A program made the translations under genes and the position numbers. Shown one piece after another: positions 1-64,000 of a stretch of DNA of 64,000 nt. Source of the DNA: Variovorax sp. V93 (GTDB lineage: Bacteria > Pseudomonadota > Gammaproteobacteria > Burkholderiales > Burkholderiaceae_C); the NCBI RefSeq assembly GCF_041154485.1, contig NZ_AP028669.1, forward strand, positions 806,001-870,000, given 5' to 3'. The notes beneath the pieces are model-generated. The model was not told where the DNA came from. It did not search any database and saw only the letters and a program-made list of their open reading frames with translations. Each line of letters opens with the position of its first letter. Within the stretch, counting starts at the first letter, position 1.

Positions 1-257
1 GCCGAGGGTTCGTAAACACCAGCCAAGGTGCGCAGCAGGGTCGACTTGCCGGCGCCGTTGTGGCCGATGAGTCCCAACCGATCACCGCTGCGAAGTTCGA
101 GGTTGATGTCGCTCAGCGCCTGGACGACGGTAACGCCTGTCTCCTTGCCGAAGCGCCCGCCCGTGACGGATGCCGCAAGCGTTTTCTTCAGCGAGGCCGC
201 GCCCGCACCATAGATGGGGAAATTGACTGCGACGTTCTTGAGTGAGATGGATGCCAT
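1..257 (-). CDS. wzt: Polysaccharide ABC exporter ATP-binding subunit (Wzt-type), partial
   Basis: Only the N-terminal 85 or so residues lie in the window; the gene runs off the left edge. It should power export of a polyprenyl-linked O-antigen or capsule chain through the permease encoded next to it. The Walker A motif GHNGAGKST is readable at about residues 65-73, after the family's N-terminal stretch with a [11 protein letters not shown] segment. The start ATG at 257 lies 3 bases after the permease stop codon, so the two are co-transcribed. The C-terminal carbohydrate-binding domain that would tell which glycan is exported is outside the window. The role follows from family and context. 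Confidence 0.85.
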
Positions 258-260
258 ATA

Positions 261-1067
261 TCAGAGCCAGTAAACGACGCGCCGACGGTATTTGACGAAG
301 AGCAGCGTGGAGGCGACAACGCTCACGGCAGTCCATGCCAGGATGCCGAGCCAGCTATGCATTTCTGCCACGCCGCCCATCAGCGGAGTGCGCAGCAGGT
401 CGAGCATCTGTGCGAAGGGATTCCACAGGATGTACTGAGCGCGCCCCGGAAGGCTCTCAGGAAGCCAGAAAACGGGCGTCAGAAACATCAACATCTGCAT
501 CACGCTGGTCACGATCTGGGTCACGTCCCGATACCGCGTGCAGATCAGGCCGAGCAGCAGGCCGAGAGCGTGCGCGTTGACGACCAGGATCGCGAGGGCC
601 GGCAGTACGAGCAGTGCCGACCATGACAGTGAAATGCCGGCCCAGAGCGCCACCGGGATATACAGCACGATCTGGTGCGCGAACTGAATCAAGTTGCGCG
701 CGATGCTGCGCCAGACGAACAGGCTGATCGGGAAGTAGCCCTGTTTCAGGTAATTGGACGAGCCCACGAATGCGTTGCACGCCTCGGATACCACGCTGGA
801 GAAGAAGCCCCAGAAGATGATCCCGAGTGCGAGGTGCGGAAAGAACTTGGACAGTTCCGTGCCGAAGAGCGAGCTGTAGAGCGGGCCCATGCCGCCGATC
901 ATCGCGCCCATGCTCAGTGTGAGCCAGAGCGGGCCGAGCATCGAGCGCCGATAGCGCAGCACGATGTCGAACCACGCCAGGGTCCACCAGATGTCGGTGC
1001 GGCGCGTACCTTCCCACCAGTCGGACAGGGCGCTGCGGTGGAGGTTGGAGTGAATTTCTTGGGTCAT
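261..1067 (-). CDS. wzm: Polysaccharide ABC exporter permease (Wzm-type)
   Basis: 268-residue inner-membrane permease of the ABC-2 polysaccharide-export family, the normal length for Wzm. It would form the channel that moves the finished lipid-linked polysaccharide to the periplasm. The N-terminus carries the family's amphipathic stretch (WWTLAWFDIVLRYRRSMLGP), followed by about six hydrophobic segments. I chose the ATG at 1067 because it overlaps the manC stop as ATGA; the frame stays open further upstream, but only inside manC. Its partner ATPase follows 3 bases downstream. Operon order on this strand is manC-wzm-wzt. Confidence 0.9.
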   Translation of the reverse strand: MTQEIHSNLHRSALSDWWEGTRRTDIWWTLAWFDIVLRYRRSMLGPLWLTLSMGAMIGGMGPLYSSLFGTELSKFFPHLALGIIFWGFFSSVVSEACNAFVGSSNYLKQGYFPISLFVWRSIARNLIQFAHQIVLYIPVALWAGISLSWSALLVLPALAILVVNAHALGLLLGLICTRYRDVTQIVTSVMQMLMFLTPVFWLPESLPGRAQYILWNPFAQMLDLLRTPLMGGVAEMHSWLGILAWTAVSVVASTLLFVKYRRRVVYWL

Positions 1068-2482
1068 GTGCGTCCGTAGGTGTCTGCGAGCCTGACGATA
1101 TCGTCCTCGCCAAGGTAAACACCGCACTGGACTTCGATGAGCACCAATAGTTCTTCGCCGATGTTGGTCAAACGATGTTTCTCCTTCAATGGGATGTAGC
1201 GATACTCGCCCGGCTTCGTGACATGTTCGGTGTCGCCGATCTGGACGATGCCTCGCCCTTGCACCACGACCCAATGCTCGGATCGCTGGTGGTGATATTG
1301 CAAAGACAGCGATTCTCCGGGCTTGACGGTGATCCGCTTGACTTTGTAATCGTTTTCTTCCTTCAGCGTTGCATAGGTGCCCCATGGGCGATGCACCACC
1401 GAGGGCAGGTGAACCGCCTCATGCTTTCGCGCCTTCAGTGTGTCGACAACCTTCTTGACTTCCTGTGCGCTGTCTTTGTGGGCAACGAGAAGCGCGTCGG
1501 GAGTGTCGACGATGACGAGATTGTGAACACCCAGCGTCGCCACCAGCTTCGGGATGTGGCTGTCGACCTGCACATGGGTGTCAGTGGTGTCGATCGCCAC
1601 GACGTCCGATGGCATCGTGTTGCCGCTCGCATCGGGCGGCTGAGCTTTTGCGACTGCGGGCCAGGAGCCAACGTCGCTCCAATGGAACTTGGCCGGCACG
1701 ACGTGCACATTGTCGGCAGGTTCCATCACTGCATAGTCGATGCTGATGTCGGGTTGGAGTCCAAAGGCGTGCAGGTCGAACTGGATCAAATTGCCCTCGT
1801 GTTCCGATGTCCGCAGTGCCTTTCTGGCGGCGACCAGCAGTTCGGGCGCGTACTTCTCGAAGGCGGCCACAATTGCGTCTGCCGTAAAGCAAAACATGCC
1901 ACTGTTCCAGTAGTAGCGTCCTGTTGCCAGATATTCCTGCGCGGTCTGCAGATCGGGTTTCTCGACGAAGCGCTTGGCTGGTTGGCTGGAGCGCGAAACC
2001 TGGGCCACTTCGATATAGCCGAAACCGGTGTCCGGACTCGTCGGGCTGATGCCGAAGACCACCAGCGCGCCTTGCGTGGCGAGCTTGAAGGCCTGATTGG
2101 CACTTGCGACGAAGGCTTCGACGTCGGGCACAAGGTGGTCGGCGGACAGCACGAGCATCACGGTGTCGCCGCCGAATTGCTCGATGCATTGCAGCGCTGC
2201 AAGCGCAATGGCCGGGCCGGTATTGCGGCCTTTGGGCTCGAGCAGCAGGGTGGCATCGGGCGGATCGGCCATCTGGTCCAACACATCCTTGGTGAGGAAC
2301 AGATGATCCTTGTTGGTGACGATCATCAGATCGCCAGTGCCGCAGGCTTGGCCGCGTTCGATGGCCTGCTGCAGCAGCGTCGAACCGCCGAGCTTCATGA
2401 AAGGTTTGGGAAATGCTTGCCGGGATGCCGGCCAGAGCCGGGAACCCGCTCCCCCTGAGAGCACAACTGATAGAACGTGCAT
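1064..2482 (-). CDS. manC: Mannose-1-phosphate guanylyltransferase / mannose-6-phosphate isomerase
   Basis: 472 residues, the usual size of the bifunctional type II enzyme making GDP-mannose from mannose-6-phosphate. The pyrophosphorylase signature GGAGSRLWP is at the N-terminus and FVEKP at about residue 168. The C-terminal cupin isomerase domain begins near HRPWGTY (about residue 365) and holds the metal-binding QYHHQRSEHW segment. The product feeds mannosyl, rhamnosyl or fucosyl residues of the glycan exported by the downstream wzm-wzt. It is transcribed divergently from the glycosyltransferase at 2577 across a 94-base gap. The start at 2482 directly precedes the conserved MHVLSVVLSGG. Confidence 0.93.
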   Translation of the reverse strand: MHVLSVVLSGGAGSRLWPASRQAFPKPFMKLGGSTLLQQAIERGQACGTGDLMIVTNKDHLFLTKDVLDQMADPPDATLLLEPKGRNTGPAIALAALQCIEQFGGDTVMLVLSADHLVPDVEAFVASANQAFKLATQGALVVFGISPTSPDTGFGYIEVAQVSRSSQPAKRFVEKPDLQTAQEYLATGRYYWNSGMFCFTADAIVAAFEKYAPELLVAARKALRTSEHEGNLIQFDLHAFGLQPDISIDYAVMEPADNVHVVPAKFHWSDVGSWPAVAKAQPPDASGNTMPSDVVAIDTTDTHVQVDSHIPKLVATLGVHNLVIVDTPDALLVAHKDSAQEVKKVVDTLKARKHEAVHLPSVVHRPWGTYATLKEENDYKVKRITVKPGESLSLQYHHQRSEHWVVVQGRGIVQIGDTEHVTKPGEYRYIPLKEKHRLTNIGEELLVLIEVQCGVYLGEDDIVRLADTYGRT

Positions 2483-2576
2483 TTTTCTTGTGGGTGTGAA
2501 GAAGGGGATAATTTTACCGGCCCGGCTCCGACAGGCCCGTAACCAGTGGAAGCATCTATTTTCGTGATATCGAGCA

Positions 2577-4538
2577 ATGTTCAGTAAGCCTACGCTGCCA
2601 GCCGCACAGCCCCAACAGCGGCGCCGCGGGCTCGATGGACGCTCGAGCAACGCTCAGTTGCAACGCCAGGTCGATGTGCTGGAGGGCCGGATCGGGGCCT
2701 TGCAGGAACAGATCCGCACGCTGACGCAGTCCACCAGCTGGCGTGTGACGGCACCGCTGCGCTGGGCGACTGATTGTCTCAGGCGAATCACGAGGGGCAC
2801 CGGCGTCCGGGCAAACGAGCCCGCCCAGGGCGGGCCCTACTCGGAATGGGTTGCACACTACGACGCCCCGGACGCAGCTTCGCTCGACGCTGTCCGGCTC
2901 GAAACCGGCAGTTGGGCGATGCGCCCGCGCTTCTTGATCCTGGTGAATGGCGATGCCGCCGGCGCGCCGGTGCTGCAAGGCGTGATCGGTTCGCTCCTGA
3001 CGCAGACCTACGCTGAATGGCGGCTCTGCCTGGTGCGGGAGGACGCACCGGGCGAGGAAATCCGGAGCCTGCTCGACAATCTTGGCGCAACTGATGCCCG
3101 TATCCGGCGCCGCGCGATCAATGCCGTCGAAGCAGCCTCCGCCTTCGGCCCTGCCGACTGGGTCGTGTGGCTCGACAAGGCCTGTATGCTGCCGGCCCAC
3201 GCGCTGTTCTGCGTGGCCAGGGAGATCGTCGAGCATCCCGCGGCCTCCATGATCTACGCTGACGAAGACCGGATCGACGCCGAAGGAAGGCGCAGCGATC
3301 CCTTCTTCAAGCCCGACTGGAACCCCGATCTTTTTCTCGGCCGCAATCTCTTTTCCCCGCTGGCCTGCATCCGGGTTTCACTGTTCGAAGACGCCGGCGG
3401 TTTGCGCCAACCATTCGACAAGGCCCCTGGCCTCGATCTGGCGCTGCGCTGCACCGAGCGCGCGAGCGCAGAGTCGATTCGACACATTCCCCGCGTGCTT
3501 GCGAGTGTCTTCGGCTCGACGTCTCCCGTGGCAGATCAGAGTGCCGGCGAACACGCCCTGAATCGACACTTCGAGCGGATCGGCGTCGCCGCCACCGCCA
3601 AGGCCACGCCTTTCGGCTTTCGCACCCGCTATGCCCTGCCGACGCAGCGCCCCTTTGTCTCGCTGGTCATCCCCACGCGCAATGCCCTGGACCTCGTACG
3701 CCAGTGCATCGAGAGCATCGTCATGGAGACGGCCTATCCGAACTACGAAATCCTGCTGGTCGACAACGGTTCGGACGATCCCGAAGCCCTGGCCTACTTT
3801 GCAGCATTGAATGCGCAGCAGAACATCACCGTCATCCGCGACGAACGCCCGTTCAACTACTCGGCGCTGAACAATGCGGCCGTGGCAAGAGCGCGCGGAG
3901 AGCTCATCGGCCTCGTCAACAACGATATCGAGGCAATCTCGCCCGATTGGCTCGACGAAATGGTGTCTCTCGCGCTGCAGCCCGGCGTAGGCGCGGTCGG
4001 CGCCAGGCTGCTTTACCCCGACATGACCATCCAGCACGGAGGCGTGATTCTCGGCGTGGGTGGCATCGCGGGGCATGCCTACAAGCACCTGCCTTCGACC
4101 GCGCCGGGCCATGGGGGGCGGGCCCAGCTCGTGCAGTCCTTCAGCGCGGTGACCGCCGCTTGCCTGGTCGTGCGCAAGTCGCTCTATGAACAGGTGGGCG
4201 GCCTCGACGAGGAGCATCTGGGCGTGGCTTACAACGATGTCGACTTTTGCCTCCGGCTGCGCGAGGCGGGTTTTCGCAACGTGTGGACGCCTTACGCAGA
4301 GCTGCTGCATCACGAATCGGCCACGCGCGGACTTGAAGTGGCCGATGCGTCGCGCCATCGCCTGGCGCATGAGGCCGAATGGATGCAGCGCCGCTGGGGC
4401 GCGCTGATTGCGAACGACCCGGCCTACAACCCGAACCTGACGCTGAATTTCGAAGACTTCGATCTGGCGTGGCCACCGCGCGTGGCACCCATCGCTTCGC
4501 CGCATCCACAACCCGCTCCCAAGGCGGGCAATCCATGA
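2577..4538 (+). CDS. Tandem family-2 glycosyltransferase with N-terminal coiled coil
   Basis: 653 residues. Residues about 20-50 are heptad-rich (NAQLQRQVDVLEGRIGALQE) and lead into STSWRVTAPLRW, a stretch common ahead of polysaccharide glycosyltransferase domains. A first GT2-like fold spans about 115-350; its expected acidic sugar-nucleotide motif reads WLDKAC, so this domain may be non-catalytic. A second GT2 domain (about 360-600) starts with FVSLVIPTRNALDLV and has LVNNDIEAISPDWL at the metal site. Cytoplasmic or membrane-associated glycan assembly is inferred. It overlaps the next gene by 4 bases (ATGA). Confidence 0.85.
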   Translation: MFSKPTLPAAQPQQRRRGLDGRSSNAQLQRQVDVLEGRIGALQEQIRTLTQSTSWRVTAPLRWATDCLRRITRGTGVRANEPAQGGPYSEWVAHYDAPDAASLDAVRLETGSWAMRPRFLILVNGDAAGAPVLQGVIGSLLTQTYAEWRLCLVREDAPGEEIRSLLDNLGATDARIRRRAINAVEAASAFGPADWVVWLDKACMLPAHALFCVAREIVEHPAASMIYADEDRIDAEGRRSDPFFKPDWNPDLFLGRNLFSPLACIRVSLFEDAGGLRQPFDKAPGLDLALRCTERASAESIRHIPRVLASVFGSTSPVADQSAGEHALNRHFERIGVAATAKATPFGFRTRYALPTQRPFVSLVIPTRNALDLVRQCIESIVMETAYPNYEILLVDNGSDDPEALAYFAALNAQQNITVIRDERPFNYSALNNAAVARARGELIGLVNNDIEAISPDWLDEMVSLALQPGVGAVGARLLYPDMTIQHGGVILGVGGIAGHAYKHLPSTAPGHGGRAQLVQSFSAVTAACLVVRKSLYEQVGGLDEEHLGVAYNDVDFCLRLREAGFRNVWTPYAELLHHESATRGLEVADASRHRLAHEAEWMQRRWGALIANDPAYNPNLTLNFEDFDLAWPPRVAPIASPHPQPAPKAGNP

Positions 4539-5539
4539 GCATCCCCCCTTCCCTCGAAGTCTCCGTCGCCCTGTGCACCCACAACGGCGCGCGTTTCCTG
4601 CGCGAGCAGGTGCGCAGCATCTGCCTGCAGACCCTGCCGCCGGTGGAGATCGTGCTGTCCGACGACGCATCGACCGACGGTTCGGTGGACGTGGTGCGCG
4701 CCGCGGTGGCCGAGTGCGCGGCCGAACGGCCGGAACACCCCGTGGCCCTGCGCATCTTCGAGAACAGGCCCGCGTTGCGCGTGGTCAAGAACTTCGAACA
4801 GGCGATCGGCGCCTGCACCAGCGAGCTGATTGCGCTCAGCGACCAGGACGACGTCTGGCTTCCCGAGCGCCTCGCGCAGATGGTGCCGCATTTCGAGCAC
4901 GACCCGAAACTGCTCCTCCTGCACACCGACGCGCGCCTGGTTGACGCCGAGCTACGCGACATCGGCCACACGCTGTTTCATGCGCTCGAGGTGACTCCGT
5001 CCGAGATCGAGCGCATCCACGGCGGCAAGGCTTTCGACGTGTTCCTGCGGCGCAACCTTGTGACAGGCGCGACCACGCTGTTTCGCCGCGCGCTGCTCGA
5101 ACATGCCATGCCTCTGCCCGTCGAATGGGTGCACGACGAGTGGCTGGGCATCATCGCGTCGGCCATCGGCCGGGTCGATCTGCTGGAGCAGCCGCTGATC
5201 GACTATCGCCAGCATGCGTCGAACCAGATCGGGGCGCGGCGCGACACCTTCGAAGCCAAGGTGCGCAAGGCCCTGGCTTCCAGGGGCAACACGCACGTCG
5301 AGCGGGCCATCAAGGCCGAGCTCCTCCTCGCGCGGCTGCAGAAGATCGGAGGCCGGGTGTCGCAGGAGATTCTCGAGAAGGTCCGCAGCAAGATCGAGCA
5401 CCAGCGCTTCCGCGCCGCCTTGCCCGCGTCCCGGCTCGCCCGTTGCCTGCCGATCTTCCGCGAAGCCATGACCGGCCGCTACGACAAGTTCGGCCGTGGC
5501 TTCCGGGGCGTGGTGCGCGACCTCTTCGAATCTGTGTAG
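4535..5539 (+). CDS. Family-2 glycosyltransferase
   Basis: 334 residues with a single GT-A fold. The nucleotide-binding start VALCTHNGARFLREQVRS and LSDDASTDGS sit near the N-terminus, and the donor/metal motif ALSDQDDVWLPERL is around residue 95. It probably adds one sugar (these SDQDDVW enzymes are often rhamnosyl- or mannosyl-transferases) to the exported glycan; the donor cannot be read from sequence. The start at 4535 overlaps the preceding stop as ATGA, which supports translational coupling. The frame stays open upstream, but that extension lies wholly within the previous gene. Confidence 0.86.
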   Translation: MSIPPSLEVSVALCTHNGARFLREQVRSICLQTLPPVEIVLSDDASTDGSVDVVRAAVAECAAERPEHPVALRIFENRPALRVVKNFEQAIGACTSELIALSDQDDVWLPERLAQMVPHFEHDPKLLLLHTDARLVDAELRDIGHTLFHALEVTPSEIERIHGGKAFDVFLRRNLVTGATTLFRRALLEHAMPLPVEWVHDEWLGIIASAIGRVDLLEQPLIDYRQHASNQIGARRDTFEAKVRKALASRGNTHVERAIKAELLLARLQKIGGRVSQEILEKVRSKIEHQRFRAALPASRLARCLPIFREAMTGRYDKFGRGFRGVVRDLFESV

Positions 5540-5578
5540 GCTTGCGCCCCAAGCGAATCGCGTCACTTCAGAAAAACA

Positions 5579-6640
5579 ATGACCCCCACGAATCCCTCTC
5601 CAGCAACCATTGCCGGCGCTCCGGGCGCTTCACCCAGCGTGGTGGTGATCATCCCGTTCTACAACGGCGCCGATTTCATCGAGCGCTCGGTTCGCAGCGT
5701 GTTCGAGCAATCAGTGCCCGCGAATGAAGTGATCGTGGTCAACGACGGCTCCCGGCCCGAGGAGCGCGCGGCGCTCGATGCCCTTGCGCAGCGTTATCCA
5801 TTCCGCATCCTGGACAAGGAGAACGGCGGCCAGGGCTCCGCGCGCAACGCCGGGGTGGCGGCTTCCACGTCCGAGTTCATCTGCTTCCTCGACCAGGACG
5901 ATTTCTACCTGCCGAACCACATCGAGACGCTCGTCACCTCGATCCCTCCCGACGACCGGCTCTTCGGCTATATCTACGCCGACCTGTACGAGGCCGACGG
6001 CGACGGCAACGTGATCCGTACGGGCGTCATCAAGGACCATGCACAACACCCGAAGCGCAGCATCTTCGACCTGTTGCGCTACGACATGTTCGTGCTGCCC
6101 TCGGCCACGCTCGTGAGCCGCAAGGCATTCGAAGCGGTGGGCGGTTTCGACTCGCAGTTCATGGGCTACGAGGATGACGACCTCTTCCTGCGCATTTTCC
6201 GCAAGGGCTACAGCAATCACTTCGTGGACAAGGCGGTGACGGTCTGGTGCATCCACACGGCGAGCACGTCGTTCGGCATCCGGATGGTTCGCAGCCGCTT
6301 CAAGTATTTCAAGAAACTGCTGCAGATGTTCCCCGACGAGCATCAGCGCGGCCGCTACTACCTGCGCGAATACCTGATGCCGCGCTTTCAGCTGTTCTTC
6401 GTCAATGAAGCGATCGAGGCGATCAAGAAGGACGACCAGTACCGGGGGGAGATGAGCGCGGTGCTGGCCGAGTACGCTGCCATCGTCTTTGCGAACCCTT
6501 ATGTGGGCCGCAAGAAGAAGCTGCGCCTCTGGATCACGCTCTTCCTGCTGCGCCACAGCACGCCGGGCATGGTCCGCTTCGTGGGCGCGGTCACTCGGCT
6601 GCCGGGCATCCGCAGCCTGCGGCGCATCTACAAGAGCTGA
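5579..6640 (+). CDS. Family-2 glycosyltransferase
   Basis: 353 residues. After a proline/alanine-rich leader the GT2 fold opens with SVVVIIPFYNGADFIERS; VNDGSRPEERAAL and the metal motif CFLDQDDFYLPNHIETL follow. The C-terminal third is rich in basic and aromatic residues and may sit against the membrane. It is the third glycosyltransferase in the same direction and lies 39 bases after the previous stop. The gene is convergent with the acyltransferase ending at 6665. Donor and acceptor are unknown. Confidence 0.85.
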   Translation: MTPTNPSPATIAGAPGASPSVVVIIPFYNGADFIERSVRSVFEQSVPANEVIVVNDGSRPEERAALDALAQRYPFRILDKENGGQGSARNAGVAASTSEFICFLDQDDFYLPNHIETLVTSIPPDDRLFGYIYADLYEADGDGNVIRTGVIKDHAQHPKRSIFDLLRYDMFVLPSATLVSRKAFEAVGGFDSQFMGYEDDDLFLRIFRKGYSNHFVDKAVTVWCIHTASTSFGIRMVRSRFKYFKKLLQMFPDEHQRGRYYLREYLMPRFQLFFVNEAIEAIKKDDQYRGEMSAVLAEYAAIVFANPYVGRKKKLRLWITLFLLRHSTPGMVRFVGAVTRLPGIRSLRRIYKS

Positions 6641-6664
6641 CGCAGCGGCTCGCCGCCGGGCCAG

Positions 6665-8698
6665 CTAGCGAGCGGCCGCCGCGGGCTGCTTCTGCGTCGT
6701 CATCGCCACGTCGATGTAGGTGGCGAACTGGCGTACATATTCGGCCCGCAGGTGGCCGGAGTCCTTGTAGATCGGCGTCGCGTCCGCGTCCGCCCGGGTG
6801 CACTGGTCGTTCTTGCAGAGTGTCGGGATCGGATCGATCACGATCGCACCGCTGCGCTTCGCGATCTGGCGCATGCGTTCGTGGAGCTCCTTCTGCACCG
6901 GCGTCCAGGGTGCGGTCGGCGACATGCGCGCCACTTTCATGTCTCCAAGCCGCCCTCCCTTGATGAATTCTTCGGGCCCAAAACCTTCCCCCACCGGATT
7001 GTCCAGCACCAGATAAACCTGCTTGTGCTTGGCAAGGTTCGTCATTACCGCCTCGAGCATGTTGAGCGCAAGGTCCACGCCGCCGCCGCCCATGAAGCGG
7101 TGTTTGGTCTTGCCGTCGGAGTAGTAGTAACGGTCCGCGTCGGCGTTCGCGGCATTGGGCTTGCCGGTCTCCGAGAAGTAGCAGTTCCAGCAGCCGCCGA
7201 ACACCACCGCATCGAACTTGTCGCTGATGGCCAGGCGCATGGCGCCATCGCGGCGCTCGCCGCACAGGTTGTTCTTTTCGTCGACCACGTTGGGAATGGG
7301 CGGGCAGGCGCCCCAGGTGGCGAAGGAGAGCGAATCGAGCGTGTCGGGCGCGATCTTGCTGAGTTCCACGGCGCGCGGGCCGTATTGCTCGATGTGGCTG
7401 TCGCCGAAGAGCAGCACCCGGCGCTTGCCATGGCCGATCTGCTGGAGCACCTCGCCGTCGACCTTGATGGGGCTCAGCCCGTCCGGGTAACCCCAGTCCT
7501 TGGCAGCCGCGGCCGTCTTGTTGAAGTAGGGGTCGCTGTGCCGCCCCACGTAGTAGCGCGTGGCCGCCAGGGTGCCCAGCACCACGAAGCCCACCATCAG
7601 CGCCACCAGCACCGAGATGACGGTGTCGTTCTCGCTGCGGCGCGTGCCGCGCTCGACGAAACGGTAGGTCAGCCAGGCCAGCACGACGGCCGCCAGCAGC
7701 ATCAGCGCGCGCAGGCCATTGGAGGGCAGGTCGCCCTCGACGATGCGCGCATACACCAGCAGCGGCCAGTGCCAGAGGTACAGCGGATAGCTGATCAGGC
7801 CGACCCATACCATCGGCTTCGAGGCGAGCACGTAGCGGTTGAGCACGCCGGTCGGGCCGGCCGCGATGCAGTAGAACGCACCCAGCGTGGGCAGGATGGC
7901 CCAGAACCCCGGGAATGCCTTGCCGCCGCGGATGAACGCGAGGCCCAGGCCGATCAGCACCAGCCCGGCGATCGACTGCGCATGGCGGCCCCAGCCCGGC
8001 TTGGGCAGGGGCCGGTGCAGCCGCATGTACGCCAGCATGCCGCCGATCATCAGCTCCCAGAAGCGCGACAGCGGCGAATAGAAGGCCGCCGTGCGGTGGC
8101 TGTGGATGGTCGTGACGTTGAGCAGGAACGACAGGGCCGCCACCGTGCCCACCACCGCGAGCACGCGCCACTTGCGCTTCCAGGCCAGGCCCAGCAGCAC
8201 GGGCCAGAAGATGTAGAACTGCTCCTCGATGGCCAGCGACCACAGGTGCAGCAGCGGCTTGGTTTCGGCCGCGTTGTCGAAGTAGCCGGCTTCGCTCCAG
8301 AAGGCGAAGTTCGAGACGAAGCCGGCGCCCGCCGCCACGTGCTTGCCGAGCTGCTCCCACTCGTGCGGCAGCAGCGCATACCAGCCGAAGGCAAAGGTCG
8401 CGGCCAGCACCAGCACCAGCGCCGGGAAGATGCGCTTCACCCGCCGGGCGTAGAACTCGCGGTAGCTGAACCCGTCGCCCTCGAAGCTGCCCAGGATGAT
8501 GGTGGTGATCAGGAAGCCCGAGATGACGAAGAAGATGTCGACCCCGATGAACCCGCCCTTGATCCACTGCGGAAACGCGTGGTAGCCGAGCACGGAAAGC
8601 ACGGCGACGGCGCGCAGGCCGTCGATGTCGGGTCGGTACTTGGGATGGAGCAGGTGGGCGTGTTCCTGCGGGGCTGTCGGGCTGCTCGTGGTCGTCAT
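6665..8698 (-). CDS. OafA/YrhL-type acyltransferase with C-terminal SGNH domain
   Basis: 677 residues, the usual length for the acyltransferase-3 plus SGNH fusion that O-acetylates surface glycans. The N-terminal half is a multi-pass membrane domain starting YRPDIDGLRAVAVLSVLGYH, with the conserved Asp-Gly-Leu-Arg and His, then FIGVDIFFVISGFLIT. The C-terminal periplasmic SGNH hydrolase-like domain has LLFGDSHIEQYG as its nucleophile block and a DSGH (DxxH) motif near the end. The start MTTTSS at 8698 precedes the glycan-acyltransferase core by about 25 residues. Acetylation of the polysaccharide made by this cluster is inferred. Confidence 0.9.
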   Translation of the reverse strand: MTTTSSPTAPQEHAHLLHPKYRPDIDGLRAVAVLSVLGYHAFPQWIKGGFIGVDIFFVISGFLITTIILGSFEGDGFSYREFYARRVKRIFPALVLVLAATFAFGWYALLPHEWEQLGKHVAAGAGFVSNFAFWSEAGYFDNAAETKPLLHLWSLAIEEQFYIFWPVLLGLAWKRKWRVLAVVGTVAALSFLLNVTTIHSHRTAAFYSPLSRFWELMIGGMLAYMRLHRPLPKPGWGRHAQSIAGLVLIGLGLAFIRGGKAFPGFWAILPTLGAFYCIAAGPTGVLNRYVLASKPMVWVGLISYPLYLWHWPLLVYARIVEGDLPSNGLRALMLLAAVVLAWLTYRFVERGTRRSENDTVISVLVALMVGFVVLGTLAATRYYVGRHSDPYFNKTAAAAKDWGYPDGLSPIKVDGEVLQQIGHGKRRVLLFGDSHIEQYGPRAVELSKIAPDTLDSLSFATWGACPPIPNVVDEKNNLCGERRDGAMRLAISDKFDAVVFGGCWNCYFSETGKPNAANADADRYYYSDGKTKHRFMGGGGVDLALNMLEAVMTNLAKHKQVYLVLDNPVGEGFGPEEFIKGGRLGDMKVARMSPTAPWTPVQKELHERMRQIAKRSGAIVIDPIPTLCKNDQCTRADADATPIYKDSGHLRAEYVRQFATYIDVAMTTQKQPAAAAR

Positions 8699-8781
8699 CG
8701 TCGTCGTTGGGGAGGGGAAGGCGCCTGCGGTCTCTGGCTTCCCGGCCCCGGATTGTCTTCGCAAACGCACAAGCGCCTTTT

Positions 8782-9540
8782 TCAGGCCTGGCGGGATCGG
8801 GCCCGCAGGTAGCGCCAGAACGCACCCGAGGTCCACACCTTGAACAGGCTGGTCACGTGCCAGTAGAGGTGCTTCCTGCTGCTGCGGCTGGCGCGCTGGG
8901 CCTCGTGGCGCGCGAGCAGGTCTTCGCCCACCTGCAGCTTCCAGCCCGCCAGCTGGGTGCGGGCGCAGATGTCGAAGTCTTCGCCGTACATGAAGAAGCG
9001 CTCGTCGAAGCCCCCGATCTGGCGGTAGGCCTGGCTGCGGAACAGCATGAACAGGCCCGGAATCCAGTCCGGCACCGCCGGGCGCACGTACCCCGGCTTG
9101 CGCCGCGTGAGGATCTCGAGCGGCGTGATGATGGCGCGGTGCTGCTCGGGCGTGCTGCGGCCGGGCTCGAGGATGCGCGGCGTCAGCAGGCCGGCATCGG
9201 GCGCGGCCTGGGCCATCAGCGGCGCCAGCACGTCGCCGTCCAGGCGGATGTCGGGGTTGAGCACCAGGAACCACGGCGTATCGCAGTGCCCGAAGGCCTG
9301 GTTGTGGTTGGCGCCAAAGCCCTTGGGGCTGGCGTTTTCGATCCGCTCGACCGCAAAACCCCAGTCCAGGCCGGCCAGCACGTCGGGTTCGGGGATGTTC
9401 AGCGTGAGCACGACCTTGGCGGTCGAACTGCGGCAGAAACGGTCCAGCTGCTCGAGCAGCGGGCGCACCAATGCCAGCTGGCCGTGGCTGACGATCGAAA
9501 TGGTGATCGGGGGGGAAGAAGGGGAAGGGGGCGCTGGCAT
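8782..9540 (-). CDS. Family-2 glycosyltransferase (WbbL-like)
   Basis: 252 residues, a compact GT2 enzyme. ITISIVSHGQLALVRPLLEQ begins the nucleotide-binding fold, GFGANHNQAF and FLVLNPDIRLDGDVLAPL form the donor/metal site, and FFMYGEDFDICARTQLAGWK is the usual C-terminal catalytic block. This N-P-D-I pattern is typical of rhamnosyltransferases of the WbbL group, but the sugar is not proven. It precedes the acyltransferase on the same strand with an 83-base gap and is divergent from the WecA-like gene, 45 bases away. Confidence 0.83.
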   Translation of the reverse strand: MPAPPSPSSPPITISIVSHGQLALVRPLLEQLDRFCRSSTAKVVLTLNIPEPDVLAGLDWGFAVERIENASPKGFGANHNQAFGHCDTPWFLVLNPDIRLDGDVLAPLMAQAAPDAGLLTPRILEPGRSTPEQHRAIITPLEILTRRKPGYVRPAVPDWIPGLFMLFRSQAYRQIGGFDERFFMYGEDFDICARTQLAGWKLQVGEDLLARHEAQRASRSSRKHLYWHVTSLFKVWTSGAFWRYLRARSRQA

Positions 9541-9585
9541 GGTCTAATTTCGCTCGGGAATTCTAGGGTTCCCCAACACCCACAC

Positions 9586-10683
9586 ATGATTGCTCTGATC
9601 GTCATCAGTTTCTTCGTCTCCGCCTTCGGGGTCCAGGTGTTCATGCGCCGCGCGCGCAGGCACGCCCGGCTCTATGGCGCCGACATGCCCCAGCGCTTCC
9701 ACAAGGGCCACGTGCCGCGGCTCGGGGGGGCGGGCATCCTGCTCGGCATGGGCGTGGCCTGGATGGCCTCCGGCATCACCGGTACCGACCCGTTCAACGT
9801 GTCCTGGCCGCTCAAGACCTCGATGCTCACGCTGCTGTGCATCGCGCCGGCGGTCCTCGGCGGCATCGTCGAAGACGTGACACAGAACGTCAAGGTGCGC
9901 TGGCGGCTGGCGCTGACCATCGGCTCTGCGCTGCTCGCGTGCTGGGTGCTGGGCCTTGGCCTGTCGCGCACCGGCATCGAGGTGGTCGACGGCTGGCTGG
10001 CCATGGTGCCGTACGGCGCCGTGCTGTTCGCGGCCCTGGCCATCGGCGGGCTGCCGCATGCCTTCAACATCATCGACGGCTACAACGGGCTGGCAGGCAC
10101 GGTGGCGGTGCTGGTGTGCCTTGCCATTTCGCACGTGGCGCTGCAGGTGGGCGACCGCCAGCTCGCGGCCATGATGGTCTGCCTGGTCGGCGCCACCATC
10201 GGCTTCCTGATCTGGAACTATCCGCGCGGCAAGATCTTTGCCGGCGACGGCGGCGCCTACGTATGGGGCATGGTGATTGCGCTGGCCTGCGTGACGCTGG
10301 TGCAGCGCCACCGCGTCGTCTCGCCGTGGTTTCCGATGCTGCTGCTGATCTACCCGGTCTGGGAGACGCTGTTCTCCATCTACCGCAAGCTGGCGCGCGG
10401 GCAGTCGCCCGGCACCGCCGACGCGCTGCACTTCCACCAGCTGATCTTCCGGCGCATCGTGCGTGTGGCGTTCGCGGACGACGAGGCGCGCCAATTGCTC
10501 GCCCGCAACAACCGGACCTCGCCCTACCTCTGGATGTTCGCCGCGCTGTCGGTGGTGCCGGCCGTGCTGTTCTGGAACAACACCATCGTGCTGATGCTGT
10601 TCTGCCTGCTGTTCGTCACGACCTACGTGGGCGCCTACCTGATGATCGTGCGATTCAAGGTGCCGCGCTGGCTGCGCCCGTGA
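9586..10683 (+). CDS. WecA/MraY-family polyprenyl-phosphate sugar-1-phosphate transferase
   Basis: 365 residues and about ten to eleven membrane segments. The protein carries the hallmarks of the family that starts glycan synthesis by moving a HexNAc-1-phosphate onto undecaprenyl phosphate: [12 protein letters not shown] in the first cytoplasmic loop, [12 protein letters not shown] (the Asn-x-x-Asp-Gly-x-Asn-Gly motif) at about residues 160-171, and [10 protein letters not shown] (usually GDxG). The C-terminal His-rich loop [12 protein letters not shown] matches the family's HHxH-type site. It is the likely priming enzyme of this cluster. The real start [10 protein letters not shown] at 9586 follows the divergent glycosyltransferase start. 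Confidence 0.88.
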
Positions 10684-10747
10684 CGGCTTCCTTGCTGCAA
10701 GAATTCCTTCTTCCCATCGTCCTCACCGTTTTGGAGCCTGCCCGCCC

Positions 10748-11641
10748 ATGACCGATCCCGTCCTCAACATTCCCCCGCGCGACAAGGCCGAGATCCTGGC
10801 CCAGGCGCTGCCGTACATCCGCAAGTTCCACGGCAAGACCATCGTCATCAAGTACGGCGGCAACGCCATGACCGATCCGGCCCTGCAGGCCGACTTCGCC
10901 GAAGACGTGGTGCTGCTCAAGCTGGTCGGCATGAACCCGGTGGTGGTGCACGGTGGCGGCCCGCAGATCGAGGCGGCGCTCAACCGCCTGGGCAAGAAGG
11001 GCAGCTTCATCCAGGGCATGCGCGTGACCGATGCCGAGACCATGGAGGTGGTCGAATGGGTGCTGGCCGGCGAGGTGCAGCAGGACATCGTGGGCCTGAT
11101 CAACCAGGCCGGCGGCAAGGCCGTGGGCCTGACCGGCCGCGACGGCGGCATGATCCGCGCGCAGAAGCTCAAGATGGCGGACCGCGCCGACCCCACCCTG
11201 CACCACGACGTGGGCCAGGTCGGCGACATCGTCTCCATCGACCCCAGCGTGGTCAAGGCGCTGCAGGACGACGCCTTCATTCCCGTGGTGAGCCCGATCG
11301 GCTTCGGCGAAGAGAACGAGAGCTACAACATCAACGCCGACGTGGTGGCCGGCAAGCTTGCCACCGTGCTCAAGGCCGAGAAGCTCATGCTCCTGACCAA
11401 CACGCCCGGCGTGCTCGACAAGGACGGCAATCTGCTCACCAACCTGAGCGCGCGCGAGATCGACGACCTGTTTGCCGACGGCACCATCTCGGGGGGCATG
11501 CTGCCCAAGATCGAGGGCGCGCTCGATGCCGCCAAGAGCGGCGTCAACGCGGTGCACATCATCGACGGCCGCGTGCCGCACGCGATGCTGCTCGAGATCC
11601 TGACCGACCAGGCCTACGGCACGATGATCCGCGCGCGCTGA
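10748..11641 (+). CDS. argB: Acetylglutamate kinase
   Basis: 297 residues, the normal ArgB length. It phosphorylates N-acetyl-L-glutamate, the second step of cyclic arginine synthesis, in the cytoplasm. Visible signatures are [12 protein letters not shown] (ATP site), [14 protein letters not shown] (substrate loop) and the C-terminal [22 protein letters not shown] ggag ribosome site lies about 15 bases before the ATG. It is a housekeeping gene immediately right of the glycan cluster and marks that cluster's boundary. In related betaproteobacteria argB lies close to slmA; here a methyltransferase remnant and galE lie between them. Confidence 0.97.
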
Positions 11642-11652
11642 GGCCCGCAGCC

Positions 11653-12087
11653 TCAGCCGTTCACGTTCACCCTCCCAACCGCGGGTTTCCGGCCCAGGAA
11701 TTCGAATCCCGCGGCGCCCACCTCCTGCACCGACTGCGGCAGCTTCTCGAAATCGGTCCAGAGCGGCGTGCCGCGCAGCGACGGATCGCGCCACAGGTCC
11801 ACGAGCTCGCCCGCGGGGGCCTCCCGGAAGCGTTCCGCGGCTTCGTCGGACACGTTGGCGCGCAGCGCCTGCTCGCACTCCGACGCCAGCCAGCTGACGG
11901 AGTGATTCGGCGCGAAATTCTCCGACACCCGCACGCGCTCGGCCTCGAACTCGCGGAACCACTGCTCCAGCCCGTAGCGGGTGCAGTTGAAGAAGTGCCA
12001 GGGCCGCTCGTGCAGCGGCTGCATGAAGGCCGTGCGCACCAGGATGCGGCCGCCGGACTTGAGCTTTCCCGGCAGGTTCCCGCGTGT
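11653..12087 (-). pseudogene. C-terminal remnant of a class I SAM-dependent methyltransferase
   Basis: The frame reads KLKSGGRILVRTAFMQPLHE and ends in VNVNG. The opening LK(S/P)GGRILVRTAF is the post-motif III strand of SAM-dependent methyltransferases, and the following ERPWHFFNCTRYGLEQWF matches the C-terminal part of such enzymes. The SAM-binding half (motifs I and II) is absent, because the galE stop codon lies only 60-odd bases upstream. No ATG is in frame; only a GTG at 12039 could start a roughly 128-residue protein. I read it as a decayed fragment. A short expressed protein from the GTG cannot be excluded. Confidence 0.6.
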
Positions 12088-12151
12088 GCATTCGTTGCAT
12101 GCCCGGGAAGGGCGGGGGGCTTCTTTCCGGGGGGGGCACAGCCGGGAGCGG

Positions 12152-13189
12152 TCAGCCGGCGGTCAGTGACCTTTCGTAGCCGTTCGGATTGCCCTGCTGC
12201 CAGCGCCAGCTGTCGGCGCACATCTGGTCGAGCCCGCGGTGCGCGCGCCAGCCGAGCGTGGCTTCCGCCAGCGAGGGATCGCCCCAGTAGGCGGGCACGT
12301 CGCCGGGCCGGCGCGGACCGATCTCGTAAGGCAGCGGACGCCCGCTCGCGCGCTCGAAGGCATGCACCACCTCCAGCACCGAGGCGCCACGGCCGGTGCC
12401 GAGGTTCAGCGTGACCAGGCCCTCTTGGCCTTGCGCATGCCGAAGCGCCGCCACATGCCCCTCGGCGAGGTCCATCACATGCACGTAGTCGCGCACGCCG
12501 GTGCCGTCGGGCGTGGGGTAGTCGTTGCCGTGGATCAGCAGCTTGTCGCGCTGCCCCACGGCCACCTGGCACACGAAGGGCATCAGGTTGTTCGGCTTGC
12601 CCTGCGGGTGTTCGCCGATCAGCCCGCTTTCATGCGCGCCGACCGGGTTGAAGTAGCGCAGCAGCGCAATGCGCCAGCCGGGCTGCGCGCGCTGCAGGTC
12701 GGCCAGCGCCTCTTCCACCATGCGCTTGGAGCGGCCGTAAGGATTGGCCGGCCTGCAGGGCGCGTCTTCCGGAATGGGCGAATGGTCGGGTTCGCCGTAC
12801 ACCGTGGCCGAGGACGAAAAGATCAGCGTCCGCACGCCCGCCTGCTGCATGGCCGAGGCGAGCACGAGGCTGCCGTGCACGTTGTTGTCGTAGTAGGTGA
12901 GCGGGTCGGCCACCGAGTCGCCCACGGCCTTGAGGCCCGCGAAGTGGATCACGGCCGAAAAGCCTTCTTCGCCCAGCACGCGGTCGAGCAGGGCCCGGTC
13001 GCGCACGTCGCCCTCGATCAGCCGCGGCGCGCTGCCGGTGATCTGCCGCAACCGCTCCAATACCCGGATGTCGCTGTTGCCCAGATTGTCGAGAATCACC
13101 GGTGTGTATCCGGCGGTGGCCAGCGCGACGCAGGTGTGGCTGCCAATGAAACCTGCACCACCCGTCACCAGAACGCTTTTTGGGGCCAT
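12152..13189 (-). CDS. galE: UDP-glucose 4-epimerase
   Basis: 345 residues, an extended-SDR enzyme of standard GalE length that interconverts UDP-glucose and UDP-galactose. The NAD-binding motif is TGGAGFIGSHT at about residues 9-19. The catalytic SSSATVYG and Tyr-x-x-x-Lys (NPYGRSK, about residues 148-154) are intact. The UDP-sugar loop HESGLIGEHPQGKPNNLMPF matches the family. It probably supplies UDP-galactose (or UDP-GalNAc) for the surface glycan. It is divergent from slmA; the interval holds a 12-base palindrome nearer the slmA start. Confidence 0.95.
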   Translation of the reverse strand: MAPKSVLVTGGAGFIGSHTCVALATAGYTPVILDNLGNSDIRVLERLRQITGSAPRLIEGDVRDRALLDRVLGEEGFSAVIHFAGLKAVGDSVADPLTYYDNNVHGSLVLASAMQQAGVRTLIFSSSATVYGEPDHSPIPEDAPCRPANPYGRSKRMVEEALADLQRAQPGWRIALLRYFNPVGAHESGLIGEHPQGKPNNLMPFVCQVAVGQRDKLLIHGNDYPTPDGTGVRDYVHVMDLAEGHVAALRHAQGQEGLVTLNLGTGRGASVLEVVHAFERASGRPLPYEIGPRRPGDVPAYWGDPSLAEATLGWRAHRGLDQMCADSWRWQQGNPNGYERSLTAG

Positions 13190-13278
13190 GAGAACTCTTG
13201 CTTGGTTGGATGGGCCGATTCTGTACGAGCTTTCCCCGGGGCCGGTTTGCGCGCGCTCACTGCGCGGCCCTGTGCGAG

Positions 13279-13290
13279 AATCAATTGATT
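13279..13290. promoter_or_regulatory. Perfect 12-bp palindrome between galE and slmA
   Basis: AATCAATTGATT is a perfect dyad about 20 bases before the slmA ATG, in an otherwise GC-rich 121-base divergent gap. Its position suits an operator or part of a promoter. It does not resemble the known SlmA-binding sequence, so autoregulation is only a guess. Confidence 0.35.
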
Positions 13291-13310
13291 ACATCTTTGC
13301 ACGCGCTTCC

Positions 13311-13964
13311 ATGCAGAACGAAGAGACAAGCCATCCCGGCACAGAAACCCCTACCGAGACGTCGACGCCCGTCGCGCCGGTCCGAAAGCGTCCCAAGCCC
13401 GGGGAGCGGCGCGTGCAGATCCTGCAGGCGCTGGCCGCCATGCTCGAGCAGCCCGGCGCCGAGCGGGTGACGACCGCGGCACTGGCCGCGCGGCTCGACG
13501 TCAGCGAAGCCGCGCTCTACCGCCACTTCGCGAGCAAGGCCCAGATGTTCGAAGGCCTGATCGACTTCATCGAGCAGAGCGTCTTCACGCTGGTGAACCA
13601 GATCCTCGAGCGCGAAGGCGCGACGGGGGCCCAGCAGGCCGCAAAGATCCTCACGCTGCTGGTGCAGTTTGCCGAGCGCAACCCCGGCATGACGCGCGTC
13701 ATGGTGGGCGACGCGCTGGTGTTCGAGAACGAGCGTCTCCAGCAGCGCATGAACCAGTTCTTCGACAAGATCGAAGCCACCCTGCGCCAGGTGCTGCGCG
13801 GGGCAGCCGCCGCGGACGGCTCGGCCACCCCGAGCGTCGATGCGCAGGTGCGCGCCGCCGCGCTCACGGCCTTCGTGGTCGGGCAGCTGCAGCGCTTCAC
13901 GCGCTCGGGCTTCCGCCGGGCGCCGTCGGAGCACCTCGAAGCCACGATCGCGCTGATCGTCTAG
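13311..13964 (+). CDS. slmA: Nucleoid occlusion factor SlmA (TetR family)
   Basis: 217 residues. SlmA binds sites scattered on the chromosome and blocks FtsZ ring assembly over the nucleoid. A Pro/Thr-rich N-terminal tail of about 30 residues is followed by the TetR helix-turn-helix (TTAALAARLDVSEAALYRHF, about residues 45-65). The FtsZ-interacting body follows (FIEQSVFTLVNQILERE, NPGMTRVMVGDAL), typical of betaproteobacterial SlmA. It lies close to argB, as in relatives, although galE and a methyltransferase remnant intervene. The ATG at 13311 is chosen over upstream extensions, which only read through the galE promoter region. Confidence 0.9.
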   Translation: MQNEETSHPGTETPTETSTPVAPVRKRPKPGERRVQILQALAAMLEQPGAERVTTAALAARLDVSEAALYRHFASKAQMFEGLIDFIEQSVFTLVNQILEREGATGAQQAAKILTLLVQFAERNPGMTRVMVGDALVFENERLQQRMNQFFDKIEATLRQVLRGAAAADGSATPSVDAQVRAAALTAFVVGQLQRFTRSGFRRAPSEHLEATIALIV

Positions 13965-13973
13965 GTCGGCCGC

Positions 13974-13988
13974 CTATCGAGGCGATAG
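13974..13988 (+). promoter_or_regulatory. Possible OxyR half-sites upstream of catalase
   Basis: CTAT, seven bases, then ATAG matches the spacing of the two inner half-sites of an OxyR operator; the outer half-sites (aggt to the left, tgat to the right) match poorly. It lies about 75 bases before the catalase ATG, where peroxide control would be expected. The same bases can also form a 6-bp stem after slmA, so a weak terminator is the alternative. Confidence 0.35.
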
Positions 13989-14061
13989 CTCAATGTGATG
14001 CAGCAGGGCTGCGTCCATTGAGAGAATGCATGGGCTCATCAACTCAAGAGGAAGCCCACCC

Positions 14062-15585
14062 ATGACCGATTCCCGCAAGCTCACCACCGAAAACGGCGCG
14101 CCCGTCGAGAACAACCAGCAGTCGCAGACGGCGGGCCCCGGCGGCCCCGTGCTGATGCAGGACCACCACCTGATCGAAAAGCTCGCCCGCTTCGACCGTG
14201 AGCGCATTCCGGAGCGCGTGGTGCATGCGCGCGGTTCGGGCGCCTTCGGCACCTTCGAGGTCACGGCCGACGTGTCGAAATGGACCAAGGCCAGGTTTCT
14301 GAGCCAGGTCGGCAAGAAGACCGAAGTGCTGGCGCGCTTCTCAACCGTGGCGCTCGAGCTCGGCTCGGCCGACACCGTGCGCGACCCGCGCGGCTTCGCC
14401 CTCAAGTTCTATACCGAAGAAGGCAACTACGACCTCGTCGGCAACAACACGCCGGTCTTCTTCATTCGCGATCCGCTCAAGTTTCCCGACTTCATCCACT
14501 CGCAGAAGCGCGATCCCTACAGCCATGTGCAGGAGCCCAACAACGCCTGGGACTTCTTCTCGCATTCGCCCGAGGCCACGCACCAGTTCACCTGGCTGTT
14601 CGGCGACCGCGGCATTCCGAAGAGCTACCGCCACATGGACGGCTTCGGCTCGCACACCTTCCAGTGGGTGAACGCCAAGGGCGAGGCCTTCTGGGTCAAG
14701 TACCACTTCAAGACCAACCAGGGCATCGAGACCTTCGTGGCCGAAGAGGCGCAGCGCGTGGGCGGCGAAAACCCGAACCACCACCACCTCGACCTGCTGC
14801 ATTCGATCGAGCGCGGCGAGTTCCCGAGCTGGCGCGTCCAGGTGCAGATCATGCCGGTGGCCGAGGCGCAGACCTACCGCTTCAACCCCTTCGACCTGAC
14901 CAAGGTCTGGTCGCACAAGGACTATCCGAAGATCGACATCGGCATCTTCACGCTCAACCGAAATCCCGACAACTACTTTGCCGAGATCGAGCAGGCCGCG
15001 TTCAACCCGGCCAACTTCGTGCCCGGCATCGGCCCTTCGCCCGACAAGATGCTGCAGGGCCGGCTGTTCAGCTACGGCGACACGCAGCGCTACCGCCTGG
15101 GCATCAACCACACGCAGCTGCCGGTGAACCGCCCGCACGCCACCACGGCGCAGAACTACGGCCGCGACGGCGCGATGCGCGGCGACGGCAACGGCGGCCG
15201 CGGTCCCAACTACGAGCCCAACAGCTTCAGCGACGCACCCAAGCAGAGCAACGAGCCGGTCTACGCACCGCTCGAGATCCATGGCTGGACCGGCAGCCAC
15301 CAGTGGCAGAAGCACCCCGAGGACAACGACTTCGTGCAGGCCGGCGACCTCTACCGCCTGATGGACGAAGCCGCCAAGGAGCGGCTGGTGAACAACATCG
15401 CGGGCGGCCTGGGCGCGGTGACGCGGCAGGACATCATCGACCGTTCGGTGAGCTACTTCCGCCAGGCCGATGCCGACTACGGCGCGCGGCTCGACAAGGC
15501 CATCAAGGCCGTGCAGGCGAAGCTCAAGGGCGAGGAAGTGAGCGTGCAGGTCGGCAAGCCGGCGCACGACGCGAGCCGCAGCTGA
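14062..15585 (+). CDS. Monofunctional haem catalase
   Basis: 507 residues, the size of small-subunit clade-3 catalases; it breaks hydrogen peroxide into water and oxygen. The active-site His is in VVHARGSGAFGTFEVT (about residue 55), the essential Asn in LVGNNTPVFFIRD (about 128), and the proximal haem Tyr in RLFSYGDTQRYRLG (about 337). NADPH-site features such as RPHATTAQNYG are present. No signal peptide is visible, so it is probably cytoplasmic. The start at 14062 has an agaggaag ribosome site just upstream; a longer frame from 14026 lacks one. A possible OxyR site precedes it. Confidence 0.95.
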   Translation: MTDSRKLTTENGAPVENNQQSQTAGPGGPVLMQDHHLIEKLARFDRERIPERVVHARGSGAFGTFEVTADVSKWTKARFLSQVGKKTEVLARFSTVALELGSADTVRDPRGFALKFYTEEGNYDLVGNNTPVFFIRDPLKFPDFIHSQKRDPYSHVQEPNNAWDFFSHSPEATHQFTWLFGDRGIPKSYRHMDGFGSHTFQWVNAKGEAFWVKYHFKTNQGIETFVAEEAQRVGGENPNHHHLDLLHSIERGEFPSWRVQVQIMPVAEAQTYRFNPFDLTKVWSHKDYPKIDIGIFTLNRNPDNYFAEIEQAAFNPANFVPGIGPSPDKMLQGRLFSYGDTQRYRLGINHTQLPVNRPHATTAQNYGRDGAMRGDGNGGRGPNYEPNSFSDAPKQSNEPVYAPLEIHGWTGSHQWQKHPEDNDFVQAGDLYRLMDEAAKERLVNNIAGGLGAVTRQDIIDRSVSYFRQADADYGARLDKAIKAVQAKLKGEEVSVQVGKPAHDASRS

Positions 15586-15735
15586 TCCGAGGCGGCAATG
15601 GGGTACCCAGGGGAGGGCGCGAGGCGCGGCATCGCACTCGACTTGCTTCATCGCGAAGCGTAGGATCAGCGCCCCCCTTGCCGCTGAGTCGCGGCGACAA
15701 GCCTGTGTTCGTGTGGCTTCTGAACGGAGGTTCGT

Positions 15736-16338
15736 ATGAGCTATCACCTGGAAGGTCGCCTGCTCGAGGTGTGCAACTGCAACGTCCTGTGTCCCTGCTG
15801 GATCGGCGAGGATCCTGACAACGGCACCTGCGACACCATCGTCGCGTGGCGCATCGACAAGGGAACCATCGACGGCGTCGACGTTGGCGGCAACACCATC
15901 GCGGCCGTGGCGCATGTGCCCGGAAACATCCTCGAAGGCAACTGGACGGCCGCGATCTTCGTCGACGAAAACGCCTCCCAGGCGCAGGAAGAGGCGCTGC
16001 TCAGGGTCTACACCGGCAAGGCCGGCGGACCCATCGCCGATCTGGCCGCCCTCATCGGCCAGGTGGTGTCGGTCGAGCGGGCGCCGATCCGCTTCACCGT
16101 GAACGAAGGCAAGGGCGAGTTGGAAATCGGCAAGGACTACTACGCCGAACTCGAGCCCTACCGCGGCGCCACCGGCGGCCAGACCACGCTGTCGGACACC
16201 GTGTTCTCGACGGTGCCGGGCGCGCCGGTGTTCGTCGGCAAGGCGCCCACCTACCGCTCGAAGAACCCTGCCCTCGGCATCGATCTCGACATCAAGAACC
16301 ACAACGCCCTGCAGAGCACCTTCGTCTTCGACGCATGA
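15736..16338 (+). CDS. DUF1326 domain protein with N-terminal cysteine cluster
   Basis: 200 residues, full length for DUF1326, a family without a settled function. The N-terminus reads LEVCNCNVLCPCWIG: four cysteines in eleven residues, a plausible metal or thiol site. The rest is predicted to be soluble, mainly beta structure. No signal peptide is seen. A strong ggaggt ribosome site precedes the ATG. The stop overlaps the start of the DUF2182 membrane protein as ATGA. The two families commonly sit together, so they probably act as a pair, perhaps in metal handling; that is inference. Confidence 0.85.
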   Translation: MSYHLEGRLLEVCNCNVLCPCWIGEDPDNGTCDTIVAWRIDKGTIDGVDVGGNTIAAVAHVPGNILEGNWTAAIFVDENASQAQEEALLRVYTGKAGGPIADLAALIGQVVSVERAPIRFTVNEGKGELEIGKDYYAELEPYRGATGGQTTLSDTVFSTVPGAPVFVGKAPTYRSKNPALGIDLDIKNHNALQSTFVFDA

Positions 16339-17159
16339 GCCTCCGCCCGGCCGTTCCGAAGGGGGCTGCTCGCACTGCCGTGAGCCACCGACGCGTGTTC
16401 CTGCCGGTTCTTGCCGCGCTGGTCATGCTCGCGTGGGTGGTGTTGTGGGCCTGGGCGCGCAGCCCTTACGGACGCTATCTCGAACACGGCGACTGGACCG
16501 CCTCCGGGCCGGCCGCGTTCCTGTGCCAGGCCATTCCCGCCGGCGGCGTGGTCGTGCCTGCTGTGCTCTATGCCTTTGCGTGGATCCTCATGACAATGGC
16601 CATGATGCTGCCGACCACGCTGCCGCTGTTCAACGCCTTCGACCGCCTGACCGCGGCGCGCTCGGACCACGCGCGCCTGCTCGTGATGCTGGGGCTCGGC
16701 TACATGGCCGTGTGGGGTGCCTTCGGGCTGCTGGCGCACGGGCTCCACAGCGCGGTGCTGGCGCTGCTCGCGAGTGCGCCCACGCTGGCCTGGCACGGCT
16801 GGGTGATCGGCGCCGCGACCATCGCGCTGGCCGGCGCCTTCCAGTTCAGCAGCCTCAAGCACAAGTGCCTCGAGAAGTGCCGCACACCGCTCGGCTTTGT
16901 CATCGAGCACTGGCGCGGCCGTGCGCAGGCCCGCCAGGCCTTCGCGCTGGGCCTGCACCACGGCCTGTTCTGCGTCGGCTGCTGCTGGGCGCTGATGCTG
17001 CTGATGTTCGCGCTCGGCACCGGCAGCCTGGGCTGGATGCTTCTGCTGGCCGCGGCCATGGCGCTGGAAAAGAACGTTCCCTGGGGCCATCGCCTGAGCG
17101 CACCGATGGGCTTCGCGCTGCTGGGTTGGGCGGCTTTCGTGGTGGCGACGCATGTCTGA
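16335..17159 (+). CDS. DUF2182 predicted metal-binding integral membrane protein
   Basis: 274 residues with about six or seven hydrophobic helices. The family label 'predicted metal-binding' fits the conserved Cys/His positions: FSSLKHKCLEKCRTPLGF between helices and GLHHGLFCVGCCWALMLLMF in a later helix. It is translationally coupled to the DUF1326 gene upstream (ATGA) and overlaps the EamA transporter start by 8 bases, so the three form one transcript. Function is unknown. A role together with the cysteine-rich DUF1326 protein in metal or redox handling at the membrane is a guess. Confidence 0.85.
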   Translation: MSLRPAVPKGAARTAVSHRRVFLPVLAALVMLAWVVLWAWARSPYGRYLEHGDWTASGPAAFLCQAIPAGGVVVPAVLYAFAWILMTMAMMLPTTLPLFNAFDRLTAARSDHARLLVMLGLGYMAVWGAFGLLAHGLHSAVLALLASAPTLAWHGWVIGAATIALAGAFQFSSLKHKCLEKCRTPLGFVIEHWRGRAQARQAFALGLHHGLFCVGCCWALMLLMFALGTGSLGWMLLLAAAMALEKNVPWGHRLSAPMGFALLGWAAFVVATHV

Positions 17160-18039
17160 AGCCATCTCCGAGGTGCGCCGCGCGCCGTCCACCCTGCAGA
17201 CCGTCGCGCTGACCGCGGTGGCCATGGTGGCGTTCGCGGCCAATTCGCTGCTGTGCCGGCTCGCGCTGCAGCAGCGCGGCATCGACCCGGCCAGCTTCGG
17301 CAGCATCCGGCTGGTGTCCGGTGCGCTCACGCTCGCGCTCGTCGTGCAGTTCCGGGCGCGGCCTGCTGTGCCCGGCCGCGCCGACTGGCTTGCGGCCGCG
17401 ATGCTGTTCGCCTACGTCGCGTTCTTCTCCTTCGCCTACCTCAGCCTTTCCGCGGGCACGGGCGCGCTGATCCTGTTCGGCGCGGTGCAGCTCACGATGC
17501 TGGGCGCGGGCCTGGGCTCCGGCGAGCGCTTCGGGCCCGTGGCATGGCTCGGCTTCGTGCTGGCGGCCGGCGGGCTCGTCTACCTGGTGCTGCCGGGCGT
17601 CGCGGCGCCGCCGCTGCTCGGCGCCGTGCTGATGGCCATCGCCGGCGTGGCATGGGGCGTGTATTCGCTGCGCGGCCGCGGCGTGCCCGATCCGCTGGCC
17701 GCCACCGGCCGCAACTTCATGCGGGCCGTGCCGCTGGCCCTGGCGCTGAGCCTTGCCTTCATGATGCGCGCCCATGCGGATGCCACCGGCATCGCGCTGG
17801 CCGTGGCCTCCGGCGCATTGACCTCGGGCCTCGGTTATGTCGTCTGGTATGCGGCGCTGGCGCGCCTTTCGGCCATGCAGGCAGCCACCGTGCAGCTGTC
17901 GGTGCCGCTGCTGGCCGCGTTCGGCGGCGTGCTGCTGCTGTCGGAGGCGATCACGCCGCGGCTGGCGGCCGCCTCGGTGGCCATCCTGGGCGGCATTGCG
18001 ATCGTGCTGAGCCAGAAGTCGCGCAAGGCGCGGCGTTAG
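17152..18039 (+). CDS. EamA-family (DMT) exporter
   Basis: 295 residues with ten hydrophobic segments and the internal two-fold repeat of EamA drug/metabolite transporters. The N-terminal repeat includes AANSLLCRLALQQRGIDPAS and the second half ends with QLSVPLLAAFGGVLLLSEAI, the family's typical closing block. It probably exports a small metabolite. It starts 8 bases inside the DUF2182 gene, so it is co-transcribed with the DUF1326-DUF2182 pair. It converges with the reductase gene ending at 18052. Substrate unknown. Confidence 0.88.
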   Translation: MSEAISEVRRAPSTLQTVALTAVAMVAFAANSLLCRLALQQRGIDPASFGSIRLVSGALTLALVVQFRARPAVPGRADWLAAAMLFAYVAFFSFAYLSLSAGTGALILFGAVQLTMLGAGLGSGERFGPVAWLGFVLAAGGLVYLVLPGVAAPPLLGAVLMAIAGVAWGVYSLRGRGVPDPLAATGRNFMRAVPLALALSLAFMMRAHADATGIALAVASGALTSGLGYVVWYAALARLSAMQAATVQLSVPLLAAFGGVLLLSEAITPRLAAASVAILGGIAIVLSQKSRKARR

Positions 18040-18051
18040 AAGCGCGGGCCT

Positions 18052-19110
18052 TTACGCGACCGCCACGCCCACCTTCGCCCCGGCCGCGACGATCTCGCCC
18101 CAGGTCGCATCGTCCAGCCAGATGCCGTTGCGCTCGCGCGCCACGCGTGCGGCGCGCTCCGGTTCGCCCGCGATCTGCACCTGGTCGAAGCCGGCGCCCG
18201 GCGGGCTCTGGCGCAGCCAGTCGACGAAGGCCGTCGCTTCCTGCGCGAAGCTCTCCTGGGTACCGAGCCTGGCGGGGTCGATCAGGATCGTCAACATGCC
18301 GTTGAGCACCGTACGCGCCGTGTCGGCCGGGCGGTGCCAGGTGCCGCCGCCGGTGAGTGCGCCGCCCAGCAGCTCGCAGGCCATCGCCATGCCGTAGCCC
18401 TTGTGTTCGCCGAAGGTCATGAGCGCGCCGAACAGGCCATTGGACTGCGGCACCACGACCACGCCCGGGTCGTTGGTGGGCGCGCCGCGCTCGTCGATCA
18501 GGTAGCCGTCGGGCACGCGCTCGCCCTTGTTGTGGGCGACGCGCATCTTGCCCTGCGCCACGCGGCTGGTCGCGAAGTCGAGCAGGAAGGGCTCGGCGCC
18601 CGCCAGCGGAATGCCGATGCAGCACGGGTTGGTGCCGAAGCGTCCGTCGCCCCCGCCCCACGGCGCCACCACGGGCCGCGACAGCACGTTGACGAAGTGC
18701 ATCGAGACCAGGCCCTCGGCCGTCGCCATTTCGGCGAAGTGCCCGATGCGGCCCAGGTGGTGCGCATTCGCGAGCGTGAAGATGCAGCTGCCGTGCTGCT
18801 TCGCCCGCTCGATGCCGAGCGCCATCGCCTGCACGCCCACGATCTGGCCGTAGCCATGCTGGCCGTCGAGCGCGAGCAGGGTGCCGATGTCCGTGTTGAC
18901 CTTGACCGCGGCATTCGGCACGAGCCCGCCTTCGGCCACGGCGTCGACATAGCGCGGCAGCATGCCCACGCCGTGCGAGTCATGGCCGCTCAGGTTGGCC
19001 AGCACGAGGTTGGCGGCCACCTGCGCGGCTTCGGCCGGCGTGCTGCCGGCGGCTTCGAGGATGCGGGCGCAGTGCGCCCGGAGAACAGAGGAGGAAAGAG
19101 TTTGGGGCAT
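18052..19110 (-). CDS. Malate/L-lactate-dehydrogenase-type (Ldh_2) oxidoreductase
   Basis: 352 residues of the Ldh_2 family (AllD, YiaK, ComC), NAD(P)-dependent reductases or dehydrogenases of 2-oxo acids with their own fold, unlike classical LDH. The catalytic His lies in LSGHDSHGVGMLPRYVDAV (about residues 45-53), and FTLANAHHLGRIGHF and the C-terminal FGEHKGYGMAMACELLGGAL are family signatures. It is the last gene of the leftward operon, 7 bases after the UxaA-like dehydratase. It probably interconverts a keto and a hydroxy sugar acid in the same route. The exact substrate cannot be told. Confidence 0.88.
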   Translation of the reverse strand: MPQTLSSSVLRAHCARILEAAGSTPAEAAQVAANLVLANLSGHDSHGVGMLPRYVDAVAEGGLVPNAAVKVNTDIGTLLALDGQHGYGQIVGVQAMALGIERAKQHGSCIFTLANAHHLGRIGHFAEMATAEGLVSMHFVNVLSRPVVAPWGGGDGRFGTNPCCIGIPLAGAEPFLLDFATSRVAQGKMRVAHNKGERVPDGYLIDERGAPTNDPGVVVVPQSNGLFGALMTFGEHKGYGMAMACELLGGALTGGGTWHRPADTARTVLNGMLTILIDPARLGTQESFAQEATAFVDWLRQSPPGAGFDQVQIAGEPERAARVARERNGIWLDDATWGEIVAAGAKVGVAVA

Positions 19111-19117
19111 AGGTTCC

Positions 19118-20644
19118 TTACATCACTGCGCCGACTTGCCAGGGCACGAATTCGTTCTGGCCGTAGCCATGCTTCTCGCTCTTCGAGGGTTCACCGGATG
19201 CCGTGGCCAAGACCAGTTCGAATATCCGCTGGCCCATCTCCTGGATCGAACTGGTGCCATCCACGATCTCGCCGCAGTTGATGTCCATGTCCTCTTCCTG
19301 CCGCTGCCACAGCGCCGAGTTGGTCGCGAGCTTGAGCGAGGGGGAGGGCGCGCAGCCATAGGCCGAGCCGCGTCCGGTCGTGAAGCAGATGAGGTTCGCG
19401 CCGCCCGCGACCTGCCCGGTGGCGCTCACGGGGTCGTAGCCCGGCGTGTCCATGTAGACGAAGCCGTGCGCCGTGACCGGCTCGGCGTATTCGTACACCG
19501 CCTCGAGGTTGCTGGTCCCGCCCTTGGCCACCGCGCCGAGCGATTTTTCGAGGATGGTCGTGAGGCCACCGGCCTTGTTGCCCGGCGAGGGGTTGTTGTT
19601 CATCTCGCCTTCGTTGATTGCGGTGTAGTGCTCCCACCACTTGATGCGGTCCACCAGCTTCTGGCCGACCTCGCGCCGGACGGCGCGGCGCGTGAGCAGG
19701 TGCTCGGCGCCATAGACCTCGGGCGTTTCGCTCAGGATGGCCGTGCCGCCGTGCGCCACCAGCAGGTCGACCGCCGCACCCAGCGCCGGGTTGGCGCTGA
19801 TGCCCGAATACCCGTCCGAGCCGCCGCACTGCAGCCCGATCGTGATGTGCGCCGCGCTGCAGGGTTCGCGCTTGACCGCATTGGCGCGCGGCAGCATCTC
19901 GTTGATCAGCGCGATGCCTTTGTCGACCGTCTTGCGCGTACCGCCGGTGTCCTGGATGTTGAAGGTGCGGAAGTTCTCGCCTTCGGCCAGGTGGCCGGTC
20001 GCGAGCCAGGCATTGATCTGGTTCGCCTCGCAGCCCAGGCCCACCACCAGCACGCCCGCGAAGTTCGGGTGCGTGGCATAGCCCGTGAGCGTGCGCTCCA
20101 GGATCTGCATGCCCATGCCCTGCGTGTCCATGCCGCAGCCCGTGCCGTGGGTGAGCGCCACCACGCCGTCGACATTCGGGTAGCCGGCCAGCGCCGATGG
20201 ATTGGTCTTGCGCGAGAAGTGGTCGGCAATGGCGCGCGCCGCGGTGGCCGAGCAGTTCACGCTCGTGAGCACGCCGATGTAGTTGCGCGTGGCCACGCGG
20301 CCGTCGGCCCGCTTGATGCCCATGAAGGTGGCCTCGCGCTTCGCGGGCGCAGGCTTCACGTCGGCGCCGAAGGCGTAGTCGCGCTCGAAGTCGCCCTTGT
20401 CGGGGCCCATGTCGAGGTTGTGCGTGTGCACGTGCTCGCCGGCCGCGATCGGCTTGCTCGCGAAGCCGATGATCTGGTTGTAGCGGCGCACCGGTTCGCC
20501 AACAGCAATGGCGTGCGTCGCCACCTTGTGCCCGGCGGGAATCAGGCCGCGCACGGCAAAGTCTTCGACCTTGGCGCCGCCGACCAGCTGGCTGCGCGCG
20601 ATCACGACATCGTCGGCCGGATGCAGGCGAATGAAGGGATTCAT
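19118..20644 (-). CDS. UxaA/GarD-family sugar-acid dehydratase
   Basis: 508 residues, close to altronate dehydratase UxaA (about 495) and galactarate dehydratase GarD (about 520). An N-terminal SAF domain (MNPFIRLHPADDVVIA to about 90) is fused to the catalytic body. HGTGCGMDTQGMGMQILE, GLQCGGSDGYSGISANPALG and INCGE hold the conserved Cys and Gly residues of this iron-dependent family. It should turn an aldonate or aldarate into a 2-keto-3-deoxy acid. The TRAP transporter genes lie directly upstream. The fused SAF domain argues against the two-subunit sulfolactate lyase SuyAB. Confidence 0.88.
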   Translation of the reverse strand: MNPFIRLHPADDVVIARSQLVGGAKVEDFAVRGLIPAGHKVATHAIAVGEPVRRYNQIIGFASKPIAAGEHVHTHNLDMGPDKGDFERDYAFGADVKPAPAKREATFMGIKRADGRVATRNYIGVLTSVNCSATAARAIADHFSRKTNPSALAGYPNVDGVVALTHGTGCGMDTQGMGMQILERTLTGYATHPNFAGVLVVGLGCEANQINAWLATGHLAEGENFRTFNIQDTGGTRKTVDKGIALINEMLPRANAVKREPCSAAHITIGLQCGGSDGYSGISANPALGAAVDLLVAHGGTAILSETPEVYGAEHLLTRRAVRREVGQKLVDRIKWWEHYTAINEGEMNNNPSPGNKAGGLTTILEKSLGAVAKGGTSNLEAVYEYAEPVTAHGFVYMDTPGYDPVSATGQVAGGANLICFTTGRGSAYGCAPSPSLKLATNSALWQRQEEDMDINCGEIVDGTSSIQEMGQRIFELVLATASGEPSKSEKHGYGQNEFVPWQVGAVM

Positions 20645-20669
20645 CGTGGAACTCGTGTTGTGTTGGGGA

Positions 20670-22064
20670 TCAGAAGAACATTTTCGGCAGCCAGAGTACC
20701 AATGAAGGTACATAGGTGATCACCACCAGTGCCAGCAGCAGCGGGATGAGCCACGGAAGAATGGCCATCGTCGTGCGCTCGAAGCTCAGGCCCGCCACGC
20801 GCGCCAGCACGAACAGCACCATGCCCATCGGCGGATGCAGCAGGCCGATCATCAGGTTCAGCACCATCACCAGGCCGAAGTGGATCGGGTCCACGCCGAG
20901 TTGCGTGGCAATCGGCAGCAGGATCGGCACCAGGATGGTGATGGCGGCCGTCGGCTCCAGGAAGCAGCCCACGAACAGCATCAGCAGGTTGGCCAGCAGC
21001 AGGAACACCCAGGCTTCCTTGGTGAAGCCCAGCACCCAGCTCGCGATGTCGGTGGTCACGCCGGTGGCGGTGAGCATCCAGCCGAAGATCGACGCGGCCG
21101 CCACGATGAACAGCACGGTGGAGGTGGTCTCGATGGTGTCGAGGCAGACCTTGACGAACATCTTCCACGACAGCGTCTTGTACCAGCCAAAGCCCAGGAT
21201 CATCGCCCACACGCAGGCGGCAATCGCGCCCTCGGTGGGTGTGAACAGGCCCGTGCTCATGCCGCCGATCAGCAGCACCGGCGTCATGATGGGCAGCAGC
21301 GCCTCGAAGCGGAAGATCCGGTCGAGCACGAACAGCGATGCGAGGCCCCCCAACACCGTGAGCTGCGGCGGCGTGCCCAGCTTGGCCACCAGCAGCCACA
21401 TCAGCAGCGGCCAGGCGATCACCACGGCGAGCTCGCACATGGCCTTGAAGAAGCGCGTGCTCGAGAACTTGACGTCGCCGCCCCAGCCGTTGCGGTGCGC
21501 AAAGTAGGCCACCGTGAGCATCATCAGGATGGCCAGCAGTGCGCCGGGCAAGATGCCCGCGAGGAACAGCGCCCCCACCGACACATTGGCCATCATCCCG
21601 TAGATCACGAAGGGCAGGCTGGGCGGAATGATCGGGCCCAGCGTGGCCGAGGCGGCCGTCACGCCTACCGCGAACTCGGTCGAATAGCCGTGCTCCTTCA
21701 TCGCCTTGATCTCGATGGTGCCCAGGCCCGCGGCATCGGCAATGGCGGTGCCGCTCATGCCCGCGAAGATCACCGAGCCGAGCACGTTCACATGGCCCAG
21801 GCCGCCCTTGAGCCAGCCCACCAGCGCGAGCGCGAAGTTGTAGATGCGGGTGGTGATGCCCGCGTTGTTCATCAGGTTGCCGGCCAGGATGAAGAAGGGC
21901 ACCGCCAGCAGCGGAAAGCTGTCGATGCCGCTCACCATGCGGTGGATCACGACGAAGGGCGGCAGGCTGCCGCTCGCGAGGATGTAGGCCAGCGAGGCAC
22001 CGGCCATGGCCACGGCCACCGGAATGCCGCCCGCCATGAAGACAAGAAAGAATATTTTCAGCAT
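20670..22064 (-). CDS. dctM: TRAP transporter large permease (DctM)
   Basis: 464 residues with the roughly 12-14 helices of a DctM subunit, which carries the solute with sodium across the inner membrane. Family blocks seen are FFLVFMAGGIPVAVAMAG at the N-terminus, SFPLLAVPFFILAGNLMN, and PSLPFVIYGMMANVSVGALF. It lies 18 bases after dctQ and 25 bases before the UxaA-like dehydratase, so it belongs to the sugar-acid operon. The separate DctQ gene shows this is a three-component TRAP system. Confidence 0.93.
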   Translation of the reverse strand: MLKIFFLVFMAGGIPVAVAMAGASLAYILASGSLPPFVVIHRMVSGIDSFPLLAVPFFILAGNLMNNAGITTRIYNFALALVGWLKGGLGHVNVLGSVIFAGMSGTAIADAAGLGTIEIKAMKEHGYSTEFAVGVTAASATLGPIIPPSLPFVIYGMMANVSVGALFLAGILPGALLAILMMLTVAYFAHRNGWGGDVKFSSTRFFKAMCELAVVIAWPLLMWLLVAKLGTPPQLTVLGGLASLFVLDRIFRFEALLPIMTPVLLIGGMSTGLFTPTEGAIAACVWAMILGFGWYKTLSWKMFVKVCLDTIETTSTVLFIVAAASIFGWMLTATGVTTDIASWVLGFTKEAWVFLLLANLLMLFVGCFLEPTAAITILVPILLPIATQLGVDPIHFGLVMVLNLMIGLLHPPMGMVLFVLARVAGLSFERTTMAILPWLIPLLLALVVITYVPSLVLWLPKMFF

Positions 22065-22082
22065 GCAGATGTTCTCGGGGGC

Positions 22083-22640
22083 TCAGCGGTCGGCGAGCGT
22101 GGACTCGGGGCGTTCGAGCACGCTGTAGCCGCGCTTCCAGTGGATGCGCGCGACCTGCACCGAGCGCCAGGTCATCGCGATGAAGCCGAACAGGCACAGG
22201 CCGTAGACGATGTTCATTGGCGCATCGACGATCGTCATGCGCGTGGTGTTGCCGATCTTCAGCATCATCTGCACCGTCATGACCACGGCCGCGGCAAAGA
22301 AGGCGGTGCGCAGCACGTCCACCGCGCGCGAGATCCAGCGGCCCATCGCCGCCGGCATGTGGCGGTAGAAGAAGTCGACCTGGATCTGGTTGTTCTTCGC
22401 GACCCCGATGGCGGCGCCGATGAAGACCACCGCGATCAGCATGTAGCGCGCCACCTCCTCGGTCCATGCGGCCGAGTCGTTCATCACGTAGCGCGTGACG
22501 AACTGGTAGAACACCGTGAGCGCGAGCATCCAGAAGATCGCAAGCGAGATCCAGCCTTCGGCGATGGTGTGGGAAAGGTCGACGGCCTCGTCTTCCGCGT
22601 GGAAGTGCCCTTCGTCGTCGATGATCTTCGGTTCAGTCAT
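22083..22640 (-). CDS. dctQ: TRAP transporter small permease (DctQ)
   Basis: 185 residues with four hydrophobic helices, the DctQ pattern; the segment ARYMLIAVVFIGAAIGVAK is part of the family's core. The protein is longer than many DctQ proteins because of acidic and basic tails at both ends. It forms the membrane complex with DctM. It lies between dctP (15 bases) and dctM (18 bases) in the leftward operon. Confidence 0.9.
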   Translation of the reverse strand: MTEPKIIDDEGHFHAEDEAVDLSHTIAEGWISLAIFWMLALTVFYQFVTRYVMNDSAAWTEEVARYMLIAVVFIGAAIGVAKNNQIQVDFFYRHMPAAMGRWISRAVDVLRTAFFAAAVVMTVQMMLKIGNTTRMTIVDAPMNIVYGLCLFGFIAMTWRSVQVARIHWKRGYSVLERPESTLADR

Positions 22641-22655
22641 GCCGGCGCCCTGGGT

Positions 22656-23651
22656 TTACTTGATGCTCGTGATGCGGTCGTAGTCCTGCTGGCGGTAGCC
22701 GTGGTCGGTGGGCTTGGTGTTCTTCAGCACGGCTTCGCGGAACGCGGCCTTGTCCACGGTGATCACGTTGTTGCCGCGCTTCTTGAACTCCTCGACCAGG
22801 CGGATTTCCGAGGCGATGATGTCGCGGCCGGTCTTTTCGGCGGCCTCCTGCATCACGTCGGTGAAGATCTTCTTCTCGTCGGCCGAGAGCTTGCCCCACA
22901 GCTGGCCGGAGACCACGGTCAGCAGCGAATCGACGATGTGGCCCGTGAGCGAGATGTTCTTCTGCACCTCGAAGAACTTCTTGGCCTCGATGGTCGGCAG
23001 CGGGTTCTCCTGCGCATCGACCGTGTTGTTCTGCAGTGCCAGGTAGACCTCGGCGAAAGCAATGGGCGTGGCGTTGGCGCCCAGGGCCTTGGGGAAGGCC
23101 AGGTAGGCCGGTGCGTCGGGCACGCGGATCTTCAGGCCCTTCATGTCTTCGGGCTTGGCCACCGGCCTGGCGGCGCTCGAGGTGACATGGCGCGCGCCGT
23201 AGTAGTTGAGCGCCGTGATGTGGTTGCCGCTCTTGTCGTCGTAGCCCTTGGCGAGCTCCTGGAACACATCGCTCTTGGCGTACTTCAGCAGGTGCTCCGC
23301 ATCGCGGAAGATGAACGGAAAGTAGGTCACGGCCAGCGGCTTGTAGGTGTTGCCCGCGAAGCTGGCACCGGTCAGCACGATGTCGACGGTGCCCAGCGTC
23401 AGGCCCTGGTTGATGTCCGACTCCTTGCCCAGGCTGGAGGCCGGGAACACCTGGATGTCGTACTTGCCGTTGGTGCGCTTCTTGATTTCTTCCGCGGCCC
23501 ACACCGAGTACTTGTGGAACGGCTCGGAGGTTTCGTAGACATGCGCCCACTTGAGCTTGGTCTGCGCGCCGGCGATGCCGGCCGTGCCCAGCGCGGTGGC
23601 CGCCAGGGCGCAGGCGGCGATGGCCTTGAGGGTGTTGCGTTTGCTGTTCAT
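22656..23651 (-). CDS. dctP: TRAP transporter substrate-binding protein (DctP)
   Basis: 331 residues with a clear signal peptide (basic MNSKRNTLK, hydrophobic stretch, cleavage after AGA at about residue 29), so it is periplasmic. The mature part begins QTKLKWAHVYETSEPFHK, a DctP opening. LKIRVPDAPAYLAFPKALGA contains the conserved Arg that grips the substrate carboxylate, and AFAEVYLALQNNTVDAQEN is the family's second signature. Linked to a sugar-acid dehydratase, it likely binds an aldonate, hexuronate or similar acid. It is the second gene after gntR. Confidence 0.92.
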   Translation of the reverse strand: MNSKRNTLKAIAACALAATALGTAGIAGAQTKLKWAHVYETSEPFHKYSVWAAEEIKKRTNGKYDIQVFPASSLGKESDINQGLTLGTVDIVLTGASFAGNTYKPLAVTYFPFIFRDAEHLLKYAKSDVFQELAKGYDDKSGNHITALNYYGARHVTSSAARPVAKPEDMKGLKIRVPDAPAYLAFPKALGANATPIAFAEVYLALQNNTVDAQENPLPTIEAKKFFEVQKNISLTGHIVDSLLTVVSGQLWGKLSADEKKIFTDVMQEAAEKTGRDIIASEIRLVEEFKKRGNNVITVDKAAFREAVLKNTKPTDHGYRQQDYDRITSIK

Positions 23652-23699
23652 CGGTTTGTCTCCGTTGGTGTGATGTGTTGAAGAAGTCGCCGGCGCGGT

Positions 23700-24413
23700 T
23701 CAGGACGAGGCTTTCCTGGCGCGGCGCCAGCTCGCGCTGAACCGCTGGTGCGAGTTGTCCATGTGGGCGTGCATGGCGGCGCGCGCGGCCTCGGCATCGC
23801 GTGCGGCCACGGCGTCGCGGATGGCCTCGTGCTCGGCAATGGCCGAGCGCCAGGAGGCCACCGTCTCGAAGTAGCCGCCCAACCGCGTGAAGATCGGTCC
23901 GTTGCGCGAATCCCAGAAGCTCTGCACCGTTTCCACCAGCACGGCGTTGCCGCTGGCATTGACGATGGCCACGTGGAATGCGCGGTCGCCTTCGAGCGGC
24001 AGTATTTCGCGGTCGGCGAGCCCGCGCATCGCTTCGATGGCGCGGCTCATGGCGTCGATGTCCTTGCGCGTGCCCACGGCGGCCGCAATGGCGGCGGTCT
24101 CGCCCTCGATCACGCGGCGTGCGCGAATCAGCTCCAGAGGGCCCCATTCGGTGGGCGCCACCGGCTTGCTCGCGCGGTGCGAGCGGTCCAGCACGTACAC
24201 GCCCGAGCCCGTGCGGACCTCGACCCAGCCCTCGACCTCGAGCGCGATCAGCGCCTCGCGCACCGAGGGCCGGCTCACGCCGAGCTGCTTGGCCAGGTCG
24301 CGCTCGGCCGGCAATCGCGCGCCGGCCAGGAACTCGCCCTTGCCGATCAGTCCTCGGAGCTGGTCGGCAATCTGGCGATAGAGGCGCTGGGGTTCGACGG
24401 TCTGGAGCGGCAC
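23700..24413 (-). CDS. FadR/FCD-type GntR regulator of the sugar-acid operons
   Basis: 237 residues from a GTG at 24413: a winged helix (RLYRQIADQLRGLIGKGEF, LAKQLGVSRPSVREALIALE) and a helical FCD ligand domain (about 90-230) with metal-binding histidines such as AFHVAIVNASGN and AIAEHEAIRDAVAA. It probably senses the sugar acid or a breakdown product and represses both divergent operons. The first ATG in this frame is much further upstream; using it would put a C13 tract inside the coding region. The GTG places that tract in the leader, where a ribosome site would be expected. It is followed by dctP after 48 bases. Confidence 0.85.
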   Translation of the reverse strand: MPLQTVEPQRLYRQIADQLRGLIGKGEFLAGARLPAERDLAKQLGVSRPSVREALIALEVEGWVEVRTGSGVYVLDRSHRASKPVAPTEWGPLELIRARRVIEGETAAIAAAVGTRKDIDAMSRAIEAMRGLADREILPLEGDRAFHVAIVNASGNAVLVETVQSFWDSRNGPIFTRLGGYFETVASWRSAIAEHEAIRDAVAARDAEAARAAMHAHMDNSHQRFSASWRRARKASS

Positions 24414-24416
24414 GGC

Positions 24417-24429
24417 GGGGGGGGGGGGG
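24417..24429. repeat. 13-bp G/C homopolymer at the gntR start
   Basis: Thirteen Gs on the plus strand (C13 on the gntR strand) lie 4 bases before the GTG start. The tract occupies the ribosome-binding position, and no Shine-Dalgarno sequence is visible there. Such tracts slip during replication, so its length could alter expression. A sequencing or assembly length error is also possible. Confidence 0.7.
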
Positions 24430-24436
24430 TTAAGGG

Positions 24437-24470
24437 TTGTCCTGAATTGGACAAGTGGTAAGGCCAATTC
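24437..24470. promoter_or_regulatory. Overlapping operator dyads in the gntR / SDR control region
   Basis: TTGTCC-N6-GGACAA (24437-24454) is a perfect dyad. A second perfect dyad GAATTGG...CCAATTC (24444-24470) overlaps it. They lie between the divergent gntR-dctPQM and SDR-SDR-FAH operons, the expected place for the FCD-GntR regulator to bind and control both directions. The match to this particular regulator is inferred from position. Confidence 0.55.
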
Positions 24471-24556
24471 AGAATACGATCCGCACTGCGCCGCTGCCAT
24501 CGGGCCAAACCCTGAACGTCCGGCAGCCAGCGCCCCATTTTTCCAAGGAGACATGC

Positions 24557-25291
24557 ATGAGACTCAAGGGCAAGACCGTGCTCGTGACGGCAGCCGGACA
24601 AGGCATCGGCCATGCGAGCGTGCTCGCGATGGCCGCCGAAGGCGCGCAGGTCTGGGCGACCGACGTGAACGAGAAGTTGCTCGAGCGCTACACGGGCGTC
24701 GCCAACGTGCGCACGGCCCGGCTCGACGTGCTCGACAAGGACGCGATCGTCGCCTTCTTCAAGAGTCTTCCCGCGCTCGACGTGCTGTTCAACTGCGCCG
24801 GCGTGGTGCACAACGGCACCGCGCTCGAGGCCACCGACAAGGACCTCGAATTCGCGTTCGCCCTCAACGTGCGCGCGCAGTTCTGGACCATCCAGGCCGC
24901 GCTGCCGGGCATGCTGGCCGCAGGAAGCGGCAGCATCATCAACATGGCGAGCGTCTGCTCGAGCATGAAGGGCCTGCCCAACCGCTTCGTCTACGGCACC
25001 ACCAAGGCCGCGGTGCTGGGCCTGACCAAGAGCGTGGCGGCCGACTTCGTGGCGCGCGGCATCCGCTGCAATGCCGTGTGCCCCGGCACGGTCGACACGC
25101 CCTCGCTCGGGGAGCGCATCAATGCCAACGAGGACCCCGAGGCGGCGCGCCGCGCCTTCATCGCGCGCCAGCCCATGGGCCGGCTCGCGCAGGCCGAGGA
25201 AATCGCGCCCGTGGTGGTGTTCCTGGCCAGCGACGAATCGGTGTTCGCCACCGGCCAGGCCTTCACGGTCGACGGCGGCATCACCATATGA
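24557..25291 (+). CDS. DHRS6-like SDR, probable 2-keto-3-deoxy-sugar-acid 4-dehydrogenase
   Basis: 244 residues, a classical short-chain dehydrogenase. The cofactor loop TAAGQGIG is at about 11-18 and the catalytic Ser-Tyr-Lys set is in NMASVCSSMKG and VYGTTK (Tyr about 146). The stretch GIRCNAVCPGTVDTPSLGER and VHNGTALEATDKD closely resemble the DHRS6 group, which includes bacterial 2-keto-3-deoxy-L-fuconate dehydrogenases. It should oxidise C4 of the 2-keto-3-deoxy acid with NAD. An aaggag ribosome site 6 bases before the ATG at 24557 favours it over the ATG at 24553, which is out of frame. Confidence 0.87.
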   Translation: MRLKGKTVLVTAAGQGIGHASVLAMAAEGAQVWATDVNEKLLERYTGVANVRTARLDVLDKDAIVAFFKSLPALDVLFNCAGVVHNGTALEATDKDLEFAFALNVRAQFWTIQAALPGMLAAGSGSIINMASVCSSMKGLPNRFVYGTTKAAVLGLTKSVAADFVARGIRCNAVCPGTVDTPSLGERINANEDPEAARRAFIARQPMGRLAQAEEIAPVVVFLASDESVFATGQAFTVDGGITI

Positions 25292-26034
25292 ACCAGCTCG
25301 ATTTCGCGGGCCGCCACGCAGTGGTGACCGGCGGCGCGAGCGGGCTGGGCTACGGCATCGCCGAGCGGCTGATCGCGTCGGGCGGCAGCGTCACGCTGTG
25401 GGACCGCGACGCAGCGGCCGCGCAGAAGGCCGCAGCGGCTCTGGGCGGCAAGGCCTTCGCCGTGACGGTTGACGTGGCGCAGCAGCCTTCCGTGGCCCGG
25501 GCAGTGGCGGCCACGCTGGCGCATGCGCCGCGCATCGATGCGCTGGTCAACAGCGCCGGCATCACCGGCCCCAACACGAAGCTGTGGGACTACCCGGTCG
25601 ACGACTGGCGGCAGGTGATGGAGGTCAACATCAACGGCGTGTTCCTGTGCTGCCGCGAAGTGGTGGCGCAGATGCGCGCGCAAGGCTACGGACGCATCGT
25701 GAACATCGCCTCGGTGGCCGGGAAAGAAGGCAACCCCAACGCCAGCGCCTACAGTGCGAGCAAGGCCGCCGTCATTGCGCTCACCAAGTCGCTCGGCAAG
25801 GAACTGGCCGACACCGGCATCCGCGTCAACTGCGTGACGCCCGCGGCGGTGAAGACCGCCATCTTCGACCAGATGACGCCGGAGCACATTGCGTTCATGC
25901 GGTCGAAAATACCGATGGGCCGCTTCGGCACGGTAGAGGAAGTGGCCGCAATGGTCGGCTGGCTCTGCACCGAAGATTGCTCGTTTTCCACCGGCGCCGT
26001 GTTCGACCTGTCCGGCGGCCGCTCCACTTACTAG
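25288..26034 (+). CDS. Short-chain dehydrogenase/reductase
   Basis: 248 residues, a classical SDR with intact TGGASGLG cofactor motif, NSAGITGP, and catalytic Ser in NIASVAGKEGNPNAS and Tyr-x-x-x-Lys in YSASK (Tyr about 155). The start overlaps the previous SDR stop as ATGA. It resembles the general 3-oxoacyl reductase / sugar dehydrogenase group. In this operon it may oxidise the free sugar or a lactone precursor, or a hydroxyl of the acid; which one cannot be read from sequence. The FAH-type hydrolase follows after 29 bases. Confidence 0.87.
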   Translation: MNQLDFAGRHAVVTGGASGLGYGIAERLIASGGSVTLWDRDAAAAQKAAAALGGKAFAVTVDVAQQPSVARAVAATLAHAPRIDALVNSAGITGPNTKLWDYPVDDWRQVMEVNINGVFLCCREVVAQMRAQGYGRIVNIASVAGKEGNPNASAYSASKAAVIALTKSLGKELADTGIRVNCVTPAAVKTAIFDQMTPEHIAFMRSKIPMGRFGTVEEVAAMVGWLCTEDCSFSTGAVFDLSGGRSTY

Positions 26035-26063
26035 ATAGTCAGTCTCCCCCAAGAAAGGACCAC

Positions 26064-26912
26064 ATGAAACTCGTTCGCTATGGCAATCCCGGCAAGGAAA
26101 AGCCCGGCCTCATCGACGACAACGGCCAGCTGCGCGACCTGAGCGCGCTGGTCAAGGACATCGGGCCCGAGCAGCTCGGCGACGCCGCGCTGGCCAAGCT
26201 GCGCAAGCAGAAGGTCGACAAGCTGCCGCTGGTCAAGGGCAAGCCGCGCTTCGGCAGCCCGGTGGCCAACGTCGGCAAGTTCATTGCCATCGGCCTGAAC
26301 TATGCCGACCACGCGGCCGAGTCCGGCCTGCCGATTCCGAAGGAGCCGGTGGTCTTCATGAAGGCCACCAGCTGCATCCAGGGCCCGAACGATCCGGTCA
26401 TGCTGCCCAAGAACTCGGTCAAGAGCGACTGGGAGGTCGAGCTCGGCGTGGTCATCGGCGCGCGCGCGCGCTACGTCTCGCAGAAGGACGCGCTCAACTT
26501 CGTGGCCGGCTACTGCACCATCAACGACGTGAGCGAACGCGAGTTCCAGATCGAGCGCGGCGGCACCTGGGACAAGGGCAAGGGCTGCGACACCTTCGGC
26601 CCGATCGGCCCGTGGCTCGTGACGCGCGACGAAGTGCCCAACCCGCAGAAGCTGTCGATGTGGCTCGACCTCAACGGCAAGCGCATGCAGACCGGCAGCA
26701 CCAGGACGATGATCTTCAGCATCGCCAAGATCGTGAGCTACCTGAGCCAGTTCATGACGCTCTTGCCCGGCGACGTCATCACCACCGGCACGCCGCCCGG
26801 CGTGGGCCTGGGCATGAAGCCGCCGCTCTACCTGAAGAAGGGCGACGTGATGACGCTGGGCATCGAAGGCCTGGGCGACCAGCGCCAGGAAGTGATTCCG
26901 TTCAAGCTGTAA
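26064..26912 (+). CDS. Fumarylacetoacetate-hydrolase-family enzyme, probable 2,4-diketo-3-deoxy acid hydrolase
   Basis: 282 residues, the length of the bacterial FAH enzymes that hydrolyse 2,4-diketo-3-deoxy-L-fuconate or -rhamnonate to pyruvate and a hydroxy acid. FIAIGLNYADHAAESG, the metal-binding DWEVELGVVIG, and MTLLPGDVITTGTPPGVG are the conserved blocks. Its place after a DHRS6-like SDR fits exactly that two-step end of the non-phosphorylative route. An agaaagga ribosome site precedes the ATG at 26064. A stem-loop terminator follows. Confidence 0.88.
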   Translation: MKLVRYGNPGKEKPGLIDDNGQLRDLSALVKDIGPEQLGDAALAKLRKQKVDKLPLVKGKPRFGSPVANVGKFIAIGLNYADHAAESGLPIPKEPVVFMKATSCIQGPNDPVMLPKNSVKSDWEVELGVVIGARARYVSQKDALNFVAGYCTINDVSEREFQIERGGTWDKGKGCDTFGPIGPWLVTRDEVPNPQKLSMWLDLNGKRMQTGSTRTMIFSIAKIVSYLSQFMTLLPGDVITTGTPPGVGLGMKPPLYLKKGDVMTLGIEGLGDQRQEVIPFKL

Positions 26913-26931
26913 GCGGCAAGCGAGCAGCCCC

Positions 26932-26973
26932 AAACGGCGCGGCGGGCATTGGCCCGGCGCGCCGTTCTTCTTT
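26932..26973 (+). terminator. Rho-independent terminator after the FAH gene
   Basis: A GC-rich stem (aacggcgcg pairing with cggcgcgccgtt) is followed by cttcttt. It sits 20 bases after the FAH stop and ends the rightward sugar-acid operon before the next regulator gene. Confidence 0.75.
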
Positions 26974-26999
26974 GTGCCGCTGCGGTTTTAAATGTCCCA

Positions 27000-27030
27000 T
27001 TGACAGAACATTGAAACTGCAAAAACATCA
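27000..27030 (+). promoter_or_regulatory. Possible promoter of the GntR/UTRA gene
   Basis: TTGACA at 27000-27005 is a perfect -35 hexamer. The region 16-18 bases further on is A-rich (aaaaacat) but a poor -10. A loose dyad AATGT-N12-ACATT (26991-27012) overlaps the -35, as an autoregulatory site would. The gene starts at 27036. Confidence 0.4.
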
Positions 27031-27035
27031 AAGGC

Positions 27036-27827
27036 ATGTCGCAGATGCCTTTGCCGAAGTACCACCAGATCTACCTGGTCCTGCGTGAGCAGCTGCACGA
27101 AGGCCGATTTGCGGAGGGGCTGCCCGGCGAGCTCGCGCTCATGGCGCAGTTCAACGTGGCGCGCGTCACGGTGCGGCGCGCGCTCGAGCAGCTGTCTTCC
27201 GAAGGCCTGATCGCGCGCAACCCGGGGCGCCGCACGCGCGCGCTGCCGCCCGTGCCCGCGGGCGAAGCGAACAGCGGCAGGAGCATGGAGCGTGCCAATC
27301 TGCGCGGCCTGCTCGAGAACCTGGTGACGATGGGCCTGCACACCTCGGTGAAAGTGATCGAGGTCGCCACCATCACGGCCTCCACCCAGGTGGCCGAGGC
27401 GCTGCAGCTGCAGCTGGGCGACCCGGTGCAGAAGGCGGTGCGCGTGCGCTCCACCAAGGAAGGCCCGCTTTCGCACATCACCACCTACGTGCCCGATTCC
27501 ATCGCGCGCCGCTTCGGCCGCCGCGAGCTGTCGAAGAAGCCGATCCTCGTGCTGCTCGAGGAGTCGGGCGTCAAGGTCGGGCGCGCGCACCAGACCATTT
27601 CCGCGCGCCTGGCCGACAGCCTGATCGCGCAGCACCTCGACGTGTCGGTCGGCTCGGCCCTGCTCGCGGTGCGCCGCCTGATCTACGACGAGGACGAGCG
27701 GCCCGTGCAGTGGCTGCACGGCCTCTACCGCCCCGACCGTTACACCTACGAGATGCAGCTCTCCCGCGTGGGCGGCATCGACGCGAAGGTGTGGGTCAGC
27801 AAAGACGTGTCAGCCAAGTTCAACTGA
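27036..27827 (+). CDS. GntR-family regulator with UTRA domain
   Basis: 263 residues. The N-terminal winged helix (KYHQIYLVLREQLHEGRF, MAQFNVARVTVRRALEQLSS) is followed by a UTRA ligand-binding domain (about 90-245) ending in YEMQLSRVGG. HutC-type proteins of this kind are usually repressors released by a pathway substrate. It is the first gene of the large rightward cluster, 19 bases before the ABC substrate-binding protein, and is the obvious local regulator. A TTGACA box lies upstream. Confidence 0.88.
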   Translation: MSQMPLPKYHQIYLVLREQLHEGRFAEGLPGELALMAQFNVARVTVRRALEQLSSEGLIARNPGRRTRALPPVPAGEANSGRSMERANLRGLLENLVTMGLHTSVKVIEVATITASTQVAEALQLQLGDPVQKAVRVRSTKEGPLSHITTYVPDSIARRFGRRELSKKPILVLLEESGVKVGRAHQTISARLADSLIAQHLDVSVGSALLAVRRLIYDEDERPVQWLHGLYRPDRYTYEMQLSRVGGIDAKVWVSKDVSAKFN

Positions 27828-27846
27828 AGAGAAAAAGGAAAGCCCC

Positions 27847-29049
27847 ATGCAGAACCGCCGCAGTTTCGTGTCGCAGTCCGCCGCCCTGGCGACCGCCGTC
27901 GCCTTCCCGCTCGTGGCCGGCGCGCAGCCCAAGACCGTCAAGGTCGGCGTGCTGCATCCGGTCACCGGGGCGTTGGCCTACTCGGGCCAGCAGTGCCGCC
28001 TCGGCGCGCTGATGGCCATCGAGGACATCAACGCTGCCGGCGGCATCAAGTCGCTCGGCGGCGCGAAGCTCGAGGCGCTGCTGGGCGACGCGCAATCGCA
28101 GCCGCAGGCCGGTGCGGCCGAGGTCGAGAAGATGAACGAGGCCGGCGTCTCGGCCATCGTCGGCGCCTACGCCTCGGCCATCTGCCTGGCGACCACGCAG
28201 GCGGCGGCCAAGTACAACCTGCCGCACGTGGTCGACGTGGGCGTGGCCGACCAGATCGTCGAGCGCGGCCTGAAGAACACCTTCCGCTTCGGCCCCGGCT
28301 ACAGGAAGTCGACCGAGGTGGCCATGGCCAACCTGCTGGTGCTCAACAAGGCCGCGGGCAACCCGGCCAAGACGGTGATGATCATCCACGAGGAGTCGCT
28401 GTTCGGCGCCGGCACCGCGCAGCTGCTCTCGCGCGAACTGCCGGGCTACGGCTTCGAGGTGAAGGAGGTGGTGAAGCACGCCAACCCCACGCGCGACTTC
28501 AACAACATCGTGCTGCGCATGAAGTCGGTCAACCCCGACATCGTGATCCCCGCCAACTACTACAACGAGTACGCGCTGCTGGTGCGCACCATGCAGCAGC
28601 AGAAGGTGGTGCCCAAGGCGATCTTCTCGGTGCTGGGCGGCGCCGCGTCGAGCTACAAGTTCATGAAGGAGTTTCCGGACGCGGCCAACGGCATCATCGA
28701 CTGCAACCACTGGTTCAACCCGAAGGACAAGCGCTCGCAGGAGCTGCGCAAGCGCGTGGAGGCCAAGGGCCAGTTCTTCAGCTACGAGGTCTTCATGACC
28801 TACACCTCGATGTGGCTGCTGGCCGATGCGCTGGAGCGCGCGAAGTCGGCCGAACGCGCCGCCATCGTCGATGCGCTGGAGAAGAGCACCTTCTCGAATC
28901 ACATCATGCCGTACGGTCCGACGAAGTTCGTCAACGGGCAGAACGAGGGCGCGCAGCCGTTGATGACGCAGGTGGTGAAGAACGACATCAAGGTGATCAT
29001 CCCGCGCGACTACCGCGAGGTGGAGCCTGTGTTTCCGCTCAGGGCATGA
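27847..29049 (+). CDS. Branched-chain-type ABC transporter substrate-binding protein
   Basis: 400 residues of the type I periplasmic binding protein family used by Liv/urea/amide transporters. The signal peptide MQNRRSFVSQSAALATAVAF has a twin-arginine-like RRSF and ends after AGA, so export may be by Tat. The mature body starts KTVKVGVLHPVTGALAYSG, the family's ligand-site opening. It is followed by livH, livM, livG and livF, giving a complete importer. Catabolic neighbours suggest an organic acid or amide ligand rather than leucine; that is inference. Confidence 0.92.
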   Translation: MQNRRSFVSQSAALATAVAFPLVAGAQPKTVKVGVLHPVTGALAYSGQQCRLGALMAIEDINAAGGIKSLGGAKLEALLGDAQSQPQAGAAEVEKMNEAGVSAIVGAYASAICLATTQAAAKYNLPHVVDVGVADQIVERGLKNTFRFGPGYRKSTEVAMANLLVLNKAAGNPAKTVMIIHEESLFGAGTAQLLSRELPGYGFEVKEVVKHANPTRDFNNIVLRMKSVNPDIVIPANYYNEYALLVRTMQQQKVVPKAIFSVLGGAASSYKFMKEFPDAANGIIDCNHWFNPKDKRSQELRKRVEAKGQFFSYEVFMTYTSMWLLADALERAKSAERAAIVDALEKSTFSNHIMPYGPTKFVNGQNEGAQPLMTQVVKNDIKVIIPRDYREVEPVFPLRA

Positions 29050-29123
29050 ACACGTTACCGCATGGTGTGGGCACGCTGCGGGTGCGCCCTTCGTATTCCG
29101 GCCGCGCCTGTTCCACCCTGGAG

Positions 29124-29306
29124 CCCGGTATGCGGTGCGGGCCGGGCGATCCCCTCTGCGCGGCCGAGGAGCGCAGCGTTTCGCGGATCAGGGCTCGCAG
29201 CTGTTTGAGCGAAGCGAGTTCTGCGAGACCCCGCGAAGCGCGAGCACCGCAGGGCAGCCCGAAGGGCCGGCGCAGTGGGGTCGCACGGCCCGCACCGCAT
29301 ACCGGG
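29124..29306. repeat. 183-bp intergenic element bounded by perfect 20-bp inverted repeats
   Basis: The 20 bases at 29124-29143 (cccggtatgcggtgcgggcc) recur as their exact reverse complement at 29287-29306. Pairing continues inward with small gaps (ggcgatcccctctgc against its counterpart). The interior has several smaller hairpins, such as agcgaagcgag and gcccgaagggc. No convincing gene lies here: short open frames have no homology I recognise and no ribosome site. It fills most of the gap between the substrate-binding protein and livH and looks like a dispersed non-coding repeat. Confidence 0.7.
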
Positions 29307-29332
29307 CGGACCCCACAAAGCGCACGAAACAA

Positions 29333-30205
29333 ATGTTCGACTTAAGCATCCTCTTCCCCTCGATCCTGAACGGCCTCACCACCGGCGCCGTGTACGCATT
29401 GATCGCGCTGGGACTCACCCTGATCTACGGCGTGCTCCACATCATCAACTTCGCCCACGGCGCCTGCCTGATGCTGGCGCTGTACGCCGTCTACTTCCTC
29501 AAGGAGCGCTGGGGCATCGACCCCTACATGGCGCTGCCCATCGCCATCGCCGGAATGTTCGCGCTCGGCTACGGCCTGCAGCGCATCGTCATCAACCGCG
29601 CCGGCCACGGCAAGGACGAGAACATCCTGCTCGCCACGCTCGGCATCGCCATCGTCATGGAGAACCTCGCGCTGCTGTTCTTCAAGTCGGACACCCGCAA
29701 CATCGACACCGCCTATTCGCTCAGCACCGTCGCCATCGGCCCCGCGATGATCGCCGTGCCCAAGCTCGTGGCCTTCGCGGGCGCGCTTGTCGTCTCCGGC
29801 ATCCTGTTCTGGATCATGGGCCGCACCGATCTCGGCCGCGCCATCCGCGCCGTCGCCAAGGAGAAGGAAGGCGCCAAGCTCATGGGCATCGACGTGGACC
29901 ACGTCTACGCCATGAGCTTCGGCATCGGCCTGGCCTGCCTCGGCGCGGCGGCCTGCTTCCTGCTGCCGGCCTACTACGTCAACCCGCAGGTAGGCGGCGG
30001 CTTCGTGCTCGTGGCCTTCACCATCGTCGTGCTCGGCGGCATGGGCAGCTTCGTCGGCGCGCTCGCCGGCGGCTTCCTGGTCGGCGTGGTCGAGTCGCTC
30101 GGCGGGCTGTACCTCGGCGAATCGCTCGGGCAGATCGGCATCTTCGCGATCTTCATCGGCGTGGTGCTGTTCCGGCCCCAGGGCATGTTCGGAGCCAGGG
30201 CATGA
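29333..30205 (+). CDS. livH: Branched-chain-type ABC transporter permease (LivH-like)
   Basis: 290 residues with about eight membrane helices, the size of LivH. ILNGLTTGAVYALIALGLTL is the family's N-terminal signature, and RAVAKEKEGAKLMGIDVDHV is the cytoplasmic EAA-like loop that contacts the ATPases. The start at 29333 follows the inverted-repeat element. Its stop overlaps livM as ATGA. It forms the importer membrane pore with LivM. Confidence 0.93.
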   Translation: MFDLSILFPSILNGLTTGAVYALIALGLTLIYGVLHIINFAHGACLMLALYAVYFLKERWGIDPYMALPIAIAGMFALGYGLQRIVINRAGHGKDENILLATLGIAIVMENLALLFFKSDTRNIDTAYSLSTVAIGPAMIAVPKLVAFAGALVVSGILFWIMGRTDLGRAIRAVAKEKEGAKLMGIDVDHVYAMSFGIGLACLGAAACFLLPAYYVNPQVGGGFVLVAFTIVVLGGMGSFVGALAGGFLVGVVESLGGLYLGESLGQIGIFAIFIGVVLFRPQGMFGARA

Positions 30206-31182
30206 GCAGCGCGCACAGGCAACTCGCGGGCATCGCGCTCTTCGCGGTGCTGGCCGGCTGCGTGCCGCTCGTCACGAAGTCGGGCGTGACGCTGAACTTT
30301 GTGATGATGGCGCTCTACGCCACGCTCATTGCGCAGGCCTGGAACATTCTCGGCGGCTTCGGCGGGCAGTTCTCGTTCGGGCATGCGCTGTTCTTCGGCA
30401 CCGGGGCCTACATCCAGGCCATCGCGCAGCTGCAGGGCGGCATCAACGCCTGGGTCGCGCTGCCGCTGGCGGTGGCCGGCGCCGCACTGGTCGGGCTCTT
30501 CGTCGGCGCGCTCACTTTCCGCTACGGCCTCAAGGGTTCGTACTTCGCGCTCGTCACGCTGGCCTTCGCGGAGGTGTTCCGCATCCTCGCGCTGTCGGTG
30601 AACTTCACGGGCGGCGGCGTGGGCCTGATGGTGCCGCTGCGCGAATCGGCGGCCAACCTGCAGTTCGCCTCGCGCGCCGGCTACCTGTGGGTGGTGCTGG
30701 CCATGGTGGTGCTGGCGCTGCTCGTGACCTGCTGGCTGCGCAACGGCCGCTTCGGTGCCTACCTCCAGGCCGTGCGCGACAACGAGGATGCGGCGCGCGC
30801 CGTGGGCGTGAACCCGTTTCGCGTCAAGCTCGCGGCCATCGGCATCTCGGCCGCCTTCATGGGTGCGGCCGGCGCCTTCTACGTGCAGGTGTTCCAGTAC
30901 ATCGACGCCGGCATCGCCTACGGCCCGGCGGTGTCGGTCGAGGCGCTGGTGGCGGCCATCGTGGGCGGCATGGGCACGCTGTGGGGCCCGGTGCTGGGCG
31001 CGGTCGTGCTGCACCTGCTGTCGGACCTCACGCGCAACCTGTTCGGCGAACTGCCGGGCATCAACATGGTGATCTACGGCATGGTGCTGGTCGTGATCGT
31101 GATCTTTTTGCCGCGCGGCGTCGCGGGGCTGGGGCTGTCGGTGCGGCAGCTGTGGAGCGCGAAGGGAGGCCGCCATGACTGA
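30202..31182 (+). CDS. livM: Branched-chain-type ABC transporter permease (LivM-like)
   Basis: 326 residues, second membrane subunit. LIAQAWNILGGFGGQFSFGHALFFG is present (the core is AWNILGGFGGQFSFGHA) and the coupling loop reads RDNEDAARAVGVNPFRVKL. It starts 4 bases before the end of livH and ends 8 bases inside livG, so the operon is tightly coupled. The C-terminus carries a short basic tail. Its role follows from family and from the complete set of partners. Confidence 0.93.
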   Translation: MSSAHRQLAGIALFAVLAGCVPLVTKSGVTLNFVMMALYATLIAQAWNILGGFGGQFSFGHALFFGTGAYIQAIAQLQGGINAWVALPLAVAGAALVGLFVGALTFRYGLKGSYFALVTLAFAEVFRILALSVNFTGGGVGLMVPLRESAANLQFASRAGYLWVVLAMVVLALLVTCWLRNGRFGAYLQAVRDNEDAARAVGVNPFRVKLAAIGISAAFMGAAGAFYVQVFQYIDAGIAYGPAVSVEALVAAIVGGMGTLWGPVLGAVVLHLLSDLTRNLFGELPGINMVIYGMVLVVIVIFLPRGVAGLGLSVRQLWSAKGGRHD

Positions 31183-31936
31183 GGCGCTGCTGGCCGTGGG
31201 CGGTCTCTCGCGTTCCTTCGGCGGACTCAAGGCGGTGCAGGACGTGAGCCTGTCGGTGAAGGAGGGCAGCCTGAGCGCGCTGATCGGCCCCAACGGTGCC
31301 GGCAAGACTACGCTGTTCGCGCTGATGTCGGGCTTCCTCAAGCCCGATGCCGGCAGCGTGCGCTTCGCGGGCCAGGACATCACGGGCCGCGAGCCGCACC
31401 GCAATGCGCTGCTTGGCATGACGCGCACCTTCCAGATCGTGAAGCCCTTTGCGGCGCAGACGGTGCGCGAGAACATCGCGGTCGGTGCGCACCTGCACCA
31501 GCGCGGCCGCCGCGAGGCGCTGGCGCATGCCGAGGCCATCGCGCTGCGCGTGGGCCTTGCGCCGCAGCTCGACAAGCCCGCGTCGGACCTCACGGTGGCC
31601 GGCCGCAAGCGGCTCGAACTGGCGCGTGCCCTGGCCACGCGCCCGCGCCTGCTGTTGCTCGACGAAGTGCTTGCCGGCCTCAACCCGCAGGAGATCGCCG
31701 AGATGATGCCGGTGGTGCGCGGCATCGCCGACAGCGGCGTCACGGTGCTGATGATCGAGCACGTGATGCAGGCCGTGATGCACCTGGCCGAGCATGTGTG
31801 GGTGCTGGCGCAGGGGCAGTTGATTGCCGAAGGCAGCCCGGCGCAGGTGACCTCCGACGACAAGGTCGTCGAAGCCTACCTGGGCCATGGCACCGCGGCG
31901 CGGCTGCGCAAGGCCGCTTCGGGAGTCCAGGCATGA
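31175..31936 (+). CDS. livG: Branched-chain-type ABC transporter ATPase (LivG-like)
   Basis: 253 residues. Walker A GPNGAGKTT lies at about 39-47, Walker B LLLLDEVLAGLNP at about 165-177, with a His switch in MIEHVMQAVM. The ABC signature is unusual: LTVAGRKRLELARAL in place of the LSGGQ-type sequence, though the RxLExAR part typical of LivG is kept. Its TGA stop overlaps the ATG of a 22-codon mini-ORF at 31933, the first link in a coupled chain to livF. Confidence 0.92.
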   Translation: MTEALLAVGGLSRSFGGLKAVQDVSLSVKEGSLSALIGPNGAGKTTLFALMSGFLKPDAGSVRFAGQDITGREPHRNALLGMTRTFQIVKPFAAQTVRENIAVGAHLHQRGRREALAHAEAIALRVGLAPQLDKPASDLTVAGRKRLELARALATRPRLLLLDEVLAGLNPQEIAEMMPVVRGIADSGVTVLMIEHVMQAVMHLAEHVWVLAQGQLIAEGSPAQVTSDDKVVEAYLGHGTAARLRKAASGVQA

Positions 31937-31997
31937 GCGCGCGCCGGGCCGCTCCCAAGCAAGCTCGCACCGCAGTGCGAAGCACGGAGGTATTCGA
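31933..31997 (+). repeat. 65-bp cassette, copy 1 of a tandem duplication
   Basis: The 65 bases are repeated immediately at 31998-32062 with a single difference (ttcga against tttga at the end). Each copy starts with an ATG overlapping a stop codon and ends with a cggaggtatt ribosome site. The second copy therefore provides the livF ribosome site, and the first copy provides a duplicate of it. Confidence 0.9.
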
Positions 31998-32001
31998 ATG
32001 A
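31933..32001 (+). CDS. 22-codon coupled mini-ORF 1 between livG and livF
   Basis: The frame encodes 22 residues, beginning MSARRAAPKQ and ending VRSTEVFE. Its ATG shares bases with the livG stop (ATGA at 31933), and its stop shares bases with the ATG of mini-ORF 2 (ATGA at 31998). No separate ribosome site lies before it, so it could only be reached by ribosomes ending livG. A product is unproven; the reading frame may simply pass ribosomes along the message. The peptide is strongly basic in its first half. Confidence 0.4.
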   Translation: MSARRAAPKQARTAVRSTEVFE

Positions 32002-32062
32002 GCGCGCGCCGGGCCGCTCCCAAGCAAGCTCGCACCGCAGTGCGAAGCACGGAGGTATTTGA
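31998..32062 (+). repeat. 65-bp cassette, copy 2 of a tandem duplication
   Basis: It matches the copy at 31933-31997 in 64 of 65 bases. Its terminal cggaggtattt is the ribosome-binding site used by livF at 32063. The near-identity points to a recent duplication or to constant homogenisation. Confidence 0.9.
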
Positions 32063-32066
32063 ATGA
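31998..32066 (+). CDS. 22-codon coupled mini-ORF 2 between livG and livF
   Basis: The frame encodes the same 22 residues as mini-ORF 1; the one base difference is silent (TTC to TTT, Phe). It starts at the ATGA that ends mini-ORF 1 and ends at the ATGA that starts livF (32063). A cggaggtatt ribosome site from copy 1 lies 5 bases before its ATG, so it has a proper initiation signal. Whether the peptide is stable or the frame is only a coupling device is unknown. Confidence 0.45.
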   Translation: MSARRAAPKQARTAVRSTEVFE

Positions 32067-32773
32067 CCGCGTTGCTGGATATCCAGGGCCTGCGCGGCGG
32101 CTACGGCCGCGTCGAGGTGCTGCGCGGCGTCGACCTGCAGGTGAACGCCGGCGAAATGGTCGCGCTGCTCGGCAGCAACGGCGCGGGCAAGTCCACCCTC
32201 AACAAGATGGTCTGCGGCCTGTGCCCCGCCTGGAGCGGCAATGTGCGCTTCGACGGCAAGGATCTGAGCGGCGCGCACTACCGCGACGTGGTGAAGGCGG
32301 GCCTGATCCAGGTGCCCGAGGGCCGCAAGGTGTTTCCCAACCTCAGCGTGCTGGAGAACCTGGAGCTCGGCTCCTTCACGCGGGCGCGCGAGCGCCGCGC
32401 GGCCAACGTCGAGAAGATGTTCCACATCTTCCCGCGGCTGCGGGAACGCATGGCGCAGCTCGCCGGCACCATGAGCGGCGGCGAGCAGCAGATGCTGGCC
32501 ATCGCGCGCGGACTCATGGCCGAGCCCGTGCTGCTGATCCTCGACGAGCCCTCGCTCGGGCTTTCGCCGCGGCTGGTGGAGGAGATGTTCTCGCTGATCC
32601 GCGAACTGCGCGACGGCGGCCTCGCGGTGCTGCTGGTGGAGCAGAACGTGGGCCAGTCGCTCGAGATCGCGGACCGCGCCTACGTGCTGGAGAACGGCAG
32701 CGTTCGTTTTTCGGGCCTGCCCGGCGAGCTGCTCGGCAGCGACGAACTGCGGCGCGCCTACCTGGGGCTCTGA
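32063..32773 (+). CDS. livF: Branched-chain-type ABC transporter ATPase (LivF-like)
   Basis: 236 residues, standard LivF length. Walker A GSNGAGKST is at about 36-44, the signature MSGGEQQMLAIARGL at about 136-150, and Walker B VLLILDEPSLGLSP follows. The start codon overlaps the stop of mini-ORF 2 as ATGA, with a ggaggt ribosome site 7 bases upstream. It completes the importer with LivG, LivH, LivM and the binding protein. A Bug receptor gene follows after 32 bases. Confidence 0.93.
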   Translation: MTALLDIQGLRGGYGRVEVLRGVDLQVNAGEMVALLGSNGAGKSTLNKMVCGLCPAWSGNVRFDGKDLSGAHYRDVVKAGLIQVPEGRKVFPNLSVLENLELGSFTRARERRAANVEKMFHIFPRLRERMAQLAGTMSGGEQQMLAIARGLMAEPVLLILDEPSLGLSPRLVEEMFSLIRELRDGGLAVLLVEQNVGQSLEIADRAYVLENGSVRFSGLPGELLGSDELRRAYLGL

Positions 32774-32805
32774 CGTGCCCTCAAAAAAATGAGCCAGGAG
32801 ACTTC

Positions 32806-33771
32806 ATGAAACGCCGCGACATCCTCATTTCGTCCACCGCGCTGGCCTCGCTGGCCATGGCCGGCGGTGCACGCGCGCAGATCGGCAATGCGCCGGTCCG
32901 CATCCTCGTCGGCGCCCCCGCCGGCGGCTCGACCGACACGCTGGCCCGTTCGCTGGCCGTCAGCATGGGGCCGGCGCTCGGCCGCACGGTGATCGTCGAG
33001 AACCGGCCCGGCGCGGGCGGCAACATCGCGGCCGATGCCGTGGCCAAGGCCGCACCCGACGGCAACACGCTGCTGATGAGCTTCACCAGCCATGCGATCA
33101 ATGCCACGCTCTATCCGACGCTGCCCTTCGACCCGGTGAGGGACTTCACCGCGCTCACCTGCGTGGCGACCTCGCCCTCGATCCTCGTCGCGCATCCGTC
33201 GGTGCCTGCGAAGGACGTGCGCGAGCTCATTGCACTCGCCAAGGCGAAGCCGGGCCAGCTCAACTTTGCGATCGGCGCGGTGGGCTCGTCGCTGCACATG
33301 GCGGGCGAGGCCTTCAAGATGCAGTCGGGCGTCGACATCGTGAACATCCCCTACAAGGGCACCTCGCCCGCCGTGCAGGACGTGCTCGCCGGCCAGGTGC
33401 AGCTGATGTTCGCGGCCGTGGGCAACGTCAAGGCGCACATCCAGGCCGGCAAGCTCAGGGCACTGGGCGTGACCACGGGCAAACGGCTGCCGGCCTTTCC
33501 CGACGTGCCCGCGATCGCCGAGGCGCTGCCGGGCTACGAGTCGAGCGCATGGTTCGGCCTCTTCGGCCCGGCCCGCATGCCGGCGGACCGCGTGAAGCAG
33601 ATCGGCGACGCCGCGCGCCATGCGCTGCAGCAGGCCGACATGCGCCAGCGCCTCGACACCGAGGGTGCGATACCGGTGGGCAACTCGTCCGAGCAGTTCG
33701 CCGCCTTCGTGCAGAGCGAGATCACGCGCTGGGCCAAGGTCGTCAAGTTCTCGGGAGCCAAGCCGGAATGA
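32806..33771 (+). CDS. Bug/TctC-type periplasmic solute receptor (first)
   Basis: 321 residues. The signal peptide MKRRDILISSTALASLAMAG ends near ARA (about residue 24). The mature part shows the Bug pattern: VRILVGAPAGGSTDTLARSL, VENRPGAGGNIAADAVAKAAPDG (split here by its loop) and MLFTS-like ligand loops, then VNIPYKGTSPAVQDVLAGQV. Bug proteins bind carboxylates or amides in the periplasm. No TctAB membrane partners lie in the window, so it may be a sensor or work with a distant transporter. It overlaps the LeuC-like gene start (ATGA). Confidence 0.92.
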   Translation: MKRRDILISSTALASLAMAGGARAQIGNAPVRILVGAPAGGSTDTLARSLAVSMGPALGRTVIVENRPGAGGNIAADAVAKAAPDGNTLLMSFTSHAINATLYPTLPFDPVRDFTALTCVATSPSILVAHPSVPAKDVRELIALAKAKPGQLNFAIGAVGSSLHMAGEAFKMQSGVDIVNIPYKGTSPAVQDVLAGQVQLMFAAVGNVKAHIQAGKLRALGVTTGKRLPAFPDVPAIAEALPGYESSAWFGLFGPARMPADRVKQIGDAARHALQQADMRQRLDTEGAIPVGNSSEQFAAFVQSEITRWAKVVKFSGAKPE

Positions 33772-35057
33772 CCTTCAACGCTTCAGACCGCGCGCTGGCG
33801 CAGCAGACGCTGGCGCAGAAGCTCATCGCGCGCGCCAGCGGCCGCGCGCAGGTGGCGGTGGGAGAGATCGTGACCTGCGGCGTCGACATGGCCATGTTCC
33901 ACGACTCCTCGGGTCCGCGCCGGCTGCAGCCGATGCTCGAGGAGCTCGGCGCGCAGATCTGGGACCGCTCCCGCGTGGTGCTGGTCATGGACCACTACGT
34001 GCCCGAGCGCGACGACGACTCGCGCCGCATCGTGCGCATCGCGCGCGACTGGGCGCGCGAGCAGCAGCTGCCGCACGTGTACGACAGCCAGGGCATCTGC
34101 CACGTGGTGGTGCCGCAGCACGGCCACATCCGCCCCGGCATGCTGTGCGTGGGCGGCGATTCGCATTCGCCCACGGGCGGCGCATTCGGCGCCTACATGT
34201 TCGGCATCGGCAGCACCGAGATGCTGGGCGTGATGGTCATCGGCGAGATCTGGCTGCGCGTGCCCGAGACCATCCGCATGTGGTGGGACGGCGCGCTGCC
34301 CGCCGGCGTGACCGCCAAGGACATGATGCTGCACATGATCGGCCGCTTCGGCATGAACGGCGGGCGCTACCAGGCGGTGGAGTTCGCGGGTCCGGCCGTC
34401 GCCGCGCTGTCGATGCAGGAGCGCATGACGCTCTCCAACATGAGCGCCGAGCTGGGTGCGCAGGCCGGCCTGATCGCGCCCGATGCCACCACCGCCGCGT
34501 TCCTCGCACAAGCCGGCGCCCCGCCGGTCGACATGGCACCCTGGTTCACCGACGAAGGCGCCGCGCTCACGCACCACCGCTTCGACGCCGCCACGCTCGA
34601 GCCCTACGTCGCCGCGCCGCACAGCCCGGCCAACGCGCACGGCGTGAGCCGGTACCTGGGCACGCATGTCGACGTGGCCTACATCGGCGCCTGCACCGGC
34701 GCCAAGCTCGACGACCTGCGCGCCGCGGCCCAGGTGCTGCGCGGCCACAAGGTGGCGGCGGGCATCCGCCTGATCGTGGCGCCGGCCAGCCTGCACGACC
34801 AGGAGCGGGCGCGCGAAGAGGGCGTGCTGCAGGTGCTGATGGACGCTGGCGCCGAACTGTTCCCGACCGCCTGCGGCGCTTGCTCGGGCTACGGCGATCC
34901 GATGGGCGACGGCATCACGGTGATCTCGACCACGGCACGCAACTTCAAGGGCCGCATGGGCTCGCCGACCGCGCAGGTGTACCTGGGCTCGCCCTACACG
35001 GTGGCGGCGGCCGCACTGCGCGGCTGCGTGACCGATCCGCGCGAGGTGCTCGCATGA
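33768..35057 (+). CDS. LeuC/aconitase-type hydratase large subunit
   Basis: 429 residues of the 3-isopropylmalate dehydratase large-subunit family. All three [4Fe-4S] cysteines are visible: YIGACTGAKLDDL (about residue 308) and the CxxC in TACGACSGYGDP (about 368 and 371). GGDSHSPTGGAFGAYMFGIG is the usual substrate loop. The context (MmgE/PrpD, C-C lyase, Bug receptors) argues for hydration of a substituted maleate or aconitate, as dimethylmaleate hydratase does, rather than leucine synthesis. It is coupled by ATGA overlaps on both sides. Confidence 0.88.
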   Translation: MTFNASDRALAQQTLAQKLIARASGRAQVAVGEIVTCGVDMAMFHDSSGPRRLQPMLEELGAQIWDRSRVVLVMDHYVPERDDDSRRIVRIARDWAREQQLPHVYDSQGICHVVVPQHGHIRPGMLCVGGDSHSPTGGAFGAYMFGIGSTEMLGVMVIGEIWLRVPETIRMWWDGALPAGVTAKDMMLHMIGRFGMNGGRYQAVEFAGPAVAALSMQERMTLSNMSAELGAQAGLIAPDATTAAFLAQAGAPPVDMAPWFTDEGAALTHHRFDAATLEPYVAAPHSPANAHGVSRYLGTHVDVAYIGACTGAKLDDLRAAAQVLRGHKVAAGIRLIVAPASLHDQERAREEGVLQVLMDAGAELFPTACGACSGYGDPMGDGITVISTTARNFKGRMGSPTAQVYLGSPYTVAAAALRGCVTDPREVLA

Positions 35058-35584
35058 CTACCGACATCCTGCACCGCCCGCATCGGGTCTGGCGCCTGGG
35101 CGCCGACATCGACACCGATGCGCTCGCGCCCGGCCATGCGATGAAGCACGGCATCGACGTCATCGCGAAGCATTGCCTCGAAGCCATCCGCCCCGAGTTC
35201 GCAAGCAAGGTGCAACCGGGCGACGTGATCGTGGCCGGCCCCAACTTCGGCATCGGCTCGTCGCGCGAGCAGGCCGTGGCCGTGCTCGTTCAGCTGGGCG
35301 TGGCCGCGGTGATTGCGCCTTCATACAGCGGCCTGTATTTTCGCAATGCCTTCAACGTGGGCCTGCTGCTTCTGACCTGCGCCGAAGCCGAGTCGCTGCA
35401 GGACGGCGAACGCATCGTGCTCGACACCCGCACGCCCGCCGTGCGCACCGCCGATGCGCACACGCTCGCCTGCGAGCCCGTGCCGGGCTTCCTGATGGAG
35501 ATGGTCGATGCCGGCGGCCTGCTGCGGCTGTTGCGCCGGCGCATGGCAGCGAAGAAGGAAGCCGATGCACAGCACTGGCACTGA
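35054..35584 (+). CDS. LeuD/aconitase-type hydratase small (swivel) subunit
   Basis: 176 residues, the swivelling domain that closes over the iron-sulfur site of the large subunit. LGADIDTDALAPGHAM opens the fold, and GPNFGIGSSREQAVAVLVQL carries the Ser-Arg substrate contact. The start overlaps the large-subunit stop as ATGA, and the C-terminal 20 bases overlap the MmgE/PrpD gene. It forms the heterodimeric hydratase with its neighbour; the substrate is unknown. Confidence 0.9.
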   Translation: MTTDILHRPHRVWRLGADIDTDALAPGHAMKHGIDVIAKHCLEAIRPEFASKVQPGDVIVAGPNFGIGSSREQAVAVLVQLGVAAVIAPSYSGLYFRNAFNVGLLLLTCAEAESLQDGERIVLDTRTPAVRTADAHTLACEPVPGFLMEMVDAGGLLRLLRRRMAAKKEADAQHWH

Positions 35585-36908
35585 ACACGATCCGCAACGT
35601 GCCGTGCTGCAGGCCACGGTGGCGCTGCACGCGGCGCAGTCGGCCACCGCCGAGGCCGCGTCGCAGGCGCGGCGCCTGCTGGTCGACACGGCCGGCTGCG
35701 CACTCGCGGGCCGGCATGCGAGCGAGGTGCAGCGCCTCGAAGCCGCGCTCGCGGCTTGCGAGCCCGGCGATTTCGCTTTCCCCGGCGGCCCGCCGATGGC
35801 GGTGCAGGCCGCCGCGCAGGTGCTGGCCATGGCCGCGACCTGGGACGAGGCCTGCGAGGGCCATGCACTCGCGCACGGCCGGCCCGGCGTGCCGCTGGTG
35901 GCGGCGCTGCTGCCACTTGCGCTGCGGCGCAGCGCCAGCCTTGGCGAGTTCATCGATGCCTTCGTGCTCGGCTACGAGGTCGGCGCGCGCTGCGGCGCCT
36001 GGCTGCGCATCCGGCCCGGCATGCATGTCGATGCGAACTGGCCCGCGCTGGGCGTCGCGGCCGGCGTGGCGCGCCTGCTCGCGCTGCCGCCGGCGGGCAT
36101 CGTGCAGGCCATCGACATCGCGGCCTGCCAGCTCGCGACCAGCCTCTACCTGCCGGTGCAGCAGGGCCGCACCGCGCGCAACACCTACCTCGGCCACAGC
36201 GCATCGCTGGGGCTGCAGGCGGCCTTTGCCAGCGCAGCGGGCATCGACGCGCCGGACGGTGCGCTGGATCACTACGCGCACACGCATTCGGCAGCGACCG
36301 CGCAGCCGATGCCCGGTGCGGCGACGCCGCTGCTGCGCGATGCCTATCTCAAGCCCTTCGCGGCCGTGCGCCACGTGCACTACGGTGCCACTGCCGCGCG
36401 CCAGATCCGCGAGCAGCTGGCCCGGGACACCACCGGCATCCAGGGCATCGTGCTCAAGATATACGAAGAGGCGATCGTCTACTGCGGCAACCGCGCGCCG
36501 CGCACGCCGATCCAGGCGCAGTTCAGCCTGTCTTTCGGCGTCGCGGCGATGCTGCGCTTCGGCGATGTCGATCCCTCCGTTTATGCCGTGCCGCGTTTCG
36601 ACGACCTCGAACTGCGTCGGCTCGAAGCCCTGGTCGTGCTCGAAGCCGATGCCGGACTGACGGCACGCGGGCAACGCGGTGCCACGCTCCAGGTGTCGCA
36701 CGCGGGCGGCACGCTCGAGGCAGCCGTCGGCACCATCGCGGGGGACGCTGCCCGCCCGCTCGACCGCGCGGCGCTCATCGCCAAGTTCGCGCACTACGCC
36801 GCGCACAGCGTGCCGGGCCCGAAGGCCGCGCGCTTCTGCGAAGGCGTGCTGGACGCGCCCGCAGGCACCAGTCTCCGCGAGCTGTGGCAGCAGCTTGCCG
36901 ACGCCTGA
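35565..36908 (+). CDS. MmgE/PrpD-family protein
   Basis: 447 residues, the family length. Relatives include 2-methylcitrate dehydratase PrpD, cis-aconitate decarboxylase and iminodisuccinate epimerase, all acting on polycarboxylates. AGCALAGRHASEVQRL, WDEACEGHALAHGRPGVPLV and GRTARNTYLGHSASLGLQAA match the helical domain; the second domain includes LKPFAAVRHVHYGATAA. It probably dehydrates or isomerises a pathway intermediate next to the LeuCD-like hydratase. The start at 35565 gives a 20-base overlap with that gene, which keeps the usual N-terminal length. Confidence 0.87.
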   Translation: MHSTGTEHDPQRAVLQATVALHAAQSATAEAASQARRLLVDTAGCALAGRHASEVQRLEAALAACEPGDFAFPGGPPMAVQAAAQVLAMAATWDEACEGHALAHGRPGVPLVAALLPLALRRSASLGEFIDAFVLGYEVGARCGAWLRIRPGMHVDANWPALGVAAGVARLLALPPAGIVQAIDIAACQLATSLYLPVQQGRTARNTYLGHSASLGLQAAFASAAGIDAPDGALDHYAHTHSAATAQPMPGAATPLLRDAYLKPFAAVRHVHYGATAARQIREQLARDTTGIQGIVLKIYEEAIVYCGNRAPRTPIQAQFSLSFGVAAMLRFGDVDPSVYAVPRFDDLELRRLEALVVLEADAGLTARGQRGATLQVSHAGGTLEAAVGTIAGDAARPLDRAALIAKFAHYAAHSVPGPKAARFCEGVLDAPAGTSLRELWQQLADA

Positions 36909-36938
36909 ACCACTCATCACTCTCACCACCTACCCACC

Positions 36939-37907
36939 ATGAAACTCCTGCGCCATCTCGCGAGCACGCTCCTTGTCTGCCTGCCGCTGGTCGCCGCCGC
37001 GCAGGCGGGCGATTTTCCGAACAAGGCGATCCGCATCGTCGTGCCGTTCCCGCCGGGCGGCGCCACCGACGCGGCGGCGCGGCTGGTTGCCGTGAAGATG
37101 GGCGAGCACTGGGGCCAGCCGGTGGTGGTCGACAACCGTGCGGGCGCGGGCGGCAACGTCGGCTCCGACCTCGTCGCCAAGGCGCCGGCCGACGGTTACA
37201 CGCTGGTGATGGGCGTGACCGGCTCGCATGCGATCAACACCTCGCTCTACAGCAGGATGCCCTACGACCCGGTGGCCGACTTCGTCGCCATCAGCCAGGT
37301 GGCGGTGGTGCCCAACGTGCTGGTGGTGCATCCCTCGGTGCCCGCGAAGAACCTGGCCGAGCTCATGGCGCTTGCGAAGAAGGAGCCCGGCAAGCTCAAC
37401 TACGCCTCGCTCGGCAACGGCACGGCCGCGCACCTGGGCATGGAAATGCTCAAGTCCGAGGCCGGCGTCGACATCACGCACGTGCCTTACAAGGGCAGCG
37501 CGCCGGCGGTGTCCGACCTGCTCGCGGGGCAGGTGCAGATGATGGTGGACGGGCTCCCGTCGGCGCTGCCGCACGTCAAGGCCGGCAAGCTGCGCACCAT
37601 TGCGCTCACCAGCCTGCGCCGCGCGCCGTCATTGCCCGACTTGCCGACCATCGCCGAGACCTACCCGGGCTTCTACGCCGATGCATGGTCGGGCCTGTTC
37701 GCGCCCAAGGGCACGCCGCAGCCCGTGGTGGACAAGCTCTCGGCCGAGGTGCAGCGCATCCTGAAGCTGCCGGAGGTGCGCGAGAAGCTGACGGCGCTGG
37801 GCGCGGAGCCCGTGGGCTCCACGCAAGCGGAATTCGCCGCGCACGTGAAGCGCGAGATCGACAAATGGGCCAAGGTCGTCAAGACCAGCGGCGCGAAAGT
37901 GGACTGA
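36939..37907 (+). CDS. Bug/TctC-type periplasmic solute receptor (second)
   Basis: 322 residues. Signal peptide MKLLRHLASTLLVCLPLVAA ends near AQA (about residue 23). IRIVVPFPPGGATDAAARLV, NRAGAGGNVGSDLVAKAPAD and THVPYKGSAPAVSDLLAGQ are standard Bug blocks. It differs clearly from the first Bug receptor (32806), so the two probably bind different ligands or arose by separate acquisition. It lies between the MmgE/PrpD gene and hyuB with gaps of 30 and 2 bases. Confidence 0.92.
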   Translation: MKLLRHLASTLLVCLPLVAAAQAGDFPNKAIRIVVPFPPGGATDAAARLVAVKMGEHWGQPVVVDNRAGAGGNVGSDLVAKAPADGYTLVMGVTGSHAINTSLYSRMPYDPVADFVAISQVAVVPNVLVVHPSVPAKNLAELMALAKKEPGKLNYASLGNGTAAHLGMEMLKSEAGVDITHVPYKGSAPAVSDLLAGQVQMMVDGLPSALPHVKAGKLRTIALTSLRRAPSLPDLPTIAETYPGFYADAWSGLFAPKGTPQPVVDKLSAEVQRILKLPEVREKLTALGAEPVGSTQAEFAAHVKREIDKWAKVVKTSGAKVD

Positions 37908-37909
37908 AC

Positions 37910-39595
37910 ATGAACGACACCCTCGACCCCGTCACGCTCGCCGTGCTGCGCGGCCGCCTCGAACAGGTGGCCGACGAGATGGACGCCACGCTCTACCGCA
38001 GCGCGTTCAATCCCATCATTGCCGAGGCGCACGACGCCTGCCACGGCCTCTACGACGCCACGACCGGCGACACGCTGGTGCAGGGCAAGTCGGGCCTGCC
38101 GGTGTTCGTGGGCGCGATGGCCTTCGCGGTGCGCGCCACCGCCAAGGCGGCCGCGCCGCGCGGCGGCATGAAGGACGGCGACATCTGGATCAGCAACGAT
38201 GCCTACGACGGCGGCACGCACGCCAACGACTTCAAGCTGGTCAAGCCCTTCTTCCGCAACGGCAAGCTGTATTGCTACATGGCCTCGGCCGCGCACTGGC
38301 ACGACGTGGGCGGCGCGGTGCCCGGCAACTACAACCCCGCGGCCACCGAGTGCTGGCAGGAGGCGGTGCAGATTCCGCCGGTGCGCATCGTGCAGGGCGG
38401 CGTGCTCGATGCCGACGTGCTCGCCATCCTGCAGGCCAACACGCGCCTGCCCGACAGTCTCTGGGGCGACCTCAACGGCCAGCTCGCCGCGCTGGAGCTC
38501 GGTGCGAAGCGGCTGCACGGCCTGCTCGACGAATACGGCGACGGCCTGGTGCTGAATGCGCTCGGCGAGCTGCGCGGCCGCGCGCTGCGCCTCATGCGCT
38601 CGCACATCGCCTCGCTGCCCGACGGCCGCTACAGCTTCGGGGACGTGCTCGACAACGACGGCATCGTCAACCAGCCGCTCACCATCGCGCTCGACATGAC
38701 GGTGGCCGGCGACCGGCTCACGCTCGACTTCTCGCGCACCTCGCCGCAATGCGCGGGGCCGGTGAACATTTCGCGCGCCACGGCGGTCGCGGCCTGCTAC
38801 GTCGCGCTCAAGCACCTGTTCCCCGACGTGCCCGCGAACGCCGGCGTGCTGGACGCGGTGGACTTCGTGATTCCCGACAAGCTGGTGATCAGCGCCGAGC
38901 GCCCGCGCCCGGTCGGCGGCTACACCGAGACCATCCTGCGCATGATCGACGTGATCTTCAGCGCCGCCGCGCAGGCCGACCCCACGCGCGCGGTGGCGCA
39001 GGCCTACGGCACCATCAACGCGCTGTCGATCGCGGGCCACCGCAGCGACAAGGGCCGCGAAGGCCAGCGCTGGGTGATGTTCAGCTTCTTCGGCGGCGGG
39101 CACGGCGGCCATTCGGGCGGCGACGGCCTGTCGCACGGCAACGCGCCGATCTCGACCGCGACGATTCCGCCGCTCGAAATCCTCGAGGCCGCCTACCCCG
39201 TGCGCTTCACCGAATGGTCGCTGCGCGCCGATTCGGGCGGCGACGGCCGGCACCGCGGCGGCCTCGGCGCCGTCTACGAGATCGAACTGCTCGAGACGGA
39301 CGCCGAGGTGTTCGTCTTCGGCGAGCGCGGCACCTCGCCGCCCAAGGGCATCGCGGGCGGCGGCCCGGGCGCCCTCAACGTGTTCCGCTACGAGAACGCG
39401 GGCGAATGGCACACGCCGCCCATGGTGTCGAAGATGCGCGGCATCCAGCTCGCGCGCGGCGAGCGCGTGCGGCTCGAAACGCCCGGCGGCGGCGGCTGGG
39501 GCCGTTCCGGCGAGCGGCCCGCTTCGCAGCGCGAAGCCGATGCTGCCATGGGCTACGTCACGGCCGCTAGCGGCGGCAAGAAAGCATCCGAATGA
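37910..39595 (+). CDS. Hydantoinase B / oxoprolinase-type subunit
   Basis: 561 residues of the HyuB family. DPVTLAVLRGRLEQVADEMD and FNPIIAEAHDACHGLYD open the protein. WISNDAYDGGTHANDF and the glycine-rich FSFFGGGHGGHSGGDGLSHG are the central blocks, and RLETPGGGGWG closes it. With HyuA it forms an ATP-dependent ring-opening or carboxylating enzyme acting on cyclic amides or ketones. The subunits are encoded in B-then-A order with an ATGA overlap. Which substrate is used cannot be inferred from the sequence alone. Confidence 0.9.
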   Translation: MNDTLDPVTLAVLRGRLEQVADEMDATLYRSAFNPIIAEAHDACHGLYDATTGDTLVQGKSGLPVFVGAMAFAVRATAKAAAPRGGMKDGDIWISNDAYDGGTHANDFKLVKPFFRNGKLYCYMASAAHWHDVGGAVPGNYNPAATECWQEAVQIPPVRIVQGGVLDADVLAILQANTRLPDSLWGDLNGQLAALELGAKRLHGLLDEYGDGLVLNALGELRGRALRLMRSHIASLPDGRYSFGDVLDNDGIVNQPLTIALDMTVAGDRLTLDFSRTSPQCAGPVNISRATAVAACYVALKHLFPDVPANAGVLDAVDFVIPDKLVISAERPRPVGGYTETILRMIDVIFSAAAQADPTRAVAQAYGTINALSIAGHRSDKGREGQRWVMFSFFGGGHGGHSGGDGLSHGNAPISTATIPPLEILEAAYPVRFTEWSLRADSGGDGRHRGGLGAVYEIELLETDAEVFVFGERGTSPPKGIAGGGPGALNVFRYENAGEWHTPPMVSKMRGIQLARGERVRLETPGGGGWGRSGERPASQREADAAMGYVTAASGGKKASE

Positions 39596-41646
39596 GCACC
39601 ACAAGCAAATCCCTGGTCGTCGGCGTCGATGTCGGCGGCACCTTCACCGACCTGTTCGTGCTCGATGAGGCCAACGGCAGCGCGCGCATCGTCAAGGTGC
39701 CCTCCACGCGCGGCGAGGAAGCGCGCGGCTTCATGAACGGCGTGGCGCGCGTGGCCGATTCGGCCGCGGCCATCGCCACCATCGTGCATGGCACCACCGT
39801 CGGCACCAATGCGCTGCTCGAACGCAAGGTGGCGCGCACCGGCATCATCACCACGCGCGGCTTTCGCGACGTGCTCGAGATGCGCCGCCGCGACCGGCCC
39901 GAGACCTGGGGCCTGCGCGGCAGCTTCGTGCCCGTGGTGCCGCGCGACCTGCGCCGCGAAGTCGACGAGCGCGTGCTGGCCGACGGCACGCTGCACACGC
40001 CGGTCGACCTGGACCAGGTGCGCGCCGAAGCACGCTCGCTGCTCGAGGCCGGTTGCGAGGCCGTCTGCGTGTTCTTCATCAACACCTACGCCAACCCCGA
40101 GAACGAACGGCTCGCCGTGGCGGCCGTGCGCGCGCTCTGGCCCAACCCGCACGTCACCTCGGCCAGCGAGGTGCTGCCCGAGATCCGCGAGTTCGAGCGC
40201 TGCTCGACCGCCACGCTCAATGCGGCGCTGCAGCCGGTGGTCGGCAGCTACCTCGGCCGCCTCGAAGCCGACCTGCGCGCGCAGGGCTTCGCGGGCGAGC
40301 TGCTGGTGGTGCAGAGCAACGGCGGCGTGATGTCGCGCCAGACCGCGAGCGACCTGCCGGTGCGCACCGCGCTCTCGGGCCCGGCGGCCGGCGTGATCGC
40401 CTGCGCGGCCATCGCGCGCGCCGCGGGTTTTCCGAATGCGATCACCGGCGACATGGGCGGCACCTCGTTCGACGTGTCGCTGGTGGCCAACGGCGAGGCT
40501 GCGCTGGCCGCGCAGACCGCGATCGAGTTCGGCATGGTGATCCGCTCGCCGATGATCCAGATCGAAACCATCGGCGCGGGTGGCGGTTCCATCGCTTCCG
40601 TGGATGCGAGCGGCATGTTGCAGGTTGGCCCCGAGTCCGCCGGCAGCGTGCCGGGACCGGCGTGCTACGGGCGCGGCAACATGCGCCCGACCGTGACCGA
40701 TGCCAACGTGCTGCTCGGCCGCATCGCCGCCGACCGGCCGCTCGGTGGCGGGCTGCTCGCGGCGTTGGACGCAGAGAAGTCCCGGCAGGCCATCGAGGCG
40801 CACGTCGCGCGCCCGCTGGGCCTCGATGTGCACGCCGCGGCCGAGGCGATCCTTACCGTGGCCAATGCGCGCATGGCGGGCGCGATCCGCCTCGTGTCGA
40901 TCGAGCGCGGGCACGATCCGCGCCGCTTCGCGTACATGCCCTTCGGCGGCGGCGGTGCGCTGCATGTGTGCGCGATGATGCGCGAGGTGGGCGTCGCCAC
41001 CGGCATCGTGCCGCGCTATCCCGGCGTGACCTCGGCGCTGGGCTGCGTGATCGCCGACATGCGCCACGACGCGGTGCAGACCCTCAACAGGCCGCTGGCC
41101 GAACTCGACGTGGCCGACCTGCAGCGCCGCATCGACGAACTTTCGGCCGCCTGCCAGCAGCGCCTCGACTCCTCGGGCGTGCGCTTCGACGAAGTGCGCG
41201 AAGTGATCGCGCTCGACATGCTCTATACGGGCCAGACCCACACGCTGCCCGTGGTGCTGGCCGATGCGGGCCGTACGCCGATCACCGCGCAATCCATTCG
41301 CGCCGCATTCGAGGCCAGTTACAGCGCCGCTTTCGGCCGGGTGCTCGACGGCATCCCGATCCGCGTGATGAACCTGCGCTATGCGCGCATTGGCGTGCGG
41401 CCCAAGTTCGACCTGAAGGTGCTGGCCCCCGAAGGGCAGGGCAGCACCGCGCCGCTGGGCACGCAGCGCGTGTTCCACCATGGCCAGTGGCACGAGGCCG
41501 TGCGCTACGCGCGGCTCGAGCTGCCGGTGGCCGCGCGCATCGAAGGGCCTGCGATCCTCGAGCAGGCCGACACCACTGTGTGGCTCGAACCCGGCTTCCA
41601 CGCCGAGGTCGATGCGCACGGCAACCTGCTGGTGAGGCCGTCATGA
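39592..41646 (+). CDS. Hydantoinase A / oxoprolinase-type ATP-binding subunit
   Basis: 684 residues, normal for HyuA. The actin-fold ATP sites are clear: GVDVGGTFTDLFVLDE at about 9-24 and GDMGGTSFDVSLVANG at about 285-300. HGTTVGTNALLERKVARTG, TRGFRDVLEMRRRDRPE and IGAGGGSIASVD are further family blocks. It uses ATP to activate the lactam or imide substrate (or carboxylation) for HyuB. Neighbours are coupled by ATGA at both ends. An acetone-carboxylase-like role is an alternative, but no third (gamma) subunit is present. Confidence 0.9.
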   Translation: MSTTSKSLVVGVDVGGTFTDLFVLDEANGSARIVKVPSTRGEEARGFMNGVARVADSAAAIATIVHGTTVGTNALLERKVARTGIITTRGFRDVLEMRRRDRPETWGLRGSFVPVVPRDLRREVDERVLADGTLHTPVDLDQVRAEARSLLEAGCEAVCVFFINTYANPENERLAVAAVRALWPNPHVTSASEVLPEIREFERCSTATLNAALQPVVGSYLGRLEADLRAQGFAGELLVVQSNGGVMSRQTASDLPVRTALSGPAAGVIACAAIARAAGFPNAITGDMGGTSFDVSLVANGEAALAAQTAIEFGMVIRSPMIQIETIGAGGGSIASVDASGMLQVGPESAGSVPGPACYGRGNMRPTVTDANVLLGRIAADRPLGGGLLAALDAEKSRQAIEAHVARPLGLDVHAAAEAILTVANARMAGAIRLVSIERGHDPRRFAYMPFGGGGALHVCAMMREVGVATGIVPRYPGVTSALGCVIADMRHDAVQTLNRPLAELDVADLQRRIDELSAACQQRLDSSGVRFDEVREVIALDMLYTGQTHTLPVVLADAGRTPITAQSIRAAFEASYSAAFGRVLDGIPIRVMNLRYARIGVRPKFDLKVLAPEGQGSTAPLGTQRVFHHGQWHEAVRYARLELPVAARIEGPAILEQADTTVWLEPGFHAEVDAHGNLLVRPS

Positions 41647-42239
41647 GCGCAGCGAAGACGGCGCTGGTCATCATCGACCTGCAGAACGACTTCCTCGATG
41701 CCAAGGGCGCCTATGCGCGCGGCGGCGACACCAACCCGCCGGCCTTGCTTCTGCCGGTGCGCGTGGCCGAAGTGGCGCGCGCGCTCAAGGCCGCGGGCGG
41801 CCTCGTGGTGGCCAGCCAGTTCACGCTGTGGCCCGATGCGGCCGGCGAGCCGATGGTGTCGCCGCACCTGAAGGCGCTGCGTCCTTATCTGAGGAAGGGC
41901 GACTTCGCGCCCGGCAGCTGGGGCCAGGCGAATGTCGATGCGCTGGCCGGACTCGTCGACGTGGCGGTCAGCAAGGTCGCGTATTCGGCCTTCTTCAACA
42001 CCCAGCTCGACTGGGTGCTGCGCCGCGCGGGCATCGACACCGTGGCGGTGTGCGGCATCGTGACCAACGGCGGCGTGGCCAGCACCGTGCGCGATGCGCA
42101 CATGCGCGACTACCGCACGCTGGTGCTGGCCGACGGCTGCGCGGCCTTCGGCGAAGAGCGCCATCAGACCTCGCTGGCCGACATGCGCAACGTGGCCGAG
42201 GTGATCGACTGCGCGGCCTTCATCGCATCGCTCGCATGA
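41643..42239 (+). CDS. Isochorismatase-fold hydrolase lacking the nucleophilic cysteine
   Basis: 198 residues, cysteine-hydrolase superfamily. The catalytic Asp is in LVIIDLQNDFLDAKG (about residue 14) and the Lys in VSKVAYSAFFNTQLD (about 111). At the nucleophile position the sequence is CGIVTNGGVASTVRDAH, with Gly where amidases have Cys (TDYCV-type). The same Cys-to-Gly change occurs in vinyl-ether isochorismatases such as PhzD. It therefore may not be the amidase that its place after hyuA would suggest. ATGA overlaps link it to both neighbours. Confidence 0.85.
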   Translation: MSAAKTALVIIDLQNDFLDAKGAYARGGDTNPPALLLPVRVAEVARALKAAGGLVVASQFTLWPDAAGEPMVSPHLKALRPYLRKGDFAPGSWGQANVDALAGLVDVAVSKVAYSAFFNTQLDWVLRRAGIDTVAVCGIVTNGGVASTVRDAHMRDYRTLVLADGCAAFGEERHQTSLADMRNVAEVIDCAAFIASLA

Positions 42240-43651
42240 CGGCAAGCCCCTCGCGCCACATCCGCCGCGCGGCACAGGTCAGGGCCGAGGTGCAGGTGCC
42301 GGTGGCCATCGTCGGCGGCGGTGCCTGCGGGCTCACGGCCGCGCTGATGCTGGCCGATGCGGGCGTGGACTGCGTGGTGCTGGAGCGCGATGCGTTGCCG
42401 AGCGGCTCGACCGCGCTGTCCTCGGGCTTCATTCCCGCGCCCGGCACGCGCACGCAGCGGGCGCATGGCGTGCAGGACGACAGTGCCGAGCGCTTCGCCG
42501 CCGACATCCAGGCCAAGGCCCATGGCCGCGCGGCGCCCGCGCTGGTCGAGGCCTATGCGGCCGCCATCGGGCCGGCGCTCGATGCGCTGCAGGAGCGGCA
42601 CGGCCTGCAGTGGATGCTGCTCGACGGCTTTCTCTATCCGGGCCACAGCGTGCATCGGATGCATGCGCTGCCGCAGAAGACCGGCGCATCGCTGATGGCG
42701 ACACTGCAGGCGGCCGTCGAGGCCGCGGGCATTCCGGTGCTGACGCAGGCGCTGGTCGACACGCTGGTGCTCGACGACGGAGACCGCGTGATCGGCATCG
42801 ACTGTGCGCGGCCCGGCGGCAGCCGCGAAACGCTGGGCTGCGGCGCACTGCTGCTCGCCTGCAACGGCTTCGGCGGTAATTCGGAAATGGTCCGCACGCT
42901 GCTGCCCGAGATGGCCGAAGCCACCTTCGGCGGCCATGCCGGCAACGACGGCAGCGCGATCCTCTGGGGCGAAGCGCTGGGCGCACGCCTGCGCGACCTG
43001 GGCGGCTACCAGGGCCATGGCTCGTGGGTCACGCCGCAAGGCGCGCTGATGTCCTGGGCCGTGATGATGGAGGGCGGCGTACAGCTCAACCGCGAGGGGC
43101 GGCGCTTCCACGACGAGACGCAGGGCTACTCGGAAGCCGCCGTGCACGTGCTCGCGCAACCGGGCGGCATTGCATGGAACGTGTTCGACACGCCGCTGCT
43201 TGCACTGGCGCGGGGCTTTCCCGACTTCTGCGAGGCCGAAGCGGCAGGTGCGCTGCGCCGCTGCGAATCGGTGGCTGCGCTGGCGGATTGCATCGGCTGC
43301 GAGCCTTCCGCCTTGCAGGGCACGCTCGACGCCATGCGCGCCGGCACGCCGCCGCCCGATGGCCGCGTGTTCGCACGCGCACTCGAAGCGCCGTACTTCG
43401 CAGTCAAGGTCACGGGTGCGTTGTTCCACACCCAGGGCGGCCTCGACACCGCGCCCGACATGCGCGTGCTGCGGCACGACGGCACGCCCTTCGCCAACCT
43501 GTTCGCCGCCGGCGGCGCGGCGGGCGGCGTGTCGGGCGATGCGGTGTGGGGCTATCTCTCCGGCAACGGCTTGCTGAGCGCCGTGGCCGGCGGCTACATC
43601 GCGGCGCGCACGGCGGCCGCACTGATCCAATCGACGGAAGCATCCGCATGA
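42236..43651 (+). CDS. FAD-dependent dehydrogenase (fumarate-reductase/TcuA-like)
   Basis: 471 residues. The FAD Rossmann motif VAIVGGGACGLTAALMLADA sits at about 22-41, after an unusually long 21-residue polar N-terminus, and VLERDALPSGSTALSSG is the ribose/flavin loop. The C-terminus AAGGAAGGVSGDAVWGYLSG (FAD pyrophosphate site) matches the FAD_binding_2 group of fumarate reductases, ketosteroid and tricarballylate dehydrogenases. Placed between a hydrolase and a C-C lyase, it likely makes a double bond next to a carboxylate. No signal peptide, so cytoplasmic. Confidence 0.87.
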   Translation: MTASPSRHIRRAAQVRAEVQVPVAIVGGGACGLTAALMLADAGVDCVVLERDALPSGSTALSSGFIPAPGTRTQRAHGVQDDSAERFAADIQAKAHGRAAPALVEAYAAAIGPALDALQERHGLQWMLLDGFLYPGHSVHRMHALPQKTGASLMATLQAAVEAAGIPVLTQALVDTLVLDDGDRVIGIDCARPGGSRETLGCGALLLACNGFGGNSEMVRTLLPEMAEATFGGHAGNDGSAILWGEALGARLRDLGGYQGHGSWVTPQGALMSWAVMMEGGVQLNREGRRFHDETQGYSEAAVHVLAQPGGIAWNVFDTPLLALARGFPDFCEAEAAGALRRCESVAALADCIGCEPSALQGTLDAMRAGTPPPDGRVFARALEAPYFAVKVTGALFHTQGGLDTAPDMRVLRHDGTPFANLFAAGGAAGGVSGDAVWGYLSGNGLLSAVAGGYIAARTAAALIQSTEASA

Positions 43652-44511
43652 CGAATCCATCCTTCAAGACCCGGCTCGCGCGCAACGACATCGTGCTCGC
43701 ACCCGGCGTGTACGACGCCCTCAGCGCCCTCGTGGCCGAGCAGGCCGGCTTCGAGGCGCTGTACCTCTCGGGCGCATCGATCGCCTACACGCGGCTCGGC
43801 CGCTCCGACATCGGCCTGACCACCTTCACCGAGGTGGCCGACACGCTCGCGCGCATCACCGAGCGCGTGAACCTGCCCGTGATCGTCGATGCCGACACGG
43901 GCTTCGGCAACGCGCTCAACACGCAGCGCACCGTGCGCGGATTCGAGCGCGCGGGCGCGGCGATGGTGCAGATCGAGGACCAGACCTTTCCCAAGCGCTG
44001 CGGCCACCTCGACGGCAAGACCGTGGTGCCCGAGCGCGAGATGGTCGGCAAGTTGAAAGCCGCGCTGGACGCGCGCACCTCGAGCGACACGCTGATCCTC
44101 GCGCGCACCGATGCGGTCGCGGTCGAAGGGCTGGAGGCCGCGCTCGACCGCGCCGAGGCCTACCTCGCCTGCGGCGTCGATGCGCTCTTCATCGAGGCGC
44201 TGCGCTCGCCCGGGCAGATGGACGCCGCCTGCCGGCGCTTCGGCGACCGCGTGCCGCTGCTCGCCAACATGGTCGAAGGCGGCAAGACACCGATCCAGGA
44301 TGCCGATGCGCTGCAGGCCCATGGCTTTCGCATCGCGATCTTTCCGGGCGGCACCGCACGCGCCGTGGTCCATACGCTGCAAGGCTACTACGCGAGCCTG
44401 CACCGGCACCGCACCACGCAGCCGTGGCGGCCGCAGATGCTGGACTTCGACGCCCTCAACGAGGTGATCGGCACGCCGGAACTGATGCGCACCGGACAGA
44501 AGTACGACTGA
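43648..44511 (+). CDS. Isocitrate lyase/PEP mutase-family C-C lyase
   Basis: 287 residues, the size of methylisocitrate, oxaloacetate or dimethylmalate lyases. VIVDADTGFGNALNTQRTVR holds the metal-binding Asp, and the catalytic Cys is in TFPKRCGHLDGK (KRCGH at about 117-121). It should split a 2-hydroxy di- or tricarboxylate into pyruvate or glyoxylate plus another acid, ending the pathway begun upstream. Start overlaps the FAD enzyme stop as ATGA. It is the last gene of the rightward cluster, convergent with a LysR gene 9 bases away. Confidence 0.9.
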   Translation: MTNPSFKTRLARNDIVLAPGVYDALSALVAEQAGFEALYLSGASIAYTRLGRSDIGLTTFTEVADTLARITERVNLPVIVDADTGFGNALNTQRTVRGFERAGAAMVQIEDQTFPKRCGHLDGKTVVPEREMVGKLKAALDARTSSDTLILARTDAVAVEGLEAALDRAEAYLACGVDALFIEALRSPGQMDAACRRFGDRVPLLANMVEGGKTPIQDADALQAHGFRIAIFPGGTARAVVHTLQGYYASLHRHRTTQPWRPQMLDFDALNEVIGTPELMRTGQKYD

Positions 44512-44520
44512 CCTGCCGCC

Positions 44521-45408
44521 TCAGCGCAGCACGCGGACCAGCTCGTCATACACCAGCCGCACGCGCGCGGGCACCGGCGCGCGCTGCGAGCGGTAGACGT
44601 GGATCGGCCAGGGCTCTGGGGCTTCGGCTTCGAGCACCGCCACCAGCTCGCCCGACTGCAGCAGCGGCTCGGCCAGCGGCCCCACGAGCTGGCCGAAGCC
44701 CAGGCCCGCGCGCACCGCGGCGCATTCGGCATCGACGTCATCGGTGACGAAGGCCGGCGCGGCGACCGGCACCTGCCGCCCCTTGCTGAAGAACCAGGAC
44801 CACGGGCGGCCCGAGCTGCGGTCCATCAGCGCGGTGAGCGGAAAACCGGGCAGCATGTCGAGACTCTTCGGGATGCCGGTGCGCTCGACCAGCGCGGGCG
44901 CGGCCACCACGTGGAGCCGCATCTTGCCGACCGTGCGCGCAACGAAGCGCGCATCGCGGATCGGGCCCGCGCGCACGCCGATGTCGATCTGTTCGTCGAC
45001 CACGTCGGCATGCGCCTCCGACAGCCGCAGGTCGAGCACCAGGCCCGGATGCGCGGCCAGCATCGGCGCGAGCGCTTCCGGGATCAGGCGCCGGCCGAAC
45101 ACGTTGGGCGCGGTGACGCGCACCGTGCCCGCGTGCTGCGACAGCGCGCGCCGGTCGGCGCGGTGGAACAGCGCATCGACGCCGCCGACCGCGGCACGCG
45201 CGCGCTCGGCGAGCTGCCGGCCGAAATCGGTGAGCTGCACGCCGCGCGTGCTGCGGTGGAACAGCGGCTCGCCCAGTTCTTCTTCCAGCTCGCGCACCGC
45301 GCGCGTCACGACCTGCGGCGAAACGGACAGGCGCGCGGCGGCCTCGCGGAAATTGGCAGCGGCGGCGGCGGTGCAGAACACGCGCAGGGCTTCGAGACGG
45401 TTGGCCAT
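44521..45408 (-). CDS. LysR-family regulator
   Basis: 295 residues. N-terminal winged helix (LEALRVFCTAAAAANFREAA, LSVSPQVVTRAVRELEEELG) and a LysR substrate domain with GTVRVTAPNVFGRRLIPEAL. It faces the SDR gene at 45539, so it more likely controls that gene in the usual divergent LysR arrangement than the catabolic cluster it abuts at its 3' end. The divergent gap holds an ATTCC-N7-GGAAT dyad. Confidence 0.9.
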   Translation of the reverse strand: MANRLEALRVFCTAAAAANFREAAARLSVSPQVVTRAVRELEEELGEPLFHRSTRGVQLTDFGRQLAERARAAVGGVDALFHRADRRALSQHAGTVRVTAPNVFGRRLIPEALAPMLAAHPGLVLDLRLSEAHADVVDEQIDIGVRAGPIRDARFVARTVGKMRLHVVAAPALVERTGIPKSLDMLPGFPLTALMDRSSGRPWSWFFSKGRQVPVAAPAFVTDDVDAECAAVRAGLGFGQLVGPLAEPLLQSGELVAVLEAEAPEPWPIHVYRSQRAPVPARVRLVYDELVRVLR

Positions 45409-45431
45409 GGGGGGCTTTCAAGAGAAGGTGT

Positions 45432-45448
45432 ATTCCAGGTCAAGGAAT
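45432..45448. promoter_or_regulatory. Dyad in the lysR / SDR divergent promoter
   Basis: ATTCC-N7-GGAAT is a perfect short inverted repeat 24 bases before the lysR start and about 90 before the SDR start. This is the usual position of a LysR recognition site; the assignment rests on position and symmetry. Confidence 0.45.
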
Positions 45449-45538
45449 TCTGAAGTCGCCAGAGTTTCATTTACGGGAACGCGTGGATTTTCCACACTGC
45501 ATGCACTTCTTCAACAACACATCCGAAAGGAATTTCCC

Positions 45539-46297
45539 ATGACATCCGTTCAAGACAACATCCGCGGCAAGGTCGCCATCGTCACCGGCGCGAGCAGCGG
45601 GCTCGGCGAATCGACAGCGCGCCACCTGGCCGCGCGCGGCGCCAAGGTGGTGCTCGCGGCGCGCCGCACCGACCGGCTGGAGAAGGTCGTCGCCGAGATC
45701 CGCGAGGCCGGCGGCGAGGCCATCGCCGTGGCCACCGACGTGGCCAAGCGTGCCGACCTGGAGCAGCTTGCCGCAGCGACGGTCGAGGCCTTCGGCCGCA
45801 TCGACGTGCTGGTCAACAACGCGGGCGTGATGCCGCTGTCGCCGATCGAGAAGCTCAAGGTCGACGAGTGGGACCGCACCATCGACGTCAACATCAAGGG
45901 CGTGCTCTACGGCATTGCCGCGGTGCTGCCGCGCATGCAGGCCCAGGGCGGCGGCCACATCGTCAACGTCGCGTCGATTGCGGGGCTCAAGGTGTTCACG
46001 CCGATCGGCACCGTCTACAGCGCGACCAAGCATGCGGTGCGCGCCATCTCCGAAGGGCTGCGCGTCGAGATGGGCAACAGCGGCGTGCGCGTGACCATCG
46101 TCTCGCCCGGCGCGGTGGAGTCGGAGCTGAAGTTCGGCAGCACCGACGCCGAGAGCGCGGCCGGCGTGAAGGCGTTCTACGAGGCCAACCAGATTCCCGC
46201 CGATTCGGTGGCGCGCGCGGTGGTCTATGCCGTGGAGCAGCCCGCGGACGTGGACATCAACGAGGTGGTGCTGCGGCCGGTCTCGCAGGAGTTCTGA
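45539..46297 (+). CDS. Short-chain dehydrogenase/reductase (YdfG-like)
   Basis: 252 residues, classical SDR: TGASSGLG cofactor loop (about 16-23), AARRTDRLEKV suggesting NADP use, NNAGVMPLSP, and catalytic NVASIAGLKV with YSATK (Tyr about 160). The C-terminal DINEVVLRPVSQEF is typical of the YdfG/serine-3-dehydrogenase-like group of small-carbonyl reductases. It is divergent from lysR, which probably controls it. A gaaagga ribosome site precedes the ATG at 45539. Substrate unknown. Confidence 0.88.
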   Translation: MTSVQDNIRGKVAIVTGASSGLGESTARHLAARGAKVVLAARRTDRLEKVVAEIREAGGEAIAVATDVAKRADLEQLAAATVEAFGRIDVLVNNAGVMPLSPIEKLKVDEWDRTIDVNIKGVLYGIAAVLPRMQAQGGGHIVNVASIAGLKVFTPIGTVYSATKHAVRAISEGLRVEMGNSGVRVTIVSPGAVESELKFGSTDAESAAGVKAFYEANQIPADSVARAVVYAVEQPADVDINEVVLRPVSQEF

Positions 46298-46395
46298 TTC
46301 GGGAGGGCGGGGCTTGGCGGCCCCGCTGCGCACCCATTAACCTTCAACCGTAGAAGGTCATTGCCAGCCAAAAGTGCAAAGCCCCTGCAAAATAG

Positions 46396-46409
46396 AACGA
46401 CCGTTCGTT
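46396..46409. promoter_or_regulatory. TetR-type operator before the TetR gene
   Basis: AACGA-N4-TCGTT is a perfect dyad 20 bases before the TetR start, and it closely resembles operators of TetR-family regulators of fatty-acid genes (AACGAACG-like). Autoregulation is likely; control of the acyl-CoA dehydrogenase operon downstream follows by position. Confidence 0.6.
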
Positions 46410-46428
46410 TTATTCCGGAGCTTTCACG

Positions 46429-47127
46429 ATGTCTGTCAATGCCGTTCCCGCCAAGCCGGCCCGCGCCGCCCAGAAGGGCCAGCAGACCAAGGCCGTGATC
46501 GTCGACGCCGCGCTGGCGCTGGCGGCGCAGATCGGGCTCGAGGGCCTGTCGATCGGTGCCGTGGCCGAGCTCACCAAGATGAGCAAGTCGGGCGTGTTCG
46601 CCCACTTCGGCTCGCGCGAGGAACTGCAGATTTCCGTGGTGCGCGAGTATCACGCACGTTTCGAACAGGAAGTGTTCTTTCCCGCCCTCGAGGCGCCGCG
46701 CGGCCTGCCGCGCCTGCGCGCCATGTTCGCCAACTGGATGAAGCGCACCTCGGCCGAGATCGACTCGGGCTGCATCTACATCAGCGGCGCCTCCGAATTC
46801 GACGACCGTCCCGGCCCGGTGCGCGATGCGCTGGTGGAGTCGGTCAGCATCTGGCAGGCGGCCGTGCTGCGCGCGATCGTGCAGGCCAAGAGCGAAGGCC
46901 ATCTGCGCGCCGATGCCGATGAGCGGCAGCTGGCCTTCGAGATCCACGGCCTGATCCTCGCGCTGCACTACGAAGCGCGCTTCCTGCAGGTACCGGGTTC
47001 CATCGGCCGCGCCAACGTCGGCTTCGACAACATCCTGGCGCGCAGTGCCACGCCCGATGCGCCGCCCGCCGAAGCCGCGGCAGCGGCCAAGCCCGCCGCC
47101 TCCCGCCGGCTCAAGCCGGTGCGCTGA
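46429..47127 (+). CDS. TetR-family regulator of the acyl-CoA operon
   Basis: 232 residues. The helix-turn-helix (LSIGAVAELTKMSKSGVFAH) is preceded by an Ala/Lys-rich arm; the ligand domain includes YHARFEQEVFFPALEAPRGL and IDSGCIYISGASEFDDRPGP, and the C-terminus is a disordered Ala/Pro/Lys tail. The protein resembles TetR regulators found in front of beta-oxidation genes. It precedes the acyl-CoA dehydrogenase by 58 bases. The perfect dyad at 46396 is its probable operator. The ligand is probably an acyl-CoA (inference). Confidence 0.88.
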   Translation: MSVNAVPAKPARAAQKGQQTKAVIVDAALALAAQIGLEGLSIGAVAELTKMSKSGVFAHFGSREELQISVVREYHARFEQEVFFPALEAPRGLPRLRAMFANWMKRTSAEIDSGCIYISGASEFDDRPGPVRDALVESVSIWQAAVLRAIVQAKSEGHLRADADERQLAFEIHGLILALHYEARFLQVPGSIGRANVGFDNILARSATPDAPPAEAAAAAKPAASRRLKPVR

Positions 47128-47185
47128 GCGGCCCCGTTTCCCTTTTTTCTTTTTCCCTTTCAGTTTTCGACCAGGAGAGTCCCGG

Positions 47186-48982
47186 ATGCCCAGCTACAAC
47201 CCACCCTTGCGCGACATGCAGTTCGTGCTGCACGAAGTGCTCAACGTCGCCGACGAACTCAAGGCGCTTCCGGCCCATGCCGAGACCGATGCCGACACCA
47301 TCAACGCGGTGATCGAGGAGGCCGGCAAGTTTGCCGCCGAGGTGACCTTCCCGCTCAACATCAGCGGCGACGAAGAGGGCTGCACGCTCGACAAGGCCAC
47401 GCATGAAGTCAAGACGCCCAAGGGCTTCAAGGACGCCTATGCCAGGTACGTCGAAGGCGGCTGGCCCGCGCTGTCGTGCGACCCAGCCTTCGGCGGCCAG
47501 GGCCTGCCCTTCGTGGTGAACCAGTGCCTGTTCGAAATGCTCAACAGCGCCAACCAGGCCTGGACCATGTACCCCGGCCTCTCGCACGGCGCGTACGAAG
47601 CGCTGGTGGCCCACGGAACCGAAGAACAGAAGAAGACCTACCTGCCCAAGCTCACGAGCGGCGAATGGACCGGCACCATGTGCCTGACCGAGCCGCACTG
47701 CGGCACCGACCTGGGCCTGCTGCGCACCAAGGCCGAGCCGCAGGCCGATGGCACGTACCGTATCACCGGCAGCAAGATCTTCATCTCGGCCGGCGAGCAC
47801 GACATGGCCGACAACATCATCCACCTGGTGCTGGCCCGCCTGCCCGATGCGCCCAAGGGCAGCAAGGGCATCAGCCTGTTCGTGGTGCCCAAGTACAAGG
47901 TGAAGGCCGACGGCTCGCTCGGCGAGCGCAACCCGATCTTCTGCGCCGGCCTCGAGCACAAGATGGGCATCCATGGCAATGCCACCGCGCAGATCGTGAT
48001 CGAAGGCGCCACCGGTTCGCTGGTGGGCGAGCCCAACAAGGGCCTGCAGGCCATGTTCGTGATGATGAACGCCGCGCGCCTGGGCGTGGGCAACCAGTCG
48101 CTCGGCCTGACCGAAGTGGCCTACCAGAATGCGCTGGCCTACGCCAAGGACCGCATCCAGATGCGTTCGCTCTCGGGCGTGAAGGCCAAGGACAAGGAAG
48201 CCGATCCGATCATCGTGCACCCCGACGTGCGCAAGATGCTGCTCACGGCCAAGGCCTACGCCGAAGGCGGCCGCGCGCTGCAGATCTTCTGCACGCTGCT
48301 GCTCGACAAGGCGCACAACCATCCCGACGAGAAGGTGCGCAAGGATTCGGACGAACTGGTGGCGCTGCTCACGCCGATCGTCAAGGCCTTCATCACCGAC
48401 AACGGCCACATCGCGACCAACGCCTGCATGCAGGTGTTCGGCGGCCATGGCTTCATCAAGGAATGGGGCATGGAGCAGTTCGTGCGCGACAACCGCATCA
48501 ACATGATCTACGAGGGCACCAACACCATCCAGTCGCTGGACCTGCTGGGCCGCAAGGTGCTGGGCAACAACGGCGCGTCGCTCAAGAAGTTCGGCAAGCT
48601 GGTTGCGAAGCTGGTGGAGGAAGAAGGCGTGAACGAGAAGATGGCCGAGTTCATCAACCCGATCGCGGGCCTGGGCGACCAGCTCACCAAGTTCACCACC
48701 GAGATCGGCTTCAAGGGCTTCCAGAACCCCGACGAAGTGGGCGCCGCCGCGGTCGACTACCTGCGCGTGGCCGGCCACTTCGTGTTCGGCTACCTGTTCG
48801 CGCGCATGGCGCAGGTCGCGCTGCGCGAGATCGCGGCCGGCAACACCGACCCGTTCTACGTCGCCAAGCTGCAGACCGCGCGCTTCTACTTCGCCAAGCT
48901 GTTCCCCGAGACCGCGACGCTGATGCGCACCGCGCGCGCCGGCAGCAAGGTGCTGATGGACACCGACGCTGCGCTGGCCTGA
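47186..48982 (+). CDS. Acyl-CoA dehydrogenase (about 600-residue type)
   Basis: 598 residues. It oxidises acyl-CoA to 2-enoyl-CoA with FAD, passing electrons to ETF. The layout is an extra N-terminal segment (MPSYNPPLRDMQFVLHEVL), the classical dehydrogenase core, and a C-terminal extra domain typical of long bacterial members. MCLTEPHCGTDLGLLRTKAE forms the FAD/substrate loop, and the catalytic Glu is in INMIYEGTNTIQSLDL (about residue 442). The ccaggagag ribosome site fixes the start at 47186. It begins the fad operon. Confidence 0.95.
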   Translation: MPSYNPPLRDMQFVLHEVLNVADELKALPAHAETDADTINAVIEEAGKFAAEVTFPLNISGDEEGCTLDKATHEVKTPKGFKDAYARYVEGGWPALSCDPAFGGQGLPFVVNQCLFEMLNSANQAWTMYPGLSHGAYEALVAHGTEEQKKTYLPKLTSGEWTGTMCLTEPHCGTDLGLLRTKAEPQADGTYRITGSKIFISAGEHDMADNIIHLVLARLPDAPKGSKGISLFVVPKYKVKADGSLGERNPIFCAGLEHKMGIHGNATAQIVIEGATGSLVGEPNKGLQAMFVMMNAARLGVGNQSLGLTEVAYQNALAYAKDRIQMRSLSGVKAKDKEADPIIVHPDVRKMLLTAKAYAEGGRALQIFCTLLLDKAHNHPDEKVRKDSDELVALLTPIVKAFITDNGHIATNACMQVFGGHGFIKEWGMEQFVRDNRINMIYEGTNTIQSLDLLGRKVLGNNGASLKKFGKLVAKLVEEEGVNEKMAEFINPIAGLGDQLTKFTTEIGFKGFQNPDEVGAAAVDYLRVAGHFVFGYLFARMAQVALREIAAGNTDPFYVAKLQTARFYFAKLFPETATLMRTARAGSKVLMDTDAALA

Positions 48983-49024
48983 AGCCTTCGTCCGTTCTTC
49001 TCATCGTCCGACCGGGAGCCGTTC

Positions 49025-49459
49025 ATGAAATCGACGCTTGCAGCCATCGTCCTTGCCGCCACTTCCGCCGTGGCCGCGGCCCAGACCACGCCAGTGGGGC
49101 TGTGGCGCAACGTCGACGACAAGACCGGCGAGGCCAAAGCCGAGATCCGCATCGGCGAGGCCAACGGCGCGCTCATCGGCCGCATCGAGAAGTCGCTCAA
49201 GAAGGACGCCAAGCCCGATGCGATCTGCGACGAATGCAGCGACGACCGCAAGGGCAAGCCCATCACCGGGCTCGACATCATCCGCGGCGGCAGGAAGGCC
49301 GAAGGCAAGGACGTCTGGGAAGGCGGAAAGATCCTCGACCCCGAGAACGGCAAGGAATACCGCGCGAGCTTCACGCCGATCGAAGGCGGCAAGAAGCTCG
49401 AGGTGCGTGGCTACTTGGGCCCTTTCTGGCGTACCCAGACCTGGAACCGTGTCCAGTAG
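49025..49459 (+). CDS. DUF2147 secreted protein
   Basis: 144 residues. The signal peptide MKSTLAAIVLAATSAVAAAQ is cut at about residue 20, so it is periplasmic. The mature protein begins TTPVGLWRNVDDKTGEAKAE and ends in YLGPFWRTQTWNRVQ, both typical of DUF2147, a lipocalin-like beta-barrel family of unknown job. Two cysteines in ICDECSDDRKGKPITGL may pair or bind metal. It sits between the acyl-CoA dehydrogenase and the FadN-type gene with short gaps, so it is co-expressed with beta-oxidation genes for no obvious reason. Confidence 0.9.
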   Translation: MKSTLAAIVLAATSAVAAAQTTPVGLWRNVDDKTGEAKAEIRIGEANGALIGRIEKSLKKDAKPDAICDECSDDRKGKPITGLDIIRGGRKAEGKDVWEGGKILDPENGKEYRASFTPIEGGKKLEVRGYLGPFWRTQTWNRVQ

Positions 49460-49495
49460 ACCGCCGCGTTTTCAATCCAAGAAATACCAATCAAC

Positions 49496-51895
49496 ATGTC
49501 CCGATTCCAAGTGAAGAAAGTCGCCGTGCTCGGCGCCGGCGTGATGGGCGCGCAGATCGCGGCCCACCTCGTCAACGTGCGCGTGCCCGTGGTGCTTTTC
49601 GACCTGGCCGCAAAGGAAGGCCCGAAGAACGGCATCGTCTCGCGCGCCATCGACAACCTCAAGAAGCTCAAGCCCGCGCCGCTCGGCGACGTGGCCGACG
49701 CGGTGCTCATCGAGCAGGCCAACTACGAAGACGACCTCGCCAAGCTCGGCGAGTGCGACCTCGTCATCGAAGCCATTGCCGAGCGCATGGATTGGAAGCT
49801 CGATCTGTACAGGAAGATCGCACCGCATGTCGCCAAGCATTCGATCCTGGCCTCCAACACTTCGGGCCTGTCGATCACCAAGCTCAGCGAGGCGCTGCCT
49901 GAAGCGCTGAAGCCGCGCTTCTGCGGCATTCACTTCTTCAACCCGCCGCGCTACATGTTCCTGGTGGAGCTGATCAACACGCCCACCACCGAGCCGCAGG
50001 TGCTCGACGATCTCGAGGCTTTTGTGACCAGCACGCTCGGCAAGGGCGTGGTGCGCGCGCACGACACGCCCAACTTCATTGCCAACCGCGTCGGCATCGC
50101 CGGCATGCTGGCCACGCTGAAGGAAGTCGAGAAGTTCGGCCTGACGCCCGACGTGGTGGACGACCTCACCGGCAAGAAGCTGGGCCGCGCGAGCTCGGGC
50201 ACCTTCCGCACCGCCGACGTGGTGGGCCTGGACACCATGGCGCACGTCGTGAAGACGCTGCAGGACAACCTCAACGCCGAGACCGATCCGTTCTATGCCA
50301 ACTTCTCGACGCCGCCGGTGCTCGCCAAGCTGCTCGAACTCGGCAACCTGGGCCAGAAGACCAAGGCCGGCTTCTTCAAGAAGGTCGGCCGCGACATCCT
50401 GCGCTTCGACCTCCAGAGCGGCGAGTACGTGCCCGCCGGCGCCAAGGCCGACGAGGTGTATGGCCGCATGCTCAAGAAGCCCGCGGGCGAACGCCTGAAG
50501 CTCTTGCGCGAGAGCGAAGGGCCGCAGGGGCAGTTCCTCTGGGCCATCCTGCGCGACGGCTTCCACTACGCCGCGGTGCACCTGGCCGACATCGCCGAGA
50601 GCGCGCGCGACATCGACTTTGCGATGCGCTGGGGCTTCGGCATGAAGCAGGGCCCGTTCGAGCTCTGGCAGGAAGCCGGCTGGGCGCAGGTCGCCAAGTG
50701 GGTGCAGGAAGATATCGACGCCGGCAAGGCGCTGAGCACGGTGCCGCTGCCCAAGTGGGTGTTCGAAGGCCCGGTGGCCGAGGCCGGTGGCGTGCACACG
50801 CCCGAAGGCTCGTGGAGCGCATCGCAGAACAAGTTCATTCCGCAGCGCAAGCTGCCGGTACACGGGCGCCAGCTGTTCCCCGAAAGCGTGCTCGGCGCGA
50901 ACGCGGCGGATGCCAACACGGCCGGCACCACCATCAGCGACGAAGGCGATGTGCGCGTGTGGACGCTCGACGGCGAAGTGCTGATCGCGAGCATCCATTC
51001 GAAGATGCATGCGATCAGCCCCGACGTGGCCGAGGCGCTGGGCGCCGCAGTCGACCTGGCCGAAGCCGAATACAAGGGCCTCGTGATCTGGTCGCCCGAT
51101 GAGATGTTCTCGGTCGGCGCCGACCTGCAGGCGATGCTGCCGGCCTTCGTGGTCGCGGGCATCGGTGCGGTGGAGGGCGCGGAAGAAGAGCTGCAGAACG
51201 TGATGCTCAAGATCCGCTACGCGAGCGTGCCGGTGATCTCGGCCGTGCGCGGCATGGCGCTGGGCGGCGGCTGCGAGCTGGCCATCCATTCGGCCAGGCG
51301 CGTTGCCGCGATGGAGAGCTACATCGGCCTCGTCGAAGTGGGCGTGGGCCTGATCCCCGGCGCCGGGGGCCTGACCTACATCGCACGCCGCGCGGCCGAG
51401 AACGCCGCGGCCTCGACGGGCACCGACCTGCTGCCGTTCCTGACCGAAGGCTTCACGGCCGCCGCGATGGCCAAGGTGGGCACCGGCGCGCTCGATTCGA
51501 AGAAGCTGGGCTATCTGCTCGACAGCGACGTGATCGTGCCGAACAAGGACGAGCTGCTCTACGTGGCGCTGCAGCAGGCGAAGGCCATGGCCGATGCCGG
51601 CTACCGCCCGCCACTGCGCCGCAGCTTCCGAGTGGCCGGCCGCAGCGGCGCCGCGACGATCAAGGGCCAGCTCGTGAACATGCGCGACGGCGGCTTCATC
51701 AGCGCGCACGATTTCCACATCGCGAGCCTGATCGCGCACGTGGTGACCGGCGGCGACGTGGACGCGGGCTCGCTCGTGACCGAGGAATACCTGATGGCAC
51801 TGGAACGCAAGGCGTTCTGCTCGCTCATCGTGCATCCCAAGACGCAGGAGCGGATCATGGGGATGCTGAGCACGGGGAAGCCGGTGCGCAACTGA
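49496..51895 (+). CDS. FadN-type 3-hydroxyacyl-CoA dehydrogenase / enoyl-CoA hydratase
   Basis: 799 residues. Domain order is dehydrogenase first, crotonase last: VAVLGAGVMGAQIAAHLVNV (NAD site, about 8-27), catalytic His in FCGIHFFNPPRYMFL (about 144), and hydratase-type RGMALGGGCELAIHSARR and IGLVEVGVGLIPGAGGL at about 585-625. This order and length match Bacillus FadN rather than E. coli FadB, where the hydratase comes first. With the dehydrogenase upstream and the thiolase downstream it completes a beta-oxidation cycle. The thiolase is separated from it by the repeat-flanked DUF559 gene. Confidence 0.93.
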   Translation: MSRFQVKKVAVLGAGVMGAQIAAHLVNVRVPVVLFDLAAKEGPKNGIVSRAIDNLKKLKPAPLGDVADAVLIEQANYEDDLAKLGECDLVIEAIAERMDWKLDLYRKIAPHVAKHSILASNTSGLSITKLSEALPEALKPRFCGIHFFNPPRYMFLVELINTPTTEPQVLDDLEAFVTSTLGKGVVRAHDTPNFIANRVGIAGMLATLKEVEKFGLTPDVVDDLTGKKLGRASSGTFRTADVVGLDTMAHVVKTLQDNLNAETDPFYANFSTPPVLAKLLELGNLGQKTKAGFFKKVGRDILRFDLQSGEYVPAGAKADEVYGRMLKKPAGERLKLLRESEGPQGQFLWAILRDGFHYAAVHLADIAESARDIDFAMRWGFGMKQGPFELWQEAGWAQVAKWVQEDIDAGKALSTVPLPKWVFEGPVAEAGGVHTPEGSWSASQNKFIPQRKLPVHGRQLFPESVLGANAADANTAGTTISDEGDVRVWTLDGEVLIASIHSKMHAISPDVAEALGAAVDLAEAEYKGLVIWSPDEMFSVGADLQAMLPAFVVAGIGAVEGAEEELQNVMLKIRYASVPVISAVRGMALGGGCELAIHSARRVAAMESYIGLVEVGVGLIPGAGGLTYIARRAAENAAASTGTDLLPFLTEGFTAAAMAKVGTGALDSKKLGYLLDSDVIVPNKDELLYVALQQAKAMADAGYRPPLRRSFRVAGRSGAATIKGQLVNMRDGGFISAHDFHIASLIAHVVTGGDVDAGSLVTEEYLMALERKAFCSLIVHPKTQERIMGMLSTGKPVRN

Positions 51896-51904
51896 CCTGC
51901 ATTT

Positions 51905-51940
51905 CTCCTTCCCCCTCCGGGGGAAGGCAGGGATGGGGGC
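51905..51940 (+). repeat. Palindromic repeat, left copy flanking the DUF559 gene
   Basis: 36 bases starting ctccttccccctccggggga and ending gggatgggggc, beginning 9 bases after the FadN-type stop. It contains its own hairpin (CTTCCCCC, 3-base loop, GGGGGAAG). The reverse complement recurs at 52316-52351 with 35 of 36 identical bases. Related copies lie at 62374 and 62439. Confidence 0.92.
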
Positions 51941-51958
51941 GACCTCCAACCAAGCACG

Positions 51959-52378
51959 ATGCGAAACCAGTCCACGCCCCACGCACGCGCAAACGCGCAG
52001 GTGCTTCGCCGCGAGATGACCGATTCGGAGCGAAAGCTCTGGGGCGGACTGCGCGCTGAGCAGCTGGGTGTGAAATTTAGGCGCCAGCATCCGCTGGGCA
52101 ACTACGTCGCGGATTTCGCGTGCCTTGCACCCAAGCTGATCGTCGAACTCGACGGATCGCAGCATCAGGTGCAGCAAGGCTACGACGCGCGACGTGACGC
52201 ATTCTTCCGCGCGCAGGGTTTCGATGTGCTGCGCTTTGCATCGAACGATCCGTTCACCAATCTTGATGGGGTTCGCCAGGCCATTGCCAATCGGCTTGCC
52301 GAGTTGATGCCGCCGGCCCCCATCCCAGCCTTCCCCCGGAGGGGGAAGGAGCAAGAAAATCCAGGAGCTTCTTCATGA
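51959..52378 (+). CDS. DUF559 endonuclease-fold protein
   Basis: 139 residues, DUF559 (restriction-endonuclease-like, related to Vsr repair nucleases). MTDSERKLWGGLRAEQLGVK and FRRQHPLGNYVADFACLAPK precede the probable active-site strand LIVELDGSQHQ; DAFFRAQGFDVLRFASND completes the fold. The last 22 or so residues (PAPIPAFPRRGKE and on) are translated from the right-hand palindromic repeat, so the gene ends within the repeat and its stop overlaps the thiolase start as ATGA. Codon use is visibly less GC-rich than its neighbours, which suggests later arrival. No DNA target is known. Confidence 0.85.
   Translation: MRNQSTPHARANAQVLRREMTDSERKLWGGLRAEQLGVKFRRQHPLGNYVADFACLAPKLIVELDGSQHQVQQGYDARRDAFFRAQGFDVLRFASNDPFTNLDGVRQAIANRLAELMPPAPIPAFPRRGKEQENPGASS
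52316..52351 (-). repeat. Palindromic repeat, right copy flanking the DUF559 gene
   Basis: Inverted copy of 51905-51940, 35 of 36 bases identical, lying 23 bases before the thiolase ATG. It is read through as the C-terminal tail of the DUF559 protein. Confidence 0.92.
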
Positions 52379-53577
52379 GCAGCAAACAAGTCCAAGACGC
52401 CTACATCGTCTCCGCCACCCGCACCCCCATCGGCAAGTCGCATCGCGGCTACTTCCGCAACTACCGCCCCGACGACCTGCTCGCGACCACGCTCAAGGCC
52501 GCACTCGCCGCCGTGCCCGGCCTCGATCCCAAGGCCATCGAGGACATCATCTGTGGCTGCGCGATTCCCGAATCACAGCAGGGCCTGAACGTGGCGCGCA
52601 TCGGCGCGGTGCTGGCGGGCCTGCCGACCAGCATCGGCGGCATCACCGTGAACCGCTTCTGCGCCTCGGGCCTGTCGGCCGTGCAGATGGCAGCGGACCG
52701 CATCCGCGTGGGCGAGGCCGACGTGATGATCGCGGCCGGCGTCGAAAGCATGAGCATGGTGCCGATGATGGGCAACTCGCCCTCGCTGTCGCCCTCGATC
52801 TTCGAGCGCGAGGGCGACGTGGGCATTGCCTACGGCATGGGCCTTACGGCCGAAAAGGTCGCGCAGCAGTGGAAGGTGAGCCGCGAGGCGCAGGACGCGT
52901 TCGCGCTCGCCTCGCACCAGAAGGCCCTGGCCGCGCAGAAGGCCGGCAAGTTTGCCGACGAGATCACACCCATCGAAGTGACCGACCGCACGCCGGACCT
53001 GGAAACCGGCGAATCGATTGCCAAGACGCGCACCGTGAATCTCGACGAAGGCGCGCGTCCCGACACCAGCCTCGAAGGCCTGGCCAAGCTGCGCACCGTG
53101 TTCGCCGCCCGCGGCACGGTCACGGCCGGCAACAGCTCGCAGACCTCCGACGGCGCGGGCGCGCTGATCCTCGCGAGCGAAAAGGCGGTGAAGCAGTACG
53201 GCCTCACGCCGCTCGCGCGTTTCGTGAGCTTTGCCAGCAAGGGCGTGCCGCCGCACATCATGGGCATCGGCCCGATCGAGGCCATTCCGGCCGCGTTGCG
53301 CTATGCGGGGCTCAGGCACGAGGACATCGATTGGTTCGAGCTCAACGAAGCCTTCGCCGCGCAGTCGCTCGCCGTGATCGACACGCTGGGGCTCGACCCG
53401 AGCAAGGTCAACCCGATGGGCGGCGCGATCGCCCTGGGCCATCCGCTCGGCGCGACCGGCGCAATCCGTGCGGCCACGGTGGTGCATGCGCTGCGGCGCG
53501 AGAACCTGAAGTACGGCATGGTCACGATGTGCGTGGGCATGGGGCAGGGCGCCGCGGGAATTTTCGAACGCGTCTGA
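52375..53577 (+). CDS. Acetyl-CoA C-acyltransferase (thiolase, FadA-type)
   Basis: 400 residues, normal thiolase length; it cleaves 3-ketoacyl-CoA with CoA to end each beta-oxidation turn. The nucleophilic Cys is in TVNRFCASGLSAVQM (about residue 97), the His in AIALGHPLGATGAI (about 357), and the second Cys in MVTMCVGMGQGAA near the C-terminus. Its start overlaps the DUF559 stop (ATGA), so its translation now depends partly on the inserted gene. An ccaggag ribosome site also precedes the ATG. Confidence 0.95.
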   Translation: MSSKQVQDAYIVSATRTPIGKSHRGYFRNYRPDDLLATTLKAALAAVPGLDPKAIEDIICGCAIPESQQGLNVARIGAVLAGLPTSIGGITVNRFCASGLSAVQMAADRIRVGEADVMIAAGVESMSMVPMMGNSPSLSPSIFEREGDVGIAYGMGLTAEKVAQQWKVSREAQDAFALASHQKALAAQKAGKFADEITPIEVTDRTPDLETGESIAKTRTVNLDEGARPDTSLEGLAKLRTVFAARGTVTAGNSSQTSDGAGALILASEKAVKQYGLTPLARFVSFASKGVPPHIMGIGPIEAIPAALRYAGLRHEDIDWFELNEAFAAQSLAVIDTLGLDPSKVNPMGGAIALGHPLGATGAIRAATVVHALRRENLKYGMVTMCVGMGQGAAGIFERV

Positions 53578-53596
53578 GCGTTCCACCCCCTGCCGC

Positions 53597-54502
53597 ATGC
53601 AAGCGCACCAGCACCAGAAACTTCGGGTGGACGACGAGACGCAGCTCGCCGTGCGCCGCTATGAGCCGGCGGGTGAGGCTCGTGCCAGCATCGTCATCGG
53701 CGGTGCGATGGGCGTGCGCCAGTCGTTCTACGAACCCTTCGCGCAGTGGCTCGCGCAGCAGGGCCTGCGTGTCTGGACCTTCGACTACCGCGGCTCGGGC
53801 GATTCGCGCAACGGCGCCTCGCTGCGCGGCTTCGAGGCCGACCTGTTCGACTGGGCGCGCGACTACGAAGCGGTGATCGACGCCGCCAAGGCCGCGCTGC
53901 CCGAACAGCCGCTCTACCTCCTCGGCCACAGCCTGGGCGCGCAGCTGCCGGGTTTCCTGCGGCGGCCTGAACAGGTCGACGGCCTCGTCAGCATTGCGGC
54001 CGGCAGCGGCTACTGGCGCGAGAACGCGCCCAAGCTCAGGCGCAGCATCCTCTACTTCTGGTTCGTGCTCGTGCCGCTGGCCACGCGGCTGTGCGGCTAC
54101 TTTCCGGGCCGCCGGCTCAAGAAGGTGGGCGACCTGCCGCGCGGCGTGATCCTGCAGTGGCGGCGCTGGTGCCTCCACCCGCGCTACAGCGTGGGCGCCG
54201 AAGGCGATCTGGCGCTGCAGAGCTACGGGCGCGTGCGCTTCCCGGTGCTCGCGCTGTCGATCACCGACGACGAGCTCATGACGCTCGCCGGCACCGAAAG
54301 CCTGCTGAGCTTCTATGCCGGCGCGCCGCGCGCCATGGAGCGCATTGCGCCGGCCGACGTGCAGGCGCGGCGCATCGGGCACTTCGGCTTCTTCCGCGAA
54401 CAGTTCAGCCAGAGCCTGTGGCCGAGCACGGTCGAGAAGCTGCACCGGCTGGCCGCGCTTACCGCAGTGCAGCAAGCCGGCGTCCCGCACACGACTGCGT
54501 GA
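53597..54502 (+). CDS. Alpha/beta-fold hydrolase
   Basis: 301 residues. The nucleophile elbow is GHSLGAQLPG (Ser about residue 113), and RVWTFDYRGSGDSRNGA is the oxyanion-side loop. The acid and His are likely in TDDELMTLAGTESLLSFY and IGHFGFFREQF. No signal peptide is seen. It lies 19 bases after the thiolase in the same operon and may be an esterase or thioesterase for an acyl product; family members are too diverse to name a substrate. Confidence 0.85.
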   Translation: MQAHQHQKLRVDDETQLAVRRYEPAGEARASIVIGGAMGVRQSFYEPFAQWLAQQGLRVWTFDYRGSGDSRNGASLRGFEADLFDWARDYEAVIDAAKAALPEQPLYLLGHSLGAQLPGFLRRPEQVDGLVSIAAGSGYWRENAPKLRRSILYFWFVLVPLATRLCGYFPGRRLKKVGDLPRGVILQWRRWCLHPRYSVGAEGDLALQSYGRVRFPVLALSITDDELMTLAGTESLLSFYAGAPRAMERIAPADVQARRIGHFGFFREQFSQSLWPSTVEKLHRLAALTAVQQAGVPHTTA

Positions 54503-54534
54503 CGCCATCCACCGGAGGCACACTGCAAATCATC

Positions 54535-55368
54535 ATGAGCATGCAACACCCCTTCGACAAGGCCATGGCCCTGCAGCACAGCGACATCCGCGTGGGCCAT
54601 TTCACCGGCGCCACGAGTCCGGACTACTGGAACATGGTCGGCCCGTTCGGCGGCGCCACCGCGGCCATCGCGCTGCAGTCGGTGATGCAGCATCCGGATG
54701 TGCTGGGCACGCCGATCGCGCTGACCGTCAACTTTGCGGCCGCGCTGGAGGCCGGCGCATTCGACGTGCAGGCCACGGCGGTGCGCACCAACCGCTCGAC
54801 CCAGCACTGGACCGTGCAGATCACGCAGCCCGGCGCAGGCGGCGCGCCGAACATGACCACCACTGCCACCGTGGTGACGGCCGCGCGCCGCGACACCTGG
54901 GGCCAGAGCGACCTGCCGATGCCCGAGGCGCCCCGGCCCGAGACGGTCGAGCGCCTGAGCATCGGTCCGTCCGGCGTGGCCTGGCTCGACCAGTACGAGA
55001 TGCGCCTGTTCAGCGGCCGCATTCCCGCGAAGTGGGACGCGAGCCTGCATCACAGCGAAAGCCGGCTCTGGCTGCGCGACGCGCAGGCGCGGCCGCTCGA
55101 CTTTGCCTCGCTGGCCGCCATGAGCGACGTGTTCTATCCGCGCGTCTGGCTGCGCCGCGCCAAGCATGTGCCGGCCGGCACGGTGTCGATCACCACGTAT
55201 TTCCATGCCGGTCCGGCGCAGCTGGCCGAGGTCGGCACGGGCTACCTGCTGTGCCGGGCGGCGGGGCAGCAGTTCTTCAACGGCTTCTTCGACCAGGCGG
55301 CGCATCTGTGGAGCGAGCAGGGCGTGCTGCTCGCCACCTCGAACCAGATCGTCTACTACAAAGAATAG
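54535..55368 (+). CDS. Double-hotdog acyl-CoA thioesterase-like protein
   Basis: 277 residues made of two hotdog folds (about 15-130 and 150-277), as in TesB-like acyl-CoA thioesterases. MVGPFGGATAAIALQSVMQH is the first helix with substrate residues, and RTNRSTQHWTVQITQPG a following strand. The start is the first of two close ATGs (54535 and 54541); the ccggaggca ribosome site lies rather far upstream (about 16 bases), so either could be used. It probably hydrolyses an acyl-CoA from the adjacent pathway. Confidence 0.83.
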   Translation: MSMQHPFDKAMALQHSDIRVGHFTGATSPDYWNMVGPFGGATAAIALQSVMQHPDVLGTPIALTVNFAAALEAGAFDVQATAVRTNRSTQHWTVQITQPGAGGAPNMTTTATVVTAARRDTWGQSDLPMPEAPRPETVERLSIGPSGVAWLDQYEMRLFSGRIPAKWDASLHHSESRLWLRDAQARPLDFASLAAMSDVFYPRVWLRRAKHVPAGTVSITTYFHAGPAQLAEVGTGYLLCRAAGQQFFNGFFDQAAHLWSEQGVLLATSNQIVYYKE

Positions 55369-55374
55369 CGATCG

Positions 55375-56124
55375 ATGACTTCCATGCAAAAGACCGCACT
55401 CATCGTCGGCGCCGGCGACGCCACCGGCGGTGCCATTGCCCGCCGCTTCGCACGCGAAGGCTATGCCACCTGCGTCACGCGCCGCAGCCTCGACAAGCTG
55501 CAGCCGCTGGTCGCGCAGATCGAGGCCGCGGGCGGCCGTGCCCACGCCTTCGGCTGCGATGCGCGCAAGGAAGAAGAAGTGGTGGCGCTCGTCGAGCAGA
55601 TCGAATCGACGATCGGCCCGATCGAGGTGATGGTGTTCAACATCGGCGCGAACGTGCCCGAGAGCATCCTGAGCGAGACCGCGCGCAAGTACTTCAAGGT
55701 GTGGGAGATGGCCTGCTTCTCGGGCTTTCTGAACGGGCGCGAGGTGGCCAGGCGCATGGTGGCGCGCGAGATGACGAAGAGCGGGCATCGCGGCACGATC
55801 ATCTTCACGGGCGCCACGGCCTCGCTGCGCGGCGCGGCCAACTTCGGCGCGTTTTCGGGTGCGAAGATGGCGCTGCGTGCGCTGGCCCAGTCGATGGCAC
55901 GCGAGCTCGGGCCGCAGGGCATTCACGTGGCGCACGTGGTGGTCGACGGCGCCATCGACACCGAGTTCATCCGCAGCAATTTTCCCGAGCGCTATGCGCT
56001 GAAGGAAAGCGACGGCATCCTGAACCCCGAGCACATCGCCGACAGCTACTGGATGCTGCACTCGCAGCCGCGCGATGCCTGGACGCACGAGCTCGATCTG
56101 CGGCCTTGGTCGGAGAAGTTCTGA
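55375..56124 (+). CDS. SDR-family protein with Phe at the catalytic Tyr position
   Basis: 249 residues with an SDR fold but altered motifs: the cofactor loop is VGAGDATGGAIARRF (GAGDATG instead of GASxGIG), and the Tyr-x-x-x-Lys motif reads FSGAK (about 160-164), with Phe for the catalytic Tyr. The Ser position is in FTGATASLRG. The C-terminus HELDLRPWSEKF resembles a recognisable SDR subgroup, so the change may be conserved rather than a fresh loss. It may bind NAD(P) without ordinary dehydrogenase activity. It follows the thioesterase by 6 bases in the fad operon. Confidence 0.83.
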   Translation: MTSMQKTALIVGAGDATGGAIARRFAREGYATCVTRRSLDKLQPLVAQIEAAGGRAHAFGCDARKEEEVVALVEQIESTIGPIEVMVFNIGANVPESILSETARKYFKVWEMACFSGFLNGREVARRMVAREMTKSGHRGTIIFTGATASLRGAANFGAFSGAKMALRALAQSMARELGPQGIHVAHVVVDGAIDTEFIRSNFPERYALKESDGILNPEHIADSYWMLHSQPRDAWTHELDLRPWSEKF

Positions 56125-56181
56125 GATGACTTCGTGCTGTTCGATTCGTCGTGTTGTGTTTGAAGTTCTTCGTTCAGGGCG

Positions 56182-56277
56182 CGCTCCCGCCGACGGGGTA
56201 CCTTGCTCCGCGAATGTCCTCCGGCCTGCGGCCTCCCCCTTTATTTCGCTGCGCAAGGCACCCCATCGACGGGAGCG
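56182..56277. repeat. 96-bp intergenic element bounded by 23-bp inverted repeats
   Basis: Bases 56182-56204 (cgctcccgccgacggggtac..) and 56255-56277 are inverted copies with 20 of 23 bases identical. The interior holds ctccggcctgcggcctcc, itself partly self-complementary. It lies in the 256-base gap between the SDR and the chromene-carboxylate isomerase genes. No gene of its own is supported there. Confidence 0.7.
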
Positions 56278-56380
56278 TTGGACAGAGCGGTCGTTGATCG
56301 CAAGATCATTAGCAGCGTGCCCTGTGCACGCGCCCTGAACAACAGCGCCAAGAACAAGAGCACCTCATAAGGAGACCCCA

Positions 56381-56974
56381 ATGACAAAAACAGTCGAGTT
56401 CTATTTCGACTTCGGCAGCCCCGCCGCCTACCTGGCCGCCACGCAGTTGCCGCACGTGTGCGCCGACACCGGCGCCGAGCTGGTGTGGAAGCCCATGCTG
56501 CTGGGCGGCGTGTTCCAGGCCACCGGCAACCGGTCGCCGGCCGAGGTCGTGCCCAAGGCGCCGTACATGACCATCGACCTGCAGCGCTTTGCCAAACGCT
56601 ACGGCGTGCCCTTCGTGCACAACCCGCACTTTCCCATCAACACGCTGCTGCTGATGCGCGGCGCCACCGGCATCCAGATGAAGGAGCCGGCACGCTTCGG
56701 CGCGTATGTCGATGCCGTCTTCCATGCGATGTGGGTCGAGCCGAAGAACATGAACGACCCGGCCACCGTGGCCGCCGTCTTGCAGAATGCGGGCTTCGAC
56801 GCCGCCGCCTTGCTTGCGCTGGCCGGCACGCAGGACGTGAAGGACCGCCTGAAGGCCGTCACGCAGGAAGCGGTGGCGCGCGGCGTGTTCGGCGCGCCCA
56901 CCATGTTCGTCGGCGACCAGATGTTCTGGGGCCAGGACCGCCTGGATTTCGTGCGCGAAGCCCTCGACGCCTGA
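56381..56974 (+). CDS. 2-hydroxychromene-2-carboxylate isomerase family protein
   Basis: 197 residues, DsbA-like thioredoxin fold of the kappa-class glutathione-transferase group. VEFYFDFGSPAAYLAATQLP carries the active-site Ser of this family; KRYGVPFVHNPHFPINTLLL and GVFGAPTMFVGDQMFWGQDR complete the fold. Known members isomerise 2-hydroxychromene-2-carboxylate in naphthalene breakdown using glutathione, but no ring-cleavage genes lie nearby, so another isomerisation is likely here. An aaggaga ribosome site lies before the ATG. Confidence 0.9.
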   Translation: MTKTVEFYFDFGSPAAYLAATQLPHVCADTGAELVWKPMLLGGVFQATGNRSPAEVVPKAPYMTIDLQRFAKRYGVPFVHNPHFPINTLLLMRGATGIQMKEPARFGAYVDAVFHAMWVEPKNMNDPATVAAVLQNAGFDAAALLALAGTQDVKDRLKAVTQEAVARGVFGAPTMFVGDQMFWGQDRLDFVREALDA

Positions 56975-57015
56975 TCGCGCCGCCATCAAAACCGTTTTAT
57001 CCAAGGACCATTTCC

Positions 57016-57780
57016 ATGAGCGACATCCTCGTCCACACCGAAGCCGGTGTGATGACTCTCACCTTCAACCGCGTCGACAAGAAGAACTCCATCACCAGCA
57101 GCATGTACGGCGAGCTCGCCGATGCACTGGCTGCAGCCGAGGGCGATGCGGCCGTGCGCTGCGTGCTGATCCAGGGCGACCCCACCATCTTCAGCGCGGG
57201 CAACGACATCGGCGACTTCCTGAACGCGCCGCCCGCCGGCAAGGATTCGCCGGTGTTCCGCTTCCTGCGCGGCATCGCGGCCTTTCCGAAGCCCATCGTC
57301 GCGGCCGTGTGCGGCCCGGCCGTGGGCATCGGCACCACGATGCTGTTCCATTGCGACCTCGTCTATGCGGGCGACAACGCAGCGTTCTCGATGCCTTTCG
57401 TGAACCTGGGCCTGTGCCCCGAGGCGGCGTCGAGCCTGCTGGTGCCGCAGATGCTGGGTTACCACCGCGCGGCCGAGGCACTGCTGCTGGGCGAGCCCTT
57501 CATGGCCGAGGCCGCGCTCGAAGTGGGCCTGGTCAACCGCATCGTGCCGCCCACCGAAGCCAATGCCATCGCGCAGGTGCAGGCCCGCAAGCTCGCGGCC
57601 AAGCCGTTGAGCGCGCTGGTCGAGACCAAGCGCCTGCTGAAGAAGGCGCAGATGCCTGCCGTGCTCGAACGCATGGACGAAGAAGGCGCGAGCTTCGGCC
57701 GCATGCTGCGCGAACCCGCCGCACGCGAAGCCTTTGGCGCGTTCATGGAAAAGCGCAAGCCCGATTTCTCCAAGGTTTGA
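57016..57780 (+). CDS. Enoyl-CoA hydratase/isomerase family protein
   Basis: 254 residues, crotonase fold. The oxyanion-hole region is DPTIFSAGNDIGDFLN (about 55-70) and VCGPAVGIGTTMLFHCDLVY. Of the two catalytic Glu of true hydratases, the first is missing (GIGTTM instead of GGGCE); a Glu is present in LGLCPEAASSLLVPQ, the pattern of enoyl-CoA delta-isomerases. It is therefore more likely an isomerase moving a double bond in unsaturated acyl-CoAs. The start at 57016 follows an aaggacc site. Confidence 0.88.
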   Translation: MSDILVHTEAGVMTLTFNRVDKKNSITSSMYGELADALAAAEGDAAVRCVLIQGDPTIFSAGNDIGDFLNAPPAGKDSPVFRFLRGIAAFPKPIVAAVCGPAVGIGTTMLFHCDLVYAGDNAAFSMPFVNLGLCPEAASSLLVPQMLGYHRAAEALLLGEPFMAEAALEVGLVNRIVPPTEANAIAQVQARKLAAKPLSALVETKRLLKKAQMPAVLERMDEEGASFGRMLREPAAREAFGAFMEKRKPDFSKV

Positions 57781-57807
57781 GGCGCGTTTCGCGCTTGCCC
57801 GCAAACG

Positions 57808-59082
57808 GTGCATGCGTACACTGTCGCCGTGCAAGTTTTCGAGACAAGATCGCCGGCAACGTCCACCCGGCGCACGAATGATGCTACTGAAAAAGTAGCA
57901 ATCGACACCACGCGCAGGCGTACTTTAGGCCTGCTCGCAGGCACCCTGGCCGCGCCTTCGCTGGCCTTGGCCCGCGTGCGGCCGCTGCGCATCGGCGTCA
58001 TCGGTTCCTGGTCCGGCCCCTATGCCGCCGGCGGGCGCCAGTTCGATGCCGGCATGTCGGTCTGGCTCGCCGCCCATGACCAGCGCATTGCGGGGCGTCC
58101 GGTCGAGCTGCTGCGCCGCGACGTGCCCGGCAGTGCGCCCGAGCAGGCGCGCCGCCACGCGCAGGACCTGGTGGAGGGCGAACGCGTGGACCTGCTCGCG
58201 GGGCTGGACTTCAGCTCCAACGCCTATGCCGTGGGTGCCGTGGCCACGCAGGCCAAGGTGCCGCTGCTGGTGATGAATGCGGCGTCGTCGGGCATCACGG
58301 CGCGTTGCCCGTTCGCGGTGCGGGTGTCCTTCACCATCGCGCAGGTCACGATGCCGCTGGCGCGCTGGGCGATCCAGCAAGGGCTGCGCGACGTCTGCAC
58401 CGTGGTGGCCGACTATGCCTCGGGTGTCGATGCCGAGAGCGCCTTCGTCTCGGCCGTCACCGCCGGCGGCGGGCGCGTCGGCGCGATGCTGCGCGTGCCG
58501 CTCAACACGCTGGACTATTCGGCCTACATGCTGCGGCTGCGCGAGCTCAGGCCGCAGGCGGTGTTCTTCTTCCTGCCTTCGGGCCAGATGCCCGCGACCT
58601 TCCTCAAGTTCTGGCGCGACCGCGGCATGGCCGACACCGGCATCCGCCTGCTCGCGACCGGCGACGCCACCGACGACCACTACCTCGAAGGCATCGGCGA
58701 GCTGGCCGATGGCCTCGTGACCAGCCACCACTATTCGTTTGCCCACGAGTCGGCGGCCAACCGCCGCTTCACCGGCGTCTTCGAGGCCGAGTACGGCAGC
58801 CACCTGCGGCCCGGCTATTTCGCTGTGGCGGCGCACGATGCGCTCGCGGCGGCCGATGCCGCGATGAGTTCGCCGGCCGCGCGCAGCGGCTTGAGCGGCG
58901 AACGGCTGGTGGACGCTTTCCGGGGCCTCCAGCTCGAGAGCCCGCGCGGCCCGATCGAGATCGACGCCCACACGCGGGACATCGTGCAGGCCGTCTACAT
59001 CCGCCGCACCGAAAGGCTCGACGGGCGCTGGGTCAACCGCGAGTTCGAACGCTTCGAGCGGGTGCGCGAGCCGGCGCTGTGA
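57808..59082 (+). CDS. Orphan branched-chain/amide-type ABC substrate-binding protein
   Basis: About 424 residues from a GTG at 57808; a second GTG at 57829 is an equal candidate, and no in-frame ATG exists near the N-terminus. TTRRRTLGLLAGTLAAPSLA is a twin-arginine-like signal, so export may use Tat. The mature protein starts RPLRIGVIGSWSGPYAAGGR, the type I periplasmic binding fold used by Liv and amide (AmiC) receptors. No permease or ATPase genes are adjacent, so it must share a transporter encoded elsewhere or act as a sensor. Confidence 0.85.
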   Translation: MHAYTVAVQVFETRSPATSTRRTNDATEKVAIDTTRRRTLGLLAGTLAAPSLALARVRPLRIGVIGSWSGPYAAGGRQFDAGMSVWLAAHDQRIAGRPVELLRRDVPGSAPEQARRHAQDLVEGERVDLLAGLDFSSNAYAVGAVATQAKVPLLVMNAASSGITARCPFAVRVSFTIAQVTMPLARWAIQQGLRDVCTVVADYASGVDAESAFVSAVTAGGGRVGAMLRVPLNTLDYSAYMLRLRELRPQAVFFFLPSGQMPATFLKFWRDRGMADTGIRLLATGDATDDHYLEGIGELADGLVTSHHYSFAHESAANRRFTGVFEAEYGSHLRPGYFAVAAHDALAAADAAMSSPAARSGLSGERLVDAFRGLQLESPRGPIEIDAHTRDIVQAVYIRRTERLDGRWVNREFERFERVREPAL

Positions 59083-59088
59083 GCGCGC

Positions 59089-59514
59089 TCAGGGTTGCTG
59101 CTCGATCGGCCGGGGCCGGCCGTTGTCGTCGATGGCCACGTAGGTGAAGGTGGCTTGGGTCACCTTGACGTATTCGCCCTGCGCCTTGAAGCGCTCGGCG
59201 AAGACCTCGACCGTGACGGTGATCGAGGTGCGCCCGATGCGCACCAGCTTCGAATAGAAGGACAGGATGTCGCCCAGCCGCACCGGCTGCTTGAAGATGA
59301 ATTCATTCACCGCGACGGTGGCCATGCGCCCCCTGGCGTAGCGTGCCGGAATGACCGAGCCGGCCAGGTCGCACTGCGCCATGACCCAGCCGCCGAAGAT
59401 GTCGCCGTTGGCATTGACGTCGGCCGGCATCGGGATGACCTTGAGCACCAGCTCCATGTCGGCGGGCAGGCTCTTGAGGGTTGCGGCAGCGGCGGTGCTG
59501 GAAATATCGGACAT
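59089..59514 (-). CDS. YciA-type acyl-CoA thioesterase
   Basis: 141 residues, single hotdog fold. DVNANGDIFGGWVMAQCDLA is the signature with the catalytic Asp and the Gly-rich helix start, and VAVNEFIFKQPVRLGDILSF is the following strand. YciA enzymes hydrolyse a wide range of acyl-CoAs in the cytoplasm. The start MSDISS at 59514 gives the family length; an upstream ATG at 59541 would add nine residues. It is convergent with the substrate-binding protein and divergent from the ABC transporter. Confidence 0.9.
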   Translation of the reverse strand: MSDISSTAAAATLKSLPADMELVLKVIPMPADVNANGDIFGGWVMAQCDLAGSVIPARYARGRMATVAVNEFIFKQPVRLGDILSFYSKLVRIGRTSITVTVEVFAERFKAQGEYVKVTQATFTYVAIDDNGRPRPIEQQP

Positions 59515-59556
59515 GGGCACAATCTGGAACAAACGAAGCAACCACGATTGTCCCTC

Positions 59557-61392
59557 ATGCGCCGCAGCGGCGAAGCCCTACCTCCTCCCCCCCACAGCGC
59601 CGCCGGCCATGCGCCGGCGCGCAGCGACCGCTCCGACTGGGCGACGCTGCGCCGCCTTTTCCCCTATCTCTGGCAGTACAAGTGGCGGGTGATCGCCGCG
59701 CTCGGCTTCATGGTGGGCGCCAAGGTGGCCAACGTGGGCGTGCCGGTGCTGCTCAAGAACCTGATCGACACGATGACGCCCAAGCCGGACATGGCGCAGG
59801 CGCTGCTGATCGTGCCCATCGGGCTTTTGCTGGCCTACGGGCTGCTGCGCTTTTCGACCGCGCTGTTCGGCGAACTGCGCGAGCTGATCTTCGCCAAGGC
59901 CACCGAGGGCACGGCGCGGCGGATCGCGCTGGAGGTTTTCGGCCACCTGCATTCGCTGAGCCTGCGCTTCCACCTGGAGCGCCAGACCGGCGGCATGACG
60001 CGCGACATCGAGCGCGGTACGCGCGGGGTGCATTCGCTGATCTCGATGTCGCTCTACAGCATCGTGCCGACCCTCATCGAGCTGGCGCTGGTGCTCACCA
60101 TCCTGGGCGTGAAGTTCGATTCGCTGTTCGTCTGGATCACGGGCGCGGCGCTGGTGCTCTACATCACCTTCACGGTCACGGTGACCGAGTGGCGCACCCA
60201 GTTCCGCAAGACCATGAACGAGCTCGACTCCATGGCCCAGAGCCGCGCGGTCGATTCGCTCTTGAACTACGAAACCGTCAAATACTTCAACAACGAGGAG
60301 TTCGAGGCCAGGCGCTACGACGCCAGCCTGGACCGCTACCGCAAGGCCGCCATCAAGAGCCAGCGCACGCTGAGCATGCTCAACACCGGCCAGCAGCTGA
60401 TCATCGCGACCAGCCTGGTGCTGATGCTGTGGCGCGCGACCTCGGGCGTGGTGGAAGGGCGCATGACGCTGGGCGACCTGGTGATGGTCAACGCCTTCAT
60501 GATCCAGCTCTACATTCCGCTCAACTTCCTGGGCGTGATCTACCGCGAGATCAAGCAGAGCCTGACCGACCTCGACAAGATGTTCGTGCTGCTGGAAAAG
60601 GAGCGCGAGGTGCGCGACGCGCCCGGCGCGCCGCCGCTCGCGGGCGCCGACTCCACCGTGCGCTTCGAGGACGTGAGCTTTGCCTACGAACCCGCCCGGC
60701 CCATCCTCAAGCACGTGAGCTTCGAGATCCCGGCCGGCAAGACGGTGGCCGTGGTGGGCCCCTCGGGCTCGGGCAAGTCGACGCTCGCGCGGCTGCTCTA
60801 CCGCTTCTACGACGTGCAGCAGGGCCGCATCACCATCGGCGGGCAGGACATCCGCGAAGTGCAGCAGTCGAGCGTGCGGCGCGCGATCGGCATCGTGCCG
60901 CAGGACACGGTGCTGTTCAACGACACGGTCGAATACAACATCGCCTACGGCCGCCCCGGCGCCACGCGCGAAGAGGTGGAAGGCGCAGCTCGCGCCGCGC
61001 GCATCCACGACTTCATCTCGGCCACGCCCAAGGGCTATGAAACCACGGTCGGCGAGCGCGGCCTCAAGCTGTCGGGCGGAGAGAAGCAGCGCGTGGCCAT
61101 TGCGCGCACGCTGCTCAAGAACCCGCCGATCGTGATCTTCGACGAGGCCACCTCGGCGCTCGACTCGGCCAACGAGCGCGCCATCCAGTCGGAGCTCAGG
61201 AGCGCCGCGCAGGACAAGACCACGCTGGTGATCGCGCACCGCCTGTCGACCGTGGTCGACGCGCACGAGATCCTGGTGCTCGAAGCGGGCGTGATCGTCG
61301 AGCGCGGCACGCATGCCGAGCTGCTTGCGAAGCAGGGCCGCTATGCGCAGATGTGGGCCTTGCAGAAGAGCGAAGCCACACCGCTGATGTAG
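59557..61392 (+). CDS. Atm1/MsbA-type ABC transporter, fused permease and ATPase
   Basis: 611 residues. Six membrane helices (about 40-330) are followed by an ATPase domain: Walker A GPSGSGKST (about 405-413), signature LSGGEKQRVAIART, and Walker B IVIFDEATSALDSANERA. The sequence YRFYDVQQGRITIGGQDIRE and the permease stretch DSLLNYETVKYFNNEEFEAR (half the glutathione-site region) match bacterial Atm1-like exporters, which move glutathione-bound or metal-thiol compounds. It works as a homodimer in the inner membrane. Divergent from yciA-like. Confidence 0.92.
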   Translation: MRRSGEALPPPPHSAAGHAPARSDRSDWATLRRLFPYLWQYKWRVIAALGFMVGAKVANVGVPVLLKNLIDTMTPKPDMAQALLIVPIGLLLAYGLLRFSTALFGELRELIFAKATEGTARRIALEVFGHLHSLSLRFHLERQTGGMTRDIERGTRGVHSLISMSLYSIVPTLIELALVLTILGVKFDSLFVWITGAALVLYITFTVTVTEWRTQFRKTMNELDSMAQSRAVDSLLNYETVKYFNNEEFEARRYDASLDRYRKAAIKSQRTLSMLNTGQQLIIATSLVLMLWRATSGVVEGRMTLGDLVMVNAFMIQLYIPLNFLGVIYREIKQSLTDLDKMFVLLEKEREVRDAPGAPPLAGADSTVRFEDVSFAYEPARPILKHVSFEIPAGKTVAVVGPSGSGKSTLARLLYRFYDVQQGRITIGGQDIREVQQSSVRRAIGIVPQDTVLFNDTVEYNIAYGRPGATREEVEGAARAARIHDFISATPKGYETTVGERGLKLSGGEKQRVAIARTLLKNPPIVIFDEATSALDSANERAIQSELRSAAQDKTTLVIAHRLSTVVDAHEILVLEAGVIVERGTHAELLAKQGRYAQMWALQKSEATPLM

Positions 61393-61427
61393 CCCGACCA
61401 TTTTTGATATCGATGAGGAGTTCAGAC

Positions 61428-62366
61428 GTGTCGACCAAGATTCCCCTGCTGGTGCTCAACAGCCTTTCGAGCGCCCACCAGGCCCAGATTGCCGAGGTCT
61501 ACGACATGACCTATGCCTTCGACCCCGCCGCGCGCGCCGCGGCGATTGCCGAGCACGGCAAGAAATTCCGCGCGGTGCTGACCATCGGGGTGATCGGCAT
61601 CACGCCCGAAGAGATCGCGGCCATGCCGGCGCTCGAGCTGATCTGCTGCCTGGGCGCGGGCTACGAAGGCGTGCCGCTCGAAGTGACGCGTGCGCGCGGC
61701 ATCGCCACCGCCAATGGCGCAGGCACCAACGACGACTGCGTGGCCGACCATGCCTTCGGTCTCTTGATCGGCATCGTGCGCGAGTTCCGCAAGCTCGACC
61801 GGCTGTGCCGCGAGGGCGTGTGGCGCGAAGCCATTCCGCAGCCGCCGAACGTGTCGGGCAAGAAGCTCGGCATCCTGGGGCTCGGCACCATCGGCCAGAA
61901 GATCGCGAAGCGCGCGGCTGCCTTCGACATGGAGATCGGCTATCACAACCGCAAGCCGCGCGAAGGCGCAGCGCACCGCTACTTCGATGACCTGAAGTCG
62001 CTGGCCGCCTGGGCCGATTTCCTGGTGCTGGCCGCGCCGGGCGGGCCTGCCACGCGCCATCTCGTGAATGCCGAGGTGCTCGATGCGCTCGGGCCGCAGG
62101 GCTACCTGGTCAGCATCGGGCGCGGCAGCGTGGTCGACACCGAGGCGCTGGCGTCGGCGCTGCGCGAGCACCGCATTGCCGGGGCCGGCCTCGATGTGTA
62201 CGAGAGCGAGCCGAATCGTCCCGAACCGCTGGTCGGCCTCGACAACGTGCTGCTGACGCCGCACATGGCGGGCTGGTCGCCCGAGGCCACGCAGAAGTCG
62301 GTCGACCATTTCCTTGCGAATGCCGAAGGGCACTTCGCGGGGCGCGGCGTCCTCACCCCCATCTGA
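61428..62366 (+). CDS. D-2-hydroxyacid dehydrogenase (NAD-type)
   Basis: 312 residues from a GTG at 61428. The coenzyme motif is GILGLGTIGQKIAKRA (about 147-162), and the catalytic triad Arg (SIGRGSVVD, about 230), Glu (VYESEPNRPE, about 262) and His (LTPHMAGWSPEA, about 279) is complete. It reduces a 2-keto acid such as glyoxylate or hydroxypyruvate, or runs in reverse. I chose the GTG because the gaggag ribosome site lies 8 bases before it; the in-frame ATG at 61413 overlaps that site and is less likely. Confidence 0.9.
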   Translation: MSTKIPLLVLNSLSSAHQAQIAEVYDMTYAFDPAARAAAIAEHGKKFRAVLTIGVIGITPEEIAAMPALELICCLGAGYEGVPLEVTRARGIATANGAGTNDDCVADHAFGLLIGIVREFRKLDRLCREGVWREAIPQPPNVSGKKLGILGLGTIGQKIAKRAAAFDMEIGYHNRKPREGAAHRYFDDLKSLAAWADFLVLAAPGGPATRHLVNAEVLDALGPQGYLVSIGRGSVVDTEALASALREHRIAGAGLDVYESEPNRPEPLVGLDNVLLTPHMAGWSPEATQKSVDHFLANAEGHFAGRGVLTPI

Positions 62367-62373
62367 ATCCTTG

Positions 62374-62409
62374 CTCCTTCCCCCTCTGGGGGAAGGTTGG
62401 GATGGGGGC
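62374..62409 (+). repeat. Palindromic repeat (DUF559 type), left copy without a gene
   Basis: 36 bases, 33 identical to the copy at 51905-51940. It starts 8 bases after the dehydrogenase stop and contains its own CTTCCCCC...GGGGGAAG hairpin. The inverted partner is at 62439-62474 with only a 29-base spacer. Confidence 0.9.
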
Positions 62410-62438
62410 AGGCAGAGCGCTCGATGGATGCGCCGCGT

Positions 62439-62474
62439 GCCCCCACCCCAGCCTTCCCCCAGCGGGGGAGGGAG
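62439..62474 (-). repeat. Palindromic repeat (DUF559 type), right copy without a gene
   Basis: Inverted relative of 62374-62409, with 31 of 36 bases identical to the copy at 51905-51940. It abuts the amidase stop codon exactly. Together with its partner it fills the convergent gap and could form one large hairpin that stops transcription from both sides. Confidence 0.88.
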
Positions 62475-63917
62475 TCAAGCCAATACGGGGGGGTGACGAG
62501 AGCCCCAGCCGCAGGCCTGGTCATAGGCATGCCCCAGCCGCAGCACCTCGAGGTCCGCATGGATCGGCCCGGCCAGCTGCAGCCCCATCGGCAGCCCGCC
62601 TTCGCCGAAGCCGGCGCGCACGTTCAGCGTCGGCAACCCGGCCAGCGTGAACGGCGTGACGATCTCCATCCAGCGGTGATACGTGTCGCTCGCCACGCCA
62701 GCGACTTCCTTCGGCCAGTGCAGTTCCGCGTCGAACGGAAACACCTGCGCGGTCGGCGCCAGCACGAAATCGAAGCGCTCGAACAACTTGAGGAATGCAC
62801 GGTACACGTTCGAGCGGTAGAGCGAGGCCTGGTAGAGCGAGGCCGCATCGAGATGCCGGCTCTGCTCGATTTCCCACTGCGCTTCCGGCTTGAGCTGCGC
62901 GAACAGCTTCGGGTCGCTCAGGTAGGCGCCGAGCTTGCCGCCCACCAGCAGCTGACGCAGCCGCAGCCAGGCGCTCCAGTTGTGCTCGCGCGGCACGTCG
63001 AGCGTGCAGGGCTCGACCTCGCAGCCGATGGCGCGGAAGGTGTCCAGCGCCTTCTCCCCGAGTTCGCGGATGCCGGGCGCGAGCGGCAACTCGGGCCAGA
63101 GGCTGCCGAGCCAGCCGATGCGCAGGCCTTTTCCATCGCCGTCAAGCGCGATGGCGTCGGGCGAGGGCAGCGCCTGCGGCGACGACAGCGGGACGCGCGT
63201 GTCGAAGCCCGCCTGCACCGCGAGCAGCCGCGCGGCGTCTTCCACCGTCCGAGCCATCGGGCCTTCGGTGCCCAGCTGCTGGAAGAACAGCTCCTGCTCG
63301 GGATCGCCAGGCACGCGGCCGCGCGAGGGCCGCATGCCGATCACGTTGTTGAACGCGGCCGGGTTGCGCAGCGAACCCATCATGTCGCTGCCGTCGGCCA
63401 CCGGCAGCATGCCCAGGGCCAGCGCCACGGCCGCGCCGCCGCTGCTGCCGCCGGCGCTGCGCTCGGGCGCATAGGCGTTGCGCGTGATGCCGAACACCGG
63501 GTTGTAGGTGTGCGAGCCCAGGCCGAATTCGGGCGTGTTGGTCTTGCCGATCACGATGGCGCCGGCCGCGCGCATGCGCGCGACGTGCAGGCTGTCGGTG
63601 CGCGCCGGCGAGCGCGGCGACAGCGGCGAGCCCATCGAGGTCGGCAGGCCGGCCGCGTGGCTCAGGTCCTTCACCGCCAGCGGAAAGCCATGCATCCAGC
63701 CACGCCGTTCGCCGCGCGCCAGCTCGGCATCGCGCTCGCGGGCTTCGGCCAGCAGGGCCTCGGGCTCGCGCAGCGAAACGATGGCGTTGAAGCGCGGGTT
63801 GAGCGCCTCGATGCGCGCCAGCGAGGCTTGCATCAGTTCTTGGCAAGACACGCTGCGGGCCGCGATGCGGCGCGAGAGTTCGGTGGCGCTGAGGTCGAGC
63901 AGGTCGGCTGAAGGCAT
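62475..63917 (-). CDS. Amidase-signature-family amidohydrolase
   Basis: 480 residues, amidase-signature family. The Lys of the Ser-cisSer-Lys triad is in FPLAVKDLSHAAG (about residue 82), the cis-Ser and nucleophilic Ser in GGSSGGAAVALALG (about 158) and ADGSDMMGSLRNPAAF (about 178-182). It is cytoplasmic and hydrolyses a carboxamide; relatives act on many amides. Convergent with the hydroxyacid dehydrogenase; the repeat pair lies directly between them. A GatA role is unlikely, because gatB and gatC are absent. Confidence 0.9.
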   Translation of the reverse strand: MPSADLLDLSATELSRRIAARSVSCQELMQASLARIEALNPRFNAIVSLREPEALLAEARERDAELARGERRGWMHGFPLAVKDLSHAAGLPTSMGSPLSPRSPARTDSLHVARMRAAGAIVIGKTNTPEFGLGSHTYNPVFGITRNAYAPERSAGGSSGGAAVALALGMLPVADGSDMMGSLRNPAAFNNVIGMRPSRGRVPGDPEQELFFQQLGTEGPMARTVEDAARLLAVQAGFDTRVPLSSPQALPSPDAIALDGDGKGLRIGWLGSLWPELPLAPGIRELGEKALDTFRAIGCEVEPCTLDVPREHNWSAWLRLRQLLVGGKLGAYLSDPKLFAQLKPEAQWEIEQSRHLDAASLYQASLYRSNVYRAFLKLFERFDFVLAPTAQVFPFDAELHWPKEVAGVASDTYHRWMEIVTPFTLAGLPTLNVRAGFGEGGLPMGLQLAGPIHADLEVLRLGHAYDQACGWGSRHPPVLA

Positions 63918-63978
63918 GGCGAATGCGGGAAAAGGAGGGGGAGCCCAGTATGGCGCGGCGCTCGCATAATCGCCGCGT

Positions 63979-64000
63979 ATGGAAACAAAGTGGCTCGAAG
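63979..64000 (+). CDS. Start of a probable LysR-family regulator, partial
   Basis: Only seven codons, METKWLE, are inside the window. This opening is a common LysR start (METKWLEDFxxLxxT), and the gene is divergent from the amidase, a frequent LysR arrangement. The identification rests on these seven residues and on context. Confidence 0.4.

Follow-up and report, generated by a model that had tools for sequence, protein, structure and literature searches.

Does the DUF559 nuclease gene in the fadN-fadA junction of Variovorax sp. V93 form a mobile unit with the inverted repeats that frame it, and by what route could such a unit be exchanged or spread? The window, i.e. the whole stretch of 64,000 nucleotides of V93 DNA that was analysed, contains the following features:

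49496..51895, + strand: fadN-type 3-hydroxyacyl-CoA dehydrogenase gene, left flank of the junction
51896..52374, no strand given: exchanged cassette, from the fadN stop to the fadA start, delimited by comparison with the same-species genome G004 and with the empty junctions of relatives
51905..51940, + strand: left alpha repeat, with the arm CCTTCCCCC, a loop, the arm GGGGGAAGG, a 3-nt loop and the mirror third strand GGATGGGGG
51959..52378, + strand: DUF559 / YcjD-like PD-(D/E)XK nuclease gene (139 aa; Pfam, PDB 3hrl, predicted fold)
52316..52351, - strand: inverted alpha repeat on the right, which encodes residues near the C-terminus
52375..53577, + strand: fadA-type thiolase gene, right flank of the junction
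62376..62408, + strand: alpha repeat of a dispersed heterotypic doublet
62440..62472, - strand: partner repeat (beta position) of the same 62-kb doublet, inverted

An earlier note made from the letters of this DNA had described most of this arrangement correctly. The gene lies within inverted 36-nt repeats (35/36 identity between 51905-51940 and 52316-52351) and the unit sits between the FadN-type gene (49496-51895) and the thiolase gene (52375-53577). The right repeat encodes residues near the C-terminal end of the DUF559 protein, the DUF559 stop codon (TGA, 52376-52378) overlaps the thiolase ATG (from 52375), and the base composition is unlike that of the neighbours (G+C content of 0.63 in the cassette versus 0.67 and 0.68). 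The hairpin that had been assigned to each repeat is indeed predicted, with 9 bp in both, but it was not clearly more stable than hairpins from shuffled versions of the same G+C-rich sequence (z -1.1 and -1.4).

The former description of the repeat as an anonymous palindrome was corrected, as its sequence has the architecture of a published intrastrand-triplex class (TM/BoxC), namely a pyrimidine arm, a loop, the complementary purine arm, a short loop and a putative mirror third strand. In the window repeat a 9-bp pyrimidine-purine hairpin is followed by 3 nt and by a purine-rich tail mirroring the purine arm at 9/9 positions; with T permitted opposite A, stem and mirror both score 9/9 on both sides of the gene. 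Among 148 hairpins picked by their stem alone, the tail mirrored its own arm at ≥8/9 positions (loop ≤4) in 89 cases (60%) versus 1050 of 2960 (35%) when tails were swapped in from other loci; with a long loop, the counts were 120/148 and 1452/2960, respectively. No GTAG or CGTC tag was seen by eye at the palindrome foot in the printed repeats. In its accessible part, the article of Holder et al. (2015; PMC4666352) links triplex motifs to genome instability, states that no stable triplex was observed in vivo and that mobility activities were never found near the motifs, and describes five E. coli doublets, each consisting of a type A and a type B motif.

The encoded protein (51959-52378) matches DUF559 (PF04480) with an E value of 2.6e-36 and 124.2 bits, compared with a curated Pfam cut-off of 20.6, and is the sole DUF559 match in a profile search of its own 6.74 Mb genome. 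It matches PDB entry 3hrl with an E value of 8e-23, and the structures nearest to its predicted fold are 3hrl (a member of its own family), followed by I-Bth0305I and Vsr. According to this prediction, the protein has the catalytic-domain fold of the EDxHD homing endonucleases; the sequence-profile comparison with these gave a borderline E value of 0.011. The Vsr family (PF03852) was absent from its Pfam matches at E 0.001, and PADLOC returned nothing significant for it, only DpdF at E 0.056. We take the conserved catalytic-type core (D52/E63/D65/H69) and the predicted fold as established. Weak DUF559-like matches were also seen inside open frames of ~900-2300 aa (e.g. G091:C3:146384); in such very long frames they may represent domains joined to other ones.

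A strong DUF559 match (E ≤1e-20) was present in 52 of 101 genomes of the genus, and all 52 genes are located at the fadN-fadA junction. Thirty-four of the units are of the A type, i.e. window-like (in G029 with a shortened gene), and 18 are of the B type, in which the protein is 44-52% identical and the repeat is a different one. The A type departs from the printed TM consensus CCCTCNCCC..GGGNGAGGG..GGGNGAGGG by other stem letters; the B-type repeats of sister genomes match it. In an automatic frame search, whose counts are approximate (two of ten A examples were printed in the wrong frame), the right repeat was translated in 32/34 A units, in two different frames among homologues, and the left repeat encoded an Arg-rich N-terminus in 17/18 B units. 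Since the A-unit homologues use two frames, it is the DNA rather than the peptide that seems to be conserved at the translated repeats. The junction was recovered in all but five genomes; among the 44 junctions without a unit, 33 were empty (<30 bp; 10-22 bp in the 23 printed), ten contained a different insert, a scar or a deleted unit, and one was unreadable. The search for empty sites proposed by the earlier note was successful, and DUF559 occupies this junction in three more genera of the family as well. The mobile or self-spreading unit comparable to REP/RAYT that the note had imagined is well supported by these empty sites and by the gene-repeat association described below, but not by any new position in the genus, within which the unit (52/52 at the same junction) is swapped as a cassette at one site.

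Junction states change at least 19 times on a flanking-gene tree of 61 loci (deleted units and the scar grouped with their type), and several well-supported sister pairs are unlike in state. As 1000 shufflings of the labels gave a mean of 27.6 and a minimum of 20 changes, some phylogenetic signal remains. Over 13.5 kb shared by V93 and G004, the median identity was 1.00 in 136 windows of 100 bp; only five of these fell below 0.85, at 51900-52400 (0.72-0.80), over the cassette, and the flanks are near identical up to the cassette edges. Cassette identity was 0.765 for this pair (flanks 0.986) and 0.952 for the nearest cassette, that of G021 (flanks 0.941). Cassette and flank identity were correlated over 561 pairs of A units (rho 0.46). 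Discordance was limited to 241 of the 2666 informative triplets; exchange overlies mostly shared descent. In a tree of 17 A-type proteins, that of V93 clusters with G029 and with members of three other genera (support 0.98). We regard the bounds of the cassette and its exchange at a fixed site as established. The pattern is compatible with cutting of the empty allele and self-copying (candidate homing), and plain homologous recombination could be an alternative route for the swap.

Two further junction states were observed. In the 128 bp junction of G082, the left half of one B hairpin runs, by eye, directly into the outer half of the second and the gene is gone, as if the halves had been joined at the hairpin loops. 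Seven genomes (G049, G013, G016, G076, G054, G028 and G011) carry a different palindromic element of 114-133 bp in the same junction; these elements resemble one another by eye, and the site therefore draws more than one kind of insert.

Repeats of the triplex type frame DUF559 genes far beyond this genus. We read 110 DUF559 loci from ~95 of the 125 DUF559-bearing genomes of the phylum, all among the higher-scoring matches, and found a triplex-type repeat ≤230 bp from the domain in 101 of them (loop 2 ≤20; both sides in 54). With the stricter loop 2 ≤4, the repeat was present in 71/110 loci and on both sides in 42. Outer segments of the same contigs gave 3/220 at either loop setting and shuffled segments 0/220. 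Left and right flanks pair as inverted repeats in 66/110 loci versus 46/550 swapped pairs. A second set comprised the best 80 of 278 loci from a search with E. coli YcjD; it showed a repeat near the gene in 67/80 and 69/80 loci (controls 1/149 and 2/149) and extends, by record title, to Gastranaerophilales and Methylomirabilota. The triplex-type repeat was missing near DUF559 in 9 of the 110 loci and in 11 to 13 of the 80.

Thirty-two loci of the second set are of Enterobacteriaceae type, with a repeat in 26 and repeats on both sides in one. In six of them that were printed, the end of the gene lies by eye within the repeat and the stop codon in the hairpin loop. A single YcjD site for all Enterobacteriaceae was rejected, as the 32 loci fall into three flank clusters and two singletons. 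An Enterobacteriaceae-type DUF559 locus also occurs on a contig with the label Chryseobacterium, which is probably a mislabelled or contaminated assembly. The ycjD gene of E. coli MG1655 (NC_000913.3, 1351407-1351760) is itself a DUF559 gene; a perfect triplex motif ~170 bp downstream (locus 1351205-1351760) is motif no. 9 of Holder et al., and two decayed copies of the motif were seen by eye in between. The gene is strain-variable: 3333 of 5426 E. coli genomes contain ≥80% of the ycjD stretch, and an efflux operon occupies the ycjD position in two strains without the gene. Replacement of ycjD by eefRABCD is described in the accessible part of a 2026 paper (PMC12817139).

The number of repeats also follows the presence of the gene. 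At least five A-type repeats were found in 47/52 DUF559-positive genomes of the genus versus 8/49 others, and at least five B-type repeats in 29/52 versus 8/49 (Fisher tests, kinship ignored); five of the 52 positive genomes had fewer than five A repeats. Because a clade of empty genomes contains almost no repeats, the association is partly phylogenetic. Within the unit-bearing clade, the median number of A repeats was 33.5 in 26 genomes versus 6 in 11 genomes (p 9e-4), and the contrast for B repeats was not significant (p 0.11). One genome, G085, has 60 A repeats, an empty junction and no DUF559 detected. Among 396 genomes of the phylum, 76 contain a strict B-like motif, and DUF559 (E ≤1e-15) was present in 60/76 of these versus 65/320 others (odds ratio 14.7; Fisher, kinship ignored), the motif occurring without DUF559 in 16/76. 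Vsr was found in 31/76 motif-bearing and 76/320 other genomes. Its effect was absent inside DUF559-positive genomes (p 0.47) and that of DUF559 persisted in both Vsr-positive and Vsr-negative genomes; a general nuclease effect of Vsr, being weak and not independent of DUF559, was rejected. We regard the association between gene and repeat as established.

The specificity of the pairing is looser. The median numbers were 34.5 A and 4 B repeats in genomes with A units, and 21.5 A and 10.5 B repeats in those with B units (p 1.4e-4 for the fraction). This agrees with a cognate, though not strict, relation in which relics of former units persist. Repeat and protein divergence were weakly correlated across the phylum (rho 0.10; 12 of 999 permutations as high), and strict co-divergence of nuclease and repeat was rejected. 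In genomes with several DUF559 genes, own gene-repeat pairs scored on average 21.6/26 and cross pairs, taken as the best of three comparisons, 20.1/26. The outcome for the earlier proposal that repeats of different loci match the DUF559 copies of the same genome is mixed, and private repeats for each DUF559 gene were dropped as a candidate.

The V93 genome contains 44 copies of the 32-nt core (≤3 mismatches) and the reversed control gave none, indicating that the number of repeats is above chance. We read 28 of 42 dispersed places, and 26 of them are inverted doublets. In such a doublet an alpha repeat (..GGGGGAAGG..GGGATGGGGG) is joined by a beta-like one (..GGGGGAGGG..GGGGTGGGGG), and the strands, by eye, vary together; the doublet differs from the cassette, which has an alpha repeat on both sides. 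The heterotypic doublets are a firm observation. One triplex doublet (C1:192.9k) is absent from G004, and no clean target duplication was found at this polymorphic doublet. A flanked gene, inverted doublets and a scattered presence are features of REP/RAYT systems.

Several explanations without a self-spreading DUF559 unit were weighed against these data. The presence-absence association of gene and motif, the Vsr-like predicted fold and the requirement for VsrA, a DUF559 protein of Caulobacter, in the DNA damage response without a cytosine methyltransferase (accessible part of PMC12907096) would agree with a Vsr-like repair or processing nuclease for hairpins or triplexes, retained to limit repeat damage, with repeats that spread otherwise and adjoin the gene for regulation or by selection. 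This is unlikely, as it leaves both the matching repeats around the gene and the cassette exchange at one site unexplained, and as G085 carries its 60 copies with no DUF559 detected. Junction and repeats may instead be recombination hot spots, and DUF559 a passenger or defence-type gene whose diverse alleles, under balancing selection, are reshuffled through ordinary homologous recombination. Defence loci typically show allele turnover, the junction of seven genomes is occupied by a different palindromic element, and cassette identity is correlated with flank identity; however, repeats lie beside DUF559 at unrelated sites (101/110 and 67-69/80 loci), PADLOC gave no significant match and the V93 and G004 flanks are near identical right to the cassette edges, so that we consider this explanation rather improbable.

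Two others fare worse. Repeats at gene ends, whose hairpin loop contains the stop codon at several Enterobacteriaceae loci, might be regulatory or terminator elements of the gene, reused elsewhere as an ordinary intergenic signal. The triplex-type repeats on both sides of 54/110 loci, the inverted matching flanks of 66/110 and the existence of dispersed inverted doublets make this very unlikely, and Holder et al. (PMC4666352) cite, in the accessible text, no promoter or terminator activity for triplex motifs. Spreading of the repeats by a RAYT (Y1 transposase), with DUF559 as an incidental neighbour, has hardly any probability: one Y1_Tnp gene is present in the V93 genome, but Y1_Tnp is not linked to the motif in the phylum (38/76 motif-bearing versus 135/320 other genomes, p 0.25), for which reason RAYT is disfavoured as the driver.

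We give slightly better than an even chance to the reading that the cassette is a selfish or semi-domesticated, homing-like exchangeable nuclease unit and at the same time the partner of the dispersed triplex doublets, with a logic like that of REP/RAYT. The site of action of the DUF559 nuclease would be the repeats or the empty junction, with DNA that is probably single-stranded or folded as the target. Host recombination would mend the break from a cassette-bearing copy of the DNA, and at one fixed site the cassette would thereby be gained, replaced or lost. The same enzyme may serve non-autonomous triplex doublets in trans, as RAYTs do REPINs. In this reading the cleavage, its target, the repair-driven copying and the mobilisation of doublets are inferred, as is a driving role of the DUF559 protein itself in exchange or spread. 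A broader proposition, to which we give somewhat less than an even chance, is that DUF559/YcjD proteins are the missing drivers of triplex (TM/BoxC) repeats in E. coli, the Pseudomonadota and beyond, with a gene-converted cassette at fixed sites; a nuclease of the homing/Vsr fold would then work on DNA capable of forming a triple helix and bring about a REP-like self-spread.

The individual parts of this system resemble known ones. With TM/BoxC/PIT motifs (PMC4666352, accessible part) the A type shares the stem, the 3-nt loop and the mirror third strand, the B type fits the consensus, and the E. coli doublets likewise pair two types in inverted orientation; the difference is the DUF559 gene as a frequent neighbour, including ycjD of MG1655, whereas nothing mobile is reported in the accessible part of that work. 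REPIN/RAYT systems (PMC3116915, PMC8266576 and PMC3733652, as far as accessible) share the repeat-flanked gene, the dispersed inverted doublets and the scattered presence. They differ in that the flanked gene here encodes a PD-(D/E)XK nuclease (PF04480) and not a Y1 HUH transposase, that the repeat is of the triplex type without a GTAG tag, and that the cassette is exchanged at a fixed site. In contrast to the EDxHD enzyme I-Bth0305I (PMC3943268, accessible part; structure 3r3p), the DUF559 protein is free-standing and has 139 aa without a long DNA-binding extension, and its gene is bracketed by repeats that are dispersed over the genome as well. The Vsr/YcjD family has the same fold by prediction (PMC1189080 and PMC12907096, accessible parts), and the profile relationship between YcjD and Vsr was published in 2005 (PMC1189080); PF03852 (Vsr) is absent from the matches of the DUF559 protein at E 0.001, and Vsr has no link to the repeat inside DUF559-positive genomes. 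In the accessible text of the open-licence literature we found no published link between DUF559 and a repeat, and the words nuclease, DUF559, RAYT and triplex are absent from a 2025 REP survey (PMC12306157). Both the enzyme and the repeat are unrelated to those of REP/RAYT.

The recurring partnership of gene and repeat, which includes E. coli, suggests a driver for a repeat family whose spread has had no known cause. With a specific nuclease family as the partner of the repeat, the question becomes directly testable in E. coli K-12 (YcjD, BoxC). If the proposed reading is true, one more repeat-driving system would be known, based on a restriction/repair fold rather than on a transposase, and a very common uncharacterised protein would gain a suggested function.
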